A stretch of DNA of 64,000 bases from an uncultured Bacteroidota bacterium (GTDB taxonomy: Bacteria > Bacteroidota > Bacteroidia > Flavobacteriales > Flavobacteriaceae), in NCBI GenBank assembly GCA_902622595.1, contig CACNQM010000003.1, forward strand, positions 62,001-126,000, given 5' to 3'. A program made the translations under genes and the position numbers. This document shows, piece after piece, positions 1 through 64,000 of the stretch. The notes beneath the pieces are model-generated. The model was not told the origin of the DNA. It did not search any database and saw only the letters and a list, made by a program, of their open reading frames with translations. Positions within the stretch are counted from its first letter, which is position 1, and each line of letters begins with the position of its first letter.

Positions 1-485
1 TTAATGGTTTGATAATTATTATCTACAAAGTTTGAAAAATACGCATCACTATTCCTTACGTTATAACTTTGAATTTTATTTGAAAAATTCGAAGACCCAT
101 ATCTTAAACCTAAAAAAATTGCATTATCCATTCCAACCCAATTTTTGAACATATTATAATCAATACCAAAACGTAGGAAACTACCATTAGAATTAAAATT
201 GATATTCTCATCTTCGATTAATCTATCTGTTAAACCATATTCAGCTGCTAGATATAAATTTTCAGTTATCTGTAAATCTCCAACAATTTCATAATTTAAA
301 TTGTCTCCCTCAGATGAAGACTTTATAGGTTTATAGATATCAATACCAAATCTTATCTTATTAATATTTAGTATTTTATCATTAATAGTTAAACTATCAT
401 ATAGTTTATTTTCTGTCTGTGAGAATACCTGTGCAGAAGGTATAATAAGACTAATAATGAATAAATATGTTTGTATTTTCTTCAT
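1..485 (-). CDS. DUF6048 family outer-membrane-like protein, 3' end outside window
   Basis: Reading the minus strand from an ATG at 483-485 gives 161 codons open to the window edge, so the C-terminus is missing. The product starts with a Sec signal peptide (hydrophobic residues about 5-20, likely cleavage after VFS). Alternating polar/hydrophobic stretches follow, such as IRFGIDIYKP, LYLAAEYGL and FLRFGIDYNMF, as in a beta-barrel. From memory this matches DUF6048, a Bacteroidota family of unknown function that often follows DUF6452. Its start overlaps the end of the DUF6452 gene by 35 nt, which suggests translational coupling. Family assignment is by recognition only. Confidence 0.75.
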   Translation of the reverse strand, partial: MKKIQTYLFIISLIIPSAQVFSQTENKLYDSLTINDKILNINKIRFGIDIYKPIKSSSEGDNLNYEIVGDLQITENLYLAAEYGLTDRLIEDENINFNSNGSFLRFGIDYNMFKNWVGMDNAIFLGLRYGSSNFSNKIQSYNVRNSDAYFSNFVDNNYQTI

Positions 486-930
486 TAAAAATTGAATCTT
501 GTACAATTGTAATTTCTCGAATCCATCCTGATTCTTTTATAATTTTAGTTTCTGATTTAATTAAAAAATTTGATTTAAATCCACATGACCTATTTAAATA
601 TAAATGTTCTGTTTGATGAAAAATTATTAGAGTATCTCTAACTTGATTTTGCTCTAAAACATATTTTGTTTCATTTGAATTAACCATTAAAGGTAGTTTA
701 AGTTCAGATCCAGAAAATTCTTCATTTAAGATTGAATCATTATTGACTCCTTTTATATAATTTAAATTAATCCCTGTTGGATTTTTAGTTTTATTATCAA
801 TAAATCCGATAGTAACTCTGTTAGTATTTTCTGAACCTTCAATACATATATCATCTTTTTCACAACTTAAAAAAAATAATATTAAAATTATAAAATGAAG
901 GTATTTAATCATTAGCTTAAATATTTTCAA
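451..930 (-). CDS. DUF6452 family lipoprotein
   Basis: 159 aa. The N-terminus has a hydrophobic stretch ending in a lipobox (FFLSC) followed by EKDDICIEG, which I recognise as typical of DUF6452 proteins; function is unknown. An alternative ATG at 912 (MIKYLHF) would give a more conventional short lipoprotein signal peptide, and I cannot decide between the two from RBS evidence because there is none. It is the first gene of a pair with the DUF6048 gene, whose start lies inside its 3' end. The lipobox predicts a lipid-anchored, probably periplasm-facing protein. Confidence 0.75.
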
Positions 931-967
931 AATTACTATATTTATAATAAATCATAATACTCTAATC

Positions 968-2254
968 TTGATAACAAAAACCTCAAAAGATTTAGCTAAA
1001 TTTCATCTAGATTTAGAAAAAAAGTATGGCGCTCACGACTATCATCCACTGCCGGTTGTTCTTAAAAAAGGGGAGGGAGTATACTTGTGGGATGTAAATG
1101 AAAAAAAATATTATGATTTTTTATCAGCCTATTCTGCTGTAAATCAAGGTCACTGTCACCCTAAACTTGTAGATTTAATTAAAAATCAAGCAGAGTCATT
1201 AACTCTTACCTCAAGAGCATTTCATAACAACAAACTGGGTGAGTATCTTGAATATGCAACCAAACTTTTTGGATTTGATCAACTTCTACCAATGAACACG
1301 GGTGCCGAAGGTGTTGAAACATCAATAAAGCTATCACGGAAATGGGGATATTTAAAGAAAAATGTTGGTGAAAATCAGGCTAAAATTATAGTATGTAATA
1401 ATAACTTCCATGGAAGAACTACAACTGTGATTTCTTTTTCGACTGATCCAGGTTCAAAAGACTATTTTGGTCCTCATACCCCAGGCTTTATTCACATTCC
1501 TCATGGGGATACAATTGCTTTGGAAGATAAACTTAAAAAAGATAAAAATGTTGTTGCTTTTCTAGTTGAACCTATTCAGGGAGAAGCTGGAGTGAACGTT
1601 CCAGATCCTGATTATCTAAAAAAAGTAAGACATTTATGTTCACAATATAATGTTCTGATGATTGCAGATGAAATTCAAACTGGACTTGGTAGAACAGGAT
1701 CTTTACTTGCATCATGCGGTAATTGTGATTGTAATTCTTCATGCGAACAGCAATCATCATATGTAAAACCTGATATTTTAATATTAGCTAAAGCTCTTAG
1801 CGGTGGGACATATCCAATCTCTGCTGTTCTTTGTGACTCACATATAATGGAAGTTATTCAGCCAGGTCAACATGGGAGTACATTTGGTGGAAATCCCTTT
1901 GCTGCTAGTATTGCAAAAAAAGCACTAGAAATAATTATTGAAGAAAATCTCTCTCAAAATGCAAGAGCTTTAGGTTTAATCTTTAGGGAAGAGATGAATA
2001 AATATATAAGTAATAGTAAGATTGTTAGTCTTGTTAGAGGTAAAGGTTTGTTAAATGCTATTGTGATTAATGACTCTCCGGATGGTAAAACTGCTTGGAA
2101 TATTTGTTTAAAATTACGTGACAATGGTCTTTTAGCTAAACCAACAAGAGGTAACGTTATTAGATTTGCACCTCCTCTAGTTATGACTAAGGAACAACTA
2201 TACGACTGTATCAATATTATAACTTCAACATTAAAAGAATTTGAGCCTAAATAA
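968..2254 (+). CDS. rocD: ornithine aminotransferase (RocD)
   Basis: 428 aa class III PLP aminotransferase that converts ornithine and 2-oxoglutarate to glutamate-5-semialdehyde and glutamate. Visible landmarks are [13 protein letters not shown] near the N-terminus, the PLP phosphate-site TGAEGVE at about 111-117, [12 protein letters not shown] at 233-244 and the Schiff-base lysine in LAKALSGG (K275). The start is a TTG at 968; the first in-frame ATG lies deep inside the fold, so TTG is the reasonable start. Between GRTG and the lysine is a cysteine-rich insertion (C250, C253, C255, C259) absent from the forms I know best. The cysteine desulfurase gene starts on the very next base. Confidence 0.92.
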
Positions 2255-3400
2255 ATGAATGTCTATTTTGATAATGCAGCGACAACAAAGATAAGAGATG
2301 AGGTAATTGACAATATGTCAAATGTATTAAAGGACTGTTTTGGTAATCCTTCATCTACTCATTCGTATGGAAGATCTGCAAAATCTTATATTGAGACATC
2401 AAGAAAGTCAATTGCAAAAATTCTAAATTGCGATCCTGGTGAAATAATCTTTAATTCTGGTGGAACGGAGTCAGATAACTCAATTTTAAAATGTGCAGTG
2501 AAAGATCTAGGTGTAAAGCATATTATTTCTTCAAAAATTGAGCATCATGCAATTACACATACCCTAGAAGAGTTAAAAATACAAGGCGTAAATGTCAATT
2601 ATGTAAAATTATCTGAAAATGGAAATGTAGATATTGATAATCTAGAGTACTTATTGAGTTCCAATGATGAACCTAAACTTGTAACCTTAATGTATATTAA
2701 TAACGAGATAGGTAATATACTAGATGTAAAATATGTATCAGATTTATGTCAAAAGTATAATTCATTTTTTCATACCGACGCTGTTCAAGCTGTTGGTCAT
2801 TATAAAATTGATCTAAAATCAATTAATATTGATTTTTTATCATCAGCAGCTCATAAGTTTCATGGTCCAAAAGGGGTAGGGTTTACTTATATAAATAAAT
2901 CAACAAAAATAAAATCATTTATTTGTGGTGGTCCTCAAGAGAGAGGATTGAGAGCTGGGACAGAGTCTGTCCATAATATTGTTGGAATGACAAAAGCTCT
3001 TGAAATAGCAGACAAAAATATGGAACAAGAGGCTAAACAAGTTTTGTCAATAAAAGAATACATGATAGATAATTTGAAGAAATTATTTCCTGATATTCAT
3101 TTTAATGGAGAGTCTGGAGATATTAAAAACAGTACATATACTATTTTAAATGTTTGTCTTCCCATATCTAATGATAAAGCAGCAATGCTTGACTTTAACC
3201 TTGATTTAAAAGGTATTGCTTGTTCTAGGGGTAGTGCCTGTCAATCTGGTAGTTCAGAGGGGTCACATGTTCTTGACGAAATTCAAAGTGAAGATCAAAA
3301 AAAGTTTCCATCAGTCAGATTTTCATTTTCTCATAATAATAAAATTGAAGAAGTTGATTATCTCATTGATACACTCAAAGAATTAATTTATCCTCAATAG
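2255..3400 (+). CDS. cysteine desulfurase, IscS/NifS class
   Basis: 381 aa class V PLP aminotransferase that releases persulfide sulfur from cysteine for Fe-S clusters and thiolated tRNA. Motifs: YFDNAATT at the N-terminus, the PLP lysine K201 in SSAAHKFHGPKG, and the active-site cysteine C329 in SRGSACQSG on the mobile loop, as in IscS. Its ATG follows the rocD stop codon with no gap, so the two are probably co-transcribed. Its 3' end overlaps the convergent M23 peptidase gene by 7 bp. No iscU, iscA or sufB lies nearby, so which scaffold it serves is unclear; length and cysteine loop favour the IscS/NifS rather than the SufS group. Confidence 0.9.
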   Translation: MNVYFDNAATTKIRDEVIDNMSNVLKDCFGNPSSTHSYGRSAKSYIETSRKSIAKILNCDPGEIIFNSGGTESDNSILKCAVKDLGVKHIISSKIEHHAITHTLEELKIQGVNVNYVKLSENGNVDIDNLEYLLSSNDEPKLVTLMYINNEIGNILDVKYVSDLCQKYNSFFHTDAVQAVGHYKIDLKSINIDFLSSAAHKFHGPKGVGFTYINKSTKIKSFICGGPQERGLRAGTESVHNIVGMTKALEIADKNMEQEAKQVLSIKEYMIDNLKKLFPDIHFNGESGDIKNSTYTILNVCLPISNDKAAMLDFNLDLKGIACSRGSACQSGSSEGSHVLDEIQSEDQKKFPSVRFSFSHNNKIEEVDYLIDTLKELIYPQ

Positions 3401-5061
3401 TATATAGTGGCTTTGTAGACTCCTTTATTTCCAACGCCATCTTGATAATTAATAAGTAAAATATTTTCACCTTTATTTATAATATTATCTGAAATCTTAT
3501 GAAAAATTAAATTTGATTTTGGTTCATACTCAAATAGCGCCCATTTTCCATTTAAAAATGCATCATAGCTTTTAATACCCGACATTTCATCTTTTAGCCT
3601 TAGCCTTATTGTAGATCTACTAGAAATATTTGAATTCTGTCTAAAATTTATTGGTTTAATTACTGGCTTAAGTGTATCTCTGGATATTGTATATTTTCCT
3701 AAAGATGAAGTGTTAGCATAGATGTATGAATCATCTTTTCTTGAGTTTATGTATGTCATGTTTTTATCTTTTATTCTTCCAATAAATGATTGTCTCAACT
3801 CTAATGTATCTGATATCATCTGAGGTAACTTAATAATTATAGATTTTCTAAATGGATCTTTATCTTCACCTAAGTCAAGTGTGTCATCTTTGAAAGATAT
3901 ATTTAATAAAAGGTCATTATAAAATGTATTTTTTTTTATCTCAACTATAGATGAATTTTTATTTATTTTATAGTTCTGATTAGTAAGTATTTCTATTCCA
4001 TCAAAAGGTATAACCTCATCATTACTGTCAGTAGCTTTGACTCTAAAGTTTAAATAAGATGAGTTGTTATTCCAATCCGAAACTCTAATAGAAACATAGT
4101 TATCTGTATATTTTGATGGATCTAATATGCCATTAAAATCGTTATTTTTAAGAAAAGATAAATTTGCATTTTGAGGTGTGTAAACTTTTAAAACTCTCTT
4201 TCTATTATTAATTGCAGACATATAATCATACATTATTTTTCTGTAATGATTTTGACTAAATTTTATTCTATCCATTTTAAATGAATAAACTAATAAGGAA
4301 TCAATTAATAAATCTACCTTATAGACACCATTCTGATTAAATAATCCCTTGTATTGTATATCATAAATATCAATTCCAAATCCCGTTTTCTTATTATATT
4401 CAATTTCATCAGTAATGTAAGTTGAGTCATTTAATTTTTTGATTTCCTTCTTTAAAGGTAAACTGCTTACTAGTGTATTTTCTTCGTCTATCAGATATAA
4501 ACCCCTTATAATTGGTCTTTCTTCATCGATATATCTATAATTAAACATTAGAGGATTAAGCGCATCTTGTGTTTCAGTATCTCTAATTTCAAAATGAAGA
4601 TGTGGAGCGAATGATCCACCTGTATTACCTGAGTAACCAATTAATTCTCCTTTTTTAACCTTTATTTCTCCCTTTTTTGGTAATTTTCTAATTGTGCTTT
4701 TCTTAGATCTATATAATTCACCTCTTACATAATTATCTAATTCAGTGCTAAAATCTTTCAAGTGTGCATAAACTGAAGTGAATCCATTTGGATGATCAAT
4801 GTATACTACTTTTCCATACCCATAATTATTTACTTCAATTCTTGAAATATATCCTTCCTCAATACTAAAAATCCTCTGACCTTGAACCCCTCTACTTTTA
4901 AAGTCAATCCCCGTATGAAACCTTGACCTATATTCTCCAAATGTTCCCGACAGATCAAAGGGTGCATCAATTGGAGAATGGAAATCAAATTCCTGGCTAA
5001 AGCTCTCGTTAAAGTTTAAAATAAAAAATGATGTAAATAAAATTCTAAGAAATAATTTCAT
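3394..5061 (-). CDS. M23 family metallopeptidase
   Basis: 555 aa exported protein. A signal peptide (residues 1-22, ending ESFS|QE) is followed directly by a LytM/peptidase_M23 domain. The zinc site is visible as H49-x3-D53 (RFHTGIDF) and H154-x-H156 (APHLHFEIRD), so the domain looks catalytically intact. The remaining roughly 390 residues are beta-rich with no domain I recognise. Expected role is peptidoglycan endopeptidase activity, or remodelling at division, in the periplasm. Placing the catalytic domain at the N-terminus with a long C-terminal extension is a common Bacteroidota arrangement. It faces away from the zapA cluster. Confidence 0.85.
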   Translation of the reverse strand: MKLFLRILFTSFFILNFNESFSQEFDFHSPIDAPFDLSGTFGEYRSRFHTGIDFKSRGVQGQRIFSIEEGYISRIEVNNYGYGKVVYIDHPNGFTSVYAHLKDFSTELDNYVRGELYRSKKSTIRKLPKKGEIKVKKGELIGYSGNTGGSFAPHLHFEIRDTETQDALNPLMFNYRYIDEERPIIRGLYLIDEENTLVSSLPLKKEIKKLNDSTYITDEIEYNKKTGFGIDIYDIQYKGLFNQNGVYKVDLLIDSLLVYSFKMDRIKFSQNHYRKIMYDYMSAINNRKRVLKVYTPQNANLSFLKNNDFNGILDPSKYTDNYVSIRVSDWNNNSSYLNFRVKATDSNDEVIPFDGIEILTNQNYKINKNSSIVEIKKNTFYNDLLLNISFKDDTLDLGEDKDPFRKSIIIKLPQMISDTLELRQSFIGRIKDKNMTYINSRKDDSYIYANTSSLGKYTISRDTLKPVIKPINFRQNSNISSRSTIRLRLKDEMSGIKSYDAFLNGKWALFEYEPKSNLIFHKISDNIINKGENILLINYQDGVGNKGVYKATIYY

Positions 5062-5118
5062 CTGATTTCAAATTTAACTCAAGATTTTTATAAATTGAAA
5101 TTATTAAATTAAATACAA

Positions 5119-5397
5119 TTGGATTATTTAAAAATTCTTCAAGAAAAAATCAGTCTTCTTCTAAATAAGCTAGATGAAACTAAAGTACTGAACAAGTCAC
5201 TAGAATCAAAAAATGAAAATTTAATTAAAATCAATAAAGATCTAGAAACTAAAATTAAAATAATTCAGGCAAAAGAAAAACAACTTAAAATTTCATCAGC
5301 TGTAAATGACGATGATAGTGATAAGCAATATTTTAAAAATAAAATTGATTATTTGATTAAGGAAATAGATTACTGCATTGAAAGAATATCCATATAA
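5119..5397 (+). CDS. small coiled-coil protein upstream of zapA
   Basis: 92 aa, TTG start at 5119 with no usable ATG. Residues about 5-55 form a continuous coiled coil rich in Lys, Glu, Asn and Leu (for example KNENLIKINKDLETK), then an acidic linker and a short C-terminal helix. I do not recognise a named family. Its position five bases before zapA, its size and its coiled coil make a ZapB-like or ZapA-partner role in the division ring possible; this is inference from context, since coiled coils give no reliable homology. Confidence 0.65.
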   Translation: MDYLKILQEKISLLLNKLDETKVLNKSLESKNENLIKINKDLETKIKIIQAKEKQLKISSAVNDDDSDKQYFKNKIDYLIKEIDYCIERISI

Positions 5398-5402
5398 ATA
5401 TT

Positions 5403-5690
5403 ATGGAGGAGAATATTAAAATTAAATTAAATATTGGTGATAGAGTTTATCCCCTTACAGTTCAAAGATCTCAAGAGTTTTATTTTCGTGAAGCTGCAAA
5501 GATTATTGAAAAAACAATTAAAAATTTAGAACAAAGCTATTCAGTTAGAGATAAACAAGACCTTTTAGCTATGTGCTGTATCCAATTTGCAGCAAAAAAT
5601 CTTCAGAATAAATCAAAATCTATTGATTCTGAGAGTGAAGTTGAAAAAATGATCTTAAAAATCATTGATGATATTGATAAATCCATTTAA
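5403..5690 (+). CDS. zapA: cell division protein ZapA
   Basis: 95 aa. The N-terminal sheet region IKIKLNIGDRVYPLTV, then REAAKIIEKTIKNLEQSY and a C-terminal helix, match ZapA, which cross-links FtsZ filaments at the division site. The start ATG is 5 nt after the coiled-coil gene, so the two form an operon. A probable 6S RNA begins 17 nt after its stop codon; the same zapA-6S order is known in Gammaproteobacteria, and this linkage supports both calls. Confidence 0.85.
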   Translation: MEENIKIKLNIGDRVYPLTVQRSQEFYFREAAKIIEKTIKNLEQSYSVRDKQDLLAMCCIQFAAKNLQNKSKSIDSESEVEKMILKIIDDIDKSI

Positions 5691-5707
5691 ATTCTTAAAT
5701 TTATGAT

Positions 5708-5863
5708 AACCTGTATTATTGATTCTTGGTAAACTCAACGAGTATTAATTAAGAAAGGTGAGTTTAAATGCTAAAGCAAGCTATCTTGAATAGATCCTTG
5801 AATATTTAATTAGCCTTAATCCTGTTTTTTGGAGTTTACGCAATACTCACTCTAATACAGGTT
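5708..5863 (+). ncRNA. ssrS: probable 6S RNA (6S-Flavo type)
   Basis: The zapA to GMC-operon gap holds a long-range perfect 11-bp closing helix: AACCTGTATTA (5708-5718) pairs with TAATACAGGTT (5853-5863). Inside it are two further helices, GTAAACTC (5729-5736) with GAGTTTAC (5832-5839), and GAGTATT (5740-5746) with AATACTC (5842-5848). These two cross, so they are alternatives or a pseudoknot. A local hairpin TAAACTC/GAGTTTA (5730-5736/5760-5766) is a third option. A rod-like RNA of about 155 nt behind zapA is what 6S RNA looks like, and Rfam has a flavobacterial class (6S-Flavo). I could not run the covariance model, and the exact ends are approximate. Confidence 0.6.
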
Positions 5864-5873
5864 TGTTATTTTA

Positions 5874-6590
5874 TTAGGTAAGAAGGTTGCCTTCTTCATC
5901 CCAAACAGCAGTTTCATTTCTTTTAGATTGATCAATACACTTAGCGATCCACTCTTCATCATATGATACATCATGATCTTTTAAGACATCTTCAGGAACT
6001 CCGTCCCATACATTAGGTATGTTTCCCTTATAACCAAGATCTCGCATTCCAACCTCTGATGTAAACCATCCAGTTACAACCATGTATCTGTAGGTAGCGA
6101 AGAAACTTGCAGCTTCCTTAAGGTTTTCCTCAATGCCATCGTTGTATGAAATAATATCGAAGATTGACTTGATTTGATCATCTGAACAATCAGTTAATTT
6201 ATTATTGAATTTATTTTCAAATAGGTTATCTAAGACTATTAGTCCTTTTCTCAACACATTTTCTCCATAGTTATTGTGTGCCGGAGTACTCCAGTCTTTT
6301 GCAATAAACTCAATCATTTCAACAACACCAGCATCATTAATATTTCCGAATTCATTAGGAGGAATAATTATATTTGCTATTCTTTCAATTGTTCTTAACT
6401 CTGACTTGTTAAAAAATTGAGCATTAAGAAACTTCTTATCTCTCTCCTTTTCATAGGGAGTTCTTCCATATCTATACTCCCATATTTTTTCTGAAACATT
6501 TTCATTTAATGGAGATATACAGCCCTCTAATGTTAGTGAGGCACCTATGCTGCTCAAAATAATTGTTTTAATACTGTCCCTTCTTTTCAT
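5874..6590 (-). CDS. gluconate 2-dehydrogenase subunit 3 family protein
   Basis: 238 aa from the ATG at 6588-6590. The N-terminus (MKRRDSIKTIILSSIGASL) has a twin-arginine-like start, a hydrophobic segment and a cysteine in EGCISP, so it is probably exported, possibly a lipoprotein. ELRTIERIANIIIPP and the later helices match the small gamma subunit of gluconate/fructose dehydrogenases (PF13618). The ATG overlaps the stop of the GMC subunit gene by one base (TAATG), so the two are translationally coupled. A longer frame to 6662 runs inside the GMC gene and lacks the signal peptide at its start, so I reject it. It probably carries the GMC subunit across the membrane. Confidence 0.82.
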   Translation of the reverse strand: MKRRDSIKTIILSSIGASLTLEGCISPLNENVSEKIWEYRYGRTPYEKERDKKFLNAQFFNKSELRTIERIANIIIPPNEFGNINDAGVVEMIEFIAKDWSTPAHNNYGENVLRKGLIVLDNLFENKFNNKLTDCSDDQIKSIFDIISYNDGIEENLKEAASFFATYRYMVVTGWFTSEVGMRDLGYKGNIPNVWDGVPEDVLKDHDVSYDEEWIAKCIDQSKRNETAVWDEEGNLLT

Positions 6591-8311
6591 TATAAATTCT
6601 GTTTTTTTAGTTCTGAAATTATGTGATCTGATGTTCGCCATGCTAAAGCCATAATAGTCCATGTTGGATTTTTATCTCCTTTGAATACAAATGGGCCAGC
6701 ATCTACAACATATACATTATCAACATCATGGAGACGTTCATATTTATTAACTACAGATGTATTTGGATTATTACCCATTCTTGTTGTTCCAACTTCGTGA
6801 ATAATTGATCCAGGAGTAGAAATCCCGTAATTTTGGTCTTTACCAGGTTTATCTCCTATCATTATACCGTTCATATTGTGAGCCAATTCTTCGTAGATAT
6901 CTTGAGCATGTTTGGCTTGATTATATTCTGTATCAGCCCATTTATAATTAAATTTTAATACAGGGATTCCATACTTATCTTTTTTATTTTCATCTATTTC
7001 GCAATAATTGTTAATATCTGGAATAGCACCACCTCTTGATTCGAGTGCAATTGTTGAACCCCAATACTTCTTAACATCCTTTCTAATCTGTTCACCGTAA
7101 CCACCAACTCTTAATCCAAAAAACTTATTAAAATCATTAGGTATATAACCACCTATACCAAACTGTGGCATCCCTAGATTTCTATATGAAGTTTCAATAT
7201 GATATCCAATTGGAAAATCTAGTTTTTTATCATGTAGCCACCATGGAGTGTATACATGAGCACCACCAACACCATCCTCATTGTAAGTTTTCCTATTCAT
7301 TAACTCAGGCACAAATATCTGTTTTGATGTCCCAACGGTGTCCTGTAGATATTTTCCAATTAAACCGCTACTGTTTCCAAGTCCATTAGGATGCTCATTA
7401 CTCTTCGAGTTTAATAAAATTCTTGCACTACTGCAGGATGATGCACCTAGAACTATTACTTTAGATTTTATGGAGTATTCTTTCCCGTTCTTTTTATTAA
7501 TAAAAGAAACGCCAGTTGCAATACCATTATTATCCGTGTTCACTTTTCTTACCATTGAATCAGTATAAAGATCAACAAGTCCTCCCTTTAATGAAGGAAT
7601 TACTAGACTTGAACTTGAGGAGAAACATGCATATACTGAACATGATCGCTCACATTGACCACAAAACATACAAATTCCTCTTTGGTTGTTTATCCTCTTT
7701 GTAAGAACCGATAATCTAGAAGGTATTACATTTATACCGGATTTTTTTGCACCTTTTATATAATACAACTCATGTAATCTAGGCTTAGGCGGTGGTAGAA
7801 AAAATCCATCTGGATCATTTGGAAGGTTTTCTTTAGTCCCAAAAACACCAATTAATTTGTCAAGTTTATCGTAATATGGTTTAATATCTTCATAAGTTAT
7901 TGGCCAATTTTCATCTAAATCATAAAAATCTTTGCATTTAAAATCTTTTGGGCCAAGTCTCGAGGCGATTCTACCCCAGTGATTTGTTCTACCACCCAAC
8001 ATCCTCGATCTCCACCACATAAAGTCAGTATCTTCTTTAGATGAGTATGGCTCACCATCAACTTTCCAGTCTCCATATGACATATGAAAGTCTCCAAATC
8101 TTCTTGTAACAGATGATCCTCTTCTTGGAGATGCCCAGGTTGGTTTAAATTGAGTTTGTTGTTCAGGGTCTGCTGGGTCAAAATAAGGCCCTGCTTCAAT
8201 AAGAGCAACCTTAAGTCCTGCATCAGTTAAAATTTTAGTAGTTATTCCTCCAGCTGCTCCAGAACCAACAATAATTACATCATACTTTTCTTTAGACTTC
8301 TTAATTTCCAT
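6590..8311 (-). CDS. GMC family oxidoreductase, gluconate/sugar dehydrogenase large subunit
   Basis: 573 aa FAD enzyme. N-terminal dinucleotide-binding motif VGSGAAGG (15-22), the GMC signature around LGGRTNHWGR (106-114), and the C-terminal HEVGTTRMG plus NPTWTIMALA, which carries the His/Asn active-site pair of this family. A five-cysteine segment (C214, C217, C220, C224, C229) resembles the Fe-S-like motif of membrane-bound gluconate and fructose dehydrogenases. It likely oxidises a sugar, sugar acid or polyol in the periplasm, exported with its twin-arginine partner. The usual third, multihaem cytochrome c subunit is not present here, so the electron acceptor is unknown. Substrate cannot be told from sequence. 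Confidence 0.87.
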   Translation of the reverse strand: MEIKKSKEKYDVIIVGSGAAGGITTKILTDAGLKVALIEAGPYFDPADPEQQTQFKPTWASPRRGSSVTRRFGDFHMSYGDWKVDGEPYSSKEDTDFMWWRSRMLGGRTNHWGRIASRLGPKDFKCKDFYDLDENWPITYEDIKPYYDKLDKLIGVFGTKENLPNDPDGFFLPPPKPRLHELYYIKGAKKSGINVIPSRLSVLTKRINNQRGICMFCGQCERSCSVYACFSSSSSLVIPSLKGGLVDLYTDSMVRKVNTDNNGIATGVSFINKKNGKEYSIKSKVIVLGASSCSSARILLNSKSNEHPNGLGNSSGLIGKYLQDTVGTSKQIFVPELMNRKTYNEDGVGGAHVYTPWWLHDKKLDFPIGYHIETSYRNLGMPQFGIGGYIPNDFNKFFGLRVGGYGEQIRKDVKKYWGSTIALESRGGAIPDINNYCEIDENKKDKYGIPVLKFNYKWADTEYNQAKHAQDIYEELAHNMNGIMIGDKPGKDQNYGISTPGSIIHEVGTTRMGNNPNTSVVNKYERLHDVDNVYVVDAGPFVFKGDKNPTWTIMALAWRTSDHIISELKKQNL

Positions 8312-8438
8312 AAACCACTTAAATTTATTAAAAACAATTATATTTAAATAGAGTTAGCAATAAACATTTCTTATGTTAAATATCAATATAATTATTTACT
8401 AATAAAAATTAGACACACTTCTTTATAGTAGTCAAATT

Positions 8439-9104
8439 ATGATAATCGAAATATGTACAACAAGCTTAAGTTCAATTGTGAATGCTCAAGATGCTGGCGC
8501 AAACAGAGTAGAGTTGTGTGAAAATTATCATGTTGGAGGCGTTACTCCAAATATTGAATTTTTTGAAAAATCTTTGGAAGTATCAAAAATTCCAATTAAT
8601 GTCTTAATTAGGCCAAGAGGTGGAGATTTTATTTTCAATAAAATAGAACTTGATAATATGTTTGAATCAATTCAAAAATTTAAAAATTATAATATTAGTG
8701 GCTTTGTTATAGGATTTCTTGATAATAAAAAAAAATTAAGTAACACTTTATTAAGTGAATTTAGAAGTGCAACTGTTGGATATGAATTAACCTTTCATAG
8801 AGCTTTTGACTATTTATCGGAGCAGGAAACATCATTAGAAAAATTAATTGAGAATAAATTTGATAGAATACTTTGTTCTGGAAGTAAAACAAACTCAGAA
8901 AAAGGTTTAAAAAATCTTAAATACCTAAATTCCTTAGCTCCAGATAAAATTACAATTATGCCTGGTGGAGGCATTAATACAAAGAATTTTAAATTATTTA
9001 AAAATGCAGGTTTTAATGAAATCCACCTTTCTGCAGTTGATAAGAGAATCTCATTAGATTCTAATTATGATATTATTAAGGAAATTATAGAGATGAGTAA
9101 ATAA
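8439..9104 (+). CDS. cutC: copper homeostasis protein CutC
   Basis: 221 aa TIM-barrel protein of the CutC family. MIIEICTTSLSS, GANRVELCENYHVGGVTP, INVLIRPRGGDF, ELTFHRAFD and IMPGGGI are all characteristic segments. CutC was linked to copper tolerance in E. coli, but its biochemical activity remains uncertain. It stands 127 nt downstream of the divergent GMC operon start and 27 nt before aconitase, with a possible promoter for aconitase in that gap, so it may be a separate transcription unit or share read-through. Confidence 0.9.
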   Translation: MIIEICTTSLSSIVNAQDAGANRVELCENYHVGGVTPNIEFFEKSLEVSKIPINVLIRPRGGDFIFNKIELDNMFESIQKFKNYNISGFVIGFLDNKKKLSNTLLSEFRSATVGYELTFHRAFDYLSEQETSLEKLIENKFDRILCSGSKTNSEKGLKNLKYLNSLAPDKITIMPGGGINTKNFKLFKNAGFNEIHLSAVDKRISLDSNYDIIKEIIEMSK

Positions 9105-9112
9105 TATTATAT

Positions 9113-9120
9113 TATTTTTG
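9113..9120 (+). promoter_or_regulatory. candidate -7 box of aconitase promoter
   Basis: TATTTTTG matches the Bacteroidota -7 consensus TAnnTTTG and lies 12 nt before the aconitase ATG. I see no good TTG at the -33 position, so the call rests on one half-site in AT-rich DNA. Confidence 0.3.
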
Positions 9121-9131
9121 AAAAAAATTTT

Positions 9132-11396
9132 ATGGCTTTTGATATTAATGTTATAAAGACTGTGTACGCAAAAATGTCTTCTAAGATTGATAATGCAAGA
9201 AAAATTATTGGCAGACCTTTAACTTATTCAGAAAAAATTTTATACTCTCATCTATGGGATGAATCATCAAAGAAAGTTTTTAAAAGAGGTGAAGATTATG
9301 TTGATTTTGGTCCTGACCGTGTTACATGCCAAGATGCTACAGCTCAGATGGCACTTCTACAATTTATGCAAGCTGGAAAGGATAAAGTAGCAGTTCCTAC
9401 AACTGTTCATTGTGATCATCTAATTTTAGCTCAATCAGGTGCACAAAAAGATCTTAAGAATGCTAATAAAGTTAGTTCAGAAGTATTTAATTTTTTAGAG
9501 TCTGTATCAAGAAAATACGGTATTGGGTTTTGGAAACCAGGAGCAGGAATCATTCATCAAGTTATTCTAGAAAATTACGCTTTTCCTGGAGGCATGATGA
9601 TTGGTACTGATTCACATACTGTAAATGCTGGAGGATTAGGAATGATTGCAATAGGTGTGGGAGGAGCAGATGCAGTTGATGTTATGGCAGGAATGCCATG
9701 GGAGTTAAAATTTCCAAAATTAATTGGTATAAAACTAACTGGTAAATTAAATGGTTGGGCTTCAGCCAAAGATGTAATTTTAAAAGTTGCAGGAATTTTA
9801 ACTGTTAAAGGTGGAACAGGATATATACTTGAATATTTTGGGGATGGAGCTGAATCTCTCTCTTGTACTGGGAAAGGTACAATTTGTAACATGGGTGCTG
9901 AAGTTGGGGCAACCACATCAATATTTGCATATGACGAATCAATGGAAAGATATTTAAAATCTACTGAAAGAGAAGACGTAGTTAACGCTGCTTCAAATAT
10001 TAAAGATGATCTAAAAGCAGACCAAGAAGTATATGATAATCCTGAAAAATATTTTGATGAAGTTATTGAAATTGATTTGAATACTTTAAAACCACATATT
10101 AATGGACCATTTACTCCTGATCTTGCTACACCGGTTAATGAGATGAAAGATAAAGCCAAGTTAGAAGGCTGGCCAACTGATATAAAATGGGGTCTTATTG
10201 GGTCCTGTACAAACTCATCATACGAAGATCTTTCAAGAGCTGCATCTATTGCCAAACAAGCTTTAGAAAAGAATATTAAGATAAAATCTAAATTAGGAAT
10301 AAACCCTGGTTCAGAGCAGGTAAGATATACAGCTGAAAGAGATGGCATAATTGACCTTTTTGAAAAACTTGAATCAAAAATATTTACTAATGCCTGTGGA
10401 CCTTGTATAGGTCAATGGAATAGGGAGGGTGAAGATAATACTGAGAAAAATTCAATCATTCATTCTTTTAATAGAAATTTTGCCAAAAGAGCAGATGGTA
10501 ACCCTAACACTCATGCTTTTGTGACTTCACCAGAAATGGTAATGGCTGTTGCCTTATCTGGAAATCTTGATTTTAACCCTATTACCGATAATTTAACATC
10601 TGAGGATGGTCATAAAGTATTTTTAGATCCTCCATTTGGAGATGAATTACCTTCAAATGGTTTTGATTGTGAAGACAATGGATATATTGAGCCACCAATT
10701 GACGGATCTGATATTCAAATAAAGATAGATCCAGATTCAAAAAGACTACAACTATTGGAAGCATTTAGACCATGGGATGGAAAAAATATCTATAATGCAA
10801 AACTTTTGATTAAGGCTCATGGTAAATGTACAACAGATCATATTTCAATGGCAGGCCCATGGTTAAGGTTTAGGGGACACTTAGATAATATCTCCGATAA
10901 TTGCCTAATAGGTGCAGTTAATAGTTTTAACATGAAGACAAACTCAGTTAAAAATCAAATTACAGGAGAATATGGCCCGGTTCCTGAAACTCAAAGATTT
11001 TATAAAAAAAATAAAATAAATACCATAGTTGTTGGAGATCATAATTATGGTGAGGGTTCTTCAAGAGAACATGCGGCTATGGAGCCGAGACACCTAGGGA
11101 TTAAAGCAGTAATTGTTAAGTCTTTTGCTAGGATTCATGAAACAAATTTAAAGAAACAGGGAATGTTAGCTTTGACTTTTAATGAAGAAAATGATTATGA
11201 TAAAATTCAGGAAGATGATACATTTAACTTTATAGACTTAGAATCTTTTTCACCAAATAAATCCATTTCACTAGAGATAATTCATTCAAATAATTCCAAA
11301 GAAATTATTAAATTGAGCCATACTTTTAATGCACAGCAAATAGAGTGGTATAAAAATGGTTCTGCATTAAATTTGATTAAAGCAAACAATCTATGA
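9132..11396 (+). CDS. acn: aconitate hydratase
   Basis: 754 aa, the length of the mitochondrial-type aconitases used by Bacteroidota. It interconverts citrate and isocitrate in the TCA cycle through a [4Fe-4S] cluster. The three cluster cysteines are visible in [10 protein letters not shown] and [10 protein letters not shown]. Other family segments are [13 protein letters not shown] and, in the C-terminal swivel domain, [15 protein letters not shown]. Its TGA stop overlaps the alkB start by 4 nt (ATGA), so the two are translationally coupled, an unusual pairing. Confidence 0.95.
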
Positions 11397-12439
11397 TAAA
11401 AGACCTCAAATATTTAATGTCCTATTCAATTGCTCTTTTTGCATTTATTGGTATTTCATTGGGTGGTTTTTATAACTACCTTGCTGTTTTTTTTACATTT
11501 GTTTTTATTCCAGTTCTTGAAATAATTGTTAGGAAAAGCGACGAAAAATATACAGATGAAGAAAAGAAAAATAGAAATCTTGATCCTTTCTTTGATTTAT
11601 TATTATATCTAAATATTCCTATTGTATTTGGTATCTTCTTTTTCTCACTTGAAAAACTTGCACTTGCCTCTTCAGTATATGATATTATTGGAATAATTCT
11701 ATCAGCAAGCATAGTTATGGCTACTAATGGGATTAATGTTGGTCACGAGCTGGGTCATAGAAAGTCATTAATAGCAAGAACTTGTTCTAAACTTTTGTAT
11801 CTCCCTTGTCAGTATATGCATTTTTACATAGAACACAATTTTGGACACCATATAAATGTTGCAACTCCAGAGGATCCTGCGACAGCTAGATATAAACAAA
11901 CAGTATATAGTTTTTGGATAACATCTGTTATCAGAACATATGTAAGCGCATGGGAAATTCAGCTTAAGCTTCTAAAAGTTTCCAAAAGGAGCTTCTTTTC
12001 AATTAAAAATGATATGGTTTTTTATACACTGTTTCAATTATCATTTTTAATTTTTATTTATTTTAATTTTGGATTATATCTAACTCTTCTATCTATTGCA
12101 ATGTCTATTGTATCATTTTTATTTTTAGAAACAATAAATTATGTAGAACATTATGGTCTTTTGAGAAAAAAAGAGCCAAGTGGAAGATACGAGAGAGTTA
12201 AGCCACATCATTCCTGGAATTCAAACCATACAATTGGAAGAATTGTGTTATATGAACTAACAAGACATAGTGATCATCACTTCAAATCTTCCAAGAAATA
12301 TCAAGTGTTAGAATCATTGGATGAATGTCCTCATTTGCCACATGGGTATCCAACTTCAATATTATTATCACTTATCCCTCCTTTATGGTTTAATATTATG
12401 AATCCTTTAGTTAGGATTCACATGGATTATTCTGATTAA
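11393..12439 (+). CDS. alkB: AlkB-type alkane 1-monooxygenase / membrane di-iron hydroxylase
   Basis: 348 aa integral membrane protein with several hydrophobic spans. All histidine boxes of AlkB are present: HELGH (118-122), EHNFGHH (147-153), the signature [10 protein letters not shown], and TRHSDHH near the C-terminus, which together bind the di-iron centre. Expected reaction is terminal hydroxylation of medium-chain alkanes or related hydrocarbons. The N-terminus is shorter than in Pseudomonas AlkB (about 400 aa). No rubredoxin or rubredoxin reductase lies in this window, so electron donors must be encoded elsewhere. Coupling to aconitase suggests hydrocarbon carbon entering the TCA cycle, which is inference. 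AlkB-like xylene or fatty-acid hydroxylases are alternatives. Confidence 0.85.
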
Positions 12440-13092
12440 TTATGATCTTTACTGCAATCATGAAATATATGGGGAAGATTAGGTTCACTAGCTCCAACTG
12501 TATAATCTTCATACCAACTACAATCAAGATATCTTAATCCGTCAAATTTTTTATCAAAAAATCTATTTTTTGATTCTATAAAGCCATTGTATGTACTGGC
12601 AAAAGGAGAGGAGGCGTGCATTATGTCTTCAGGATTTGAGCTATGACCATATCTTAAAACATCATGCCCAAATTCATGATACATTAATCCTAGTTTTTGC
12701 CAAATGTCTATGTCATTCCAATATCTAAAAGCAATACCAACTCTAACTCTTGAGTCGTCACATGAGGATGCAGCATAAGCTCCATAGTCAAGAACCTCAC
12801 CTGATGCAAATAATGCATCTGATTCATATTCATAAAAAATATGTACATCTGTATTAAGCTTACCAAAGTCTGGATTCGAACTCATAGAACATTTAGCATC
12901 AGCAACAAATATATCCCAAAAGGCATATAAATTATCTGAGTCAAAGTTTGGATCAGCTAATTTGTCGTAATTAACGCAACTAAATAATTTTTTATCAGGA
13001 GCTATTTCATAAACAAGAGAGTTTTTAGCACATCCTAAAAAAATTAAATAAATAGATACTGTTAATAAAACTTTTAACTTTGAGAGGGACAT
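12436..13092 (-). CDS. lipoprotein, HExxH metallopeptidase-like, second of tandem pair
   Basis: 218 aa. A signal peptide ends in the lipobox FLGC (C21). The core motif is HEFGHDVLRYGH: H139, E140, H143 and a further H150, followed by DIM at 156-158, like a zinc protease with a Met-turn. The spacing HExxH-x6-H has one residue more than the metzincin HExxHxxGxxH. Cysteines at 39, 68, 111 and 191 are shared with the upstream neighbour, suggesting two disulfides; it has an extra C-terminal tail with one more cysteine. I do not recognise a named family. Its ATG overlaps the upstream gene by 19 nt, and its 3' end overlaps convergent alkB by 4 nt. Confidence 0.7.
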   Translation of the reverse strand: MSLSKLKVLLTVSIYLIFLGCAKNSLVYEIAPDKKLFSCVNYDKLADPNFDSDNLYAFWDIFVADAKCSMSSNPDFGKLNTDVHIFYEYESDALFASGEVLDYGAYAASSCDDSRVRVGIAFRYWNDIDIWQKLGLMYHEFGHDVLRYGHSSNPEDIMHASSPFASTYNGFIESKNRFFDKKFDGLRYLDCSWYEDYTVGASEPNLPHIFHDCSKDHN

Positions 13093-13673
13093 GGTATATA
13101 CTTAATTCCCGGAAATGATTTTCTAAACATTCTGTCCTTTGCCTCAATAAAATCATTAATATTTATATCACTTCTAGTACTAGATGGGAACATTATGTCT
13201 GCACGATCTGTACTATGTTCATACTTATAAACATCATGACCAAATTCATGATACATTATCCATATTCTTTGAAGTAAATTTTTTTCAGTCCATTCATCAT
13301 AAAGCACTCCAACATTAACTGCACTATCATTACAATACCCGGAAAAGGTAGAATAAGCTATATGGTCCGCTGTAACACCAGAAGCAATTTGAGCTACAGT
13401 TCTGTATTCAAAAAAGATATTGGGTGATTTATTTCTTTCACCATAGTCAGGACCTCCTCTTGTACACTTTACATCATTAACAAATTTGTACCAATACTGC
13501 ATTAAATCGTCTTGGTTAGTATTTTTCGGATCTAGTAGTTCATCGTAACTAACACAACTATAAATCTGCTCAATTTCTTCTTCTATAATTTCAATTTCTG
13601 TATCACTATTGTCAGATTTAGAACAAGCTAAAATTAGAAAAAATGATAAAAGATATGTAATAATTTTTTTCAT
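13074..13673 (-). CDS. lipoprotein, HExxH metallopeptidase-like, first of tandem pair
   Basis: 199 aa from the ATG at 13671-13673, with lipobox ILAC (C17). It is a paralogue of the next gene. Conserved are CVSYDELLDP, the zinc motif HEFGHDVYKYEH (H142, E143, H146, H153), DIM at 159-161, and cysteines 40, 70, 114 and 195. A longer frame to 13775 would read straight through the tRNA-Met gene and has no signal peptide, so I reject it. The start is 12 nt after the tRNA end, so it is probably co-transcribed with tRNA-Met. Expected place is the cell surface or periplasm; substrate unknown. Confidence 0.72.
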   Translation of the reverse strand: MKKIITYLLSFFLILACSKSDNSDTEIEIIEEEIEQIYSCVSYDELLDPKNTNQDDLMQYWYKFVNDVKCTRGGPDYGERNKSPNIFFEYRTVAQIASGVTADHIAYSTFSGYCNDSAVNVGVLYDEWTEKNLLQRIWIMYHEFGHDVYKYEHSTDRADIMFPSSTRSDININDFIEAKDRMFRKSFPGIKYIPCPSQS

Positions 13674-13685
13674 CAATTTATATTG

Positions 13686-13759
13686 TAGCGAGAGGGAGAT
13701 TTGAACTCCCGACCTCCGGGTTATGAATCCGACGCTCTCACCAACTGAGCTACCTCGCC
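13686..13759 (-). tRNA. tRNA-Met (CAU), elongator type
   Basis: The minus strand folds as a cloverleaf: acceptor GGCGAGG with TCTCGCT (G-U at the ends), D-arm GCTCAGTTGGTGAGAGC, anticodon loop TTCATAA, T-arm GGGAGTTCAAATCTCCC, discriminator A. CCA is not encoded. The CAU anticodon could also mark tRNA-Ile2 or initiator, but the acceptor begins with a pairable G and the D-arm matches elongator Met tRNAs of this phylum as I remember them. The last anticodon-stem pair is an A-C mismatch. Confidence 0.9.
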
Positions 13760-13772
13760 AAATTAAGAAATG

Positions 13773-13780
13773 CAAATATA
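13773..13780 (-). promoter_or_regulatory. -7 box of tRNA-Met promoter
   Basis: TATATTTG on the minus strand is a perfect TAnnTTTG -7 box, 14 nt before the tRNA 5' end. No clear -33 TTG at normal spacing. It probably drives the tRNA and the two lipoprotein genes behind it. Confidence 0.45.
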
Positions 13781-13861
13781 TAAAACAAATCTCAAGAAAT
13801 TATTGCCAAAAAACTCTTAATTAATGTAAATACTAACTTTTTTTAATATATTGGAAAATAT

Positions 13862-14254
13862 ATGGGTAAGAAAAAAGAATTTGTTATTGAGTATGATTTT
13901 CAATCATCCCCACAGCTTTTATTCCAATATCTTTCTTCGCCATCAGGACTATCTGAATGGTTTTCTGATGATGTTAATTATAGAGGTGAAAAGTATACAT
14001 TTTTTTGGGGTGAGTCTGAAGAGTATGCAAGAGTTTTATCAAAAAAAAATAATGAAAAAATTAGATTTCAATGGATAACTGAGGAAGATGATGAAGAAGA
14101 CTATTTTTTTGAATTTAAGATCGAAATGGATGAAATTACAAAGGATGTATCTCTTATCATTACGGATTTTTCTGAGGAAGATGAACTTGAAGAAGCTAAG
14201 CTTCTATGGGATAGTCTAGTATCAGACTTAAAGCAAGTTCTCGGTTCAACCTAA
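13862..14254 (+). CDS. START-like domain protein (START_2/SRPBCC fold)
   Basis: 130 aa, acidic. FVIEYDFQSSPQLLFQYLSS, LSEWFSDDV and the C-terminal helix WDSLVSDLKQVLG match the Bacteroidota START-like family (PF19569), a helix-grip fold with an internal hydrophobic cavity. Ligand and role are unknown. It converges on yqgE with a 4-nt overlap of stop codons. In other flavobacteria as I recall it also sits beside YqgE and HU, so the position is conserved. Confidence 0.8.
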   Translation: MGKKKEFVIEYDFQSSPQLLFQYLSSPSGLSEWFSDDVNYRGEKYTFFWGESEEYARVLSKKNNEKIRFQWITEEDDEEDYFFEFKIEMDEITKDVSLIITDFSEEDELEEAKLLWDSLVSDLKQVLGST

Positions 14255-14790
14255 TTTAGTGTTATATCATCAGGAGAATTCGACCATGGAATATATTTAT
14301 CTCCTAAATTCTTAATTTGATGATTCCAGCTGTTTTTTTCTTTTAACTTGAATACATCATTTTCCTTTGTGTTATTAATTATCCAGAAGTTATTTTCTAT
14401 TTCATCGTCTAATTGATCTATTCCCCATCCAGAGTAACCCTGGAATAATATAAAGTCATTTATATCTACTTTGTTTTTCTCTATAAGGTTAAAAAGAAAT
14501 TCGATATTATTTCCCCAATATATATTGTCATAAATATTTAAAATCTCTGGGTATTTCTTTTCACTCTTTAATAAAAAGTAATGATATGATGATACAGGAC
14601 CTCCGTAATTAAGTTCAATTTTTATTTTTTTTGAGGAGTCAATTTCCTTATTCATAAAAAGATTTGAGGGCCTATTTAGTATAAACCCAGTAATATCCTC
14701 GTCTGTTTGATCAACTATTAATATGATTGATTTATAGAAAATCATATCAGTTAATAGTCCAGGTGATGAAATAAGTAGTTTTCCTTTCAT
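14251..14790 (-). CDS. YqgE/AlgH family protein
   Basis: 179 aa from the ATG at 14788-14790 (MKGKLLISSPGL). GKLLISSP, TGFILNRPSN and FQGYSGWGIDQLDDEI are the family hallmarks (DUF179). Function is unsettled; the family is widespread in bacteria. An upstream ATG at 14832 would add 14 residues, but that stretch lies on the HU terminator hairpin and is not conserved, so I use the shorter start. Confidence 0.85.
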   Translation of the reverse strand: MKGKLLISSPGLLTDMIFYKSIILIVDQTDEDITGFILNRPSNLFMNKEIDSSKKIKIELNYGGPVSSYHYFLLKSEKKYPEILNIYDNIYWGNNIEFLFNLIEKNKVDINDFILFQGYSGWGIDQLDDEIENNFWIINNTKENDVFKLKEKNSWNHQIKNLGDKYIPWSNSPDDITLN

Positions 14791-14793
14791 ACT

Positions 14794-14822
14794 AAAAAAA
14801 AAGAGCTTCACATGGAAGCTCC
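14794..14822 (-). terminator. rho-independent terminator of the HU gene
   Basis: On the minus strand GAGCTTC, loop CATGT, GAAGCTC is followed by a run of nine T. It starts 33 nt after the HU stop codon and ends just before the yqgE start. Confidence 0.8.
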
Positions 14823-14854
14823 TTTTAGACATTTTATTTAAATGAATCTAAAAC

Positions 14855-15127
14855 TTAGTTTACTGTACTTGAAAGTTCAGCTCCAGCTTTAAATTTAACA
14901 ACTTTTTTTGCAGGGATTTTAATAGTTGCTCCAGTTTGAGGATTTCTACCATCTCTTGCAGCTCTTTGAGAAACTGACCAAGATCCAAATCCAACTAGTG
15001 AAACTCTTCCACCACCTTTTAAAGTTGAACTAACACTCCCTAGAAATGCTTCTAGAGCCATTTTCGCTGATGCTTTAGATATGCCAGCGTGAGCTGCCAT
15101 TGCATCAATTAATTCTGATTTGTTCAT
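14855..15127 (-). CDS. HU-family DNA-binding protein
   Basis: 90 aa histone-like protein. MNKSELIDAMA, the HU signature around GFGSWSVSQRAARDGRNP, and IKIPAKKVVKFKAG are diagnostic. It forms dimers that bend DNA and compact the nucleoid. It is a single-gene unit, with a promoter-like sequence upstream and a strong hairpin terminator downstream, as fits a highly expressed protein. Confidence 0.93.
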   Translation of the reverse strand: MNKSELIDAMAAHAGISKASAKMALEAFLGSVSSTLKGGGRVSLVGFGSWSVSQRAARDGRNPQTGATIKIPAKKVVKFKAGAELSSTVN

Positions 15128-15150
15128 ATCACTTAATTTTAATGTTTAAA

Positions 15151-15179
15151 CTAAAATACGTGATATTATGTAAGTCCAA
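15151..15179 (-). promoter_or_regulatory. candidate HU gene promoter
   Basis: On the minus strand TTG (15177-15179), an 18-nt spacer and TATTTTAG (15151-15158) resemble the Bacteroidota TTG-N18-TAnnTTTG arrangement with one mismatch. It predicts an untranslated leader of about 20 nt. Confidence 0.4.
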
Positions 15180-15250
15180 TGAAATAAGGGTCTAAAAAGA
15201 GAAATTTGTTAATAAATAGGTGTGTTTTGTTGATAATCTGACTATTCTTA

Positions 15251-16195
15251 TCAGTAAACATAGGAATTTTCATGAATTTTTAGTCCATTTATCAATTCTT
15301 TTGCACTCATAACTTTTCTATTTTCTAGCTGAATATATGTGCAATTAATAGAATCAACACCACTATTTATGTGTATTTCGCCATTATTAATTATAAATTT
15401 TCCAACTTTTTTTGAGTGGAAGCTATTTACCCTATTTGCTTCTAGAATTTTCATCCTCGTCTCATTGTCTCCGTTTTTCAATATAGTCCATGCTCCAGGT
15501 TTTGGCGATAGTCCTCTTATCATCCCAATTATTTCTTTCTGAGATTTATTCCAATCAATTCTTGTATTTTCTTTTGATAGTTTCGGAGCTATCTTAAAAC
15601 TACCATTAAAATCTTGCTTTGATGCCTTTAGGCTGTTAGATAAAACTCCTTTAATAGTCGTGATTAATAATCTTGATCCAATTGATGACAGTTTATTATA
15701 TAAAGAACCAAAATTATCCATATCCGATATATTAACTTCCTCTTTGAGCAAGATATCTCCCTGGTCAATTTTTTCGTTTATAAAGAAAGTAGTGACTCCT
15801 GTTTTTACCTCATTATTAATTAAACACCAATTAATTGGTGCAGCACCTCTGTAATTTGGTAATAATGATGCATGAAGATTAATTGTTCCATATTTAGGAA
15901 TAGAAAATATTTCAGCTGGAATTTTTCTAAATGCCACAACTATCATAATATCAGGATTTATCTCTATTATTTTATTGATAAATTCTTTGTCTTTAAGATT
16001 ATCAGGTTGAAGAATTTTAATATTATTTTTCTCAGCATATATCTTCACTTCACTTTGGGTAATTTTTTGACCTCTTCCAGATTTTCTGTCTGGAGAAGTT
16101 ACTACACAATTAACTTTATAGTTTAGATTGATCTCGTGAAGAGATTCCACTGCAAACTGAGGTGTGCCGAAAAAAATTAGTTTTAGATCATTCAT
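15251..16195 (-). CDS. fmt: methionyl-tRNA formyltransferase
   Basis: 314 aa. Formylates initiator Met-tRNA with 10-formyl-THF. The N-terminal catalytic domain shows LIFFGTPQFAVESL, DRKSGRGQK and the family signature HASLLPNYRGAAPINW; the C-terminal OB-like domain contains the LSPKPGAWTIL segment. Full length for the family. Its ATG overlaps the upstream ATPase gene by 4 nt (ATGA), so the pair is one operon. Confidence 0.93.
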   Translation of the reverse strand: MNDLKLIFFGTPQFAVESLHEINLNYKVNCVVTSPDRKSGRGQKITQSEVKIYAEKNNIKILQPDNLKDKEFINKIIEINPDIMIVVAFRKIPAEIFSIPKYGTINLHASLLPNYRGAAPINWCLINNEVKTGVTTFFINEKIDQGDILLKEEVNISDMDNFGSLYNKLSSIGSRLLITTIKGVLSNSLKASKQDFNGSFKIAPKLSKENTRIDWNKSQKEIIGMIRGLSPKPGAWTILKNGDNETRMKILEANRVNSFHSKKVGKFIINNGEIHINSGVDSINCTYIQLENRKVMSAKELINGLKIHENSYVY

Positions 16196-16740
16196 GGTAA
16201 ATTTTTCAAAATAAATTTTACTCTTTCTTCAATACTAAAATTAGGAACCTTAATCATATTAATTCCAGATTTTTTATATATCTCAAAAATAAAAGGGCTA
16301 ATTTTTTTTGCATCACTAAAATTCTCAATTCTATTTTCATCCTTTTTATATATTTCTTTCCATGGTTCAAATAATATGATCAAATCATAATTAAATTTAA
16401 ATGGTAATTCATCCCAATACATTGATGACTTACCTATTGAATTAAGATAAGCAGTAATTTCATGTATACCTCTGTCATAAAAAACTACACTTTCCCTACA
16501 ATCAATAAGATTTGCAGATTCAAAATCATGTTTTCTTTTATCTAGAATATTTTTACTTATTTTAATTGGATCTGTCTTAAAATTTGATCCTTTAAGTTTA
16601 AATTCATTAAAAATTTCTCTGGCAGCCTCTTCAAAGCAGTAAAATCTTTCTTTTTTTAATGCATTAATAACGCTAGTCTTCCCTGTTCCAGGACCACCGG
16701 CAAGAACAATTCTTTTATTTATTTTTTTTTCTGATAACAC
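16192..16740 (-). CDS. AAA-type ATPase (AAA_28/NadR-like P-loop)
   Basis: 182 aa single-domain P-loop protein. Walker A is GGPGTGKT at about 15-22, and VVFYDRGIHEI resembles the Walker B/DRG segment seen in NadR- and deoxynucleoside-kinase-like proteins (PF13521). LIILFEPWKEIY is also typical. Substrate unknown; a small-molecule kinase is as likely as an ATPase. It is the first gene of a pair with fmt. Confidence 0.75.
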   Translation of the reverse strand: MLSEKKINKRIVLAGGPGTGKTSVINALKKERFYCFEEAAREIFNEFKLKGSNFKTDPIKISKNILDKRKHDFESANLIDCRESVVFYDRGIHEITAYLNSIGKSSMYWDELPFKFNYDLIILFEPWKEIYKKDENRIENFSDAKKISPFIFEIYKKSGINMIKVPNFSIEERVKFILKNLP

Positions 16741-16755
16741 TCAGCCAAGGATTAT

Positions 16756-16763
16756 TATATTTG
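16756..16763 (+). promoter_or_regulatory. candidate -7 box for the DUF493-DUF4290-murA unit
   Basis: TATATTTG is a perfect TAnnTTTG box, 26 nt before the DUF493 start in the 48-nt divergent gap. No clear -33 TTG. Confidence 0.4.
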
Positions 16764-16788
16764 CATACTATTTACAAAATTAATTTCA

Positions 16789-17082
16789 TTGTCAAATAAA
16801 AACACTAAATCTGAAGATTTTTATTCAAGATTTGAGGAACAACTCAAAGAATCCCAATCATGGCCTGGTTCTTACCTATTTAAATTTATTCTTAAAAATG
16901 AAGCAGGTGAGTTGGAAATATTAAAATCAATATTAGAAAAACATAGAGGTAATCTTTCACAAAAATCTTCAACTAACAATAAATTTATAAGTGTAACATT
17001 TAAATATCTTGCATCTTCCCCATCAGATGTTATAAAAATCTATAAAGAAGCAAGTGTTATTGATGACATAATAAGCCTCTAG
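16789..17082 (+). CDS. DUF493 family protein (YbeD-like)
   Basis: 97 aa with a TTG start at 16789. WPGSYLFKFILKN and the ferredoxin-like alternation of strands and helices match DUF493/YbeD. No activity is established for this family; YbeD resembles the regulatory ACT-like domain of phosphoglycerate dehydrogenase. No in-frame ATG precedes the conserved region, which supports TTG. It leads a group with DUF4290 and murA. Confidence 0.75.
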   Translation: MSNKNTKSEDFYSRFEEQLKESQSWPGSYLFKFILKNEAGELEILKSILEKHRGNLSQKSSTNNKFISVTFKYLASSPSDVIKIYKEASVIDDIISL

Positions 17083-17113
17083 ATTGGTAATTAATTTATT
17101 AAATTGCATTAAT

Positions 17114-17761
17114 ATGGACTCGTTAGAATACAATACTGAGAGAACTAAGCTTATAATCCCTGAATATGGTAGGCATATTCACCAGATGATTGATCAAGCA
17201 GTAGCGCTAAAAGACAGAGAGGAAAGAAATAAAATGGCTAAAGCCATAATAGGTGTCATGGGTAATCTTAATCCTCACTTAAGAGATGTTCCTGATTTTC
17301 AGCATAAATTATGGGCTCAACTATTTATTATGTCAAATTTTGAGCTTGATGTTGATAGTCCTTTTGAAAAACCATCAAAAGAACTTTATGTCAATAGCAA
17401 ACCTAACAAGCTTGAATATCCTCAGAGCTATCCTAAGTACAGGTTCTATGGAAACAATATCAAGAAAATGATTGATATTGCTATAGGATGGGAAGAGGGA
17501 GAATTAAAGGACAAGCTAATTGCAAACATTGCTAATCATATGAAAAAATGTTTCCTAAATTGGAATAAAGATTCTGTTGATGATAAAGTGATTTTTGATC
17601 ACCTAGCAGATCTATCCAATGGAGCTTTAAAGGTTCCTGAGTCAAAACTTCCATTAACAGACTCAATTGAGTTCCTTAAAAACAAAATAAAGACAAATAA
17701 TAATTATAAGACAAATAAGACAAACAATAAAAATCGTAAAAAGTCTAAAAGAAGATATTAA
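17114..17761 (+). CDS. DUF4290 family protein
   Basis: 215 aa from the ATG at 17114. LEYNTERTKLIIPEYGRHI and IGVMGNLNPHLRDVPDFQHKLW are hallmark segments of DUF4290, a Bacteroidota-specific family of unknown function that is normally found next to murA, as here. The C-terminus ends in an Asn/Lys/Thr-rich tail (about 190-215) of low complexity. A TTG at 17084 would add ten unconserved residues. The stop overlaps the murA ATG by one base (TAATG). Confidence 0.85.
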   Translation: MDSLEYNTERTKLIIPEYGRHIHQMIDQAVALKDREERNKMAKAIIGVMGNLNPHLRDVPDFQHKLWAQLFIMSNFELDVDSPFEKPSKELYVNSKPNKLEYPQSYPKYRFYGNNIKKMIDIAIGWEEGELKDKLIANIANHMKKCFLNWNKDSVDDKVIFDHLADLSNGALKVPESKLPLTDSIEFLKNKIKTNNNYKTNKTNNKNRKKSKRRY

Positions 17762-19071
17762 TGTCTAGTTTAAGAGTAAAAGGTGGAGTAAAGTTATCTG
17801 GTGAAATAACACCCCAGGGTGCAAAAAATGAAGCACTTCAAGTTATTTGCGCTACGCTACTATCAGATAATGACATAATTATTTCAAACATTCCCAATAT
17901 TATTGATGTCGTAAAACTAATTGATATATTAAAAAGCTTAGGGGTTAAGGTAAATAAGCTAGAAAAAGGAAAATATTCTTTTAACTCACAAAAAATTGAT
18001 TTAAAATATCTTCAAAGTCAAGATTTTATTAATAATGCAAAAAAATTAAGAGGATCAATTATGTTAGTAGGTCCACTTCTTGCTAGGTTTGGCTTAGCTT
18101 CAATTCCTAGACCTGGTGGTGATAAAATAGGTAGGAGAAGATTGGATACACACTTCATAAATCTTCAAAAACTTGGTGCAAAACTTGATTATAACTCAGA
18201 AAATAAAATGTATTCAGTCACTTCAAGTAATTCTCTTGAGGGAACAAATATTTTACTTGATGAAGCATCAGTTACTGGTACTGCAAATATTTTGATGGCC
18301 TCCGTTCTTGCAAAAGGACAAACAACAATTTACAATGCAGCATGTGAACCATACATCCAACAGCTTTGTCTATTATTAAATAAAATGGGTGCAGATATTA
18401 AGGGTATCGGTTCTAATTTTCTAAAAATTAATGGAGTTACATCATTAGGAGGGACGGAACATGATATCCTTCCTGATATGATTGAAATCGGAAGCTGGAT
18501 TGGTTTAGCTGCAATGACGAGAAGTAAATTAAAAATTAAGAACGTATCGTGGGATGATCTAGGTCAAATTCCAGATGTTTTTAGAAAACTTGGAATTACA
18601 ATAAATAGGGAGGGTGACGATATTTTAATACCCGAACACACTAATGGATATTCAATCTCAAATTATATTGATGGTTCTATACTGACTATTTCAGATGCTC
18701 CTTGGCCAGGATTTAGTCCTGACCTTATATCAGTTATCCTTGTTGTTGCAACACAAGCTAATGGAAGCACACTAATACATCAAAAAATGTTTGAAAGTAG
18801 ATTATTTTTCGTAGACAAATTAATTGATATGGGTGCAAAAATAATTTTATGTGATCCTCATAGAGCATCTGTTATTGGACATAACTTTAAATCCTCCTTA
18901 AAACCTACAACAATGACATCACCAGATATTAGAGCAGGTATTGCATTATTAATTGCTGCACTATCTGCCTCAGGCGAAAGTATCATCCAGAATGTTGAAC
19001 AAATAGATAGAGGCTATGAAAATATTGTGGATAGATTAAAATCTATTGGTGCAGATATAGATAGGGTATAG
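17761..19071 (+). CDS. murA: UDP-N-acetylglucosamine 1-carboxyvinyltransferase (MurA)
   Basis: 436 aa, first committed step of peptidoglycan synthesis (enolpyruvyl transfer from PEP to UDP-GlcNAc). GAKNEALQ (K22/N23) and the loop motif RPGGDKIGRRRLD identify it. The residue equivalent to the catalytic Cys115 of E. coli is Asp here (D121). Cys-to-Asp MurAs remain active and are not alkylated by fosfomycin. Coupled to DUF4290 upstream; its stop is 2 nt from the convergent TIGR03643 gene end. Confidence 0.94.
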   Translation: MSSLRVKGGVKLSGEITPQGAKNEALQVICATLLSDNDIIISNIPNIIDVVKLIDILKSLGVKVNKLEKGKYSFNSQKIDLKYLQSQDFINNAKKLRGSIMLVGPLLARFGLASIPRPGGDKIGRRRLDTHFINLQKLGAKLDYNSENKMYSVTSSNSLEGTNILLDEASVTGTANILMASVLAKGQTTIYNAACEPYIQQLCLLLNKMGADIKGIGSNFLKINGVTSLGGTEHDILPDMIEIGSWIGLAAMTRSKLKIKNVSWDDLGQIPDVFRKLGITINREGDDILIPEHTNGYSISNYIDGSILTISDAPWPGFSPDLISVILVVATQANGSTLIHQKMFESRLFFVDKLIDMGAKIILCDPHRASVIGHNFKSSLKPTTMTSPDIRAGIALLIAALSASGESIIQNVEQIDRGYENIVDRLKSIGADIDRV

Positions 19072-19073
19072 TA

Positions 19074-19355
19074 CTATCTCTTAGAGATTTTATTATTTGA
19101 GATATTTCTTTGCAGTTTACATTTGAATCTATCTACACTGTTCTCCCTTAATTTTGAGTGTTTTGTCTTTCTTCCGCTCACTCTTTCTCTCCACAATTTA
19201 AAGCTGCTTTTCTTTAAATTATTTCTCATTATAGCAATTAACTCTTTTTCATTTATATCAAACTGATTAAATATTGCTTCAAATGGAGTTCTATCTTCCC
19301 AAGCCATTTCAATAATTCTGTCAATTTCCTCTAAGCTCTTACTTTTCATTATCAA
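19074..19355 (-). CDS. TIGR03643/DUF2805 family protein, photolyase-associated
   Basis: 93 aa, basic at the C-terminus. LEEIDRIIEMAWEDRTPFEA and SFKLWRERVSGRKTKH match TIGR03643, short proteins with a helix-turn-helix look that usually sit beside photolyases in aquatic bacteria. Function unknown; DNA or RNA binding is possible. It overlaps the upstream photolyase gene by 17 nt and is the last gene of the cassette. Confidence 0.8.
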   Translation of the reverse strand: MIMKSKSLEEIDRIIEMAWEDRTPFEAIFNQFDINEKELIAIMRNNLKKSSFKLWRERVSGRKTKHSKLRENSVDRFKCKLQRNISNNKISKR

Positions 19356-20829
19356 TTTTGTCTAAAAATTTTTCTGCATTTATAATATGGTTCTCTTTTT
19401 TTTCAGAACTCATTTTATCAAAAGTATTTACAAGCATCCTGAGTCTTGGATTTTTTATAAAAAAATCTCTTTGCTTATCCATAAATCTCCAAAATAAGCC
19501 GTCCCAAACAATATCCCAATCACCTTTTTTATAATCACTCATTTTATAAACATAATTACTACTACTTATATATGGCTTTGTGGACATCAAGCCACCATCA
19601 GCAAATTGGCTCATTCCGTAGACATTTGGGACCATTACCCAATCATAAGAATCAATAAATAATTCCATGAACCATATGTAGACCTCATCAGGGTCAAACT
19701 CACAAAGTAACATAAAGTTTCCTAGTATCATAAGTCTTTCAATATGATGTAAGTAACCGGTTTCAAGAACTTTTTTAATGGAATTATCAATTGGCTCTAT
19801 TCCTGTTTCACCGGTGTAAAAAGATTTTGGAATCTTTCTTTTAAATCCCCAATAATTCAAAGTCCTTTCATAACTTCCCTTGGTCTTATAAATACCTCTA
19901 ATAAATTCTCTCCAGCCTATTATCTGCCTTATAAAACCCTCGGTTGAGTTAATAGAAATGTTATTCTTTTTAGAAAAATCTATTGATTTGCTTATTACAT
20001 GTTTTGGGCTAAGAAGACCAACATTCATAAGTGGACTTAGTATGCTATGATTTAATGTTGTTTCATCTTTAACTATAGCATCCTCATAGTCACCAAACAT
20101 CATAAATCTATTTTTTAAAAAATCATCAAACCATTTTTCAGATGCATCAAAAGTAACTGGATAATTAAACAAACCCATATTCCCATAGTTTTCTTTGAAG
20201 TATTTATCTGTATATGAATGAGATTCTTTGATATATCTAGTCTCTTTTGGAATATCAATTTTAGGAGGAATTTCATCTTTTGGATATTTCTTTCTGTTTA
20301 ATATATCATATGTCCACTCACCACCTTCTGGTCTTCCATCAGAATCAATAAGTATATTTCTTTTTTTTCTTTCAGACTTATAAAAAGAAGTTTGAAAAAA
20401 CTTTTTTTTGGATTCTTTAAAAAAATCTTCAAGATCTTCGTTGGTGTTTAAAAAGTGGGGAGACTCATGAATCAAAAGATCTATATTGTGTTCATTACAT
20501 TTTCTCTTTATTCTTTTATTCAACAGGTAATCAACTGTATCGTACATTTCAATAAGATTGAATCCTTGAGATTTCAACATATCTAATAAGTTTAAAATAT
20601 TAGAATCATGATCATTTGAATCTATGTATGAGACCATGATACCTTGACTTTTTAAATAATCCTCATAGAATTTCATTGTTGACCTATGAAATGAAATCTT
20701 CTGTTTATGAAATTTATATTGTCTGAAAAATAGATATTCTTCAACTAAGAAAATATGATTATTAGTACTAATTAAATTACTATCCTTGAAAAGCTGATTT
20801 GGAAAGACTAGACAACACTTATTAATCAT
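19339..20829 (-). CDS. FeS-BCP/PhrB-type cryptochrome-photolyase lacking the Fe-S ligands
   Basis: 496 aa, full length for the COG3046 (prokaryotic 6-4 photolyase) group. Family landmarks: HRSTMKFYEDYL (48-59), EGGEWTYD (168-175), RQIIGWREFIRG (301-312), HHIERLMILGNF (361-372, with the histidine pair used in repair), and PNVYGMSQFADGG. PhrB proteins hold a [4Fe-4S] cluster with one Cys after the TGET segment and three in the SDYC..C...C region. Here those places read TGETGIEPIDNS and SDYKKGDWDIVWDGLFW, with a deletion and no cysteine. The only cysteines are 5, 6, 111 and 376. The FAD region looks intact, so it is probably an active light enzyme without the cluster. It overlaps the DASH gene by 8 nt. 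Confidence 0.88.
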   Translation of the reverse strand: MINKCCLVFPNQLFKDSNLISTNNHIFLVEEYLFFRQYKFHKQKISFHRSTMKFYEDYLKSQGIMVSYIDSNDHDSNILNLLDMLKSQGFNLIEMYDTVDYLLNKRIKRKCNEHNIDLLIHESPHFLNTNEDLEDFFKESKKKFFQTSFYKSERKKRNILIDSDGRPEGGEWTYDILNRKKYPKDEIPPKIDIPKETRYIKESHSYTDKYFKENYGNMGLFNYPVTFDASEKWFDDFLKNRFMMFGDYEDAIVKDETTLNHSILSPLMNVGLLSPKHVISKSIDFSKKNNISINSTEGFIRQIIGWREFIRGIYKTKGSYERTLNYWGFKRKIPKSFYTGETGIEPIDNSIKKVLETGYLHHIERLMILGNFMLLCEFDPDEVYIWFMELFIDSYDWVMVPNVYGMSQFADGGLMSTKPYISSSNYVYKMSDYKKGDWDIVWDGLFWRFMDKQRDFFIKNPRLRMLVNTFDKMSSEKKENHIINAEKFLDKIDNEK

Positions 20830-22114
20830 CTAACCAAGTTTTTTCGTATAATTTATTAGGGTCATATCTTTCAGATTGAAGTTTTGGATTAAATTTTCTA
20901 AATGGCATTGAATCGTTTCCTATACCTGCGTTATATAGCCAATTTCCGTAATTGCTGTGAACATCATAGTCAATTAGCATTGACTCAAAGTACTCAGCAC
21001 CAATTCTCCAATCAATTTTCAACTCTTTAGTTAAATAATTTGCAACATTTTGTCTGCCTCTATTTGACATAAACCCTGTCTCAAGAAGTTCAATCATATT
21101 TGCATTTACAAATGGTTCATTTGTTTCACCTTTAATCCAATTAGACAATATCTCGGTGTCTGTTGACCACTCTTTATTATCACCATATATTCCATCTTTA
21201 CTAAAAAACTTGTCTTTATGTTGCATTGAAACATACTTAAAAAAATCTCTCCAAATAAGTTCAAAGTATAACCAATATGTAGAATCATTTTTATCTACTT
21301 CTGATTCATATTTTTTCAACTGGTTGTAAATGTATTTTGCAGAAACTGATCCATTCGCTAACCATGGTGAAAATTTTGAACTGTAATTTTCTCCGATTAG
21401 TCCATTTCTAGTTGACTTATAATTTGATACATTTTTTGTATTAAAGAAGTAATCATCAATTCTTTTTTTACCATTAATTTCTCCACCATTAAACTTAAAT
21501 ACAGAGTTTCTATGAACATCAAAATGGTCGAACCCTAAATCCGACAGTGATGGTACTGTGTAGTCAATTGCAATTTTATTGTCATTATTTAATGGTTTTG
21601 GTATTGGTAAAATATTATCAACAGATAAATACTTTTCACATTTTTTTCTAAAATTAGAAAAACCTCTGGGGATATTGTCATATAGAGTTTTTACATCCTT
21701 GGGTGAATATAAAAACTGATCGAAATCTTTAACCAAATCAATGTTTTCAGGAAAATATGATTCTTCTAAAAGCTCATCTCTTGTCCATTCTGTTTGAAGA
21801 AAGACTTTCTCTATTTCATATTGTTTAATTATATGGGGAATTGATTTATCAAGATAATCATGAGTTATAATTAAAGATATATTTAGTTTTTCAAGTTGGT
21901 TTTTTAATTCTTTTACTGATTCTAGAAAAAATTTTACTCTAAATTTCTCTGTTTTTTTAAATCCATAATTTGTATAAATAAAATTTCTTGGGTCAATATT
22001 TATGAACCCAATAATTTTATCCGAACTATTTATTGCATTGGTTAATGAACTATTGTCTTCAACCCTCAAATTGTTTCTAAACCATACTAAACTATTTATC
22101 TTTTGCTTCTGCAT
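20822..22114 (-). CDS. cryptochrome DASH / photolyase family protein
   Basis: 430 aa. N-terminal antenna (photolyase alpha/beta) domain SLVWFRNNLRVEDNSSL, with KFRVKFFLESVKELKNQL. C-terminal FAD domain: SKFSPWLANGSVSAKYIY, WRDFFKYV, SNRGRQNVANYL, DWRIGAEYFESMLIDYD and NWLYNAGIGNDS. These are the DASH subgroup signatures. DASH proteins repair CPDs in single-stranded DNA or act as light sensors. No C-terminal extension. It overlaps the upstream DUF2256 mini-gene by 19 nt and the downstream photolyase by 8 nt, so expression is coupled. Confidence 0.9.
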   Translation of the reverse strand: MQKQKINSLVWFRNNLRVEDNSSLTNAINSSDKIIGFINIDPRNFIYTNYGFKKTEKFRVKFFLESVKELKNQLEKLNISLIITHDYLDKSIPHIIKQYEIEKVFLQTEWTRDELLEESYFPENIDLVKDFDQFLYSPKDVKTLYDNIPRGFSNFRKKCEKYLSVDNILPIPKPLNNDNKIAIDYTVPSLSDLGFDHFDVHRNSVFKFNGGEINGKKRIDDYFFNTKNVSNYKSTRNGLIGENYSSKFSPWLANGSVSAKYIYNQLKKYESEVDKNDSTYWLYFELIWRDFFKYVSMQHKDKFFSKDGIYGDNKEWSTDTEILSNWIKGETNEPFVNANMIELLETGFMSNRGRQNVANYLTKELKIDWRIGAEYFESMLIDYDVHSNYGNWLYNAGIGNDSMPFRKFNPKLQSERYDPNKLYEKTWLDD

Positions 22115-22233
22115 AATTTGCTACAGTATTTAACTCCATCCCAATTTTTCTCCCACTTTTTTCTCCATGAGAATTCAAGACCACATATATTGCATTTTTT
22201 TGTTGGTAAATTTTCTTTTTTGACTCCTCTCAT
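22096..22233 (-). CDS. DUF2256 zinc-ribbon mini-protein
   Basis: 45 aa, ATG at 22231-22233 and TAA at 22096-22098. The product begins MRGVKKENLPTKKCNICG, continues FSWRKKWEKNWDGVKYC and ends SKLCRSKR. Four cysteines (C14-x2-C17, C37-x3-C41) form a zinc-ribbon pattern in a very basic chain, which matches DUF2256, commonly found next to cryptochromes and photolyases in marine bacteria. Its ATG overlaps the SDR stop by one base (TAATG), and its 3' end overlaps the DASH gene by 19 nt. Possible nucleic-acid binding partner of the photolyases; this is inference. Confidence 0.88.
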   Translation of the reverse strand: MRGVKKENLPTKKCNICGLEFSWRKKWEKNWDGVKYCSKLCRSKR

Positions 22234-22925
22234 TAATTAGTTTTAAGTGAACTGATTCCTCCATCAAATGGAATTATTTGACCAGTCATCCATTTACTTT
22301 TTTCACTTAATAAAAAATTAACCATTTCAGATATATCTTGAGCTGAACCAATCTCTTTCATTGGATGTCTATTTTTAGCGTTATCCTTTTTTGAATCAGA
22401 GTTTAGAAATTTTTCTGCCATTGGAGTGTCAAGTATAGATGGTGCAATAGCATTTACTCTTATTTTTGGGGCAAACTCGGCTGCAAGAGATCGAGTCAAA
22501 CCTTCAATAGCACCCTTAGAAGCAGAAACTGAGCTATGAAAAGGCATTCCTAACTTAACTGCGACTGTACTAAACATTACAATACTTGGATTATTAGCAG
22601 ACTGAAGTCTAGGTAAAATTTTTTGTAGTATTTTGACACAACCCATTACATTAATATTAAAATCATCCATAAATGTAGATGGCTTAATGCCTTTAAATGG
22701 TCTGAGATTTATTGTGCCTGGTAAGTATACAAAACCATCAATCTGATCAGGTAACCAATCCAATTCAAATTCTTCGTCTAAATTAAGTACATCAGACTTA
22801 ATCTCTGTACCATTAAAGATTTCTGTATTTCTAGTAGATATAAATACGTTATTATTATCTACAAGTTTTTTTGAAAGTTCATAACCAATTCCTGTCGAAC
22901 CTCCTATTAAAAGTATATTTTTCAT
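22233..22925 (-). CDS. short-chain dehydrogenase/reductase family protein, catalytic Tyr absent
   Basis: 230 aa Rossmann protein. The nucleotide-binding motif GGSTGIGYEL (8-17) and the C-terminal GQIIPFDGGIS are standard SDR. Ser119 is present in MFSTVAVK, but the YxxxK motif reads V133-S-A-S-K137, so the catalytic Tyr is Val. The chain may therefore bind NAD(P) without classical dehydrogenase chemistry, or use another residue. Its ATG is immediately preceded by the SRPBCC stop codon, and its own stop is fused to the DUF2256 start. I recall related SDRs beside photolyases in other marine flavobacteria; substrate unknown. Confidence 0.82.
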   Translation of the reverse strand: MKNILLIGGSTGIGYELSKKLVDNNNVFISTRNTEIFNGTEIKSDVLNLDEEFELDWLPDQIDGFVYLPGTINLRPFKGIKPSTFMDDFNINVMGCVKILQKILPRLQSANNPSIVMFSTVAVKLGMPFHSSVSASKGAIEGLTRSLAAEFAPKIRVNAIAPSILDTPMAEKFLNSDSKKDNAKNRHPMKEIGSAQDISEMVNFLLSEKSKWMTGQIIPFDGGISSLKTN

Positions 22926-23390
22926 TTATTTGTGATCTCCAAAGATTTTTATTAATTCTTGCTTTCTGTATTTAAAAATACTGTTCAATTTAGAATTAAT
23001 AAATAGGAAATTAATCAGTACTCCAAATGGTCCTAAAGGTATCTTGTAATGAATTACATCTTCAATTAATACACCATTTTCTATTTCCTTAAGAAAATGC
23101 TTGTGATGCCAGAAGCTGTAAGGACCAAATCTTTGTTCATCAATGAAAAACTCTTTGTCTCTAACTTGAGTAATTTCAGTGACCCAATTAATTTTTACAC
23201 CAAGCAATGGTTTAACAGTATACTGTATTATTTGACCTGGGTAGGCTTTCTTTTTATCCCAATCAGTTATATTGAAATCCATAGACTTGGGTGTTATTAA
23301 TTCTAAATTGTTGGGCGATGATAAAAAATCCCATGCTTCATTCAAACTAATAGGTAGCTTTTGTGAATATTTTAACTTAAAGATTTTCAT
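22926..23390 (-). CDS. SRPBCC family protein (COG4276-like)
   Basis: 154 aa from the ATG at 23388-23390 (MKIFKLKYSQKLPIS). NLELITPKSMDFNI, PGQIIQYTVKPLLG, FGPYSFWHHKHF and EDVIHYKIPLGPFG match the SRPBCC group often misnamed cell division inhibitor. It is a helix-grip fold that probably binds a hydrophobic ligand. The longer frame to 23459 lies inside maf, so I take the internal ATG. It overlaps maf by 14 nt and abuts the SDR gene. Confidence 0.82.
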   Translation of the reverse strand: MKIFKLKYSQKLPISLNEAWDFLSSPNNLELITPKSMDFNITDWDKKKAYPGQIIQYTVKPLLGVKINWVTEITQVRDKEFFIDEQRFGPYSFWHHKHFLKEIENGVLIEDVIHYKIPLGPFGVLINFLFINSKLNSIFKYRKQELIKIFGDHK

Positions 23391-23973
23391 TAATAATTTT
23401 AATAATTTGATCTGTTGTTTGAGGTACAGGTAGCCCCAAAACACTAGTATAGCTGCCATTTACATGTTCAACTCCAATCATACCTATCCAGTCTTGAATA
23501 CCATAACTCCCAGCTTTGTCTATTGGATTAACATTTTCAACATAATAGTCTATTTCACTATCAGTTAGATTCTTATAAATAACAGTTGTGCTTTCCGTAA
23601 GAATTTTAAAATTGTTCGTAGTTAAAAAACCAACTGAAGTAATAACATCATGGGATTTACCTGCAAATAATTTAAGCATATATTTTGCTTCTTTCTTATC
23701 CTTTGGCTTACCTAGGCATTTATTTTCAAACCAGACAAGTGTATCAGCAGTAATAATGATTTCATTTTCTTTGATTAACTTATTAAAAGCATCTGACTTG
23801 TTTTTGACAATATATTCTGAAATTTCTGTTCCTTGAAGAGAATCTGGAAAACTTTCATCAACAGGGATGGACATTACTGAAAAATTGATTCCAGTCATAC
23901 CTAATAGCTCTTTTCTTCTTGAAGATCCTGAGCCTAAGATAATATTATACTTTGATTTATTTACTAAATCCAT
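23377..23973 (-). CDS. maf: Maf family nucleotide pyrophosphatase
   Basis: 198 aa. IILGSGSSRRKELL at the N-terminus, IITADTLVWFE (catalytic Asp), KAGSYGIQ and NGSYTSVLGLP near the C-terminus identify a Maf protein of the YhdE type, which hydrolyses dTTP/UTP and modified nucleotides and prevents their incorporation. Overlaps kdsC by 10 nt upstream and the SRPBCC gene by 14 nt downstream. Confidence 0.92.
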   Translation of the reverse strand: MDLVNKSKYNIILGSGSSRRKELLGMTGINFSVMSIPVDESFPDSLQGTEISEYIVKNKSDAFNKLIKENEIIITADTLVWFENKCLGKPKDKKEAKYMLKLFAGKSHDVITSVGFLTTNNFKILTESTTVIYKNLTDSEIDYYVENVNPIDKAGSYGIQDWIGMIGVEHVNGSYTSVLGLPVPQTTDQIIKIINENL

Positions 23974-24464
23974 TTACCATGAATCCTCATTACTTGTTCA
24001 ATTACATCTCTTACACATCCATATCCACCTTTTTTGTGTGATACATAATCACATATTGATTTAACATCAACAGATGCATCCTTAGGACAAGAAGATATGC
24101 CGACGACCTTAAGCGGTTTAATATCTGGATTGTCATCACCCATATAAAGAATATTTTTTTTCTCAATACCCTTATCCTTCATGAAGTTATCTAATATTTC
24201 AATTTTGTTGAATGCTTTAAGGAAAACATCCTCAACACCTAATGAATTAAGTCTTGTTCTCACATTTTCCTGCATACCACCAGATATAATAGCAATTCTA
24301 TATCCTTTAGATATAGCATGTTTTATAGCATAGCCATCTTTTGCATTGAATTGCCTATCAATTTTTCCATCATGAGTGTAAATAATTTTACCATTTGTCA
24401 TAACTCCATCAACATCAAAAATGAAAGTTGTTATGTCTTTTAATCTTGTCTTATAACTGTCCAT
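23964..24464 (-). CDS. kdsC: 3-deoxy-D-manno-octulosonate 8-phosphate phosphatase, KdsC-type HAD
   Basis: 166 aa HAD phosphatase of the C0 type. Motif I is FDVDGVMTNG, motif II is ISGG, motif III includes K and the acidic YMGDDNPDIKPL. KdsC removes phosphate from KDO-8-P in lipid A/LPS core synthesis; kdsA of the same pathway is at 39.4-40.2 kb. It is the first gene of the eight-gene minus-strand run leading to the photolyases, so envelope and repair genes may share a transcript. Confidence 0.88.
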   Translation of the reverse strand: MDSYKTRLKDITTFIFDVDGVMTNGKIIYTHDGKIDRQFNAKDGYAIKHAISKGYRIAIISGGMQENVRTRLNSLGVEDVFLKAFNKIEILDNFMKDKGIEKKNILYMGDDNPDIKPLKVVGISSCPKDASVDVKSICDYVSHKKGGYGCVRDVIEQVMRIHGKWI

Positions 24465-24490
24465 AATATTTATTTCAAATTTAAATAAAC

Positions 24491-24514
24491 TTTAACATGA
24501 TATTCGATGTTAAA
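24491..24514. promoter_or_regulatory. inverted repeat in the kdsC/ccsA divergent gap
   Basis: TTTAACAT (24491-24498) and ATGTTAAA (24507-24514) form perfect 8-nt arms around an 8-nt spacer, in the 94-nt gap between the two divergent starts. It could be an operator; in such AT-rich DNA chance is possible. Confidence 0.35.
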
Positions 24515-24539
24515 TGACTAATTATTAAAATTTCGTATT

Positions 24540-24547
24540 TATCTTTG
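24540..24547 (+). promoter_or_regulatory. candidate -7 box of the ccsA unit
   Basis: TATCTTTG fits TAnnTTTG and lies 11 nt before the ATG at 24559, predicting a nearly leaderless mRNA. No clear -33 element. Confidence 0.3.
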
Positions 24548-24558
24548 ATGGCTTTAAA

Positions 24559-27500
24559 ATGGGATCTAAATTACTAAATTTTCTTTTTTCAACTCAGTTG
24601 ATGCTCGTATTGCTTATATTATTTCCAATTGCAATGGGTTTAGGGACTTTTTTAGAAAGTTGGTACTCCACTGATGCAGCTAGAATTTGGGTTTATAATG
24701 CATGGTGGTTTGAAGCTCTAATGCTTTTATTGATGGTTAACTTTATGGGTAACATAAAGAAGTATAACTTGCTTAGCAGAGAAAAATTATCAGTTCTTAT
24801 TCTTCATTTATCATTTATTTTTATTTTACTTGGTGCGTTTGTTACAAGATATATTGGTGATGAAGGAGTCATGCCAATTAGAGAGAACAATATATCTAAC
24901 TCCTATTTGTCTGAAAAAACATATCTGACTGTTTTTATTGATGGTGAAAATGAGGGAGTCACAGAAAGAAAGACTCTAAAATCTCAACTTCTTTTATCTG
25001 AGCATGTTAATAATGATTTTACAATTAACGAAAACTTTTACAATAAAAACTTTTCAATTTCTTTTGATGATTTTAGAGAGAATGTTACTGAGGGACTAGT
25101 ACTTGATCCTTCAGGTGAAAGGTATATAAAATTAGTTGAGGCCGTTGACGGAAATAGACGTGAGCATTACATAAAAGAGGGTCAGATCTCTAGTATTCAA
25201 AACATTTTATTTTCTTTTAATTCCTATCAAAAAGGCGCTATAAACATAACTTCTGAAGCTGGAGAATATTTTATTGAGTCACCGTTTGATGCTCAATTTA
25301 CAATTATGTCAACCCAGCAAAATGGTAATTTACCTAAGGATGTTAAGCAGCCATTAGAGCTCAGATCCTTATATCAAATACCTGGCTTTCAATTTGTATT
25401 TCCAGAGCCTGCTTTAAGAGGTGTCTTCGAAATTGTTGATGCTGAAGTGACAGACAGGGAAATTGAAGATGCACTTTACCTTAACCTCAATTACAATGGT
25501 AAAACTGAAAAGGTTGCATTGTTAGGAGGTAGAGGATATGTTAACAGTCCAAAATCATTAACAATAGATGACCTTGATTTTCATTTATCATATGGATCAA
25601 ATGAGGTGCAACTTCCTTTTAGCATTCAGTTAAATGATTTTATAGCTGAAAAATATCCAGGAACAGAAAATAGTTACTCTTCCTTTATGAGCAAGGTAAC
25701 TGTTCAGGATAAAGAAACATTTGATTATGATATTTTTATGAATAACATTCTAAATTATAAAGGTTACAGATTCTTTCAAGCCTCATTTGATCCTGATGAA
25801 AAAGGTACAGTATTATCGGTGAACAATGATTTTTGGGGAACATTCATAACATATGCAGGTTACTTTTTACTCTATTTAAGCATGATGGGGATTTTCTTTT
25901 TAGGAAACTCTAGATTTAAATTTTTAGCAAAACAATTAAATAAAAAGACAGCTGTTTTAGTTTTCCTGTTATTCAGTTCAGGGTTATTTAGTCAAAATAT
26001 AAATTTGGTACCTAAAAGTGAATATATTGACTCAATAATTTCATCATCATCATATACCAAGGAGCATGCCAGTAAATTTGGAAAAATAGTCATTCAAGAT
26101 AGTGGAGGTAGAATGAAGCCAGCTAACACTTTTTCATCTGAGTTATTAAGAAAGGTTAGTAGGTCTAACTCATACAATGGATTAAATTCTGATCAAGTAT
26201 TACTCTCTATAATGGATAACCCAGGCGTATGGTTTAATGCACCACTTGTTTATATTAAATCACGTCAGAAAGGTGATACTATAAGAAAGATTATTGGACT
26301 AGATAAAAATGTAAAGAAAGCTCCATTAGTTTCATTTTTTGATTCTATTGGAAACTATAAATTGGCTGAAAACCTCGAAAGAGCTTATTTAGCTCCTGTT
26401 CCTACCCAAATTGAAAAAGATATAATTGAATTAGATAGAAGAGTTAACCTTCTATACTCTGCTTTAGAGGGGAAAATAATGAGGATATTTCCTATTCCAG
26501 AGGATTCTAACAATAAATGGGTTTCTTATCCTGAAGTGAATGATGTTGAATTTAGTGGTGCTGACTCGTTATATGTTAATAATGTTCTTCAATTATATTT
26601 TCAAACTTTGAGAGTATCAAGAGAAAGTAGTGATTACTCTCAATCCGAAGAGTTGCTCGAAAGTATTAAGGGTTATCAACTTAAATATGGTGGAAATGTT
26701 ATGCCAAGTGATTTAAAAATATCATCTGAAATAACTTACAACAAAGTAGATATATTCAACAGACTTTATAAATGGTATCTATTATTAGGTTTCTCTCTTT
26801 TATTGATCTTAATTCTTCAAATTTTTAATGATAAGAAATTCTACAATATTCTCATAAAATTTATTGAATACTCAATATATTTCTTATTTATTTTAAACAC
26901 ATTAGGACTTGCTGCTAGATGGTACATAGCAGGTCATGCTCCTTGGAGTGACGCATATGAATCTATAATTTTTGTCGCATGGGCAACAGTAATATTCGGT
27001 ATAATATTTGGTAGAAAATCATATTTCACTTTGGCTTCGGCAACTTTAGTATCCTCTATTATTTTATCTGTAGCCCATATGAATTGGCTAGATCCCTCAA
27101 TAGCAAATCTTCAACCTGTACTTGACAGTTATTGGCTTATGATCCATGTAGCTGTTATAGTTGGAAGCTACGGTCCATTTGCCATTGGCATGATCCTGGG
27201 TATAGTTGTACTATTACTGACAATTATTGCAAATAAAAAGAACAGAAAATCTTTTGTAAAAAAATTAGAAGAATTAACTATTGTCAATGAGTTATCATTG
27301 ACTATTGGACTCGTAATGTTAACTATCGGTAATTTTTTAGGTGGAATGTGGGCAAATGAAAGTTGGGGAAGATACTGGGGATGGGATCCAAAGGAAACAT
27401 GGGCCTTAATAAGTATTATTGTTTATACGGCAGTACTTCATTTAAGAATAGTGCCAAAACTTAACAATAAATGGCTTTTTAACTTATTAAGTATTATCTC

Positions 27501-27675
27501 TTTTGGTGCAATACTTATGACTTATTTTGGTGTCAACTTTTATTTAGTAGGTCTACATTCATATGCTTCTGGAGATAAAGTTATTACTCCTAACTTTGTA
27601 TATTATTCTGTAGGTTTTATAATTATTTTGGGCTTAATTTCTTATTTTGCAAATAAGAAAAACCAAGTTCTTTAA
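24559..27675 (+). CDS. cytochrome c biogenesis protein, ResB-ResC (CcsB-CcsA) fusion
   Basis: 1038 aa membrane protein of System II haem delivery. The N-terminal part (about 1-470) has ResB-like spans and a large periplasmic domain. After a middle periplasmic region, the C-terminal part (about 730-1038) is a CcsA/ResC channel with the haem-handling WWD-type motif in GRYWGWDPKETWALI. Histidines for haem ligation appear in the AGHAPWSDAYE and VGLHSY regions. It moves haem across the inner membrane and attaches it to apocytochromes c. Its stop overlaps the next start by one base (TAATG). Confidence 0.9.
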   Translation: MGSKLLNFLFSTQLMLVLLILFPIAMGLGTFLESWYSTDAARIWVYNAWWFEALMLLLMVNFMGNIKKYNLLSREKLSVLILHLSFIFILLGAFVTRYIGDEGVMPIRENNISNSYLSEKTYLTVFIDGENEGVTERKTLKSQLLLSEHVNNDFTINENFYNKNFSISFDDFRENVTEGLVLDPSGERYIKLVEAVDGNRREHYIKEGQISSIQNILFSFNSYQKGAINITSEAGEYFIESPFDAQFTIMSTQQNGNLPKDVKQPLELRSLYQIPGFQFVFPEPALRGVFEIVDAEVTDREIEDALYLNLNYNGKTEKVALLGGRGYVNSPKSLTIDDLDFHLSYGSNEVQLPFSIQLNDFIAEKYPGTENSYSSFMSKVTVQDKETFDYDIFMNNILNYKGYRFFQASFDPDEKGTVLSVNNDFWGTFITYAGYFLLYLSMMGIFFLGNSRFKFLAKQLNKKTAVLVFLLFSSGLFSQNINLVPKSEYIDSIISSSSYTKEHASKFGKIVIQDSGGRMKPANTFSSELLRKVSRSNSYNGLNSDQVLLSIMDNPGVWFNAPLVYIKSRQKGDTIRKIIGLDKNVKKAPLVSFFDSIGNYKLAENLERAYLAPVPTQIEKDIIELDRRVNLLYSALEGKIMRIFPIPEDSNNKWVSYPEVNDVEFSGADSLYVNNVLQLYFQTLRVSRESSDYSQSEELLESIKGYQLKYGGNVMPSDLKISSEITYNKVDIFNRLYKWYLLLGFSLLLILILQIFNDKKFYNILIKFIEYSIYFLFILNTLGLAARWYIAGHAPWSDAYESIIFVAWATVIFGIIFGRKSYFTLASATLVSSIILSVAHMNWLDPSIANLQPVLDSYWLMIHVAVIVGSYGPFAIGMILGIVVLLLTIIANKKNRKSFVKKLEELTIVNELSLTIGLVMLTIGNFLGGMWANESWGRYWGWDPKETWALISIIVYTAVLHLRIVPKLNNKWLFNLLSIISFGAILMTYFGVNFYLVGLHSYASGDKVITPNFVYYSVGFIIILGLISYFANKKNQVL

Positions 27676-28586
27676 TGATCAAAATTAAAATTGAAAATGA
27701 GTATTCTAGTTTAAAAACTGTAATACTTGGAATAGCAAATGATATAGGTGAACCTCCTAATATATTTGATGCATATGATCCACGATCGCTATATCATGCC
27801 AAGAATAATTCTTTCCCGGATGAAAATGATTTAATAAAAAATGTAGAAAAATTCTATAATAAATTATTAAAACATAATGTTGAAATTCTTAGGCCAGAAA
27901 ATATACCTAATTGTAACCAAATCTTCACTAGAGATCTAGGGTTTGTAATTTCAAACATCTTCTTTATTTCTAATATTGTACCTGCCCGGCAAGATGAAAT
28001 CCAAGGAATAGAAAATATAATTAAAAATCTTGATGTTGGTGTAATTAAACTACCTGAGTTTATGCACATAGAGGGGGGAGATGTAGTCTTGCATAACGGC
28101 AAATTATTCATAGGCACTTACTTAGACGCAAACTATTCATCTTTAATTACTGCTAGAACAAATATTGAGTCTATTGAATATTTAAAAAAGATGCTACCAA
28201 ACATAGAAATTATCCCAATTGAAATAAAAAAATCGAATACAAACATATTTGAAAATACACTTCATTTGGATTGCTGTTTTCAAACTGTTGGTCCAGATAA
28301 AGCTATAATATGTCCTGATGGTTTTAAAAATAAAGAAGATTATGAGTTTTTAATTAATTTTTTTGGAAGAAAAAATGTTTTCCTTGCAGATTCGAGAGAA
28401 TCTTTTTTGCTTACATCAAATGTATTTGTAATTTCTCCTGAAGTTGTGGTATCAAATAAAGGTTTTAAAAGGTTAAACAAATGGTTGGAGGAAAAAGGTA
28501 TTTTAGTTGAAAAAGTTAATTACTCTGACGTCTCAAAAATGTCCGGTTTATTAAGGTGTTCAACACTTCCCCTATGTAGAGAATAA
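27675..28586 (+). CDS. amidinotransferase/DDAH-like hydrolase family protein
   Basis: 303 aa pentein-fold (guanidine-modifying) enzyme. Visible are NQIFTRDLGFVI, MHIEGGDVV with the acidic pair, the catalytic His in NTLHLDCCF, and the nucleophile Cys in GLLRCSTLPL (C295). These place it with dimethylarginine dimethylaminohydrolase, arginine deiminase and amidinotransferases. Substrate (arginine, methylarginine or another guanidino compound) cannot be fixed. It is followed, one base overlapped, by CtlX of the same fold, so the pair probably acts on guanidino/ureido amino acids. Confidence 0.8.
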   Translation: MIKIKIENEYSSLKTVILGIANDIGEPPNIFDAYDPRSLYHAKNNSFPDENDLIKNVEKFYNKLLKHNVEILRPENIPNCNQIFTRDLGFVISNIFFISNIVPARQDEIQGIENIIKNLDVGVIKLPEFMHIEGGDVVLHNGKLFIGTYLDANYSSLITARTNIESIEYLKKMLPNIEIIPIEIKKSNTNIFENTLHLDCCFQTVGPDKAIICPDGFKNKEDYEFLINFFGRKNVFLADSRESFLLTSNVFVISPEVVVSNKGFKRLNKWLEEKGILVEKVNYSDVSKMSGLLRCSTLPLCRE

Positions 28587-29491
28587 TGAGACATTTCACT
28601 TCAAAAATATTAATGATTTCTCCTAATAAATTTAGAAATAATGAATATACTCATTCTGATAATGTTTTTCAATCAAAAAAAACTAATGAAAATGATGTTC
28701 AGTCTGAAGCTTTAAAAGAATTTAATAGATTGAGAGATATTATATCAAAATCAGGAATAGAGGTATTCAGTTTTGATGATGATAGTGAATTTGACACTCC
28801 TGATGCTGTATTTCCAAATAATTGGATCTCCTTTCACCATCAACATAAAGCCATATTATACCCTATGTTTTCGCCAAATAGGAGGTTTGAAAGAGAGTCT
28901 AAAATATTAGATAAGCTTTCAAGGTCTGGTATTGAAATTGAACTAATTAAGAATTACTCTATACATGAGGATAAAAATAGATTTTTAGAAGGAACTGGAA
29001 GTATTGTTTTAGACAGAAAATCGAAAAAAGCTTATTGCTCTATATCTGGAAGGTCTGATTTAAGTCTGTTTAAAAAATTCTGTAATGATATGAGTTATTT
29101 ACCCATTATTTTTAGCTCTACACATCTCTCAAAACCAATTTATCATACAAATGTTATGATGTCAATATGTAATAAATTTGCAATCATATGTCTTGATTCA
29201 ATAACTGATAAAAATGAAAGAAACAATGTCACTGAAAATTTGAAAAACTCAGGATTAGAGATTATTGATATCAGTGTTAATCAAATGACTTCTTTTTTAG
29301 GTAATTGCATTCAACTAATTAATTCAGATCAATCTCCAATTCTAATAATGAGTTCAAGAGCTTTTAATTCAATTAGCAAATCTCAACTTAAAAGGATTGA
29401 ATCACAAACAGAAATCATTCATTCGGAAATTAAAACTATTGAGAACAATGGTGGAGGAAGTGCTAGATGTATGATAGCTGAAGTCTTTTAG
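28586..29491 (+). CDS. ctlX: citrulline utilisation hydrolase CtlX-type
   Basis: 301 aa, same pentein fold as its neighbour but a different subfamily. TPDAVFPNNWISFH, FLEGTGSIVLDR, YHTNVMMSI and the C-terminal GGGSARCMIAEVF (nucleophile C295) match CtlX, which hydrolyses citrulline to ornithine. The ornithine would feed RocD (1-2.3 kb) on the way to glutamate. Coupled to the previous gene by TAATG. Confidence 0.85.
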   Translation: MRHFTSKILMISPNKFRNNEYTHSDNVFQSKKTNENDVQSEALKEFNRLRDIISKSGIEVFSFDDDSEFDTPDAVFPNNWISFHHQHKAILYPMFSPNRRFERESKILDKLSRSGIEIELIKNYSIHEDKNRFLEGTGSIVLDRKSKKAYCSISGRSDLSLFKKFCNDMSYLPIIFSSTHLSKPIYHTNVMMSICNKFAIICLDSITDKNERNNVTENLKNSGLEIIDISVNQMTSFLGNCIQLINSDQSPILIMSSRAFNSISKSQLKRIESQTEIIHSEIKTIENNGGGSARCMIAEVF

Positions 29492-29583
29492 AAAACCTTA
29501 TACACTATTTGATTTTACTATAACAAAATTGAAATGATAAATGAGTTTCTTACTTTTTTAATATATATTTAAACAAAAAAAAA

Positions 29584-32500
29584 ATGAAAAAACTAATCAC
29601 TAAAATCTTTATATTATTTTCAGTTGTTTTTAATTCCAATACCTCTTCAGCTCAAGACTATGGAAATTTGCAGAATGCACTATCAGGATATTCATACAGA
29701 TCAGTTGGTCCTGCTTTCATGTCAGGAAGAATAGCTGATATAGCAATTGATAGTAATAATGAAAACGTTTGGTATGTAGCAGTTGGTTCTGGTGGAGTAT
29801 GGAAGACAAAAAATGCTGGAACAACTTGGATACCACTTACAGATAATATGCCTTTTTATTCAACTGGATCAATTACGATTGACCCTAATGACTCATCAAG
29901 AATATGGGTTGGTACTGGAGAAAATGTTGCTGGAAGACATGTTGGTATTGGGCATGGGATATACCTTTCTAAAGATTCAGGATCAACATGGGATGACATG
30001 GGTCTAAATAAGTCTGAACATATCTCAAAAATTATTGTTCACCCTGATAACTCCAACATTATATGGGTTGCTTCTCAGGGACCTCTTTGGAATTCTGGAG
30101 GTGACAGAGGTTTATTTATGTCAACTGATGGTGGTAATACATGGTCAAATAAACTTTACGTCAATGAATGGACAGGTGTTACCGATATAATTATAGATCC
30201 AACTAATCCAGATATTCTTTATGCTGCAACTTGGCAGAGACACAGAAATGTTGCATCTCTTATCGATGGTGGTCCAGGAACATCTATATACAAGAGTATT
30301 GATGGTGGCAACACATGGAATGAGATTGACTCAGGTCTTCCAAGCTCAAATATGGGAAAAATAGGACTAGCGATCTCACCGATGAAACCAGAAGTTATCT
30401 ATGCAGCAATTGAGTTAGATAGAAGATCTGGTGCAGTATTTAGATCAGATAATAGTGGAGGTGTGTGGAAAAAAATGTCAAATACAGTAGCGGGAGCAAC
30501 TGGTCCGCACTACTATCAAGAGCTATATGCATCACCACACGTTTTTGACAGAATTTACTTGATGAATGTAAGGGTTTTAGTTTCTGATGATGGTGGTGAT
30601 AATTTTTATCAAATGAAAGAAATTAATAAGCACTCAGACAATCATTCACTTGCATTCAAAAAAGATGATCCAGAATATCTCCTAATTGGAACTGATGGGG
30701 GTATCTATGAATCTTTTGATGATACTGAGTCTTGGAAATTTGTTTCAAACTTACCTATAACACAATTTTATAAACTAGCTGTTGACGATTCAGAACCCTT
30801 TTATAATATATATGGGGGAACGCAGGATAACAATACCCAAGGTGGCCCTTCTAGAACATTTAAATCTGAAGGAATAACCAATTCCGATTGGTATGTTGTA
30901 TTAGGGGGTGATGGACATCAACCTGCTACTGAGCCAGGAAATCCAAATATTATTTATGCTCAATCTCAACAAGGCTATATTAATAGGATTGATATGACAA
31001 CTGGAGAAATTGTTGATATAAGACCACAAGAGGGCATAGATGATGATTATGAAAGGTTTAACTGGGATTCTCCAATTTTAGTGAGTCAGCATGATCCCAA
31101 GAGAATTTATTTTGGCTCTCAACGTGTTTGGAGGTCAGAGGATAGAGGTGATAGCTGGAATCCTATATCAACTGATTTAACAAAAAATGAGGAAAGATTT
31201 GAATTACCTATCATGGGACGAGTTCAAAGCTGGGAAAACGCATGGGATGTGCTTGCAATGTCAACATATAATACTATTACTTCTCTCGCTGAATCTCCAA
31301 TAAATGAAAACATATTGTATGCTGGTACAGATGATGGTATAATTCAATACACTGAAAACGGAGGAGAAACATGGACTAAAATGCCTGTTAATAAACTTCC
31401 AAATACTCCAGCTACAGCTTTTGTAAATGATATACGTGCAGATTTACATAATGAAAAAACAGCATATGTTGTTCTAGACAACCACAAGTTTGGTGATTAT
31501 AAGCCTTATCTATTTAAAACAATAGATGGAGGTAAAAAATGGGTAAACATCACTGATGGTTTACCTGATGGTACATTACTGTGGAGAATTGTTCAAGATC
31601 ATGTTGATCCAAATCTTTTGTTCCTCGGAACAGAATATGGAGTCTATATAAGTTTGAATGGAGGAGACAAATGGTACAATTTTTCAAACAACTTACCTAC
31701 AATTTCGGTACGTGACTTAACAATTCAAAGAAGAGAAAATGATTTAGTTTTAGCTACTTTTGGTAGAAGTTTTTACATACTTGATGATATTAGCTCACTT
31801 CGAGATTTATCTCCAGTAAATCTTGAAAAAGAAGCTTATTTATTTTCTCCAAGAAGAGGACTACAATATACTCCTGTTAGAAGTGGAACTTCTAGTGCTG
31901 GAACAAATAAATATGTTGCTAGCAATCCTAGGTATGGAATTAATTTTAAATATCACTTAAGTAATACATATAAGACTATGTATGAAAATAGAAAAGATTC
32001 TGAACTTGATGGTATCATATCTGGATCAATTCAAGAAGAGCTCATAAGATCTGGATACGACACTCCTAAAAGTGTAATAAATGAAAGCACGGAAAGATTA
32101 CTTCAAGAAACTCAGCTTGATTTATCAACAATAGAAAGTGTTAAAAGAAAATTAATTGAAAATCAAGGAAATTATGATGATATTGATTTCCCTGGATGGG
32201 ATTATCTTGAAATGGAAATGAATGAAATTTCCCCTAAAATTTTTGTTGAAATAAGAGATAATCAAAATCAATTGATTGAAAAAATTTATGGATCAAGAAG
32301 AAAAGGATTAAATAATATAAATTGGGATCTTAAAAGATCTATACCTACAGTTTCATATACAGATTCAAAAAGGTATGGAGAGATTAGATTGAATGTAAAG
32401 CCAGGAACCTATTCTGCTGCAATATTCAAAAATATTGATGGTGAAATATCTAAACTTACAGATGATGTGTCATTCCAGGTTGAAAGAGTCAGAGAAAACA

Positions 32501-32985
32501 TTTTAAAAAATCCAATGTCTAATCTTCATGAAACACATTTTGATAATGCTGCTAATTTTATTCAAACTGTTGTAGAAATGGAGAAGGAATATTCAAAATC
32601 TTCAGATATCTTAGAACTGATGGAGAAAAATGTTAAATTCTTGAGTTCTGAAAATAATGACTTAATTAAGTCTATTTATGATTTATCGGACGAAAAAACA
32701 CAAATTAGTATAAAAATTAATGGATATGAATCTAAAGGAGCAAGAAATGAAGGTGTAGGAGAAAAGGATTTCCAGACTATAATGGACAGAGTTTATAATT
32801 CAATTGAAGGAACTGGCTATAGTTCTAATACTTATGGACCTACCAAGCAACACATGAAAAGTTTAGATATTGCTAAGGAGATGTATCAAAGACTTGAGCC
32901 AAGAGTCAATAAGTTTAACAGTGATGTTGAGAAATTAGCTAATAAAATTGAAAGTTTAGGAACACCAACTATTATTGAAGATTAA
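29584..32985 (+). CDS. exported Vps10/BNR-repeat beta-propeller protein
   Basis: 1133 aa. Sec signal peptide (1-23, cleavage near SSA|QD). Residues about 30-760 are a large beta-propeller with at least eight Asp-box loops of the form S-x-D-x-G-x-x-W (for example SKDSGSTWDDM, STDGGNTWS, SIDGGNTWNE, TENGGETWTK, TIDGGKKWVN), as in sortilin/Vps10 and BNR glycosidase-like proteins. A beta domain and long helices fill the rest. Often named glycosyl hydrolase, but I see no catalytic signature; peptide or protein binding is as likely. No type IX secretion C-terminal domain is apparent. Its stop overlaps the convergent MscS gene by 4 nt. Confidence 0.85.
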   Translation: MKKLITKIFILFSVVFNSNTSSAQDYGNLQNALSGYSYRSVGPAFMSGRIADIAIDSNNENVWYVAVGSGGVWKTKNAGTTWIPLTDNMPFYSTGSITIDPNDSSRIWVGTGENVAGRHVGIGHGIYLSKDSGSTWDDMGLNKSEHISKIIVHPDNSNIIWVASQGPLWNSGGDRGLFMSTDGGNTWSNKLYVNEWTGVTDIIIDPTNPDILYAATWQRHRNVASLIDGGPGTSIYKSIDGGNTWNEIDSGLPSSNMGKIGLAISPMKPEVIYAAIELDRRSGAVFRSDNSGGVWKKMSNTVAGATGPHYYQELYASPHVFDRIYLMNVRVLVSDDGGDNFYQMKEINKHSDNHSLAFKKDDPEYLLIGTDGGIYESFDDTESWKFVSNLPITQFYKLAVDDSEPFYNIYGGTQDNNTQGGPSRTFKSEGITNSDWYVVLGGDGHQPATEPGNPNIIYAQSQQGYINRIDMTTGEIVDIRPQEGIDDDYERFNWDSPILVSQHDPKRIYFGSQRVWRSEDRGDSWNPISTDLTKNEERFELPIMGRVQSWENAWDVLAMSTYNTITSLAESPINENILYAGTDDGIIQYTENGGETWTKMPVNKLPNTPATAFVNDIRADLHNEKTAYVVLDNHKFGDYKPYLFKTIDGGKKWVNITDGLPDGTLLWRIVQDHVDPNLLFLGTEYGVYISLNGGDKWYNFSNNLPTISVRDLTIQRRENDLVLATFGRSFYILDDISSLRDLSPVNLEKEAYLFSPRRGLQYTPVRSGTSSAGTNKYVASNPRYGINFKYHLSNTYKTMYENRKDSELDGIISGSIQEELIRSGYDTPKSVINESTERLLQETQLDLSTIESVKRKLIENQGNYDDIDFPGWDYLEMEMNEISPKIFVEIRDNQNQLIEKIYGSRRKGLNNINWDLKRSIPTVSYTDSKRYGEIRLNVKPGTYSAAIFKNIDGEISKLTDDVSFQVERVRENILKNPMSNLHETHFDNAANFIQTVVEMEKEYSKSSDILELMEKNVKFLSSENNDLIKSIYDLSDEKTQISIKINGYESKGARNEGVGEKDFQTIMDRVYNSIEGTGYSSNTYGPTKQHMKSLDIAKEMYQRLEPRVNKFNSDVEKLANKIESLGTPTIIED

Positions 32986-34190
32986 TTGTGAAATTGAGTT
33001 AGTTCAAAACACTCAAGTTTAAAGTATTTAACAGAGGATAAGAGGTGGTCAAAGATATCAGAGGTTAAGGCCTCATATTTTGTCCACTCTTTGTCTTTTG
33101 AAAATGCATAGATCTGAATTGGAATTCCTTGGGAAGTTGGCTCTAGTTGCCTACACATCATAGTCAGATCATCATTTGTCATTGGGTGAGCTTTTAAATA
33201 CTGCTCAATATAAGTTCTAAACACTCCTAAGTTAGTTAAATTTCTTCCATTTAAAAGCATTGATTTATCCGCATTTTCTTTAATATTATGTGATTCAATC
33301 TCACTGCTTCTTTTAGTTAAATAATCTTGAATTAGTTTTACTTTTTTAAGTTCATTTATTTCATCACTTTTCAAAAATCTAACAGAACTAGGTTTAATTA
33401 AAAGTGATCTTTTGATTCTTCTCCCTTTCGATTCTTCCATTCCTCTCCAATTTATAAATGAATCTGACACAAGCTTGTATGTAGGAATTGTTGTAATAGT
33501 ATTGTCAAAGTTTTGAACTTTAACAGTGGAAAGATTTACTTCTATGACAGTTCCATCTGCATCAGAACCTTTCATAGTAATCCAATCACCTATCCTTACA
33601 GTATCATTTACTGTAATTTGAATACTTGACACAAACCCTAAAATAGTATCCCTAAATACTAATATAATTATAGCTGAAAGAGCTCCTAATGAAGCAAGAA
33701 ATGTTCCAATTTCTCTTCCAGTAAGAACAGATAAAATTAAAATGATACCAACAAACCATATGAATATCATTATTACCTGGATATAACTATCTATAGGTAT
33801 ATGTTTTAAAGATGAACTTTGTTTAAAATAATCTTTAACTGTTCCAAGAATAGACTTTACAGTTACAATAAATAATACAATAGTCAATGCCTCAATAATA
33901 ATTACCAGATTATCTGTATATGTAGGAATAACTAGGTATAGAAAAAATAGTGATGGTATAAATGACAAAAGTCTTGGAACCCTGTTCTTTATTAAAAGAT
34001 CATCAAATGTTGATAATGTTGATCTAGCTATTCTTTTAAAAAAAGATAGAATTATTCGTCTTGTTATAAAATTTATAATAATAACAATTATTGATATTAA
34101 TAATATTATAACACCCGATGATATAAGATTTGATAGGTATGGACTTATACCGTAATTAGATAAAAACTCAATTATTTCCTCCTTGTACAT
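32982..34190 (-). CDS. MscS-family mechanosensitive channel, YbdG-like
   Basis: 402 aa. Five or so transmembrane segments in residues 20-190, then the MscS beta domain with VRIGDWITMKGSDADGTVIE and FDNTITTIPTYKLVSDSFINW, followed by a C-terminal cytosolic domain. The long insertion and INWRGMEESKGRRIKR place it near YbdG/MscM. It gates under membrane tension and releases osmolytes. A terminator separates it from the upstream six-gene array. Confidence 0.88.
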   Translation of the reverse strand: MYKEEIIEFLSNYGISPYLSNLISSGVIILLISIIVIIINFITRRIILSFFKRIARSTLSTFDDLLIKNRVPRLLSFIPSLFFLYLVIPTYTDNLVIIIEALTIVLFIVTVKSILGTVKDYFKQSSSLKHIPIDSYIQVIMIFIWFVGIILILSVLTGREIGTFLASLGALSAIIILVFRDTILGFVSSIQITVNDTVRIGDWITMKGSDADGTVIEVNLSTVKVQNFDNTITTIPTYKLVSDSFINWRGMEESKGRRIKRSLLIKPSSVRFLKSDEINELKKVKLIQDYLTKRSSEIESHNIKENADKSMLLNGRNLTNLGVFRTYIEQYLKAHPMTNDDLTMMCRQLEPTSQGIPIQIYAFSKDKEWTKYEALTSDIFDHLLSSVKYFKLECFELTQFHN

Positions 34191-34201
34191 GGTACAAAAA
34201 T

Positions 34202-34229
34202 AAAAAACCCACCATTAAGGTGGGTCTTT
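34202..34229 (-). terminator. terminator of the six-gene array
   Basis: On the minus strand ACCCACC, loop TTAAT, GGTGGGT then six T. It lies about 20 nt after the last array stop codon and just before the MscS start. The plus strand also has a short T run (CTTTT), so it may work in both directions. Confidence 0.82.
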
Positions 34230-34248
34230 TAATCGTAAAATTTAATAA

Positions 34249-35019
34249 TTAGTTATGAATAGAAACTAATTCAAGTGTTACAAAATTTTGATGATCGCTT
34301 GCAGATTGAACACCTTCTCTAAGTTTTGTGCCTTGAAAAGTATCACCCATAGATTCCCAACCTGTCCTAGAAACTCCAGGTACTCCAATGTTAAAAAAGA
34401 AATGAGTAGCATTTTTATATGCATTATCTGTTCTCTCATAAATTTTCGCAAGACCCCAGTATCTGTGTTGTCCCATTAAAATTTCTTTTTCAACCAACGG
34501 TTTGATTATTTCAGATTCCCAGCTTTCAAAATCATCAGATTTTGCTATTGTAGATGTAATACTCATTCTATCTCCTGGTTCTAAATCCCCACCTGCAAGT
34601 ATGGTCCACGACACTCCCTCAATATGGTAGTTTCTTCTTTCATTACTTGAACTAGGCGAAGCATCAAACATTCTTGAAATTGCTCTTCTTGACATCTTAC
34701 CCTTATATACTTCTTGAGCGTAAGCAACGTAGTCTGCAGAGCTATAATTTGCCAATTGCTCTTTACTAGCAAAACTTGTAATTATAAAGTAATCAGCAGG
34801 ATTATCTCTCTGGTCGTTTGTTTGAATAACTTTCCAGACTGCTTGTTGAGTTTGTACCCCATCTTCAATTGCTTTTTTGTGAAGTGGCCCCCAAAATTTT
34901 TCAGTTTGGAGATAATCATTTTCAGTCCCTTCTATCAGGTCTACAGCGCTAACTATAGCATATTGAGCTGAAGAAGTTATTGTGAAAATAAATGATAATA
35001 ATAGTAATATTTTTTTCAT
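34249..35019 (-). CDS. exported two-domain paralogue 1 of a six-gene array (last gene)
   Basis: 256 aa, signal peptide 1-18 (ITSSA|QY). No named family recognised. The mature protein has two similar halves: VDLIEGTENDYLQTEKFW then AVWKV, and IAKSDDFESWESEIIKP then RYWGLAKIYE, suggesting a pair of dimeric alpha/beta-barrel (ferredoxin-like) domains. Linker hallmarks shared by the array are YKGKMSRRAISRM, NERRNYH and AGGDLEPGD. Gap of 11 nt to the next gene upstream and a strong terminator downstream. No lipobox and no sorting domain, so periplasmic or released. Confidence 0.75.
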   Translation of the reverse strand: MKKILLLLSFIFTITSSAQYAIVSAVDLIEGTENDYLQTEKFWGPLHKKAIEDGVQTQQAVWKVIQTNDQRDNPADYFIITSFASKEQLANYSSADYVAYAQEVYKGKMSRRAISRMFDASPSSSNERRNYHIEGVSWTILAGGDLEPGDRMSITSTIAKSDDFESWESEIIKPLVEKEILMGQHRYWGLAKIYERTDNAYKNATHFFFNIGVPGVSRTGWESMGDTFQGTKLREGVQSASDHQNFVTLELVSIHN

Positions 35020-35030
35020 TTTTTTTTGTT

Positions 35031-35804
35031 TTAGTTACGTGATGATACTAATTCGAGAATAATTTGATCAGCATGTTGACTAGCCGCTGATAGTCCTTGT
35101 TGAAGTTTTTGAAATTTAAAACTATCAGTTGGGAGTTCATCAACCATAGAACCACCTTCTACAGGTCTATTAAAAAAGAAATGTGTCATACCCTCATAAG
35201 CATTTTCAGTTCTTTCATAAACTCTTGCTAAACGCCAGTATCTATGTTTACCGTTGATTATAGCCTTTTCAACATATGGTTTAAAAAATAAAGATTCATA
35301 ATTTTCAAAATCATCATTTTGAGCCTGAGTTGGAGTTATAATAAATGTATCTCCTGGCTCTAGGTCTCCGCCAGCCCAGATTGTTCTATCAACTGTTTCT
35401 AAATGATAGTTTCTTCTTTCTTTACTTTCAGATCCCACATTTCCCATAATTCTTTCAATTCTTGCATTAGAAATTTTTCCCTTATGAGCTTCTTTTGCTA
35501 AAGCAACCCAATCTTGGCTAGTCCAGCTTTCATTATATGCGTCTAACTGTTCTTTGGAACTAAATCCAGTATTTATAATATAGTGAGGACCGTTTTCACC
35601 TACTTCAGAGGTTACTTTCCATACTGATTGCCACTCTTGTATTCCTTTTTCTATAGCAAGTTCATGAATTGGCCCAAAAAAAGCTTCGAGAGCCAGATAC
35701 TGATCTTCTTGACCTTCATTTAATTGAACAGCACTCAAAATATTATATTGAGCACTAATATTTAAGGTTAACGAAAGTGTAAATAGTAATATAAATTTTT
35801 TCAT
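35031..35804 (-). CDS. exported two-domain paralogue 2 of a six-gene array
   Basis: 257 aa from the ATG at 35802-35804 (MKKFILLFTLSLT); a longer frame to 35840 has no signal peptide at its start and runs into the upstream gene. Signal peptide ends NISA|QY. Belongs with paralogues 1 and 5: it shares GFSSKEQLDAYNESW exactly with paralogue 5 and AGGDLEPGD plus RYW-LA-VYERT-NAY with paralogue 1. It departs from the array pattern in the linker (HKGKISNARIERI). Function unknown. Confidence 0.75.
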   Translation of the reverse strand: MKKFILLFTLSLTLNISAQYNILSAVQLNEGQEDQYLALEAFFGPIHELAIEKGIQEWQSVWKVTSEVGENGPHYIINTGFSSKEQLDAYNESWTSQDWVALAKEAHKGKISNARIERIMGNVGSESKERRNYHLETVDRTIWAGGDLEPGDTFIITPTQAQNDDFENYESLFFKPYVEKAIINGKHRYWRLARVYERTENAYEGMTHFFFNRPVEGGSMVDELPTDSFKFQKLQQGLSAASQHADQIILELVSSRN

Positions 35805-35820
35805 AATTTTTAATTTAAAG

Positions 35821-36573
35821 TTATTCGACAATGTATACAAGTGTTAGCTCTGTTGAATCCATCATGTCTCTTGATGAATTGATTCCTTCCCACATTTTAT
35901 CCCATTTAAATCCAGACGGGACATCATATTCATTTGAACTTGTCCTCAGGTTCCATGCCATATGAGACCAGTCATAGGCATTATCTGACTTCTGTACAAC
36001 TTTAGCAAGTATCCATTGTCTAATATTTCCTTTAAGAATATTATCCTCTGCTACAGGTTTCCATACCATAGTTTCATAGTTTTCAAAATCATCAGATTTT
36101 TTTGACATTACATTTATGGTTGCTACATCTCCAACCTTGACATCTCCTCCAGCAAGTATTGTTGCTGAAATACCTTCTAAAATGTAGGTCCTTCTTTCAT
36201 TTTCAGCATCATAATCTGAATTATTAAAGAATCTACTAATAGCTCGTCTTGACATTTTACCTTTGTACGCCTCTTGAGCAAGTTCTAAAGGGTTATATCC
36301 ATTTTCAAATTGTTCTAAAGATGAGTAGCTTTCAAAAATAAAATATTCGGCAGCGGATTCTTGATCATTGGATTTTGGAGTTCTTTTCCAAATAGACCAA
36401 CCGTTATGAAGTCCTTTTTCAACAGCTTCTTCATGAACTTGTGACCAAAATTTCTCAAGTTCTAGATATTCCTTTTCACCACCTTCTTTTAAATCAACAG
36501 CAATCATTCTTGCATACTGAGCTGAGGTAGTTAATGTTAACATTAATGATAATGATAATAATATATTTTTCAT
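35821..36573 (-). CDS. exported two-domain paralogue 3 of a six-gene array
   Basis: 250 aa, signal peptide ends TTSA|QY. Second subgroup with paralogue 4: VDLKEG, ELEKFW, KGLHNGWSIWKRTP in half 1, and KKSDDFENYETMVWKP, RQWILAKV, SDNAYDWSHM in half 2. Linker YKGKMSRRAISRF and NERRTY are as in paralogue 1. C-terminus SSRDMMDSTEL resembles paralogues 4 and 5. Separated by 16 nt from paralogue 2. Function unknown. Confidence 0.75.
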   Translation of the reverse strand: MKNILLSLSLMLTLTTSAQYARMIAVDLKEGGEKEYLELEKFWSQVHEEAVEKGLHNGWSIWKRTPKSNDQESAAEYFIFESYSSLEQFENGYNPLELAQEAYKGKMSRRAISRFFNNSDYDAENERRTYILEGISATILAGGDVKVGDVATINVMSKKSDDFENYETMVWKPVAEDNILKGNIRQWILAKVVQKSDNAYDWSHMAWNLRTSSNEYDVPSGFKWDKMWEGINSSRDMMDSTELTLVYIVE

Positions 36574-36592
36574 TTGATATTTTTTTAAATAA

Positions 36593-37360
36593 TTAGTTAA
36601 TAGACATTATACAAGTTAATATTGATGGGTCTGTCATATCCCTGGAAGATTCAATACCCTCCCAAAGTTTTTCCCATTCAAAACCTGATTCACCTGACCA
36701 CTCACCAGGATTTTCAGCTTGTAAATTAAAGACCATATTAGTCCATCCTTCATAGGCATTCTCAGATCGTCCAATAGCCTCAACTAAGGCCCATTGTCTT
36801 AAATTACCTAAAAGTATATTTCTTTCAGCTACTGGTTTCCAAACTTTAGATTCATACTCTTCAAAATCATCTGTTTTTTTGTTCATAAAGTTAATTGAAA
36901 CTTTATCCCCAGTTTTTATATCTCCTCCAGCAAGAATAGTTGCGTCAACCACTCTCAGAGTGTAACTTCTTCTTTCTTTACTTGAGTCTTGCCAGCTGCT
37001 GGCCATTCTTTCAATAGCTCTCTTTGACATTTTACCTTTATACGCCATTTGCGCAAGATTTAATCCGTCTTGATTAGCAGTACCATTTTGAATAGCTTCA
37101 TATTGTTCTACAGTATATGAATCAAACAAAATATACTCAGGAGCTGAAGGGTCTTCATTATTTCCTTCAGTTTTCCACAATGACCATCCAGTTCTAAGTC
37201 CTTGTTTAATAGCTTCTTTGTGAATTCCTGCATAGAACTTTTCAAGTTTTAGATACTCTTCTTCAGCACCCTCTTTTAAATCAACTGCTGTCATAACTAC
37301 AATTTGTGAATTAACAGAAAATGTAAAAAGAATTGATAGTAATAATAATAATTGTCTCAT
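36593..37360 (-). CDS. exported two-domain paralogue 4 of a six-gene array
   Basis: 255 aa, signal peptide ends SVNS|QI. Closest to paralogue 3: AVDLKEGAEEEYLKLEKF, GLRTGWSLWK, MAYKGKMSKRAIERM, LAGGDIKTGD, DDFEEYESKVWKP, RQWALVEA, SSRDMTD. Gap of 19 nt to the next. Two ferredoxin-like halves predicted. No catalytic motif evident; conserved aromatic and acidic residues are the main constant features. Confidence 0.75.
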   Translation of the reverse strand: MRQLLLLLSILFTFSVNSQIVVMTAVDLKEGAEEEYLKLEKFYAGIHKEAIKQGLRTGWSLWKTEGNNEDPSAPEYILFDSYTVEQYEAIQNGTANQDGLNLAQMAYKGKMSKRAIERMASSWQDSSKERRSYTLRVVDATILAGGDIKTGDKVSINFMNKKTDDFEEYESKVWKPVAERNILLGNLRQWALVEAIGRSENAYEGWTNMVFNLQAENPGEWSGESGFEWEKLWEGIESSRDMTDPSILTCIMSIN

Positions 37361-37381
37361 AGTTTTAATATTAATTTTAAT

Positions 37382-38158
37382 TTAATGTGATGATATGACT
37401 TCTAACTCAATTGCATCCAACATATCTCTGGATTCAGCTAGGCCCTCAAATAATTTTTGATACTTAAATGTACCTATGGTCTCCATCATCTCATCAGAAT
37501 ATGAAGACTCATTATTTTTATTGAATACCATATGAGTCAAGTTTTCATAAGCGTTTTGATTCTTTTCATATATATTTACAAAGGCCCATCCTCCATGATT
37601 TCCTTTTAAAACTTCTTTTTGAATTAATGGCATCCAAACTTTAGTCTCATAATTTTCAAAGTCGTCATTTTTTTTAACCATTGGATTCATTGAAGCTTTA
37701 TCTCCAGGATTCCAGTCTCCTCCAATAAAAGGTGTCGCTGCAATTAATTCTACATGATAGTTTCTTCTCTCATTGCTATAATCCCCGACAGAATTCATCA
37801 TTCTCGAAATAGCTCTTCCAGACATTTTACCCCTGTAAACTCTCCTTGCAAAATTTGCCCATGCATCAGTGGACCAACTCTCGTTGTATGCATCTAACTG
37901 TTCTTTACTAGAAAATCCAGTTATAATAATGTAGTCAGGATAATCCTCATTCTGTCCTTCTGAAGTTACCTTGAAAACAGTTTGGCTATTTTGAACTCCT
38001 GCTTCAATTGTGGCGTCGTGAATAGGGCCAAAGAACTCCTCTAGTTTAAGATACCCCTCATCAGATCCTTCTTTAACGTCTATAGCACTTATGATAGCAT
38101 ATTGTGCATTAGTTGTTACTGTAAATAATAATATAATAGTTAGTATTAAGTTTTTCAT
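37382..38158 (-). CDS. exported two-domain paralogue 5 of a six-gene array
   Basis: 258 aa, signal peptide ends TTNA|QY. Subgroup of paralogues 1 and 2: AIDVKEGSDEGYLKLEEFF, PIHDATIEAGVQ, VFKVTSE, GFSSKEQLDAYNESW, YRGKMSGRAISRM, NERRNYHVE, NDDFENYETKVW. It departs from the array pattern in half 2 (HGGWAFVNIYE in place of R-W-LAK-YE). Gaps of 21 and 10 nt to its neighbours. Function unknown. Confidence 0.75.
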   Translation of the reverse strand: MKNLILTIILLFTVTTNAQYAIISAIDVKEGSDEGYLKLEEFFGPIHDATIEAGVQNSQTVFKVTSEGQNEDYPDYIIITGFSSKEQLDAYNESWSTDAWANFARRVYRGKMSGRAISRMMNSVGDYSNERRNYHVELIAATPFIGGDWNPGDKASMNPMVKKNDDFENYETKVWMPLIQKEVLKGNHGGWAFVNIYEKNQNAYENLTHMVFNKNNESSYSDEMMETIGTFKYQKLFEGLAESRDMLDAIELEVISSH

Positions 38159-38168
38159 TTTTTAAATT

Positions 38169-38921
38169 TTAATTAAGTATATATATACATGTTAATTCCT
38201 CGGCATCAAGCATTTCTCTTGATTCCTGAACTAGACCCATTAATTGAGTAGTTTTATAGTCCCAATCAGGAGTTGTGTTTTGTGTTTGAGCAAATGTATC
38301 GCCATTCATGATATTAAATGCAATATGAGTAGCATCTCCAGGGAAGTTTTCACTTTTATTATCAACCTTGGCAAGTCCCCAAAATTTCCTAATTCCTTCT
38401 TGTATTTGTTGTTCTGCAATTGGCTTCCAAACATTCAATTCAAGATCTTCGAAATTTTCATTTTGTTGAGTCATGTAGTGAAAATACATTTTATCTCCTG
38501 GCTTGATAGAACTTCCAGCATAAACTGTTCCTCCAACCCATGAAATTTGTAGTGGCCTAGCTTCAGCGACAATTCCACTACCATCCATCATTTTTGAAAT
38601 TGCTCTTTGACTTTTTCCGAGAGCTTTCTGCATAAAAGGAGCCCATTCCTGTTGACTTAGTTGCTTCTCGTCATTATTTCCAACTACAACATAGTATTGT
38701 GCCCATCCATCATCACCTTCCTTAGGTGTTCTTTTCCATACTGACCATCCGGTTCTATATCCAGCATCAATTAATGCTTTATTGATAGACATCCAGTTTT
38801 TTTCAAAAGCTAGATATTCCATGTCTTTTCCATCTTCAATAACAATGGGAATCCAAGTTGAAGATTGACTGAAAGTATTTAATGTTACAAACATTAAAAA
38901 CGTAAGTAGTAAATTTTTCAT
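38169..38921 (-). CDS. exported two-domain paralogue 6 of a six-gene array (first gene, divergent)
   Basis: 250 aa, signal peptide ends NTFS|QS. The most divergent member: IEDGKDMEYLAFEKNW, AGYRTGWSVWKRTP, KSQRAISKMM, YAGSSIKPGD, ENFEDLELNVWKP, RKFWGLAKV and SREMLDAEEL still align with the others. It has lost the ERR-Y segment of the linker. It is promoter-proximal, about 80 nt downstream of the tmRNA 3' end, with no clear TAnnTTTG box in between, so array transcription may start weakly or read through from tmRNA. Confidence 0.72.
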   Translation of the reverse strand: MKNLLLTFLMFVTLNTFSQSSTWIPIVIEDGKDMEYLAFEKNWMSINKALIDAGYRTGWSVWKRTPKEGDDGWAQYYVVVGNNDEKQLSQQEWAPFMQKALGKSQRAISKMMDGSGIVAEARPLQISWVGGTVYAGSSIKPGDKMYFHYMTQQNENFEDLELNVWKPIAEQQIQEGIRKFWGLAKVDNKSENFPGDATHIAFNIMNGDTFAQTQNTTPDWDYKTTQLMGLVQESREMLDAEELTCIYILN

Positions 38922-38998
38922 TATTATAAATTAGTTTGATTAATGATTCAATTTATAAAAGAATTTGTAAAAATAAAAATGAATTAAAATAGAATTTG

Positions 38999-39393
38999 TG
39001 GAGTCGGCGGGATTCGAACCCGCGTCCAAACAATTAATTAAATTACCTTCTACAAGCTTATTTATCTTTAAATTTTCGAGAGAATACTTGGTAGATAACA
39101 ACCAAAATATTATCCTTATCACTTTAATTTCAAATTTTATTCAGTGACAATAAAACTCTAGATTAACTTAATGGTATCTCATATATAAAAACTGTTAATC
39201 AAAGTTTTTATGAGATATCTAACTTCTCAACCTAGTTGAGATTTGCAAAGACTTACTATAATTCAGTCAATTATGCAGCTAGAGCGTAGTTATTTTCGCC
39301 ATTTAAAAGTTGAAAATTAATTTAACGAGTTTATTTTCAAACCTCGACCTGCTAATAAAAAAATTAGTATTGCTGTCAAAACCTGTCGACCCC
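38999..39393 (-). ncRNA. ssrA: tmRNA (ssrA), tag GENNYALAA
   Basis: About 395 nt on the minus strand. The tRNA-like ends pair: 5' GGGGTCG with 3' CGACTCC, discriminator A at 38999, and no encoded CCA. The T-arm reads CGCGGGTTCGAATCCCGCCG and the 5' part GACAGGTTTTGACAGC is typical. The tag frame at 39271-39300 reads GGC GAA AAT AAC TAC GCT CTA GCT GCA TAA, that is GENNYALAA and stop. It rescues stalled ribosomes and marks products for proteolysis. One-piece, not permuted. Confidence 0.95.
39271..39300 (-). other. tmRNA proteolysis-tag reading frame
   Basis: Nine codons plus TAA encode GENNYALAA; resume codon GGC. The tag ends in ALAA as required for ClpXP/ClpAP-type recognition and matches Bacteroidota tags. 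Confidence 0.93.
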
Positions 39394-39419
39394 CAAAATT
39401 TCAAAGTACAATAGACTTG

Positions 39420-39427
39420 CAAAGATA
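39420..39427 (-). promoter_or_regulatory. -7 box of tmRNA promoter
   Basis: Minus-strand TATCTTTG fits TAnnTTTG, about 27 nt before the mature tmRNA 5' end, leaving a short leader to be removed by RNase P. It lies between the kdsA stop and tmRNA. Confidence 0.4.
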
Positions 39428-39439
39428 TAATAATTAAGA

Positions 39440-40240
39440 TTAAAGTTTAGAGGTTACTTCTTTTAATTCTAATAGATTGGAAAGTAAATTTTCAAGGTTT
39501 TTAATATCTAACATGTTAGATCCGTCACTTTTTGCCTCAGATAGCTTAGTGTGTGTTTCAAGAAAGATGCCATCTACATTATTTACTATTCCAGCTCTTG
39601 CTAATGACTCAATATGCTCGGGACTTCCCCCTGTAATTCCAGAAATTTGATTTGGCTTTTGAACTGAATGAGTCACATCTAAAATAGTCGGGGCAAATTT
39701 TTTTAATTCTGAGATTCCTCTGAAGTCAACAATTAGATCATTGTAGCCAAATTGAGTCCCTCTCTCTGTTATAATCACTTTATCGTTCCCGGATTGTTTA
39801 ACTTTATCAACTGCATATTTCATGCTTTCTGCACTCATAAACTGTCCCTTTTTTATATTAATTGTTTTCTCAGTTTTAGCTGCATTTACTAATATATCCG
39901 TCTGTCTAGCTAAGAAAGCTGGAATTTGAATTATATCAACATATTCAGCAGCCAATTTTGCTTCATCCTTACCATGTATATCTGTTATAACTGGAACATT
40001 AAACTCAGATTTTATCATCTTCAAGATTTTTAATGCTTTTAAATCTCCAATACCAGTGAAACTATCAAGTCTAGTTCTATTTGCTTTTCTATAGCTACCT
40101 TTAAATACAAGTGGTATTGATAGTTTTGAAGTTATTAAAATAAGTTTTTCTGCTATATCAAGAGCAATCTTTTCTCCTTCTATTGAACATGGTCCAGCTA
40201 TTAATAGAAATTTATTTTTTGATATTTTATCTGTAATCAT
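39440..40240 (-). CDS. kdsA: 3-deoxy-8-phosphooctulonate synthase (KdsA)
   Basis: 266 aa. Condenses PEP with arabinose 5-phosphate to KDO-8-P for LPS. Family segments: IAGPCSIEGEK, FKGSYRKANRT, VPVITDIHG, KKGQFMSAESM, ITERGTQFGYNDLIVDFRG, DVTHSVQKP and IFLETHT. Cys18 in AGPCSIE, with the later His, Glu and Asp, suggests the metal-dependent class. Lies 2 nt after ftsE. KdsC for the next step is at 24 kb. Confidence 0.92.
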   Translation of the reverse strand: MITDKISKNKFLLIAGPCSIEGEKIALDIAEKLILITSKLSIPLVFKGSYRKANRTRLDSFTGIGDLKALKILKMIKSEFNVPVITDIHGKDEAKLAAEYVDIIQIPAFLARQTDILVNAAKTEKTINIKKGQFMSAESMKYAVDKVKQSGNDKVIITERGTQFGYNDLIVDFRGISELKKFAPTILDVTHSVQKPNQISGITGGSPEHIESLARAGIVNNVDGIFLETHTKLSEAKSDGSNMLDIKNLENLLSNLLELKEVTSKL

Positions 40241-40242
40241 AT

Positions 40243-40914
40243 TTATTTTCTTTTTACTTCAAATATACTTCCATCCTCACATTTATAAACCTCCCCATTT
40301 AATTTAAGAATTAGATTATAATCATGAGTGGCAATTATCATTGAGGTACCCATAGAATTCAACTTTTTAAATAGAAAAATTATTTCAGAGCTAGTTTCTG
40401 GATCTAGATTACCTGTAGGCTCGTCTGCAATAATTAATTCTGGATCATTTAACATTGACCTTGCGATTGCAACCCTTTGTTGTTCACCACCTGATAACTC
40501 ATCGGGAAACTTGTTAATAGGTAAGTTAAACCCAACCAATTCAAGAACTTTAGTAATTCGATTATTAATTTTGTTAATTTCTTTCCAACCTGTAGCTTCA
40601 AGAACAAATCTAAGATTGTCACTTATGCTTCTGTCACTTAAAAGTTTAAAATCTTGAAAGACAAATCCAATTTTTCTTCTTAAATAAGGTATATTATGTT
40701 CACTTAAATTATTAATATCATAATCTATCACTTTAAATAAATCAGATTTAGAAGGCTTTAAATTTCCAAAAATAGAATTAATAAAAGTTGTCTTTCCACT
40801 CCCTGTTTTTCCAATTAAAAATTTCATTTCACCTTTAGACAAATTGAAATTTATATTCTTTAGTATGTTTTCATTTCCTATTGTAAGATCAGTATTTTGT
40901 ATTTCTACCAACAT
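40243..40914 (-). CDS. ftsE: FtsE-like ABC transporter ATP-binding protein
   Basis: 223 aa from the ATG at 40912-40914 (MLVEIQNTDLTIG). Walker A GKTGSGKT, Q-loop FVFQDF, signature LSGGEQQR, Walker B LIIADEPTGNLD, H-loop ATHD. The size and the DEPTGNLD form fit FtsE, which with FtsX controls septal peptidoglycan hydrolases. No ftsX is next to it, which is usual in Bacteroidota. The longer frame to 40959 adds an unconserved hydrophobic stretch and is rejected. LolD/MacB-type ATPases are the alternative. Confidence 0.82.
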   Translation of the reverse strand: MLVEIQNTDLTIGNENILKNINFNLSKGEMKFLIGKTGSGKTTFINSIFGNLKPSKSDLFKVIDYDINNLSEHNIPYLRRKIGFVFQDFKLLSDRSISDNLRFVLEATGWKEINKINNRITKVLELVGFNLPINKFPDELSGGEQQRVAIARSMLNDPELIIADEPTGNLDPETSSEIIFLFKKLNSMGTSMIIATHDYNLILKLNGEVYKCEDGSIFEVKRK

Positions 40915-41026
40915 ATAAAATTGTATAAGCCAAAATAACAAATTATTGTAATACTTCATTGTTAATTATTATATAGTTTTTTTTGTTAGATTTCTTTCAT
41001 TTGCCTTTATTTGTATTTTATTTTTT

Positions 41027-42649
41027 ATGGCTAAAAAATTATTAATATTTATACTTCTCTTCCTAACTTCTTGTAATGAACAGGTAGACTTGATTGTCTA
41101 CAATGCAAGTGTTTTTACTTCAAATAATGAAAATCCATCAGCTTCTGCTTTTGCCGTTAAAGATGGAAAATTTATTTATGTTGGAGATGATTCGGTAATG
41201 TCTGAATTTTCATCATCTAACATTGTAAATGCTGAAGGTCTTCCAATTTACCCTGGCTTTATTGATTCTCATGCTCATTTTTATGGACTTGGGTTTTCGA
41301 ACGCTCAAGTAGACTTAAAGGGTACCAAAAGTCTTGAGGAAATTGTTGAGAAAGTTATTGAATTTGATAAGATGAATAATAGCAAATTTATAATTGGTAG
41401 AGGTTGGGATCAAAATGATTGGGAACTTAAATCCCTGCCTGTCAATAATTTATTAAATCAAGCATTTCCTAATAAGGCAGTTATTCTAGGAAGAATTGAC
41501 GGCCATGCATATCTAGTTAATAACTATGCATTAAATCTTGCAGGTATAAATAATTCGTCAAAAATTGAAGGTGGTGAATTTATTATATCAAATGGAAAAT
41601 TAACAGGGGTGCTTATTGATAATTCAATGCAGCTAATTGATAGTATAATTCCTGAACCTACTGAAGAGGAATCAATAAAGGCACTGCTCTCTGCGCAAGA
41701 TATAGCATTCGAAAATGGACTAACAACTATCTCAGAAGCGGGAATCTCCAGAAACCAAATAGAATTAATAGATAGTTTACAAAAATCAGGAATTCTTAAA
41801 ATTAAGATTTATGCAATGATTGAGAATGGTCCTGATGTTGATTATTATATAAACCAAGGTCCTTATAAAACAGATAGGTTAAACGTTAGATCAGTTAAGG
41901 TTTTAGCTGATGGGGCATTAGGTTCAAGAGGTGCAAGCATGATTGACGAATATTCTGACAGAAAAGGATATTATGGTTTGATGATAACTCCAGCTGATTC
42001 AATTAGAAGTTTAGCATTTAAATTAGCTGGTACTGGTTTCCAAATGAATACTCATGCAATTGGTGACAATGCAAATAGAGTTGTCCTTAATGCATATAGG
42101 GATGCCTTGTTTAATTACAGAGATCCTAGGTGGCGTGTTGAACATGCTCAAGTTTTAAAAGAAGACGATATCCAATTATTTAATCAAAAAATTATTCCAT
42201 CTGTGCAACCAACACATGCAACAAGTGATATGTATTGGCTTTACGATCGAATAGGCAAAGAAAGAGCCAAATATGCATATGCATACAAAGAACTTTATGA
42301 AAAATCAAAAGTTATTGCTTTTGGGACTGACTTTCCAGTTGAAGATATTAGCCCAATAATGACATTTTATTCTGCCACCATCAGAAAAGATAAAGACGGA
42401 TTCCCTGAAGATGGATTCCAAACTGAAAATATTATTAATAGGGCAGATGCGCTTCTAGCGATGACGATTTTTGGAGCATATGCAAACTTTGAGGAAGAAG
42501 AAAAAGGAAGTATTGAGTTAGGAAAAGATGCAGATTTTATAATTCTTGACAATGATATTATAACATCTTCAGAGGCCAGAATACCCAATACTAATGTCGT
42601 TGCAACCTTCATAAATGGTGAGTTAGTGTTTAACAGAAGATATAACTAA
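41027..42649 (+). CDS. amidohydrolase family lipoprotein (YtcJ-like)
   Basis: 540 aa. Lipobox LTSC at the end of a short signal peptide. Composite amidohydrolase fold: AFAVKDGKFIYVGD, metal motif GFIDSHAHF, VKVLADGALGSRGA, NTHAIGDNA, VEHAQVL, and FGTDFPVE near the end. This is the COG1574 group that hydrolyses N-acyl or formamide-type substrates; the actual substrate is unknown. Probably anchored facing the periplasm. Three bases before asnB, so in one operon. Confidence 0.85.
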   Translation: MAKKLLIFILLFLTSCNEQVDLIVYNASVFTSNNENPSASAFAVKDGKFIYVGDDSVMSEFSSSNIVNAEGLPIYPGFIDSHAHFYGLGFSNAQVDLKGTKSLEEIVEKVIEFDKMNNSKFIIGRGWDQNDWELKSLPVNNLLNQAFPNKAVILGRIDGHAYLVNNYALNLAGINNSSKIEGGEFIISNGKLTGVLIDNSMQLIDSIIPEPTEEESIKALLSAQDIAFENGLTTISEAGISRNQIELIDSLQKSGILKIKIYAMIENGPDVDYYINQGPYKTDRLNVRSVKVLADGALGSRGASMIDEYSDRKGYYGLMITPADSIRSLAFKLAGTGFQMNTHAIGDNANRVVLNAYRDALFNYRDPRWRVEHAQVLKEDDIQLFNQKIIPSVQPTHATSDMYWLYDRIGKERAKYAYAYKELYEKSKVIAFGTDFPVEDISPIMTFYSATIRKDKDGFPEDGFQTENIINRADALLAMTIFGAYANFEEEEKGSIELGKDADFIILDNDIITSSEARIPNTNVVATFINGELVFNRRYN

Positions 42650-42652
42650 TAT

Positions 42653-44320
42653 ATGTGTGGAATTGTCTGTGCTTTTAACATTAAAAGCAATAGTGATGCC
42701 GTTAGATCCAATGTTTTGAAAATGGCTAAAAAGGTAAGGCACCGTGGTCCTGATTGGAGTGGAGTATACTCGAATCACAATGCTGTTCTTGCACATGAAA
42801 GATTGGCTATAGTTGACCCCACATCGGGTAAACAACCAATTATCTCTGAAGATGGCTGTAAAGTAATTGCTGTTAATGGAGAAATATACAACCATATACA
42901 GCTTAAAGAAAAATATACTACTGATTATAACTTCAAAACAGAATCAGACTGTGAAGTTATTCTGGCACTTTATGAAAAGAAAGGGATAAATTTTTTAAAT
43001 GATCTTAACGGCATCTTTGCTTTTGCTTTATATGATTCATCTGATGATAAATACATAATAGCAAGAGATCATATCGGTATAATACCACTATATATGGGTT
43101 GGGACAAAGAAAACATCTTTTATGTTTCTTCTGAGCTTAAATCATTAGAGGGTGTATGTAACAGGATTGAGTTATTTCCGCCAGGTCATTATTTAGACAG
43201 TAAAACTGATAAATTAACAAAATGGTATGATCCTAAATGGACATCATATGAAAGTGTAAAAGATTCACAAACAATAATTAAAGAAATTCATGATTCCTTA
43301 TCAGCTGCTGTCAAGAGACAATTGATGAGTGATGTACCATATGGTGTATTATTATCTGGAGGATTAGATTCCTCAATTACCTCTGCGCTTGCTAAGCAGT
43401 TCGCATCCAAAAGGATTGAGTCTAATGATAAGCAAGATGCTTGGTGGCCTCAACTTCACTCTTTTTCTGTTGGGCTAAAGGGAGCTCCAGATTTAAAAGC
43501 TGCAAAAATAGTTGCAGATCATATTGGGACAGTACATCATGAAATCAATTTTACAATACAGGAGGGGATTGATTCTATTAGGGATGTAATCTACCACTTA
43601 GAAACCTATGATGTAACTACTGTTAGAGCTTCTACACCGATGTATTTGATGGCAAGAGCAATAAAATCACTGGGTATAAAGATGGTGCTTTCAGGTGAGG
43701 GAGCTGACGAATTATTTGGTGGATATCTTTATTTTCATAAAGCACCTAATTCAAAAGAGTTTCATGAAGAAACAGTCAGAAAACTAGATAAACTTCATCA
43801 ATACGACTGTCTAAGAGCAAATAAATCATTAGCTGCATGGGGGATTGAGGGTAGAGTACCTTTTCTTGATAAGCAGTTTATAGATGTAGCTATGGGAATC
43901 AACCCTGAAGATAAAATGATTAAAAATGGTAGAATAGAAAAGTGGGTTTTAAGAGAAGCTTTTAAAGACTATCTACCTGAAAGTGTGCTATGGAGACAAA
44001 AGGAACAATTTTCTGATGGAGTTGGATACTCTTGGATCGATAGTTTAAAAGAACTTGTTGAGAATAAAGTTTCTGATTCAGACTTTAAAAAGTCAGCAAA
44101 AATATTCCCCATAAATCCACCACAGAATAAGGAAGAATTTTACTACAGGACAATATTTAATGATCATTTTTCTAGTGATGCTGCTGCAAAATCAGTCCCA
44201 TCTGTTCCTTCTGTTGCTTGTAGTACACCTCAAGCACTTTTATGGGATGAAGCATTTAAAAACATGAATGATCCAAGTGGTCGTTCTATCTCCAATATTC
44301 ATAATGAATCTTATGAATAA
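42653..44320 (+). CDS. asnB: asparagine synthase B, glutamine-hydrolysing
   Basis: 555 aa. Class II glutaminase domain with the N-terminal nucleophile Cys2 (MCGIVCAF) and VNGEIYNH, then the synthetase domain with the PP-loop SGGLDSS and SGEGADELFGGYL. Makes asparagine from aspartate, glutamine and ATP. Length matches E. coli AsnB (about 554 aa). Follows the amidohydrolase gene. Confidence 0.94.
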   Translation: MCGIVCAFNIKSNSDAVRSNVLKMAKKVRHRGPDWSGVYSNHNAVLAHERLAIVDPTSGKQPIISEDGCKVIAVNGEIYNHIQLKEKYTTDYNFKTESDCEVILALYEKKGINFLNDLNGIFAFALYDSSDDKYIIARDHIGIIPLYMGWDKENIFYVSSELKSLEGVCNRIELFPPGHYLDSKTDKLTKWYDPKWTSYESVKDSQTIIKEIHDSLSAAVKRQLMSDVPYGVLLSGGLDSSITSALAKQFASKRIESNDKQDAWWPQLHSFSVGLKGAPDLKAAKIVADHIGTVHHEINFTIQEGIDSIRDVIYHLETYDVTTVRASTPMYLMARAIKSLGIKMVLSGEGADELFGGYLYFHKAPNSKEFHEETVRKLDKLHQYDCLRANKSLAAWGIEGRVPFLDKQFIDVAMGINPEDKMIKNGRIEKWVLREAFKDYLPESVLWRQKEQFSDGVGYSWIDSLKELVENKVSDSDFKKSAKIFPINPPQNKEEFYYRTIFNDHFSSDAAAKSVPSVPSVACSTPQALLWDEAFKNMNDPSGRSISNIHNESYE

Positions 44321-44381
44321 AATGTTGATAAGTTTACTATAAATACTGGCTTTTTCGGCTTTTCTACCCCTCTATTTTTTC

Positions 44382-44399
44382 GTATATTTAGTAATATAC
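44382..44399. promoter_or_regulatory. palindrome upstream of gyrB
   Basis: GTATATT, TAGT, AATATAC: perfect 7-nt arms and a 4-nt centre, ending 15 nt before the gyrB ATG. It overlaps a near-consensus -7 box (TATATTTA). Could be an operator overlapping the promoter; AT-rich chance not excluded. Confidence 0.35.
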
Positions 44400-44411
44400 A
44401 TTTTAAGCTAA

Positions 44412-46361
<1,950 letters not shown>

Positions 46362-46363
46362 AT

Positions 46364-47296
46364 ATGAAGGTTACTATCGTTGGTGCAGGTAATGTTGGAG
46401 CATCCTGTGCAGAATATATTCTTATAAAAGAAATTGTAGACGAAATAGTTTTACTTGACATAAAAGAAGGTTTCGCTGAAGGTAAGGCTCTTGATTTATC
46501 TCAAACTACCTCAACACTTGGCTTTAAATCAAATGTTATTGGAGTTACAAACGACTACCCCAGCACCTCTAATAGTGATGTTGTAGTAATAACATCTGGA
46601 ATACCAAGAAAACCTGGAATGACAAGAGAAGAGCTAATTGGAATCAATGCTGGTATTGTAAAGTCTGTTTCAGAGAACTTATTGAAATATTCTCCACAGG
46701 CAATAATAATTGTTGTATCTAACCCAATGGATACGATGACATATTTAGTAAACAAATCATTTGATATACCTAAGAATAGAGTGATTGGAATGGGGGGTAT
46801 CCTTGATAGCTCTAGATTTAAGACCTACATTTCCTTAGAAACTAATTTCTCTCAACATGATATTGATGCTATGGTTATTGGTGGTCATGGAGATACAACA
46901 ATGATTCCTTTGACCTCTATTTCAAAATGCAAGGATAAGCTTTTATCTGAGATTGTTTCAAAAGATATACTTGAAAAAATTTCCTCAGATACTATGGTTG
47001 GTGGAGCAACTCTAACGAAACTATTGGGTACTTCTGCTTGGTATGCACCAGGCGCATCAGTTTCAAATCTAGTTAATGCAATAATTAATGACACAAAAGA
47101 AATGTTACCCTGCTCAGTTTATCTTGAGGGGGAGTATAATGCTGAGAATTTATGTATAGGAGTCCCCGTAATAATTGGTAAAAACGGATTTGAGAAAGTT
47201 GTTAATCTAGATATTAATAAAAATGAAATGGAAATGTTTAAAAATAGTGTAAATGCAGTAAAACAAACCAATTTAGCCTTGGATGGTTTAATTTAG
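46364..47296 (+). CDS. mdh: malate dehydrogenase
   Basis: 310 aa, LDH-like MDH type. NAD site VGAGNVGASCAE, acidic residue after the second strand (LLDIKEG), substrate loop RKPGMTREEL, VVSNPMDTMTYL, catalytic His in GGHGDTTMIPL. Oxidises malate to oxaloacetate in the TCA cycle. The RKPGMTR arginine loop indicates malate rather than lactate. Two nucleotides after gyrB. Confidence 0.93.
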   Translation: MKVTIVGAGNVGASCAEYILIKEIVDEIVLLDIKEGFAEGKALDLSQTTSTLGFKSNVIGVTNDYPSTSNSDVVVITSGIPRKPGMTREELIGINAGIVKSVSENLLKYSPQAIIIVVSNPMDTMTYLVNKSFDIPKNRVIGMGGILDSSRFKTYISLETNFSQHDIDAMVIGGHGDTTMIPLTSISKCKDKLLSEIVSKDILEKISSDTMVGGATLTKLLGTSAWYAPGASVSNLVNAIINDTKEMLPCSVYLEGEYNAENLCIGVPVIIGKNGFEKVVNLDINKNEMEMFKNSVNAVKQTNLALDGLI

Positions 47297-47305
47297 ATAA
47301 AGTTG

Positions 47306-47333
47306 TTTGTTCAATATTCAAATGTTATATTTG
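47306..47333 (+). promoter_or_regulatory. secDF promoter
   Basis: TTTG at 47306-47309, 16-nt spacer, TATATTTG at 47326-47333: both boxes of the Bacteroidota promoter. It is 19 nt before the ATG. A second TTG at 47303-47305 gives 20-nt spacing. Confidence 0.55.
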
Positions 47334-47352
47334 CAGGCATTAAAATTGTATC

Positions 47353-50274
47353 ATGCAAGGAAATTCATTAATTAAAACTTTCGCTGTTTTATTTGGTATT
47401 GTAAGTATATACCAATTGTCTTTTACTTTTATATCCTCAACACTTGAGAATAAAGCAAGAAAAGCAGCTATTGAAAAAATATCTGAAGACGAAATTTCTT
47501 TTGCAGAAAAAAGAGCTAATGAAGAAATAAGATTTCTTGACTCCATAGGCGATTTACCAGTATTAATGTACTCATCCTATAATGATGCTAAACAAAAAGA
47601 ATTAAATCAAGGGCTAGATTTAAAAGGTGGAATTAATGTCATCCTTCAAATTTCAATTAAAGACTTATTAAAGGGTCTTTCAGAAAATTCAGTAAATCAA
47701 AAATTTATTCAATCACTTGATGATGCTGATCAGCTTCAGAAACAGTCAGACCAGACTTATTTAGAGTCTTTTTTTGACGCTTTCGACTCAAACAATGATC
47801 CAACTAGATTAACATCTCCGGAAATTTTCGGTAACAGAACTTTAAGTTCAGATGTCTCTTTTGATACATCTGATGATGAAATGAAATCAATTCTTAGAAC
47901 AAAAGTTGATGAATCAATTGTATCTGCATTTGAAGTTTTAAGAAAACGTATTGACAAATTTGGAGTGACTCAACCCAACATTCAAAGACTTGGAACTTCA
48001 GGAAGGATATTAATTGAATTACCTGGTGCTAAAGATGTTGATAGAATACAGAATCTGTTACAAAGTACTGCTCAATTAGAATTTTGGGAAACATTTAAAA
48101 ATGAAGGGTTATTAGATTTTCTTGTATCAGCAGATCAATATTTAGCCTCTATAAATACAGAAACAGAATCAAAGGCTGATGAATCTGATATTGATGATCT
48201 TTTATCAGAGGTTGAACAAACTTCTGACTCAATTCAAAATTTATCAAGTCCAATTCTAAGCCTGGTTAGAGCATATAGTTTTCAAGGTGGACCAATAATC
48301 GCAAGATTTTTACCTAGAGATCAGGAGATAGTAGATTCATATTTATCTCAACCTGAAGTTAGAAAACTTCTTCCAAGAGAATTTAGGTATGCAAAATTCT
48401 TATGGGGTAAACAAGATATTGACGGTTTAACAAGTTTATATGCTATTAAATCAAATAGAGATGATACACCTCCTCTAAGCGGTGGTGTTGTTGTAGACGC
48501 TTCGCAAAGTTATGATGCAGTTGGAAATGCAGCCGTATCAATGCAGATGAATGCTCAAGGGGCAAGAATATGGGAAGACTTAACCGGTGTAGCATATGCT
48601 CAAAACTCTAACATTGCAATTGTATTAGACGATATTATTTATTCTGCACCTGGAGTTACTAGAGGAGCGATTAGTGGAGGTAGATCTGAGATCACAGGTG
48701 ACTTTGATCTAAATGAGGCAATTGATTTAGCTAATGTTTTAAGAGCAGGTAAATTACCTGCCTCAGCTACTATTATTCAATCTGAAGTTGTTGGTCCTTC
48801 TCTAGGTCAAGAAGCAATTGATAGTGGTATATATTCCTTCCTTATAGCATTAACATTTGTATTAATATGGATGATATTTTATTATGGTCCCTCAGGTATA
48901 TTTGCTGATATTGCATTAATACTGAATATTATTTTAATATTTGGAATTTTAGCAGGACTGGGCGCTGTACTAACACTTCCTGGAATAGCTGGTATTGTTT
49001 TAACCATAGGTATATCTGTAGATGCAAATGTGCTTATCTTTGAAAGAGTTAGAGAAGAATTAAGAAAAGAAAAGGGTCTAAAGCAATCAATAAATGATGG
49101 ATTTAATAATGCATTATCTTCAATATTAGATGCAAATATTACAACTGGGTTAACTGCTCTTGTATTATATATTTTTGGAACAGGTCCAATTAAAGGTTTT
49201 GCAACAACATTATTAATTGGTATTGCAACCTCATTATTTACTGCAATTTTTATTACTAGGTTATTGATTGATAATAAGGTATTTAAGTCAGGAAATTTGT
49301 CCTTTTCAACAAAATCTACAAAAGACTTATTTAGTAATTTAAAAATTAAATTCCTAGGTAAGAGAAGAGCAACATATGTAATATCTGCGACTTTAATTTT
49401 AATAAGTATTAGTTCTCTCTTATTTCAAGGTCTAAATCAAGGTGTAGATTTCTTAGGTGGTAGATCATATATTGTTAGATTTGACAAAGAGGTTAAGTCT
49501 TCTGATATTGAGTCTACATTAAATAATGCATTTGGTAGTGCTGAAGTTAAAACTTTTGGTGCATCAAATCAGTTAAAAATTACTACTAAATATAAAGTTG
49601 ATCAAGAAGGTCTTGCTGTTGACGATGAAATTAAAAACATGCTTTTCGAAAATCTTAATGAGGAATATAACAATCAGATTTCATATAGAGAATTTACAGC
49701 AGGTGAGGATGTAGGTATTATGTCCAGTATTAAAGTTGGCCCAACCATTGCAGATGATATTAAACAAAATTCTGTATGGGCAATTTTCGGTTCACTAGTG
49801 ATTGTTTTCTTCTATATTCTATTAAGATTTCAAAAGTGGCAATTTTCGCTTGGTGCAGTATCTGCTGTATTTCATGATGTTTTAATTGTTCTTGGTATTT
49901 TTTCTCTAACATATAAGATAATGCCCTTTAATATGGAGATAAACCAAGCATTTATTGCTGCATTATTAACCGTAATTGGTTATTCACTCAATGATACAGT
50001 AGTTGTATTTGATAGAATAAGAGAATTTTTCCAAATTCACAAATCTTGGGATAATGAAACAACTGTTAATACTGCATTAAACAGCACCTTAAGTAGGACT
50101 CTTAATACTTCACTTACTACACTTATTGTATTAATAGCTATTTTTATTTTTGGTGGGGAATCCATTAGAGGATTCATGTTCGCTCTTATTATAGGAGTAA
50201 TGGTTGGTACATACTCTTCTGTATTTATTGCTACTCCAATTATGTTCGATTCTTATACAAAGAAAGTTAGTTAA
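47353..50274 (+). CDS. secDF: protein translocase SecDF fusion
   Basis: 973 aa. SecD half: one N-terminal span, the P1 region beginning LNQGLDLKGGINVILQI, then five spans. SecF half from about residue 660: GVDFLGGRSYIVRF, a small periplasmic domain, and five further spans with GYSLNDTVVVFDRIRE. Uses the proton gradient to pull preproteins out of SecYEG. Single fused chains are normal in Bacteroidota. Has its own promoter; its 3' end overlaps convergent lgt by 8 nt. Confidence 0.95.
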   Translation: MQGNSLIKTFAVLFGIVSIYQLSFTFISSTLENKARKAAIEKISEDEISFAEKRANEEIRFLDSIGDLPVLMYSSYNDAKQKELNQGLDLKGGINVILQISIKDLLKGLSENSVNQKFIQSLDDADQLQKQSDQTYLESFFDAFDSNNDPTRLTSPEIFGNRTLSSDVSFDTSDDEMKSILRTKVDESIVSAFEVLRKRIDKFGVTQPNIQRLGTSGRILIELPGAKDVDRIQNLLQSTAQLEFWETFKNEGLLDFLVSADQYLASINTETESKADESDIDDLLSEVEQTSDSIQNLSSPILSLVRAYSFQGGPIIARFLPRDQEIVDSYLSQPEVRKLLPREFRYAKFLWGKQDIDGLTSLYAIKSNRDDTPPLSGGVVVDASQSYDAVGNAAVSMQMNAQGARIWEDLTGVAYAQNSNIAIVLDDIIYSAPGVTRGAISGGRSEITGDFDLNEAIDLANVLRAGKLPASATIIQSEVVGPSLGQEAIDSGIYSFLIALTFVLIWMIFYYGPSGIFADIALILNIILIFGILAGLGAVLTLPGIAGIVLTIGISVDANVLIFERVREELRKEKGLKQSINDGFNNALSSILDANITTGLTALVLYIFGTGPIKGFATTLLIGIATSLFTAIFITRLLIDNKVFKSGNLSFSTKSTKDLFSNLKIKFLGKRRATYVISATLILISISSLLFQGLNQGVDFLGGRSYIVRFDKEVKSSDIESTLNNAFGSAEVKTFGASNQLKITTKYKVDQEGLAVDDEIKNMLFENLNEEYNNQISYREFTAGEDVGIMSSIKVGPTIADDIKQNSVWAIFGSLVIVFFYILLRFQKWQFSLGAVSAVFHDVLIVLGIFSLTYKIMPFNMEINQAFIAALLTVIGYSLNDTVVVFDRIREFFQIHKSWDNETTVNTALNSTLSRTLNTSLTTLIVLIAIFIFGGESIRGFMFALIIGVMVGTYSSVFIATPIMFDSYTKKVS

Positions 50275-51118
50275 CCACCTTTTTTTTACTGATAAATAAA
50301 AATATAATTCCTATTAAAATAAAAGGTATGCTTAACCACTGACCTGTTGATAGACCTGGAAGAAATGTCTCAATACCCCCTTGACTTTCTTTTACAAATT
50401 CTACGATGAATCTTATAGAAAATAAACCAATCAAAAAGTATCCAAAAAGTTTTCCTTCATTATTCCTTATTGTTGATCTCTGATATAAAATATAAAGAAT
50501 AATAAAAAGAATTATATACCCAAATGATTCATATAATTGTGCCGGATGTCTAGGTAATATTTCACCTCTATTTTCAAAAATAACCCCCCAATCATTATCG
50601 GTATATTTACCTAAAATTTCTGAATTAAAAAAATTTCCTATTCTAACAAAAGCCCCACCAATTGCAGTTGGAATTGTTAGCCTATCAAAAATCCACAGAA
50701 GGCTCTTAAAATTATATTTTCTTTTGAATAATAGTAGACCGATAGTCATACCAATTGCAGCTCCATGACTTGCAAGACCTCTAAAACCTGTAAATTTATA
50801 TCCATCAATTAATCCTAAAATTGATGAATTTGGTGATTCTTGAATAGGTAATAATATTTCAATTAAATGATTCTGATAGTATCCCCATTGATAGAAAATT
50901 ACTTCGCCTAATCTTGCTCCAAGAAAAACAGAAAGGACAAGGTATATTAATAATGGATCAAGATATTTTTCATCTACTTTTTCTTTTATAAAAAATGATT
51001 TTACCAGATTATAACCAAAAAGAAATGCAAGTATGAACATCAAACTATATATGTAAATTTGAAAACCAAATATTTCAAAATACTCTGTTGGTGACCATTT
51101 AATTTGAGAAATTATCAT
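50267..51118 (-). CDS. lgt: prolipoprotein diacylglyceryl transferase
   Basis: 283 aa from the ATG at 51116-51118 (MIISQIKWSPTEY). Seven-span inner-membrane enzyme that adds diacylglycerol to the lipobox cysteine. Visible are LGARLGEVIFYQ, GLASHGAAIG with the essential His, and the signature RIGNFFNSEILG followed by RHPAQLYES. The longer start at 51154 would overlap yidD and begins with an unrelated sequence. Serves the many lipoproteins in this window. Confidence 0.92.
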   Translation of the reverse strand: MIISQIKWSPTEYFEIFGFQIYIYSLMFILAFLFGYNLVKSFFIKEKVDEKYLDPLLIYLVLSVFLGARLGEVIFYQWGYYQNHLIEILLPIQESPNSSILGLIDGYKFTGFRGLASHGAAIGMTIGLLLFKRKYNFKSLLWIFDRLTIPTAIGGAFVRIGNFFNSEILGKYTDNDWGVIFENRGEILPRHPAQLYESFGYIILFIILYILYQRSTIRNNEGKLFGYFLIGLFSIRFIVEFVKESQGGIETFLPGLSTGQWLSIPFILIGIIFLFISKKKVVN

Positions 51119-51137
51119 TTCTAAATATAAGTATAAT

Positions 51138-51368
51138 TTATGGCACTGGGTCATAGCCCCCTTTAAATAGTGAATTACATCTTGCTATTCTTTTAGCTGT
51201 AAGAATACTTCCTTTAAAAATACCATATTTTTTAAGAGCAATAATTCCATATTGAGAGCATGTCGGGGAATATCTACAATTACTGCCAAGGAAAGGTGAG
51301 ATAAATATCTGATAGATTTTAATTAATAGTATAAAAGGGAAAGCAAGAATTTTGCTAATCTTTATCAT
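51138..51368 (-). CDS. yidD: membrane protein insertion efficiency factor YidD
   Basis: 76 aa. IKIYQIFISPFLGSNCRYSP, TCSQYGIIALKKYG and CNSLFKGGYDPVP are the full YidD signature with three conserved cysteines. Helps YidC-dependent insertion of inner-membrane proteins. Overlaps cysS by 14 nt; encoded away from rpmH/rnpA/yidC here. Confidence 0.92.
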   Translation of the reverse strand: MIKISKILAFPFILLIKIYQIFISPFLGSNCRYSPTCSQYGIIALKKYGIFKGSILTAKRIARCNSLFKGGYDPVP

Positions 51369-52791
51369 TTATCTTAATTCCTTTTTTATTTAATTGGTCT
51401 CTTATTGAGTCAGATAATTGAAAGTCTTTTTTGGATCTAGCTTCGTCTCTAATATCTAGTAATATTTTTAAAATTGAGTCATTATCTGAAGTTGGTTTAA
51501 TGTAATTTAATCCTAAAATTTTATTTAGAAGAGTGTCAAATAAATTTAAAAAATATTCTCTTTCTCTGTCACCAAAATTCACATCAGCTTCTATTTTATT
51601 GATTAATTTTGAGGAGTTGAATATTTCAGCAATTAACATAGGCGTGTTAAAATCATCATCCAAACAAGAGTAACATTTTCTTTCCCAATCTTTAATTCTA
51701 TTTAAAATTTCATCATTATTGGTTTTAGATACTTTTACATTATTTAATCTATCTATCATTTCTACTAATTTATTGAAACCTTTTTCTGATGATTGAATTG
51801 CATCCTCACTAATATCAAGTTCATTTCTATAATGAGCTTGTAGAAAAAAGAATCTTATAATATTTGGATCGTATGATTTTGAGAAAATGTCATTTTTGCC
51901 CGAGAACAATTCATCCGGTAAAATGTTATTATCTAGAGACTTAGACATTTTTTTACTATTCAATGTTAACATATTTGTATGAATCCAAAACTTAGCTGGT
52001 TGCTTTCCAGTATATCCAACTGCTTGAGCAATTTCACAATCGTGATGAGGAAACTTTAAGTCTATTCCACCTCCATGAATATCAAATTCATCACCAAGAT
52101 ATTTATTGCTCATTGCAGTACATTCAAGATGCCATCCAGGAAAACCCAAACTCCAAGGAGAATTCCATTTCATAAGGTGGTTTTTGTCAGCTTTTTTCCA
52201 TAAGGCAAAATCAAACTCATTAATTTTATCATCTTGACTGTTAAGATTTCTTGAGTTAGATTTAATTTTATCTAAGTCTCTGCCAGATAACTTTCCATAA
52301 GAGTCAATTTCATTATACTTTGAAATGTCAAAATACACGGAGCCATTTGAAATGTAGGCAAGATTTTTCTCTAAAAGGTCTTCTATTATCGAAATTTGTT
52401 CAGTAATGTGTCCTGAAGCAACAGGTTCAATACTAGGATTTAATACATTAAACTTTTTGAGAACATCTTTAAAGCTATTTGTATATTTTTGAGCAATCTC
52501 CATTGGTTCGAGTTGCTCAATCTTAGCTTTCTTTGATATTTTATCTTCACCAGTGTCCTCAAGATGGCCAACATCAGTTATGTTCCTCACATATCTAACG
52601 TTATATCCAATATGTTGAAGATATCTAAAAATAATATCAAATGAAATGAATGTTCTACAATTACCAAGGTGAACATCACTGTAAACTGTAGGCCCACATA
52701 CATACATTCCAACTGAATTTTTTCGAAAAGGTTTAAATTTCTCTTTAGAGCTAGTTAGTGAATTATATATATATAGATTGTTAGGAATCAT
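51355..52791 (-). CDS. cysS: cysteinyl-tRNA synthetase
   Basis: 478 aa class I synthetase. Zinc-binding C32 in VCGPTVYSDVHLGN (HIGH equivalent HLGN), GWHLECTAM with the second zinc Cys, GGGIDLKFPHHDCEIAQ, and KMSKSLDN. Full length, slightly shorter than E. coli (461 core plus tail). Overlaps folE by 4 nt (ATGA) and yidD by 14 nt; the four genes folE-cysS-yidD-lgt form one unit. Confidence 0.94.
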   Translation of the reverse strand: MIPNNLYIYNSLTSSKEKFKPFRKNSVGMYVCGPTVYSDVHLGNCRTFISFDIIFRYLQHIGYNVRYVRNITDVGHLEDTGEDKISKKAKIEQLEPMEIAQKYTNSFKDVLKKFNVLNPSIEPVASGHITEQISIIEDLLEKNLAYISNGSVYFDISKYNEIDSYGKLSGRDLDKIKSNSRNLNSQDDKINEFDFALWKKADKNHLMKWNSPWSLGFPGWHLECTAMSNKYLGDEFDIHGGGIDLKFPHHDCEIAQAVGYTGKQPAKFWIHTNMLTLNSKKMSKSLDNNILPDELFSGKNDIFSKSYDPNIIRFFFLQAHYRNELDISEDAIQSSEKGFNKLVEMIDRLNNVKVSKTNNDEILNRIKDWERKCYSCLDDDFNTPMLIAEIFNSSKLINKIEADVNFGDREREYFLNLFDTLLNKILGLNYIKPTSDNDSILKILLDIRDEARSKKDFQLSDSIRDQLNKKGIKINDKD

Positions 52792-53474
52792 TTAAGCTCA
52801 GACTCAAGTTTTAGGTAGTCTAAGAACTCTCTTTTAAATTTATCCTTCTTAAACTTCCCCCCAAACTCGGATGTTACAGTACTTGAATTTATATCTTTAA
52901 TACCTCTTGAATTAACACAAAGGTGCTTAGCATCTATCACACAAGCAACATCATCTGTATTGAGAACTTTTTGAAGATCTCTAACAATTTGTATTGTTAA
53001 TCTTTCCTGAACTTGAGGTCTTTCTGCATAATATTTTACAATTCTATTTATTTTTGATAATCCAACTACATTACCATTTGAAATGTAAGCAACATGAGCT
53101 AGACCAACGATTGGAAGAAGATGATGTTCGCATGTAGAATACAAAGTGATGTTCTTTTCAACTAACATTTCTCCGTAATTATATTTATTTTCAAACGTTG
53201 ACATTTCAGGCCTATTTTTTGGATTTAATCCAGAAAAAATCTCATTAACAAACATTTTAGCAACCCTTCTTGGAGTACCTCTTAAACTATCATCAGTCAA
53301 GTCCATACCGAGTATATCTAATATTTCGTATACCTTTTCTTGTATAAAGCTTATTTTTTCATTATCAGGTACATTAAATGCCCCTTCCTTTAGTGGTGTT
53401 TCTTCATTGTCTGAGCCAATGTGATTATCACCAATAGAATCTATTTCTTTATCAAGTAATTCTTGTAATTTCAT
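52788..53474 (-). CDS. folE: GTP cyclohydrolase I
   Basis: 228 aa. First step of tetrahydrofolate synthesis, GTP to dihydroneopterin triphosphate. Core begins near residue 45; TPRRVAKMFVNE, STCEHHLLPIVG (zinc Cys and His), RPQVQERLT and HLCVNSRGIKD are diagnostic. The N-terminal 40 residues are an acidic extension. First gene of the unit; works in the same pathway as folP at 62 kb. Confidence 0.93.
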   Translation of the reverse strand: MKLQELLDKEIDSIGDNHIGSDNEETPLKEGAFNVPDNEKISFIQEKVYEILDILGMDLTDDSLRGTPRRVAKMFVNEIFSGLNPKNRPEMSTFENKYNYGEMLVEKNITLYSTCEHHLLPIVGLAHVAYISNGNVVGLSKINRIVKYYAERPQVQERLTIQIVRDLQKVLNTDDVACVIDAKHLCVNSRGIKDINSSTVTSEFGGKFKKDKFKREFLDYLKLESELK

Positions 53475-53494
53475 TTTTTAAAATTTGAGTTATA

Positions 53495-53502
53495 CAAAGA
53501 TA
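53495..53502 (-). promoter_or_regulatory. -7 box of folE promoter
   Basis: Minus-strand TATCTTTG fits TAnnTTTG; 20 nt before the folE ATG. No clear -33 TTG. It probably drives folE-cysS-yidD-lgt. Confidence 0.4.
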
Positions 53503-53525
53503 GAAATTATCAAGTTAAAAGGAAG

Positions 53526-55025
53526 TTAAAGTTTAATTGAAATTGAAGCATAAACAGAATATAAGTCCTTATCAACATCATATATATCAGTCAAACCTCT
53601 CGAGTATAACTTATTTTTTATAAAATCATTATACTTTTTAATACCTAAATCTAAGTCAACATAGCCATAGTTTATTCCTACTCCTGCAGAAACTCCACTA
53701 ATTTTATTTTTTAAATCTATATCAGGTCCTTTATAATAAAAATATCCAGCTCTTAAATTTAAATTTTTAAGTCTGTATTCTCCTCCAAATCGAATTGATT
53801 CAGAATTACCAGCCATATTTTTTTTTATAGAGTAATTAAGTGAATTTAAGTATGAGTCATTTCCATTACCATCATCAAATTTGGCATTATTAAATTTAGT
53901 AATCTCATAATCAAAACTTAATAAACCTCTAGAGCCAAAAATATATGCAATACTAAAGAGTGATTTTGAAGGTAGTTTAAGCTCATACTCTTCATATATA
54001 TTTATTGTGTTAGGGTCAATATTGTATGTTGTTAACCCATCTTTTTTAATTATGTCTGTTTCAATGATTTGGCTAGTTTCTTCTTCTATATTCAATATAG
54101 TTGGGGTAGAATAGGACAATCCAACCCTTAATTGTTTAATCTTAATTATACTTCCAACCTGGAAGGAAAATCCAGTTCCAAATGCTATTAGGTCTTCCTT
54201 TAAAAATACTCTTTGAACATTAGAATTATTAGCATAACCAAATTCTTCAAATGTTTTTGTTTCTTCAAATAATAATTCGTGCATATTAATATTTATTCCG
54301 GTAAATAAATGATTGTTTACAGAGAATCCAAGATTTATACTATGTTTAAAATGATTACCTGTTCTAAATATATCTAAATTTTGATCTAAATTATTATATA
54401 GCGCATTGGAGACATATTTTCCAAAATCGTCATCACCTTCATTAATGATATAGCTTTGATATCCAAGAAAAGCTTGTTGATCAGCAAATCCATAATTTTC
54501 TCCTAAATAACTATAAACACTTTGAGTGGTTTCATTATCATAAATTAACAAGTCTTCTGTAGGAACACCATCTGCGTAATAAAGAAAATAATTATCAATC
54601 CCATTGTTATTTTTTCCAGAAAGTATAAAAGAACTATCAAAATCTCTTAAAATATGGTTGTTATAGGCAACTGAAAATTTAGATCTTCTGTTTTCAAAAA
54701 CAAGAACTACGCCTGCGCCAGCATAAGAATAAAAATCTTTTTTGGATGATGATTTATAATTATTAAGTTGATTAAATATTTTAAGATTTTTATAGTTTAA
54801 ATTAAATCCAACTTTGGAATTAGTAAAAACGGAAGAACCTGCAGGGTTAATTGAAATTGCACTCAAATCACCTCCAAGTGCTCCAAAAGCTCCACCCATT
54901 GAATTATATCTAGCAGATCCCTCATGCATAAAAGAGTTATATCTTAAGGCATCTTCGAATGTTTGAGCTAAACTAGAAAATGTTACATTTAAGATAAAGT
55001 ATAGATAGAAATATTTTCTAAGCAT
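53526..55025 (-). CDS. OmpP1/FadL/TodX-family outer membrane protein
   Basis: 499 aa, signal peptide ends SLA|QT. ARYNSMGGAFGALGGDLSA and INPAGSSVF are the N-terminal plug hallmark of FadL-type channels. The rest alternates as beta strands, ending in IKL. The closest named relatives are called hemin receptor in Bacteroidota; substrates are probably hydrophobic. Its ATG is next to the stop of the upstream lipoprotein gene, so the two are co-expressed and may work together. Confidence 0.82.
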   Translation of the reverse strand: MLRKYFYLYFILNVTFSSLAQTFEDALRYNSFMHEGSARYNSMGGAFGALGGDLSAISINPAGSSVFTNSKVGFNLNYKNLKIFNQLNNYKSSSKKDFYSYAGAGVVLVFENRRSKFSVAYNNHILRDFDSSFILSGKNNNGIDNYFLYYADGVPTEDLLIYDNETTQSVYSYLGENYGFADQQAFLGYQSYIINEGDDDFGKYVSNALYNNLDQNLDIFRTGNHFKHSINLGFSVNNHLFTGININMHELLFEETKTFEEFGYANNSNVQRVFLKEDLIAFGTGFSFQVGSIIKIKQLRVGLSYSTPTILNIEEETSQIIETDIIKKDGLTTYNIDPNTINIYEEYELKLPSKSLFSIAYIFGSRGLLSFDYEITKFNNAKFDDGNGNDSYLNSLNYSIKKNMAGNSESIRFGGEYRLKNLNLRAGYFYYKGPDIDLKNKISGVSAGVGINYGYVDLDLGIKKYNDFIKNKLYSRGLTDIYDVDKDLYSVYASISIKL

Positions 55026-56162
55026 TTAATTAATCTTGCCGCCTCTTGATCCTCCTCTTGAGCTACCTGAACTTACACCTGAGCTTGACCTTGAAGAAGA
55101 TGATCTAAATCCACTAGTTTGTGTAGGCCTTGAATTACTTGATCTTGAAAAGTTATTGTTTGAATATGAAGAGTTTGATCTATATCTTGTAGATGAACTA
55201 TTTGAATAATTTGGAGTTAAACGTGAATTATATTCAGATGATCTGTTATAGTAATTTCCTCTTTGACTTGGGTTTATTGATCTTACTTCGCTATATGCTC
55301 TTCTAATATTATCGCTTTTGATTTGACTTAAGTTGGGAACGGATCTATTTTTATTATAAACAGAATTTCTATTGGAGTAAACTCCAATTAAGTTATTGTT
55401 AATGTTTCTTGAGGCCTCAGCCTTTCTTTCAACTACATCAAAATTAACATTTTGTCTATTCCTGGTAATATATGAATTTCCGTTTATCGCACTTCTTAGG
55501 TACAAACTAGATGCTCTTGTTTGTTGAGAATTGCTGTCTCTTGTAACTCCATTAGATGAGATTCTTTCACCTCTCCTTGAAGCAGAATTGCTAAAGCTTG
55601 GTCTGGATGTATTAGAATTTTCATTACTATACTGGTATTTATTTACAATTGAGTCATACATACCACCGTAATACCACGGTAAGTACCTTCTGTATCTAGT
55701 CATATACCAATAATAACTTCCTGGTGAAGTAGCAAAAGGTGAAAAATAAAAACTATAATGTCCGTAAAATGGATAACCCATTTCATACCCAAAAAGATTA
55801 TGATAAAATGATGGTCCAAAACCATAACCACCATAACCAAGGTAAGGGTTGAATCCCATGTTAAAATAAAATGGGTCATAATAGTATCTTCCATAACTAG
55901 GGAAAAAATTGTTTACAATTTCGGTTGACTCAGGATTAGCTCCCCAAGGAAGATATTGTGAGATATTTTCACTTGAAGAATAAGAATCTGTCGGTTCTTG
56001 TAAATATTCACTAAACACAACCTCGTAATCAATACCTCTTTCACTGGACACGTAAATGCCATCGTTGTCTCCATAATATGATGCTAGTTGGTATGCATTA
56101 CAACCTATGAATAGGACTAATAACATAGATAAGATTAATAAACCTGAAATTTTTTTCATCAA
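55026..56162 (-). CDS. Tyr/Gly-rich then Ser/Arg-rich lipoprotein of unknown function
   Basis: 378 aa. Lipobox FIGC (C21). Residues about 85-175 are rich in Tyr, Phe, Gly and Pro (YLGYGGYGFGPSFYHNLFGY). Residues 180-378 are low-complexity Ser, Arg and Asn, ending SSRGGSRGGKIN. No family identified with certainty; flavobacterial relatives, where named at all, carry accidental names. Adjacent to the FadL-type gene, divergent from proS. The tail is probably disordered and could interact with surface polysaccharide or protein; inference. Confidence 0.75.
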   Translation of the reverse strand: MMKKISGLLILSMLLVLFIGCNAYQLASYYGDNDGIYVSSERGIDYEVVFSEYLQEPTDSYSSSENISQYLPWGANPESTEIVNNFFPSYGRYYYDPFYFNMGFNPYLGYGGYGFGPSFYHNLFGYEMGYPFYGHYSFYFSPFATSPGSYYWYMTRYRRYLPWYYGGMYDSIVNKYQYSNENSNTSRPSFSNSASRRGERISSNGVTRDSNSQQTRASSLYLRSAINGNSYITRNRQNVNFDVVERKAEASRNINNNLIGVYSNRNSVYNKNRSVPNLSQIKSDNIRRAYSEVRSINPSQRGNYYNRSSEYNSRLTPNYSNSSSTRYRSNSSYSNNNFSRSSNSRPTQTSGFRSSSSRSSSGVSSGSSRGGSRGGKIN

Positions 56163-56222
56163 ACTAAATTTATAAATAATATTTTAAATGTAAATTACTA
56201 CTTTTATACTACTTAAATAGTA

Positions 56223-56254
56223 ACAATAATTGTGCCACTTTTTACAATAATTGT
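56223..56254. repeat. tandem palindrome between lipoprotein gene and proS
   Basis: ACAATAATTGT occurs at 56223-56233 and again at 56244-56254, identical, each with perfect 5-nt arms, and starts 21 nt apart, two helical turns. It lies in the 108-nt divergent gap, 16 nt before the proS ATG. Arrangement fits a two-site operator. Confidence 0.45.
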
Positions 56255-56270
56255 TGATAAGATTTAATCA

Positions 56271-57749
56271 ATGGGAAAAAAAATAACTCCTAGAAATATT
56301 GACTATTCAAAATGGTATAATGATATTGTCTCTGAGGCAGGTTTAGCTGAATCTTCTGATGTGAGAGGTTGCATGGTTATCAAGCCTTATGGTTTTGCAA
56401 TTTGGGAATTAATGAAATCTCAGCTTGATAGTATGTTCAAGGAGACAGGCCATGAAAATGCTTATTTTCCTCTATTTGTTCCAAAATCACTATTCGAGGC
56501 TGAAGAAAAAAATGCAGAAGGTTTTGCTAAGGAGTGTGCTGTAGTTACACATTACAGACTGAAAAATGATTCTGATAAAAAAGGTAAACTTACAGTTGAC
56601 CCAGATTCTAAACTTGAAGAAGAGCTTATTGTTAGACCAACTAGTGAGGCAATTATATGGAATACATATAAAAGATGGATACAATCATACAGAGACTTAC
56701 CCATACTCATTAATCAATGGTCTAATGTTGTCAGATGGGAAATGAGAACTAGACTCTTTCTTAGAACTGCTGAGTTTTTATGGCAAGAGGGTCATACTGC
56801 ACATGCAACAAAAGAGGAAGCTTTGAAGGAAACAAAATTGATTAACAATATTTATTCTGAATTCGCAGAGAAATATATGGCTATGCCAGTTATTCAAGGA
56901 TCAAAATCTGAGTCAGAAAGATTTGCTGGTGCTGAAGAAACTCTTTGTATTGAAGCATTAATGCAAGATGGAAAAGCCTTGCAGGCTGGTACATCTCATT
57001 TTCTTGGTCAAAACTTTGCTAAGGCTTTTGATGTTAAGTTTGCAGATAAATCGGGAAAACTAGAATATGTCTGGGCTACTTCTTGGGGTGTTTCGACTAG
57101 ATTAATGGGTGCTCTAATTATGTCGCACAGCGACGATAATGGTCTAATTCTTCCTCCATTACTTGCACCAACTCAAATAATTATTATTCCTTTAATTAAG
57201 TCTGAGCAAAGTTCTGAAAAAATATTAAATAAGACAAATGTTTTATATAATTCAATTAAAAAGACAGGAGTAAGAGTTAAGATTGATGATAGAGAGAATA
57301 TAAGCCTTGGCTTTAAACTAAATGATTCAGAGGTTAAAGGAATTCCAATGAGAATAGTTATAGGAGAAAAGGAAGCTGAAAAAGATGAGTTTGATATTTT
57401 CTTCAGATATAATCTTGAGAAAGTTTCTGCTAAGTTTTCTGAATTAACATCTATTGTAGAATCATCTATAAATAAAATCCAAAAGGAAATGATACTAAAG
57501 TCTAAAAAAAGATTAAAAAATCATACTCATGAGGCCAGTTCATATGATGAGTTTAAAGAATTGATTTCTTCTCAAAGTGGATTTATAATTGCAGGTTGGG
57601 ATGGAACCAGCGCAACTGAGGAAGCGATAAAATCAGAAACAAAAGCAACTATAAGATGTATCCCTGATGACTTTAACAATAGAGGAGTTAAATGTATCTA
57701 TTCTGGTGAACCTGCTCGCTATAAAGTAATATTTTCAAAATCTTATTGA
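56271..57749 (+). CDS. proS: prolyl-tRNA synthetase, archaeal/eukaryotic type
   Basis: 492 aa class IIa synthetase without the bacterial editing insertion. Motif 1 region, [39 protein letters not shown] (motif 2), [15 protein letters not shown] and [15 protein letters not shown] (motif 3) are clear; a C-terminal zinc-like domain ends the chain. This type is usual in Bacteroidota. Followed by tRNA-Glu on its own promoter. Confidence 0.94.
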
Positions 57750-57774
57750 TATATTAAAATTTAAATTAAATTTG
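57746..57774 (+). promoter_or_regulatory. promoter of tRNA-Glu / rpsT
   Basis: TTG (57746-57748), 18-nt spacer, TAAATTTG (57767-57774): matches TTG-N18-TAnnTTTG. Start would be near 57781, just before the tRNA. It lies across the proS stop codon. Confidence 0.6.
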
Positions 57775-57784
57775 CACCCTGATT

Positions 57785-57856
57785 GGCCCGTTCGTCTATC
57801 GGTTAGGACCTCAGGTTTTCATCCTGGAAAGAGGGGTTCGATTCCCCTACGGGCTA
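57785..57856 (+). tRNA. tRNA-Glu (UUC)
   Basis: 72-nt cloverleaf: acceptor GGCCCGT with ACGGGCT, D-arm containing TATCGGTTAGGA, anticodon loop TTTTCAT (anticodon TTC) closed by CAGG and CCTG, T-arm GGGGTTCGATTCCCC, discriminator A. CCA not encoded. Confidence 0.96.
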
Positions 57857-57869
57857 CAAAATAAAAATT

Positions 57870-58112
57870 ATGGCAAATCATAAGTCTGCTTTAAAAAGAA
57901 TTCGTTCTGATGAAACTAAAAAGTCTTTGAATAAACTTCAGCATAAGACTACAAGAAATGCTATCAAAAAATTGAAAGATGCTAAATCGAAAAAAGAAGC
58001 TGCTAAGCTTTATCCTGGTGTTGTTTCTTTAATTGATAAGTTGGCAAAGAAGAATGTAATTCACAGAAATAAAGCTTCAAATCTTAAATCTAAATTAAGT
58101 AAGCTGAAGTAA
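57870..58112 (+). CDS. rpsT: 30S ribosomal protein S20
   Basis: 80 aa, very basic. MANHKSALKRIRSDETKK and the following helices, ending RNKASNLKSKLSKL, match S20, which binds 16S rRNA early in assembly. Starts 13 nt after tRNA-Glu, so both share one transcript. Convergent rho ends on the next base with no room for a separate terminator. Confidence 0.95.
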   Translation: MANHKSALKRIRSDETKKSLNKLQHKTTRNAIKKLKDAKSKKEAAKLYPGVVSLIDKLAKKNVIHRNKASNLKSKLSKLK

Positions 58113-59537
58113 TCAAGAGTTCATTGAAATAAGAAACTCTTCATTATTTTTGGTTTTTTTGAATCTATCATTGATAAATTCCATAGCCTCTACAGGGTTC
58201 ATATCTGCAAGATATTTCCTCATTATCCACATCCTCTGAATTGTGTTTTCATCTAAAAGAAGGTCATCTCGTCTTGTACTTGATGAAACAAGATCAATTG
58301 CTGGGAAAATTCTTCTGTTTGAAATCCTTCTGTCTAACTGAAGCTCCATGTTTCCAGTTCCTTTAAACTCTTCAAAAATTACTTCATCCATTTTTGAACC
58401 AGTTTCTGTTAAAGCAGTTGATATTATCGAAAGTGAACCACCATTTTCAATATTTCTGGCAGCACCAAAGAATCTCTTTGGTTTATGAAGCGCGTTTGCA
58501 TCAACACCACCACTTAATATCTTACCTGAGGCGGGTTGAACAGTATTATATGCTCTTGCTAACCTTGTAATTGAATCTAGAAGAATTACGACATCATGAC
58601 CACACTCTACAAGTCTTTTAGCTTTTTCAAGAACTATATTTGCAACTCTAACATGTCTGTCAGCAGGCTCGTCAAATGTTGATGCTACAACTTCACCTTT
58701 TACATTCCTTTGCATGTCAGTAACTTCCTCTGGTCTCTCATCTATAAGTAAAATAATTTGAAATACTTCTGGATGATTTGCAGCAATAGCATTTGCCACA
58801 TCTTTTAAAAGCATGGTTTTACCAGTTTTTGGTTGTGATACTATCATTCCCCTTTGCCCTTTTCCAATTGGAGAGAAAAGGTCTATAATCCTTGTAGAAA
58901 TTGTACTTTCTTTTGATGAAATATTAAATTTTTCCTCTGGGAATAATGGTGTTAAATGCTCAAACGAAACTCTATCTCTAACCACCTCAGGATTCAGTCC
59001 ATTTATTTTATTCACTTTTATTAAAGGAAAATACTTTTCGCCATCTTTAGGAGGTCTAACTGTTCCATGAACGGTATCCCCTGTTTTGAGACCAAAAAGC
59101 TTTATTTGAGATTGAGAAACATATATATCATCTGGGGAAGATAGGTAGTTATAATCTGAGGATCTTAAAAATCCATATCCATCTTGCATTATCTCAAGAA
59201 CACCTTCAGATTCAATAATTCCGTCAAACTCAAAATCTGGTTCTTTATATTTCCTCCTATTATCTTTATTAAAGTTGTCTTCTTTTTTATTTGAAAAGTT
59301 TTTATTATGATGACCTTTATTAGATCCATTTCTTGGTCTTTTTTCGAAGTTGTTTTGTTTATTTTCTTCGAATTGAGGTTTTGTGTCAACAGAACTTGTT
59401 TCTTGATCAGGATTTTTTGTAATAGCATCAATTAAATCTTGTTTTTTCATGCCTTTCGTATCTTTTAAACCAATTTGTTCTGCAATTTCAATAAGCTCAG
59501 CTAGTTTTTTAGCTTTAAGCATTTTAATATCATACAT
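58113..59537 (-). CDS. rho: transcription termination factor Rho
   Basis: 474 aa. N-terminal Rho-N helix domain ([18 protein letters not shown]), then an Asn/Lys-rich low-complexity insertion (about 50-100), the RNA-binding cold-shock domain ([20 protein letters not shown]), and the hexameric ATPase with SQPKTGKT (Walker A), [13 protein letters not shown] and [14 protein letters not shown]. Start taken at MYDI, 59537; MLKA at 59522 is the alternative. Insertion-bearing Rho is normal in Bacteroidota. Confidence 0.95.
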
Positions 59538-59599
59538 ATTTAGTGGAAATTTTGTTTGAAATGTTAATAGAAATGTACTTCCTAGGAGAAATAGTTACT

Positions 59600-59631
59600 C
59601 AAATTTACAAATTTATTTTTAAATTCATCAA
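59600..59631 (-). promoter_or_regulatory. rho promoter with doubled -7 box
   Basis: Minus strand: TTG (59629-59631) then two adjacent TAAATTTG boxes (59608-59615, 59600-59607), 13 and 21 nt away. Predicts a 5' leader of about 55 nt, which could carry autoregulation as in other rho genes. Confidence 0.4.
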
Positions 59632-59650
59632 ATATCTTAATTAACTGCTT

Positions 59651-60409
59651 ATGACAAGGTATTTTATTGAGTTTTCCTATGATGGTTCAAACTATCATGG
59701 AATTCAAAAACAGCCTAACTCTTCAACTATTCAGGAAATATTGGAAACTAATATCGCAAAGTATAGCGGATCAAATATTAATTTAATATTAGCAGGAAGA
59801 ACAGACGCAGGAGTTCATGCTAAACAAATGTTTGCACATTTTGATATGGATCATGATTTTGATAAATCTAATTTCTGTAGATCTTTAAATATGATGATTC
59901 CAAAAGATATATGTCTTGAATGTTTGTCTTTAGTAAATAAAGACTCACATGCAAGGTTTGATGCACTTAACAGAACCTATGAGTACTATATAAGCTCTAA
60001 GAAAGATCCTTTTAATTTTAAGTTTTCATATTTTTTTAGAGATAAATTAGATATAGATAAAATGAATAAAAGTTGTCAAAGATTGATTAAACATAAAAAT
60101 TTTAAGTGTTTTTCAAAATCTAATACAGATGTAAAAACCTATGATTGTGATATTCAATTCGCAGAATGGAAAATATCGGAGAAAGGTTATAAGTTTTCTA
60201 TAAGGGCTAACAGATTTTTAAGAAATATGGTTAGATCTATTGTTGGAACAATGATTGAAATTGGAACACAAAAAATAACTGATAAGGATTTTCAAATTAT
60301 CTTAGATTCTGAGGATAGAAGGAGAGCAGGGTATTCTGTTCCTGCATCTGGCTTATTTTTAACTAGTATTAATTATAAAAAAATTTTTGAGACAAGTTGG
60401 AGAAAGTAA
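59651..60409 (+). CDS. truA: tRNA pseudouridine(38-40) synthase TruA
   Basis: 252 aa. RYFIEFSYDGSNYHGIQKQ, the catalytic Asp in AGRTDAGVHA, ARFDALNRTYEYYI and NRFLRNMVRSIVGTMIEIG are diagnostic. Modifies U38-U40 in anticodon arms. Overlaps the following ABC gene by 13 nt. Confidence 0.93.
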   Translation: MTRYFIEFSYDGSNYHGIQKQPNSSTIQEILETNIAKYSGSNINLILAGRTDAGVHAKQMFAHFDMDHDFDKSNFCRSLNMMIPKDICLECLSLVNKDSHARFDALNRTYEYYISSKKDPFNFKFSYFFRDKLDIDKMNKSCQRLIKHKNFKCFSKSNTDVKTYDCDIQFAEWKISEKGYKFSIRANRFLRNMVRSIVGTMIEIGTQKITDKDFQIILDSEDRRRAGYSVPASGLFLTSINYKKIFETSWRK

Positions 60410-62160
60410 AAGGTAAAATATTTGATGTTAAATTATTTTCAAAACTTTTAGTTTTTGTCAAGCCATATAACAATACATTTTACGGTGTAATGTTTACAGC
60501 TATTCTTATTTCTCTTTTTTCAACTTTAACCCCTTATCTATTGAAGGTAGTTGTAGATGATTACATTCTTGTAAAGAATTTTGAGGGGATGCAGTCAATA
60601 ATACTACTTATGATATTGGTACTTTTTTTTGAAGTGATTTTTATGTACTTGTTTACTTTCTACGCAAACTGGTTGGGACAAAAAGTAATCAAAGATTTAA
60701 GAGTAAGTGTTTTTAAAAAAATTATCAAATTTAAGATGTCTTTTTTTGATAAAAATGCTGTTGGTAGACTTGTTACAAGAACTGTAAATGATATAGAAAC
60801 TATTGCAAGTATTTTCTCCCAGGGTTTATTTACAATTATAGCTGATATATTAAAGATGATCACTGTTCTTACTGTTATGACTATAATTAGTCTAGAGCTA
60901 ACACTAGTTGTTATATCCATATTTCCCCTTTTAATTATTGCTACAAGAATATTTCAAAAAACAATGAAAGTAGCCTTTGAGAAAGTCAGAAGAGAAGTTG
61001 CAAATCTGAACTCATTTGTACAAGAAAGAATAAGTGGAATAAAAATTGTTCAAATTTTTAATCGTGAAAAAGTTGAAATTAATAATTTCAAAAAAATAAA
61101 TATTAAACACAGAGATGCTTGGTTGCGAACTGTGTGGATCAATTCTATTTTCTTTCCGATTGCCGAAATTTCTACATCAATTTGTATTGGACTTCTTGTT
61201 TGGTATGGTGGTTATAACAATCTAAATGGTGAAAACATATCCTTAGGTACCTTATTTCTTTTTATTTCTATGTCTGGACTGCTATTTCGACCATTGAGAC
61301 AAATAGCTGATAGATTTAATACTCTTCAAATGGGAATGGTTTCTACAGAAAGAATTTTTAATATTCTTGAAAATGATCAGCAAATAAGTGATAATGGAAG
61401 GCTGAAAGACATATCATTAAAAGGTTTAATTGAATTTAATAATGTTAACTTTTCTTATCTAGATAATCAACAAGTCTTAAATAATATCTCATTTAAAATT
61501 AATCCTGGGGAATCTTTTGCTATTGTAGGTCCAACTGGAAGTGGAAAGACTACTATAACAAATTTAATAACTAAATTCTATGAGGTAGATACCGGTAATA
61601 TATTAATTGATGGAAAAGATATTAATCATTATTCTCTTGAAACTGTTAGAAGTAAAATTGGTGTAATTCTTCAAGATGTTTTTCTTTTTGCTGATACTAT
61701 TTTTAATAATATTACTCTGTATAATAAAGACATAACGATAGAAAATGTTGAGAATGCTGCAAAAGAACTTGAGATCCATGACTTTATTAATTCTCTTCCT
61801 GGGGGATACAGTTTTAATGTAAGTGAGAGGGGTGCTACACTTTCTGTAGGTCAAAAGCAGTTAATAGCTTTTCTTCGTGTGTTGGTTAACAATCCTGATA
61901 TTTTAATTCTTGATGAGGCAACTTCATCAATTGATTCTTATTCAGAAGAATTGTTAAAAAATGCTACAAAAAAAATAACAAAGGATAAAACATCAATTAT
62001 AATTGCTCATAGACTTTCAACAATCGAATCAGCAGATAAAATTATCTACATGGAAAATGGAAAAATATTAGAGTCTGGAAATCATAAACAGCTTTTAAGT
62101 ATTTCCAACGGAAAGTTCAAAAAACTATATGAAGAACAATTTGTCGAAGAATTAGTTTAA
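60397..62160 (+). CDS. ABC transporter, fused permease and ATPase (MsbA/MdlB type)
   Basis: 587 aa half-transporter. Six-span domain (about 15-310), then an ATPase with Walker A GPTGSGKT, Q-loop VILQDVFLF, signature LSVGQKQL, Walker B ILILDEATSSID and H-loop IAHRLST. Exporter architecture; substrate unknown (lipid, drug or peptide). Start is TTG at 60397 inside truA; there is no ATG nearby. 3' end overlaps convergent folP by 9 nt. Confidence 0.88.
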   Translation: MEKVKGKIFDVKLFSKLLVFVKPYNNTFYGVMFTAILISLFSTLTPYLLKVVVDDYILVKNFEGMQSIILLMILVLFFEVIFMYLFTFYANWLGQKVIKDLRVSVFKKIIKFKMSFFDKNAVGRLVTRTVNDIETIASIFSQGLFTIIADILKMITVLTVMTIISLELTLVVISIFPLLIIATRIFQKTMKVAFEKVRREVANLNSFVQERISGIKIVQIFNREKVEINNFKKINIKHRDAWLRTVWINSIFFPIAEISTSICIGLLVWYGGYNNLNGENISLGTLFLFISMSGLLFRPLRQIADRFNTLQMGMVSTERIFNILENDQQISDNGRLKDISLKGLIEFNNVNFSYLDNQQVLNNISFKINPGESFAIVGPTGSGKTTITNLITKFYEVDTGNILIDGKDINHYSLETVRSKIGVILQDVFLFADTIFNNITLYNKDITIENVENAAKELEIHDFINSLPGGYSFNVSERGATLSVGQKQLIAFLRVLVNNPDILILDEATSSIDSYSEELLKNATKKITKDKTSIIIAHRLSTIESADKIIYMENGKILESGNHKQLLSISNGKFKKLYEEQFVEELV

Positions 62161-62973
62161 TTTTTTTAAAAGATTTATGCATTGTAATGCCTCTTTTGCA
62201 TCATGAACTCTTAAAATATTTGCTCCTCTTTCTAATGCTAAAATGTTCAGTGCAGTAGTACCATTTAAAGATTCTTCGGGAGTAATACTTAGAGTCTTAT
62301 ATATCATAGATTTTCTGGATAAACCAACTATTATCGGTTTATTAAGAGACTGGAATGACTCTAGTTCTTTTAATATTTTGAAATTATCATCAATAGATTT
62401 ACCAAATCCAAATCCTGGATCTATTATGATATTATTAAAACCTGATTCTTGAAGTTTTTGAATTTTAGTTTTTAAAAATATTTGAATCGATTTGATGACA
62501 TTATCATATTCTGGATTTTCCTGCATATTTTCTGGATCACCCAGCATGTGCATTAATATATATCCTGAATTATAATCTTTAACGACGTTAAAAATATTTG
62601 AATCATATCTCCCTGCGCTTATATCATTAACTATTGAGAAACCTCTTGATAAGGCAAATTCGGCTACATTTGAGTTATAAGTGTCAATTGATAAATGAAT
62701 ATTTCTAAAATTATTAGGTAGCTCAATTATATAATCTGATACTATATCAAGTTCTTTTTTTGGATCTATCAATTTAGATCCTGGCTTTGAGCTAGCAGCC
62801 CCAATATCAATTATTTCAGCTCCATTTGAAATCAAATTGGAAATTTGAGCATTTACCTTGTCAATTGAATCATATTTTCCTCCGTCATAAAAAGAATCTT
62901 GGGATAGATTTATAATTCCCATAATTTTTTTTGTATGTAAATCAAGGATTTTTCCGTTACAATTTAATGTCAT
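62152..62973 (-). CDS. folP: dihydropteroate synthase
   Basis: 273 aa TIM barrel. Joins pABA to dihydropterin pyrophosphate. MGIINLSQDSFYDGGKY, GAEIIDIGAASSKPGS, SIDTYNSNVAEFAL, NDISAGRYD, IIIDPGFGFGKS and GLSRKSMIYK are the ordered family motifs. The usual GGESTRPG loop reads GAASSKPG. Target family of sulfonamides; I do not infer resistance. Acts downstream of folE. Confidence 0.92.
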   Translation of the reverse strand: MTLNCNGKILDLHTKKIMGIINLSQDSFYDGGKYDSIDKVNAQISNLISNGAEIIDIGAASSKPGSKLIDPKKELDIVSDYIIELPNNFRNIHLSIDTYNSNVAEFALSRGFSIVNDISAGRYDSNIFNVVKDYNSGYILMHMLGDPENMQENPEYDNVIKSIQIFLKTKIQKLQESGFNNIIIDPGFGFGKSIDDNFKILKELESFQSLNKPIIVGLSRKSMIYKTLSITPEESLNGTTALNILALERGANILRVHDAKEALQCINLLKKLN

Positions 62974-63012
62974 ACTTTTAACTACTTTTCCAAATTTATA
63001 TTAAAATCTAAT

Positions 63013-63549
63013 ATGGAAGATACAAAGGAACAATATCATAATGTAATAAGTAAATCAAGGGAGATTTTTATTCATAAAAATGCTGATTATGGATCATCAT
63101 GGAGAGTTTTAAGAATAATTTCATTGGTCGATCAGATTAATATTAAAGCTCAAAGAATTAGAAATCTTCAAAATAATATTGCTAATAAAATTGACGAGGA
63201 TCAAATTGCTGAGTTTTATGGAATTATTAATTACTCTATCATGGCGCTTATTCAAATTGAAAAAGGTATTGTGGATGAGCCAGATTTAGATGCAGATGAA
63301 ATAATTAAACTTTATGATAAGAATGTGAACGAAACTTTCGAATTAATGCTAAATAAAAATCATGACTATGGAGAAGCTTGGAGAGAAATGGAAATTGTAA
63401 GTCTTACAGATTTAATTATACAAAAAATATATAGAATGAAAAGTATATTAAAGAATGACGGAAAGACTAATGTAAGTGAGGGAATTGATGCAAATTTTCA
63501 GGATATCTTAAATTATTCAGTTTTTGCTCAAATTTTACTAAAAGAATAA
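63013..63549 (+). CDS. DUF1599 family protein, internally duplicated
   Basis: 178 aa with two similar halves: HKNADYGSSWRVLRIISLVD (about 24-43) and NKNHDYGEAWREMEIVSLTD (about 115-134), each followed by helices with RI-NL or RMKSIL and a final NYS-A-IQ element. This is DUF1599, a Bacteroidota family related in pattern to all-alpha nucleotide pyrophosphohydrolases; activity not shown. In many genomes as I recall it lies between folP and tpiA, as here. Confidence 0.85.
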   Translation: MEDTKEQYHNVISKSREIFIHKNADYGSSWRVLRIISLVDQINIKAQRIRNLQNNIANKIDEDQIAEFYGIINYSIMALIQIEKGIVDEPDLDADEIIKLYDKNVNETFELMLNKNHDYGEAWREMEIVSLTDLIIQKIYRMKSILKNDGKTNVSEGIDANFQDILNYSVFAQILLKE

Positions 63550-63552
63550 AAA

Positions 63553-64000
63553 ATGAAACAAAAAATTATAATTGGTAATTGGAAAAACTATTTAGGTCAC
63601 AAAGAATCAGTTTCCCTTGCTCACTCATTATCAGAACTTGTTACCAAAGATAGAACTAGAGTTATGGTATCTCCTAACCATCTTTATTTAAATGAAGTAA
63701 ATCAAATTTTAAGCACTACAAATATTGAAGTTATATCTCAAAATTTAACTTCTGCTGAATCAAAATCAGATACTGGAGGAATTACACTAAAAAATCTCAA
63801 GGAAATTAATATTAATAGGTCTTTAGTTGCTCATTCAGAGACAAGGATAAGAGAGAAAAATCCACAAAGTATTCTTTTAGAAATTATACCAATTGGTTTT
63901 CCGTTTGTTCTCTGTTTTGAAGAGATTAAACAAATACCTTTTAATACATTAAATGATGATTTTGAAATTATTCTAGCATACGAGCCTATTTGGGCTATAG
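63553..64000 (+). CDS. tpiA: triosephosphate isomerase, compact form, 3' end outside window
   Basis: 149 codons are visible from the ATG at 63553; the reading frame is open at the edge. Substrate-site N9 and K11 in GNWKNY, catalytic His in AHSETR (H94) and catalytic Glu in AYEPIWAI (E144) are present, with TGGITL replacing the usual TGE(I/V)S. The His-Glu distance is 50 residues, as in archaeal TIMs (His96/Glu144 by memory), while bacterial enzymes have about 70. So it is a shortened, divergent TIM at the conserved tpiA place behind DUF1599. Interconverts DHAP and GAP. Confidence 0.82.
   Translation, partial: MKQKIIIGNWKNYLGHKESVSLAHSLSELVTKDRTRVMVSPNHLYLNEVNQILSTTNIEVISQNLTSAESKSDTGGITLKNLKEININRSLVAHSETRIREKNPQSILLEIIPIGFPFVLCFEEIKQIPFNTLNDDFEIILAYEPIWAI

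Follow-up and report, generated by a model that had tools for sequence, protein, structure and literature searches.

Why does a genome of about 1.3 Mb carry six paralogues of one exported protein in a row? We judged this number unexpected and analyzed the paralogues in a window of 64,000 nucleotides from an uncultured member of the Flavobacteriaceae (assembly GCA_902622595.1, contig CACNQM010000003.1, positions 62,001 to 126,000).

Organization of the array

Six intact, co-directional open reading frames were found on the minus strand at positions 34249–38921, flanked by tmRNA and a terminator-like hairpin. The initial annotation had described six consecutive minus-strand genes of 250–258 codons with gaps of 10–21 nt, and coordinates, lengths and spacers were all verified (translated lengths of 250–258 aa; spacers of 10, 21, 19, 16 and 11 nt). 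Copy 6 (38169–38921, 250 aa, clade A), an exported-type two-module alpha/beta protein, lies nearest the tmRNA and is presumably transcribed first. Next come copy 5 (37382–38158, 258 aa, clade B), two clade C members, copy 4 (36593–37360, 255 aa) and copy 3 (35821–36573, 250 aa), and two clade D members, copy 2 (35031–35804, 257 aa, subclade D2) and copy 1, the last of the array (34249–35019, 256 aa, subclade D1). For copy 2, the ATG at 35804 was preferred over the TTG at 35840 given by the ORF caller because it agrees with the starts of the other copies.

As had been proposed, the array begins after tmRNA (ssrA, 38998–39393, minus strand, Rfam RF00023) and ends at an intrinsic-terminator-like hairpin of 13 pairs on the same strand, 3' of copy 1 (34231–34201). 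Upstream of the tmRNA, a minus-strand gene for a DAHP synthetase I family protein (39440–40240), which we read as kdsA, forms a further conserved flank; the conserved downstream flank is a minus-strand gene for an MscS-family mechanosensitive channel (mscS, 32982–34190). The intergenic stretch between tmRNA and array (38922–38997, minus strand) contains a sigma-70-like match, TTGAAT-17-TATAAT at 38951–38923, which may be the array promoter; the 7 kb scanned held 43 such matches, compared with 33.6 in shuffles. The operon-like layout suggests that the six genes probably form a single transcription unit. The genes examined around the array comprised the kdsA-like gene, tmRNA, mscS and genes for a Sortilin/BNR protein, an ABC transporter, an amidohydrolase, an asparagine synthase, DDAH and an ADI-like protein. 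The Sortilin/BNR-repeat protein (29584–32985, plus strand) adjoins mscS and is variable in its own right, with 95% identity in locus L020 and approximately 40–50% in the other loci compared.

Sequence relationships and family searches

The other five copies were 53, 45, 39, 45 and 30% identical to P0001. A genome search with copy P0003 recovered the other five with E values of 1.2e-79 to 8.3e-39, so the likeness among the six is not due to chance. A common motif layout had been reported for all six, and five copies follow it. Copy 6 deviates, with GKSQRAI for KGKMS-RAI, EARPLQ for ERR-Y, YAGSSIKPGD for AGGD, ENFEDLE for DDFE-YE and NF for NAY. The copies are intact, as the annotation held: none of 51 strong matches (>240 bits; two of them partial), found in 20 of 25 genomes of the genus, contained an internal stop.

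That these exported-type paralogues belong to no named family was borne out, with no credible match in Pfam, NCBIfam or PHROGs. Every Pfam and NCBIfam match listed for P0001–P0006 fell below the curated cut-off, and the best E values for the 60 members of alignment A2 were 0.0016 (Pfam) and 0.0056 (NCBIfam). Searches of Pfam, NCBIfam, PHROGs and PADLOC yielded either no match or weak and mutually inconsistent ones, and a sequence-profile search of the PDB gave nothing credible; at the sequence level, these searches returned no match to any characterised family. An order-wide survey with A2 was positive in at least 7 of 296 genomes (a lower bound, with nine candidates scored per genome after a first look), and a family-wide search with A1, using one genome per genus, was positive in 22 of 149, of which 15 had a single match. 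No publication on the family or the locus was found in the narrow open-licence literature covered.

Predicted fold

The AlphaFold2 model of copy 3 (pLDDT 92.2, pTM 0.86) consists of two ferredoxin-like modules. The best PDB matches in Foldseek were the two-module alpha/beta-barrel proteins 3mcs, 5f9p, 2pgc and 3f44, followed by HemQ/chlorite dismutase (Cld), PenE and sulfur oxygenase reductase (SOR), with E values of 1.3e-8 to 1.6e-5 and TM scores of 0.4–0.6 among the best 50 listed. A second model, of a distant relative encoded at a different locus of this genome (pLDDT 86.5), gave the same leading matches together with bacterial chalcone isomerase. Alignment of module 1 with module 2 by hhalign gave a probability of 97.0, whereas none of 20 column-shuffled controls exceeded 0.62. 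Secondary-structure order, Foldseek and the hhalign repeat, all from prediction, agree on paired beta-alpha-beta-beta-alpha-beta modules. These results give good support to a predicted fold in which each array protein is an internally duplicated ferredoxin-like pseudo-dimer of what we take to be the dimeric alpha/beta-barrel superfamily, Foldseek itself giving chain titles. The superpositions are loose (rmsd 5–9 Å), and the assignment is therefore supported at the superfamily level only. The proteins, which the annotation called unrecognised, are so by sequence but not by predicted fold.

Two-module members of the superfamily (2pgc, 3mcs, 3f44, 5f9p and 9kdp) resemble the array proteins in having two ferredoxin-like modules per chain and a similar length. 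Of these, 2pgc is a marine metagenome protein, 3mcs and 3f44 are putative monooxygenases, 5f9p is anthrone oxidase-like and 9kdp is PenE. The array proteins differ from them in sequence (8–15% identity, loose superposition, no profile match) and in their leader-like starts, tandem amplification and allele swapping. A superfamily fold does not imply catalytic identity.

A viral origin was set aside because the query TM score against viral structures was at most 0.41 among the best 50 listed and because, in one pattern-based scan of viral contigs, none of the 88 stretches that fit the pattern encoded a relative.

Conserved residues and export

The only invariant columns over the 60 aligned members were Met1, Gln19 and Gly54; Glu40 was Glu in 57 of the 60. 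All six copies show, on inspection, the Sec signal peptide that had been proposed, a Sec-like leader followed by Gln19. The Bacteroidetes Q-rule (PMC10653852) predicts that a mature exported protein starts with Gln. The leader is thus probably cleaved ahead of Gln19, giving a mature protein with an N-terminal Gln. The array proteins would be soluble and, from leader and Q-rule, periplasmic, though they may be surface-exposed. The most variable segments were loops, the alpha2 region and the last strand of clade C, and did not form one obvious patch.

In chlorite dismutase/HemQ proteins, a conserved His of the C-terminal half coordinates the haem, and SOR has a mononuclear iron site. Their predicted likeness in fold, with HemQ/Cld and SOR among the Foldseek matches, and the retention of His204 in 37 of 38 array-family members would suit an exported haem, tetrapyrrole or metal enzyme of either kind. 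Such an enzyme appears improbable, however, since His204 is kept in just 3 of 22 wider-family members and is Asn in copy 4, His47 is Asn in copy 6, and the profile matches include no Cld, HemQ or SOR model. The array proteins differ from these enzymes in having no family-wide conserved candidate metal or haem ligand, and no catalytic or ligand residue was identified among the columns of the 60 members.

Conservation of the locus and copy number

The order kdsA-tmRNA-array-mscS was kept in 16 of 20 related loci, and the other four reach a contig end. The 16 loci with both flanks contained one copy (one locus), two copies (11), three copies (one) or four copies (three); the six copies of the window are the highest number seen. 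Each of the 11 two-copy loci has C followed by D. Two copies truncated by contig ends, of 150 aa in L013 and 145 aa in L027, were excluded from the tree and all identity counts. One isolate carries two arrays on two contigs (L012 and L027) and may be a strain mixture. dN/dS values indicated purifying selection on average and no gene-wide diversification (20 pairs, with dS >1 in 14). The annotation had read the array as anciently duplicated and then retained. This fits the age of the clades but not the array, which is no retained set: copy number ranges from 1 to 4 across the 16 loci of relatives, and alleles differ between lineages in a pattern that the flanks do not share.

Replacement of array alleles among relatives

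Reciprocal-best array pairs in five genomes were 56–67% identical in 15 of 21 cases and 87–96% in six, with regional medians of 87–96%; for the 15 diverged pairs, only 0–3 of the 23–61 genes in the region were lower. Where mscS was at least 90% identical, clade C pairs lay at 55–70% (14 of 19) or at ≥85% (5 of 19) with none between, clade D pairs at 55–65% (10 of 21) or ≥80% (11 of 21), and all 17 kdsA pairs at 85–95%, in counts that leave out L012 and whose pairs share loci and hence are not independent. For L012 and L017, mscS is represented by fragments of 88 and 186 residues, so that some pairs are spoiled; with L017 also left out, C pairs were <70% in 14 of 17 and ≥80% in 3, D pairs in 10 and 9 of 19, and none lay at 70–80%. 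At mscS identities of 75–90%, identity was <70% for 90 of the 101 C pairs and 107 of the 132 D pairs, and 4 and 11, respectively, fell at 70–80%; a clean bimodal split is confined to close relatives. The identity of mscS correlated with that of kdsA (rho 0.64, 120 pairs), compared with 0.17 for C (136 pairs) and 0.18 for D (153 pairs).

Between L010 and L016, the flanks are 82–99% identical in nucleotides and the array 61–79%, and identity falls sharply at array or gene edges. The flank tree groups these two loci (96/93), whereas an AU test on the C copies rejects that grouping (p 3.6e-37). With an identity valley between conserved flanks and a phylogenetic conflict, the swapping of array alleles among relatives is well supported; a second locus gave similar but less clean evidence. 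Fast uniform evolution was rejected as the source of the divergence because copies of the same class are about as similar as the mscS flanks, whereas others at equal flank identity are not. Binning chimaeras are unlikely to have caused the drop in identity, which was seen inside continuous contigs. Isolate names at 12 of the 20 loci are of the AG-/AH- type, presumably denoting single-cell genomes; the titles of 7 of the 12 start with 'MAG', and those of L010 and L016 do not.

Gene conversion as a general homogeniser of leaders was rejected, because leaders within a locus (mean 0.61, 49 pairs) resembled each other no more than leaders of different loci did (mean 0.63, 1127 pairs). Strong signs that copies had exchanged sequence appeared in 1 of the 49 within-locus pairs (L008 copies 2 and 4), and copies 1 and 3 of the window form a weaker case of leader exchange (0.82).

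The initial annotation had also raised a secreted multi-subunit shell, for which no support was found. Some superfamily members, such as SOR, form large oligomers, and by analogy the six paralogues might build a shell or mixed oligomer. We regard this as highly improbable: 11 of the 16 loci with both flanks hold two copies and one holds a single copy, and a co-assembled shell should resist the gene-by-gene exchange that its members apparently undergo.

Hypervariable or metagenomic islands of marine and halophilic bacteria have conserved flanks around a region that varies in close relatives, and the array locus is similar in its conserved flanks and variable interior. In those islands, unrelated gene content is replaced, in contrast to the allelic variation at single-gene resolution within one homologous family seen here. 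High variability between relatives, in the locus as at other marine hypervariable loci and also in the Sortilin/BNR neighbour, could indicate that the proteins are displayed on the cell surface or released and that phages or grazers drive their diversification, the fold being just a scaffold. This seems quite unlikely, because the residue after the leader is Gln and not a lipobox Cys, the Pfam matches of the 60 members include no T9SS sorting domain, and the variable segments appear scattered.

The copies might instead be periplasmic immunity or decoy proteins that neutralise proteins of competitors or phages, as in an orphan-immunity array whose turnover tracks attackers. Tandem, copy-variable, diverged homologues resemble the orphan immunity (rAID) arrays of gut Bacteroidales, described in PMC12247911 as diverged homologous genes side by side, and export would fit toxins that act in the periplasm. 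The array differs from rAID arrays in that its proteins are leader-bearing alpha/beta-barrels and not SUKH-domain proteins, and in its fixed chromosomal site with no known effector. Whereas rAID clusters are recombinase-associated, no recombinase was found among the eight flanking proteins examined; PADLOC gave no match for the six proteins, and the T6SS sheath protein VipB had no match in the 25 genus genomes, although Bacteroidota T6SS may escape this search because only E. coli was positive among 14 control genomes. Given also that selection is purifying on average and that the constant C-then-D order better suits a physiological pair, we consider an immunity role unlikely.

Discussion

To the reading that the array proteins are allele-swapped, exported proteins of a ligand-binding or cofactor-light oxygenase type, we give an even chance. 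The six genes would yield one transcript for soluble exported proteins, whose most likely job would be periplasmic binding of small, probably hydrophobic compounds, possibly with cofactor-free or cofactor-light oxygenation of them. Paralogues and alleles would differ in specificity. The interval between kdsA-tmRNA and mscS would serve as a cassette site, where homologous recombination within the conserved flanks, and also from copy to copy, may replace single genes or the whole array. Incoming genes would be old allele classes circulating among species, shifting copy number from 1 to 6, and selection may favour diversity among them.

More tentatively, and on balance doubtfully, the arrays may belong to a trans-species polymorphic system in which streamlined marine flavobacteria diversify exported alpha/beta-barrel proteins at several loci. 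At least two of these loci would exchange ancient allele classes through homologous recombination, with the recognition of variable partners, such as toxins, phage proteins or competitor metabolites, as the driving force. Such a system would be an exported recognition or detoxification repertoire, apparently new judging by the narrow open-licence literature covered.

The family can now be described by its predicted fold, its locus and its population-genetic signature. That a nameless family is amplified, intact and exchanged one gene at a time between close relatives suggests that marine flavobacteria face strong ecological pressure, with varied alleles at one spot as if the job of the array rewards variety. 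The question becomes which partner of an extracytoplasmic two-module alpha/beta-barrel protein would reward a cell for differing from its neighbours' version.

Array in the window and its distribution

The array comprises six co-directional minus-strand ORFs (34249-38921) of 250-258 codons each, running from copy 6 (38169-38921), nearest the tmRNA that precedes the array, to copy 1 (34249-35019), after which a terminator-like hairpin closes it. The genes are separated by spacers of 10-21 nt, and copy 2 probably starts at the ATG at 35804 rather than at the mechanically called TTG. The window genome is assembled into 9 contigs that total 1.34 Mb, with an estimated completeness of 85.7%. The copies were 30-53% identical to copy 1, and a search with copy 3 recovered the other five (E 1.2e-79 to 8.3e-39). 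The motif layout that the initial annotation ascribed to all six genes was found in five; copy 6 deviates from it.

No credible match to the array proteins was obtained with Pfam, NCBIfam, PHROGs, or PADLOC models. In a family-wide sample of one genome per genus, 22 of 149 genomes had a match, with a single, mostly weak match in 15 of the 22. Within the genus, strong array-type matches were present in 20 of 25 genomes, and the five others (G150, G151, G158, G163, and G172) were 55-82% complete. None of the 51 genus matches above 240 bits, two of which were partial, contained an internal stop. No relative came up when viral contigs were scanned by pattern. Relatives with named records were titled as uncultured Bacteroidetes, Flavobacteriaceae, Flavobacteriales, or Cryomorphaceae.

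Locus architecture in relatives

We compared 20 related loci taken from genome contigs. In 16 of these, the array was flanked by tmRNA and a kdsA homologue at one end and by an mscS homologue at the opposite end. L013, L014, L015, and L027 showed no kdsA or tmRNA; all four reach the contig end on that side, the L015 contig ending about 2.5 kb before the array. In two loci, tmRNA and the array are separated by an ABC-F-like gene together with a small gene, in opposite orientations (L017:2946-5108 and L018:3032-5149). Among the 16 loci, one had a single copy (L026), 11 had two, L009 had three, and L008, L011, and L020 had four; the six copies in the window are the maximum seen. A copy tree of 53 rows, from which incomplete copies were excluded, resolved clades A (copy 6), B (copy 5), C (copies 3 and 4), and D (copies 1 and 2; subclades D1 and D2), with a remote type E in L011. 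All 11 two-copy loci had the order C then D. L012 and L027 come from one MAG isolate, whose two contigs bear different arrays; this bin may be a strain mixture.

Divergence of the array against its flanks

Reciprocal-best identities between the 64-kb window and four relatives had medians of 87-94%. Among the array pairs in five genomes, 15 of 21 lay at 56-67% and 6 of 21 at 87-96%, although this pairing can join different D subclades. Only 0-3 of 23-61 reciprocal-best genes fell below the 56-67% array pairs. Array gene identities thus fall into two groups, one well below that of other genes and one close to it.

Pairwise identities were then taken from 19 loci with usable mscS, the pairs sharing loci. 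Where mscS was at least 90% identical, kdsA was at 85-95% in 17/17 pairs, C copies were at 55-70% in 14/19 and at least 85% in 5/19, and D copies were at 55-65% in 10/21 and at least 80% in 11/21. At 75-90% mscS identity, 90 of 101 C pairs and 107 of 132 D pairs were below 70%, and 4 (C) and 11 (D) fell at 70-80%; the clean gap is therefore a property of close relatives. mscS identity correlated with that of kdsA (rho 0.64, 120 pairs) and hardly with that of C (0.17, 136 pairs) or D (0.18, 153 pairs). An estimate from 16 loci, two with mscS pieces only, gave 0.70, 0.29, and 0.17, respectively. Nucleotide identity fell at array or gene edges: L010 and L016 were 82-99% identical in the flanks against 61-79% in the array, and in L009 vs L016, L012 vs L021, and L019 vs L008, C was shared at about 83-95% and identity was lost in D.

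The flank tree joined L010 and L016 (support 96/93). On the C tree, an AU test rejected a constraint that joined this pair (p 3.6e-37) and another that joined the copies of the flank clade of the window, L008, L009, L010, L016, and L019, with member L020 omitted (p 3.4e-6); these groups were picked after the identities had been seen, a choice against which the test's own note warns. By simple counting, dN/dS was 0.02-0.22 in 18 between-genome pairs and 0.30 in two within-window paralogue pairs, values that are rough in the 14 of 20 pairs with dS above 1. The array genes are under constraint. Fast drift was rejected as the source of the 55-65% identities, which we take to be old allele differences, because same-class copies are about as similar as the flanks. 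In L008, copies 2 and 4 (L008:4429-5202 and L008:6001-6768) are identical at 59 of their first 60 nt and at about 60% thereafter; the leader has been exchanged between them.

Other variable genes

Two tandem relatives of the same superfamily lie at a second locus of the window genome (G000:C1:354846-356320, corresponding to L110:8847-10333), whose gene order is kept in several relatives. The surrounding genes were mostly 80-98% identical to those of G170 and G161, two upstream genes dropping to 59-62% against G170. The single reciprocal-best copy was at 53% (G170) and 55% (G161), and the two copies were at 76 and 95% against G172. Comparisons with G169, G167, G163, G168, and others were little informative, many flanking genes being only 50-80% identical. 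The second locus is variable between some close relatives and is supporting, not clean, evidence.

Two exported-type genes nearby (L110:14026-14793 and L110:18765-19448) gave weak family-profile matches in a small local set (E 2e-4 and 4e-7). One varies, at 94% in G161 and 35% in G172 and G160; the other had a reciprocal match in G160 only among the stretches compared, which may partly reflect where these stretches end. In the window, the Sortilin/BNR gene adjoining mscS (29584-32985) was 95% identical in L020 (C-terminal half), against about 40-50% in every other locus of the comparison; its identity does not track mscS (rho 0.07), and it is itself allelic. The 377-aa product of 55026-56159, which begins with a leader-like stretch and has no Pfam match, was at 60-62% in all four relatives, against their medians of 87-94%.

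Predicted fold and possible function

The AlphaFold2 model from 60 sequences (pLDDT 92.2, pTM 0.86) predicted a beta-alpha-beta-beta-alpha-beta unit twice per chain. The two halves are homologous by their sequence profiles: hhalign gave a probability of 97.0, and none of 20 shuffled controls exceeded 0.62. The best Foldseek matches in the PDB were a putative monooxygenase, an anthrone oxidase-like protein, a marine metagenome protein, HemQ, chlorite dismutase, PenE, and sulfur oxygenase reductase, which we take to be dimeric alpha/beta-barrel proteins. Because the superpositions were loose (TM about 0.4-0.6), they support the superfamily and nothing finer. The model of a remote relative encoded elsewhere in the window genome (pLDDT 86.5) had identical leading neighbours and additionally matched bacterial chalcone isomerase.

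Gln19 was present in 60/60 aligned members of the array and wider family. Its conservation fits the Bacteroidetes Q-rule, which according to PMC10653852 applies across the phylum to about 71% of the substrates of signal peptidase I. Glu40 was Glu in 57/60 members, and His204 was retained in 37/38 array-family members against 3/22 wider members. No outstanding catalytic residue was seen among the 60 members.

We file the array proteins as an unnamed family, predicted at fold level to belong to the dimeric alpha/beta-barrel superfamily, exported by a leader, amplified, and evolving through allele replacement. Immunity-like recognition of antagonists and surface variation are both serious rivals to the function favoured here; haem or metal enzymes are a weaker reading, as is the shell that the initial annotation thought possible. 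We infer the whole functional step: in the favoured mechanism, the proteins would bind ligands in the periplasm or carry out cofactor-light oxygenation there, and specificity would be divided among paralogues and alleles.
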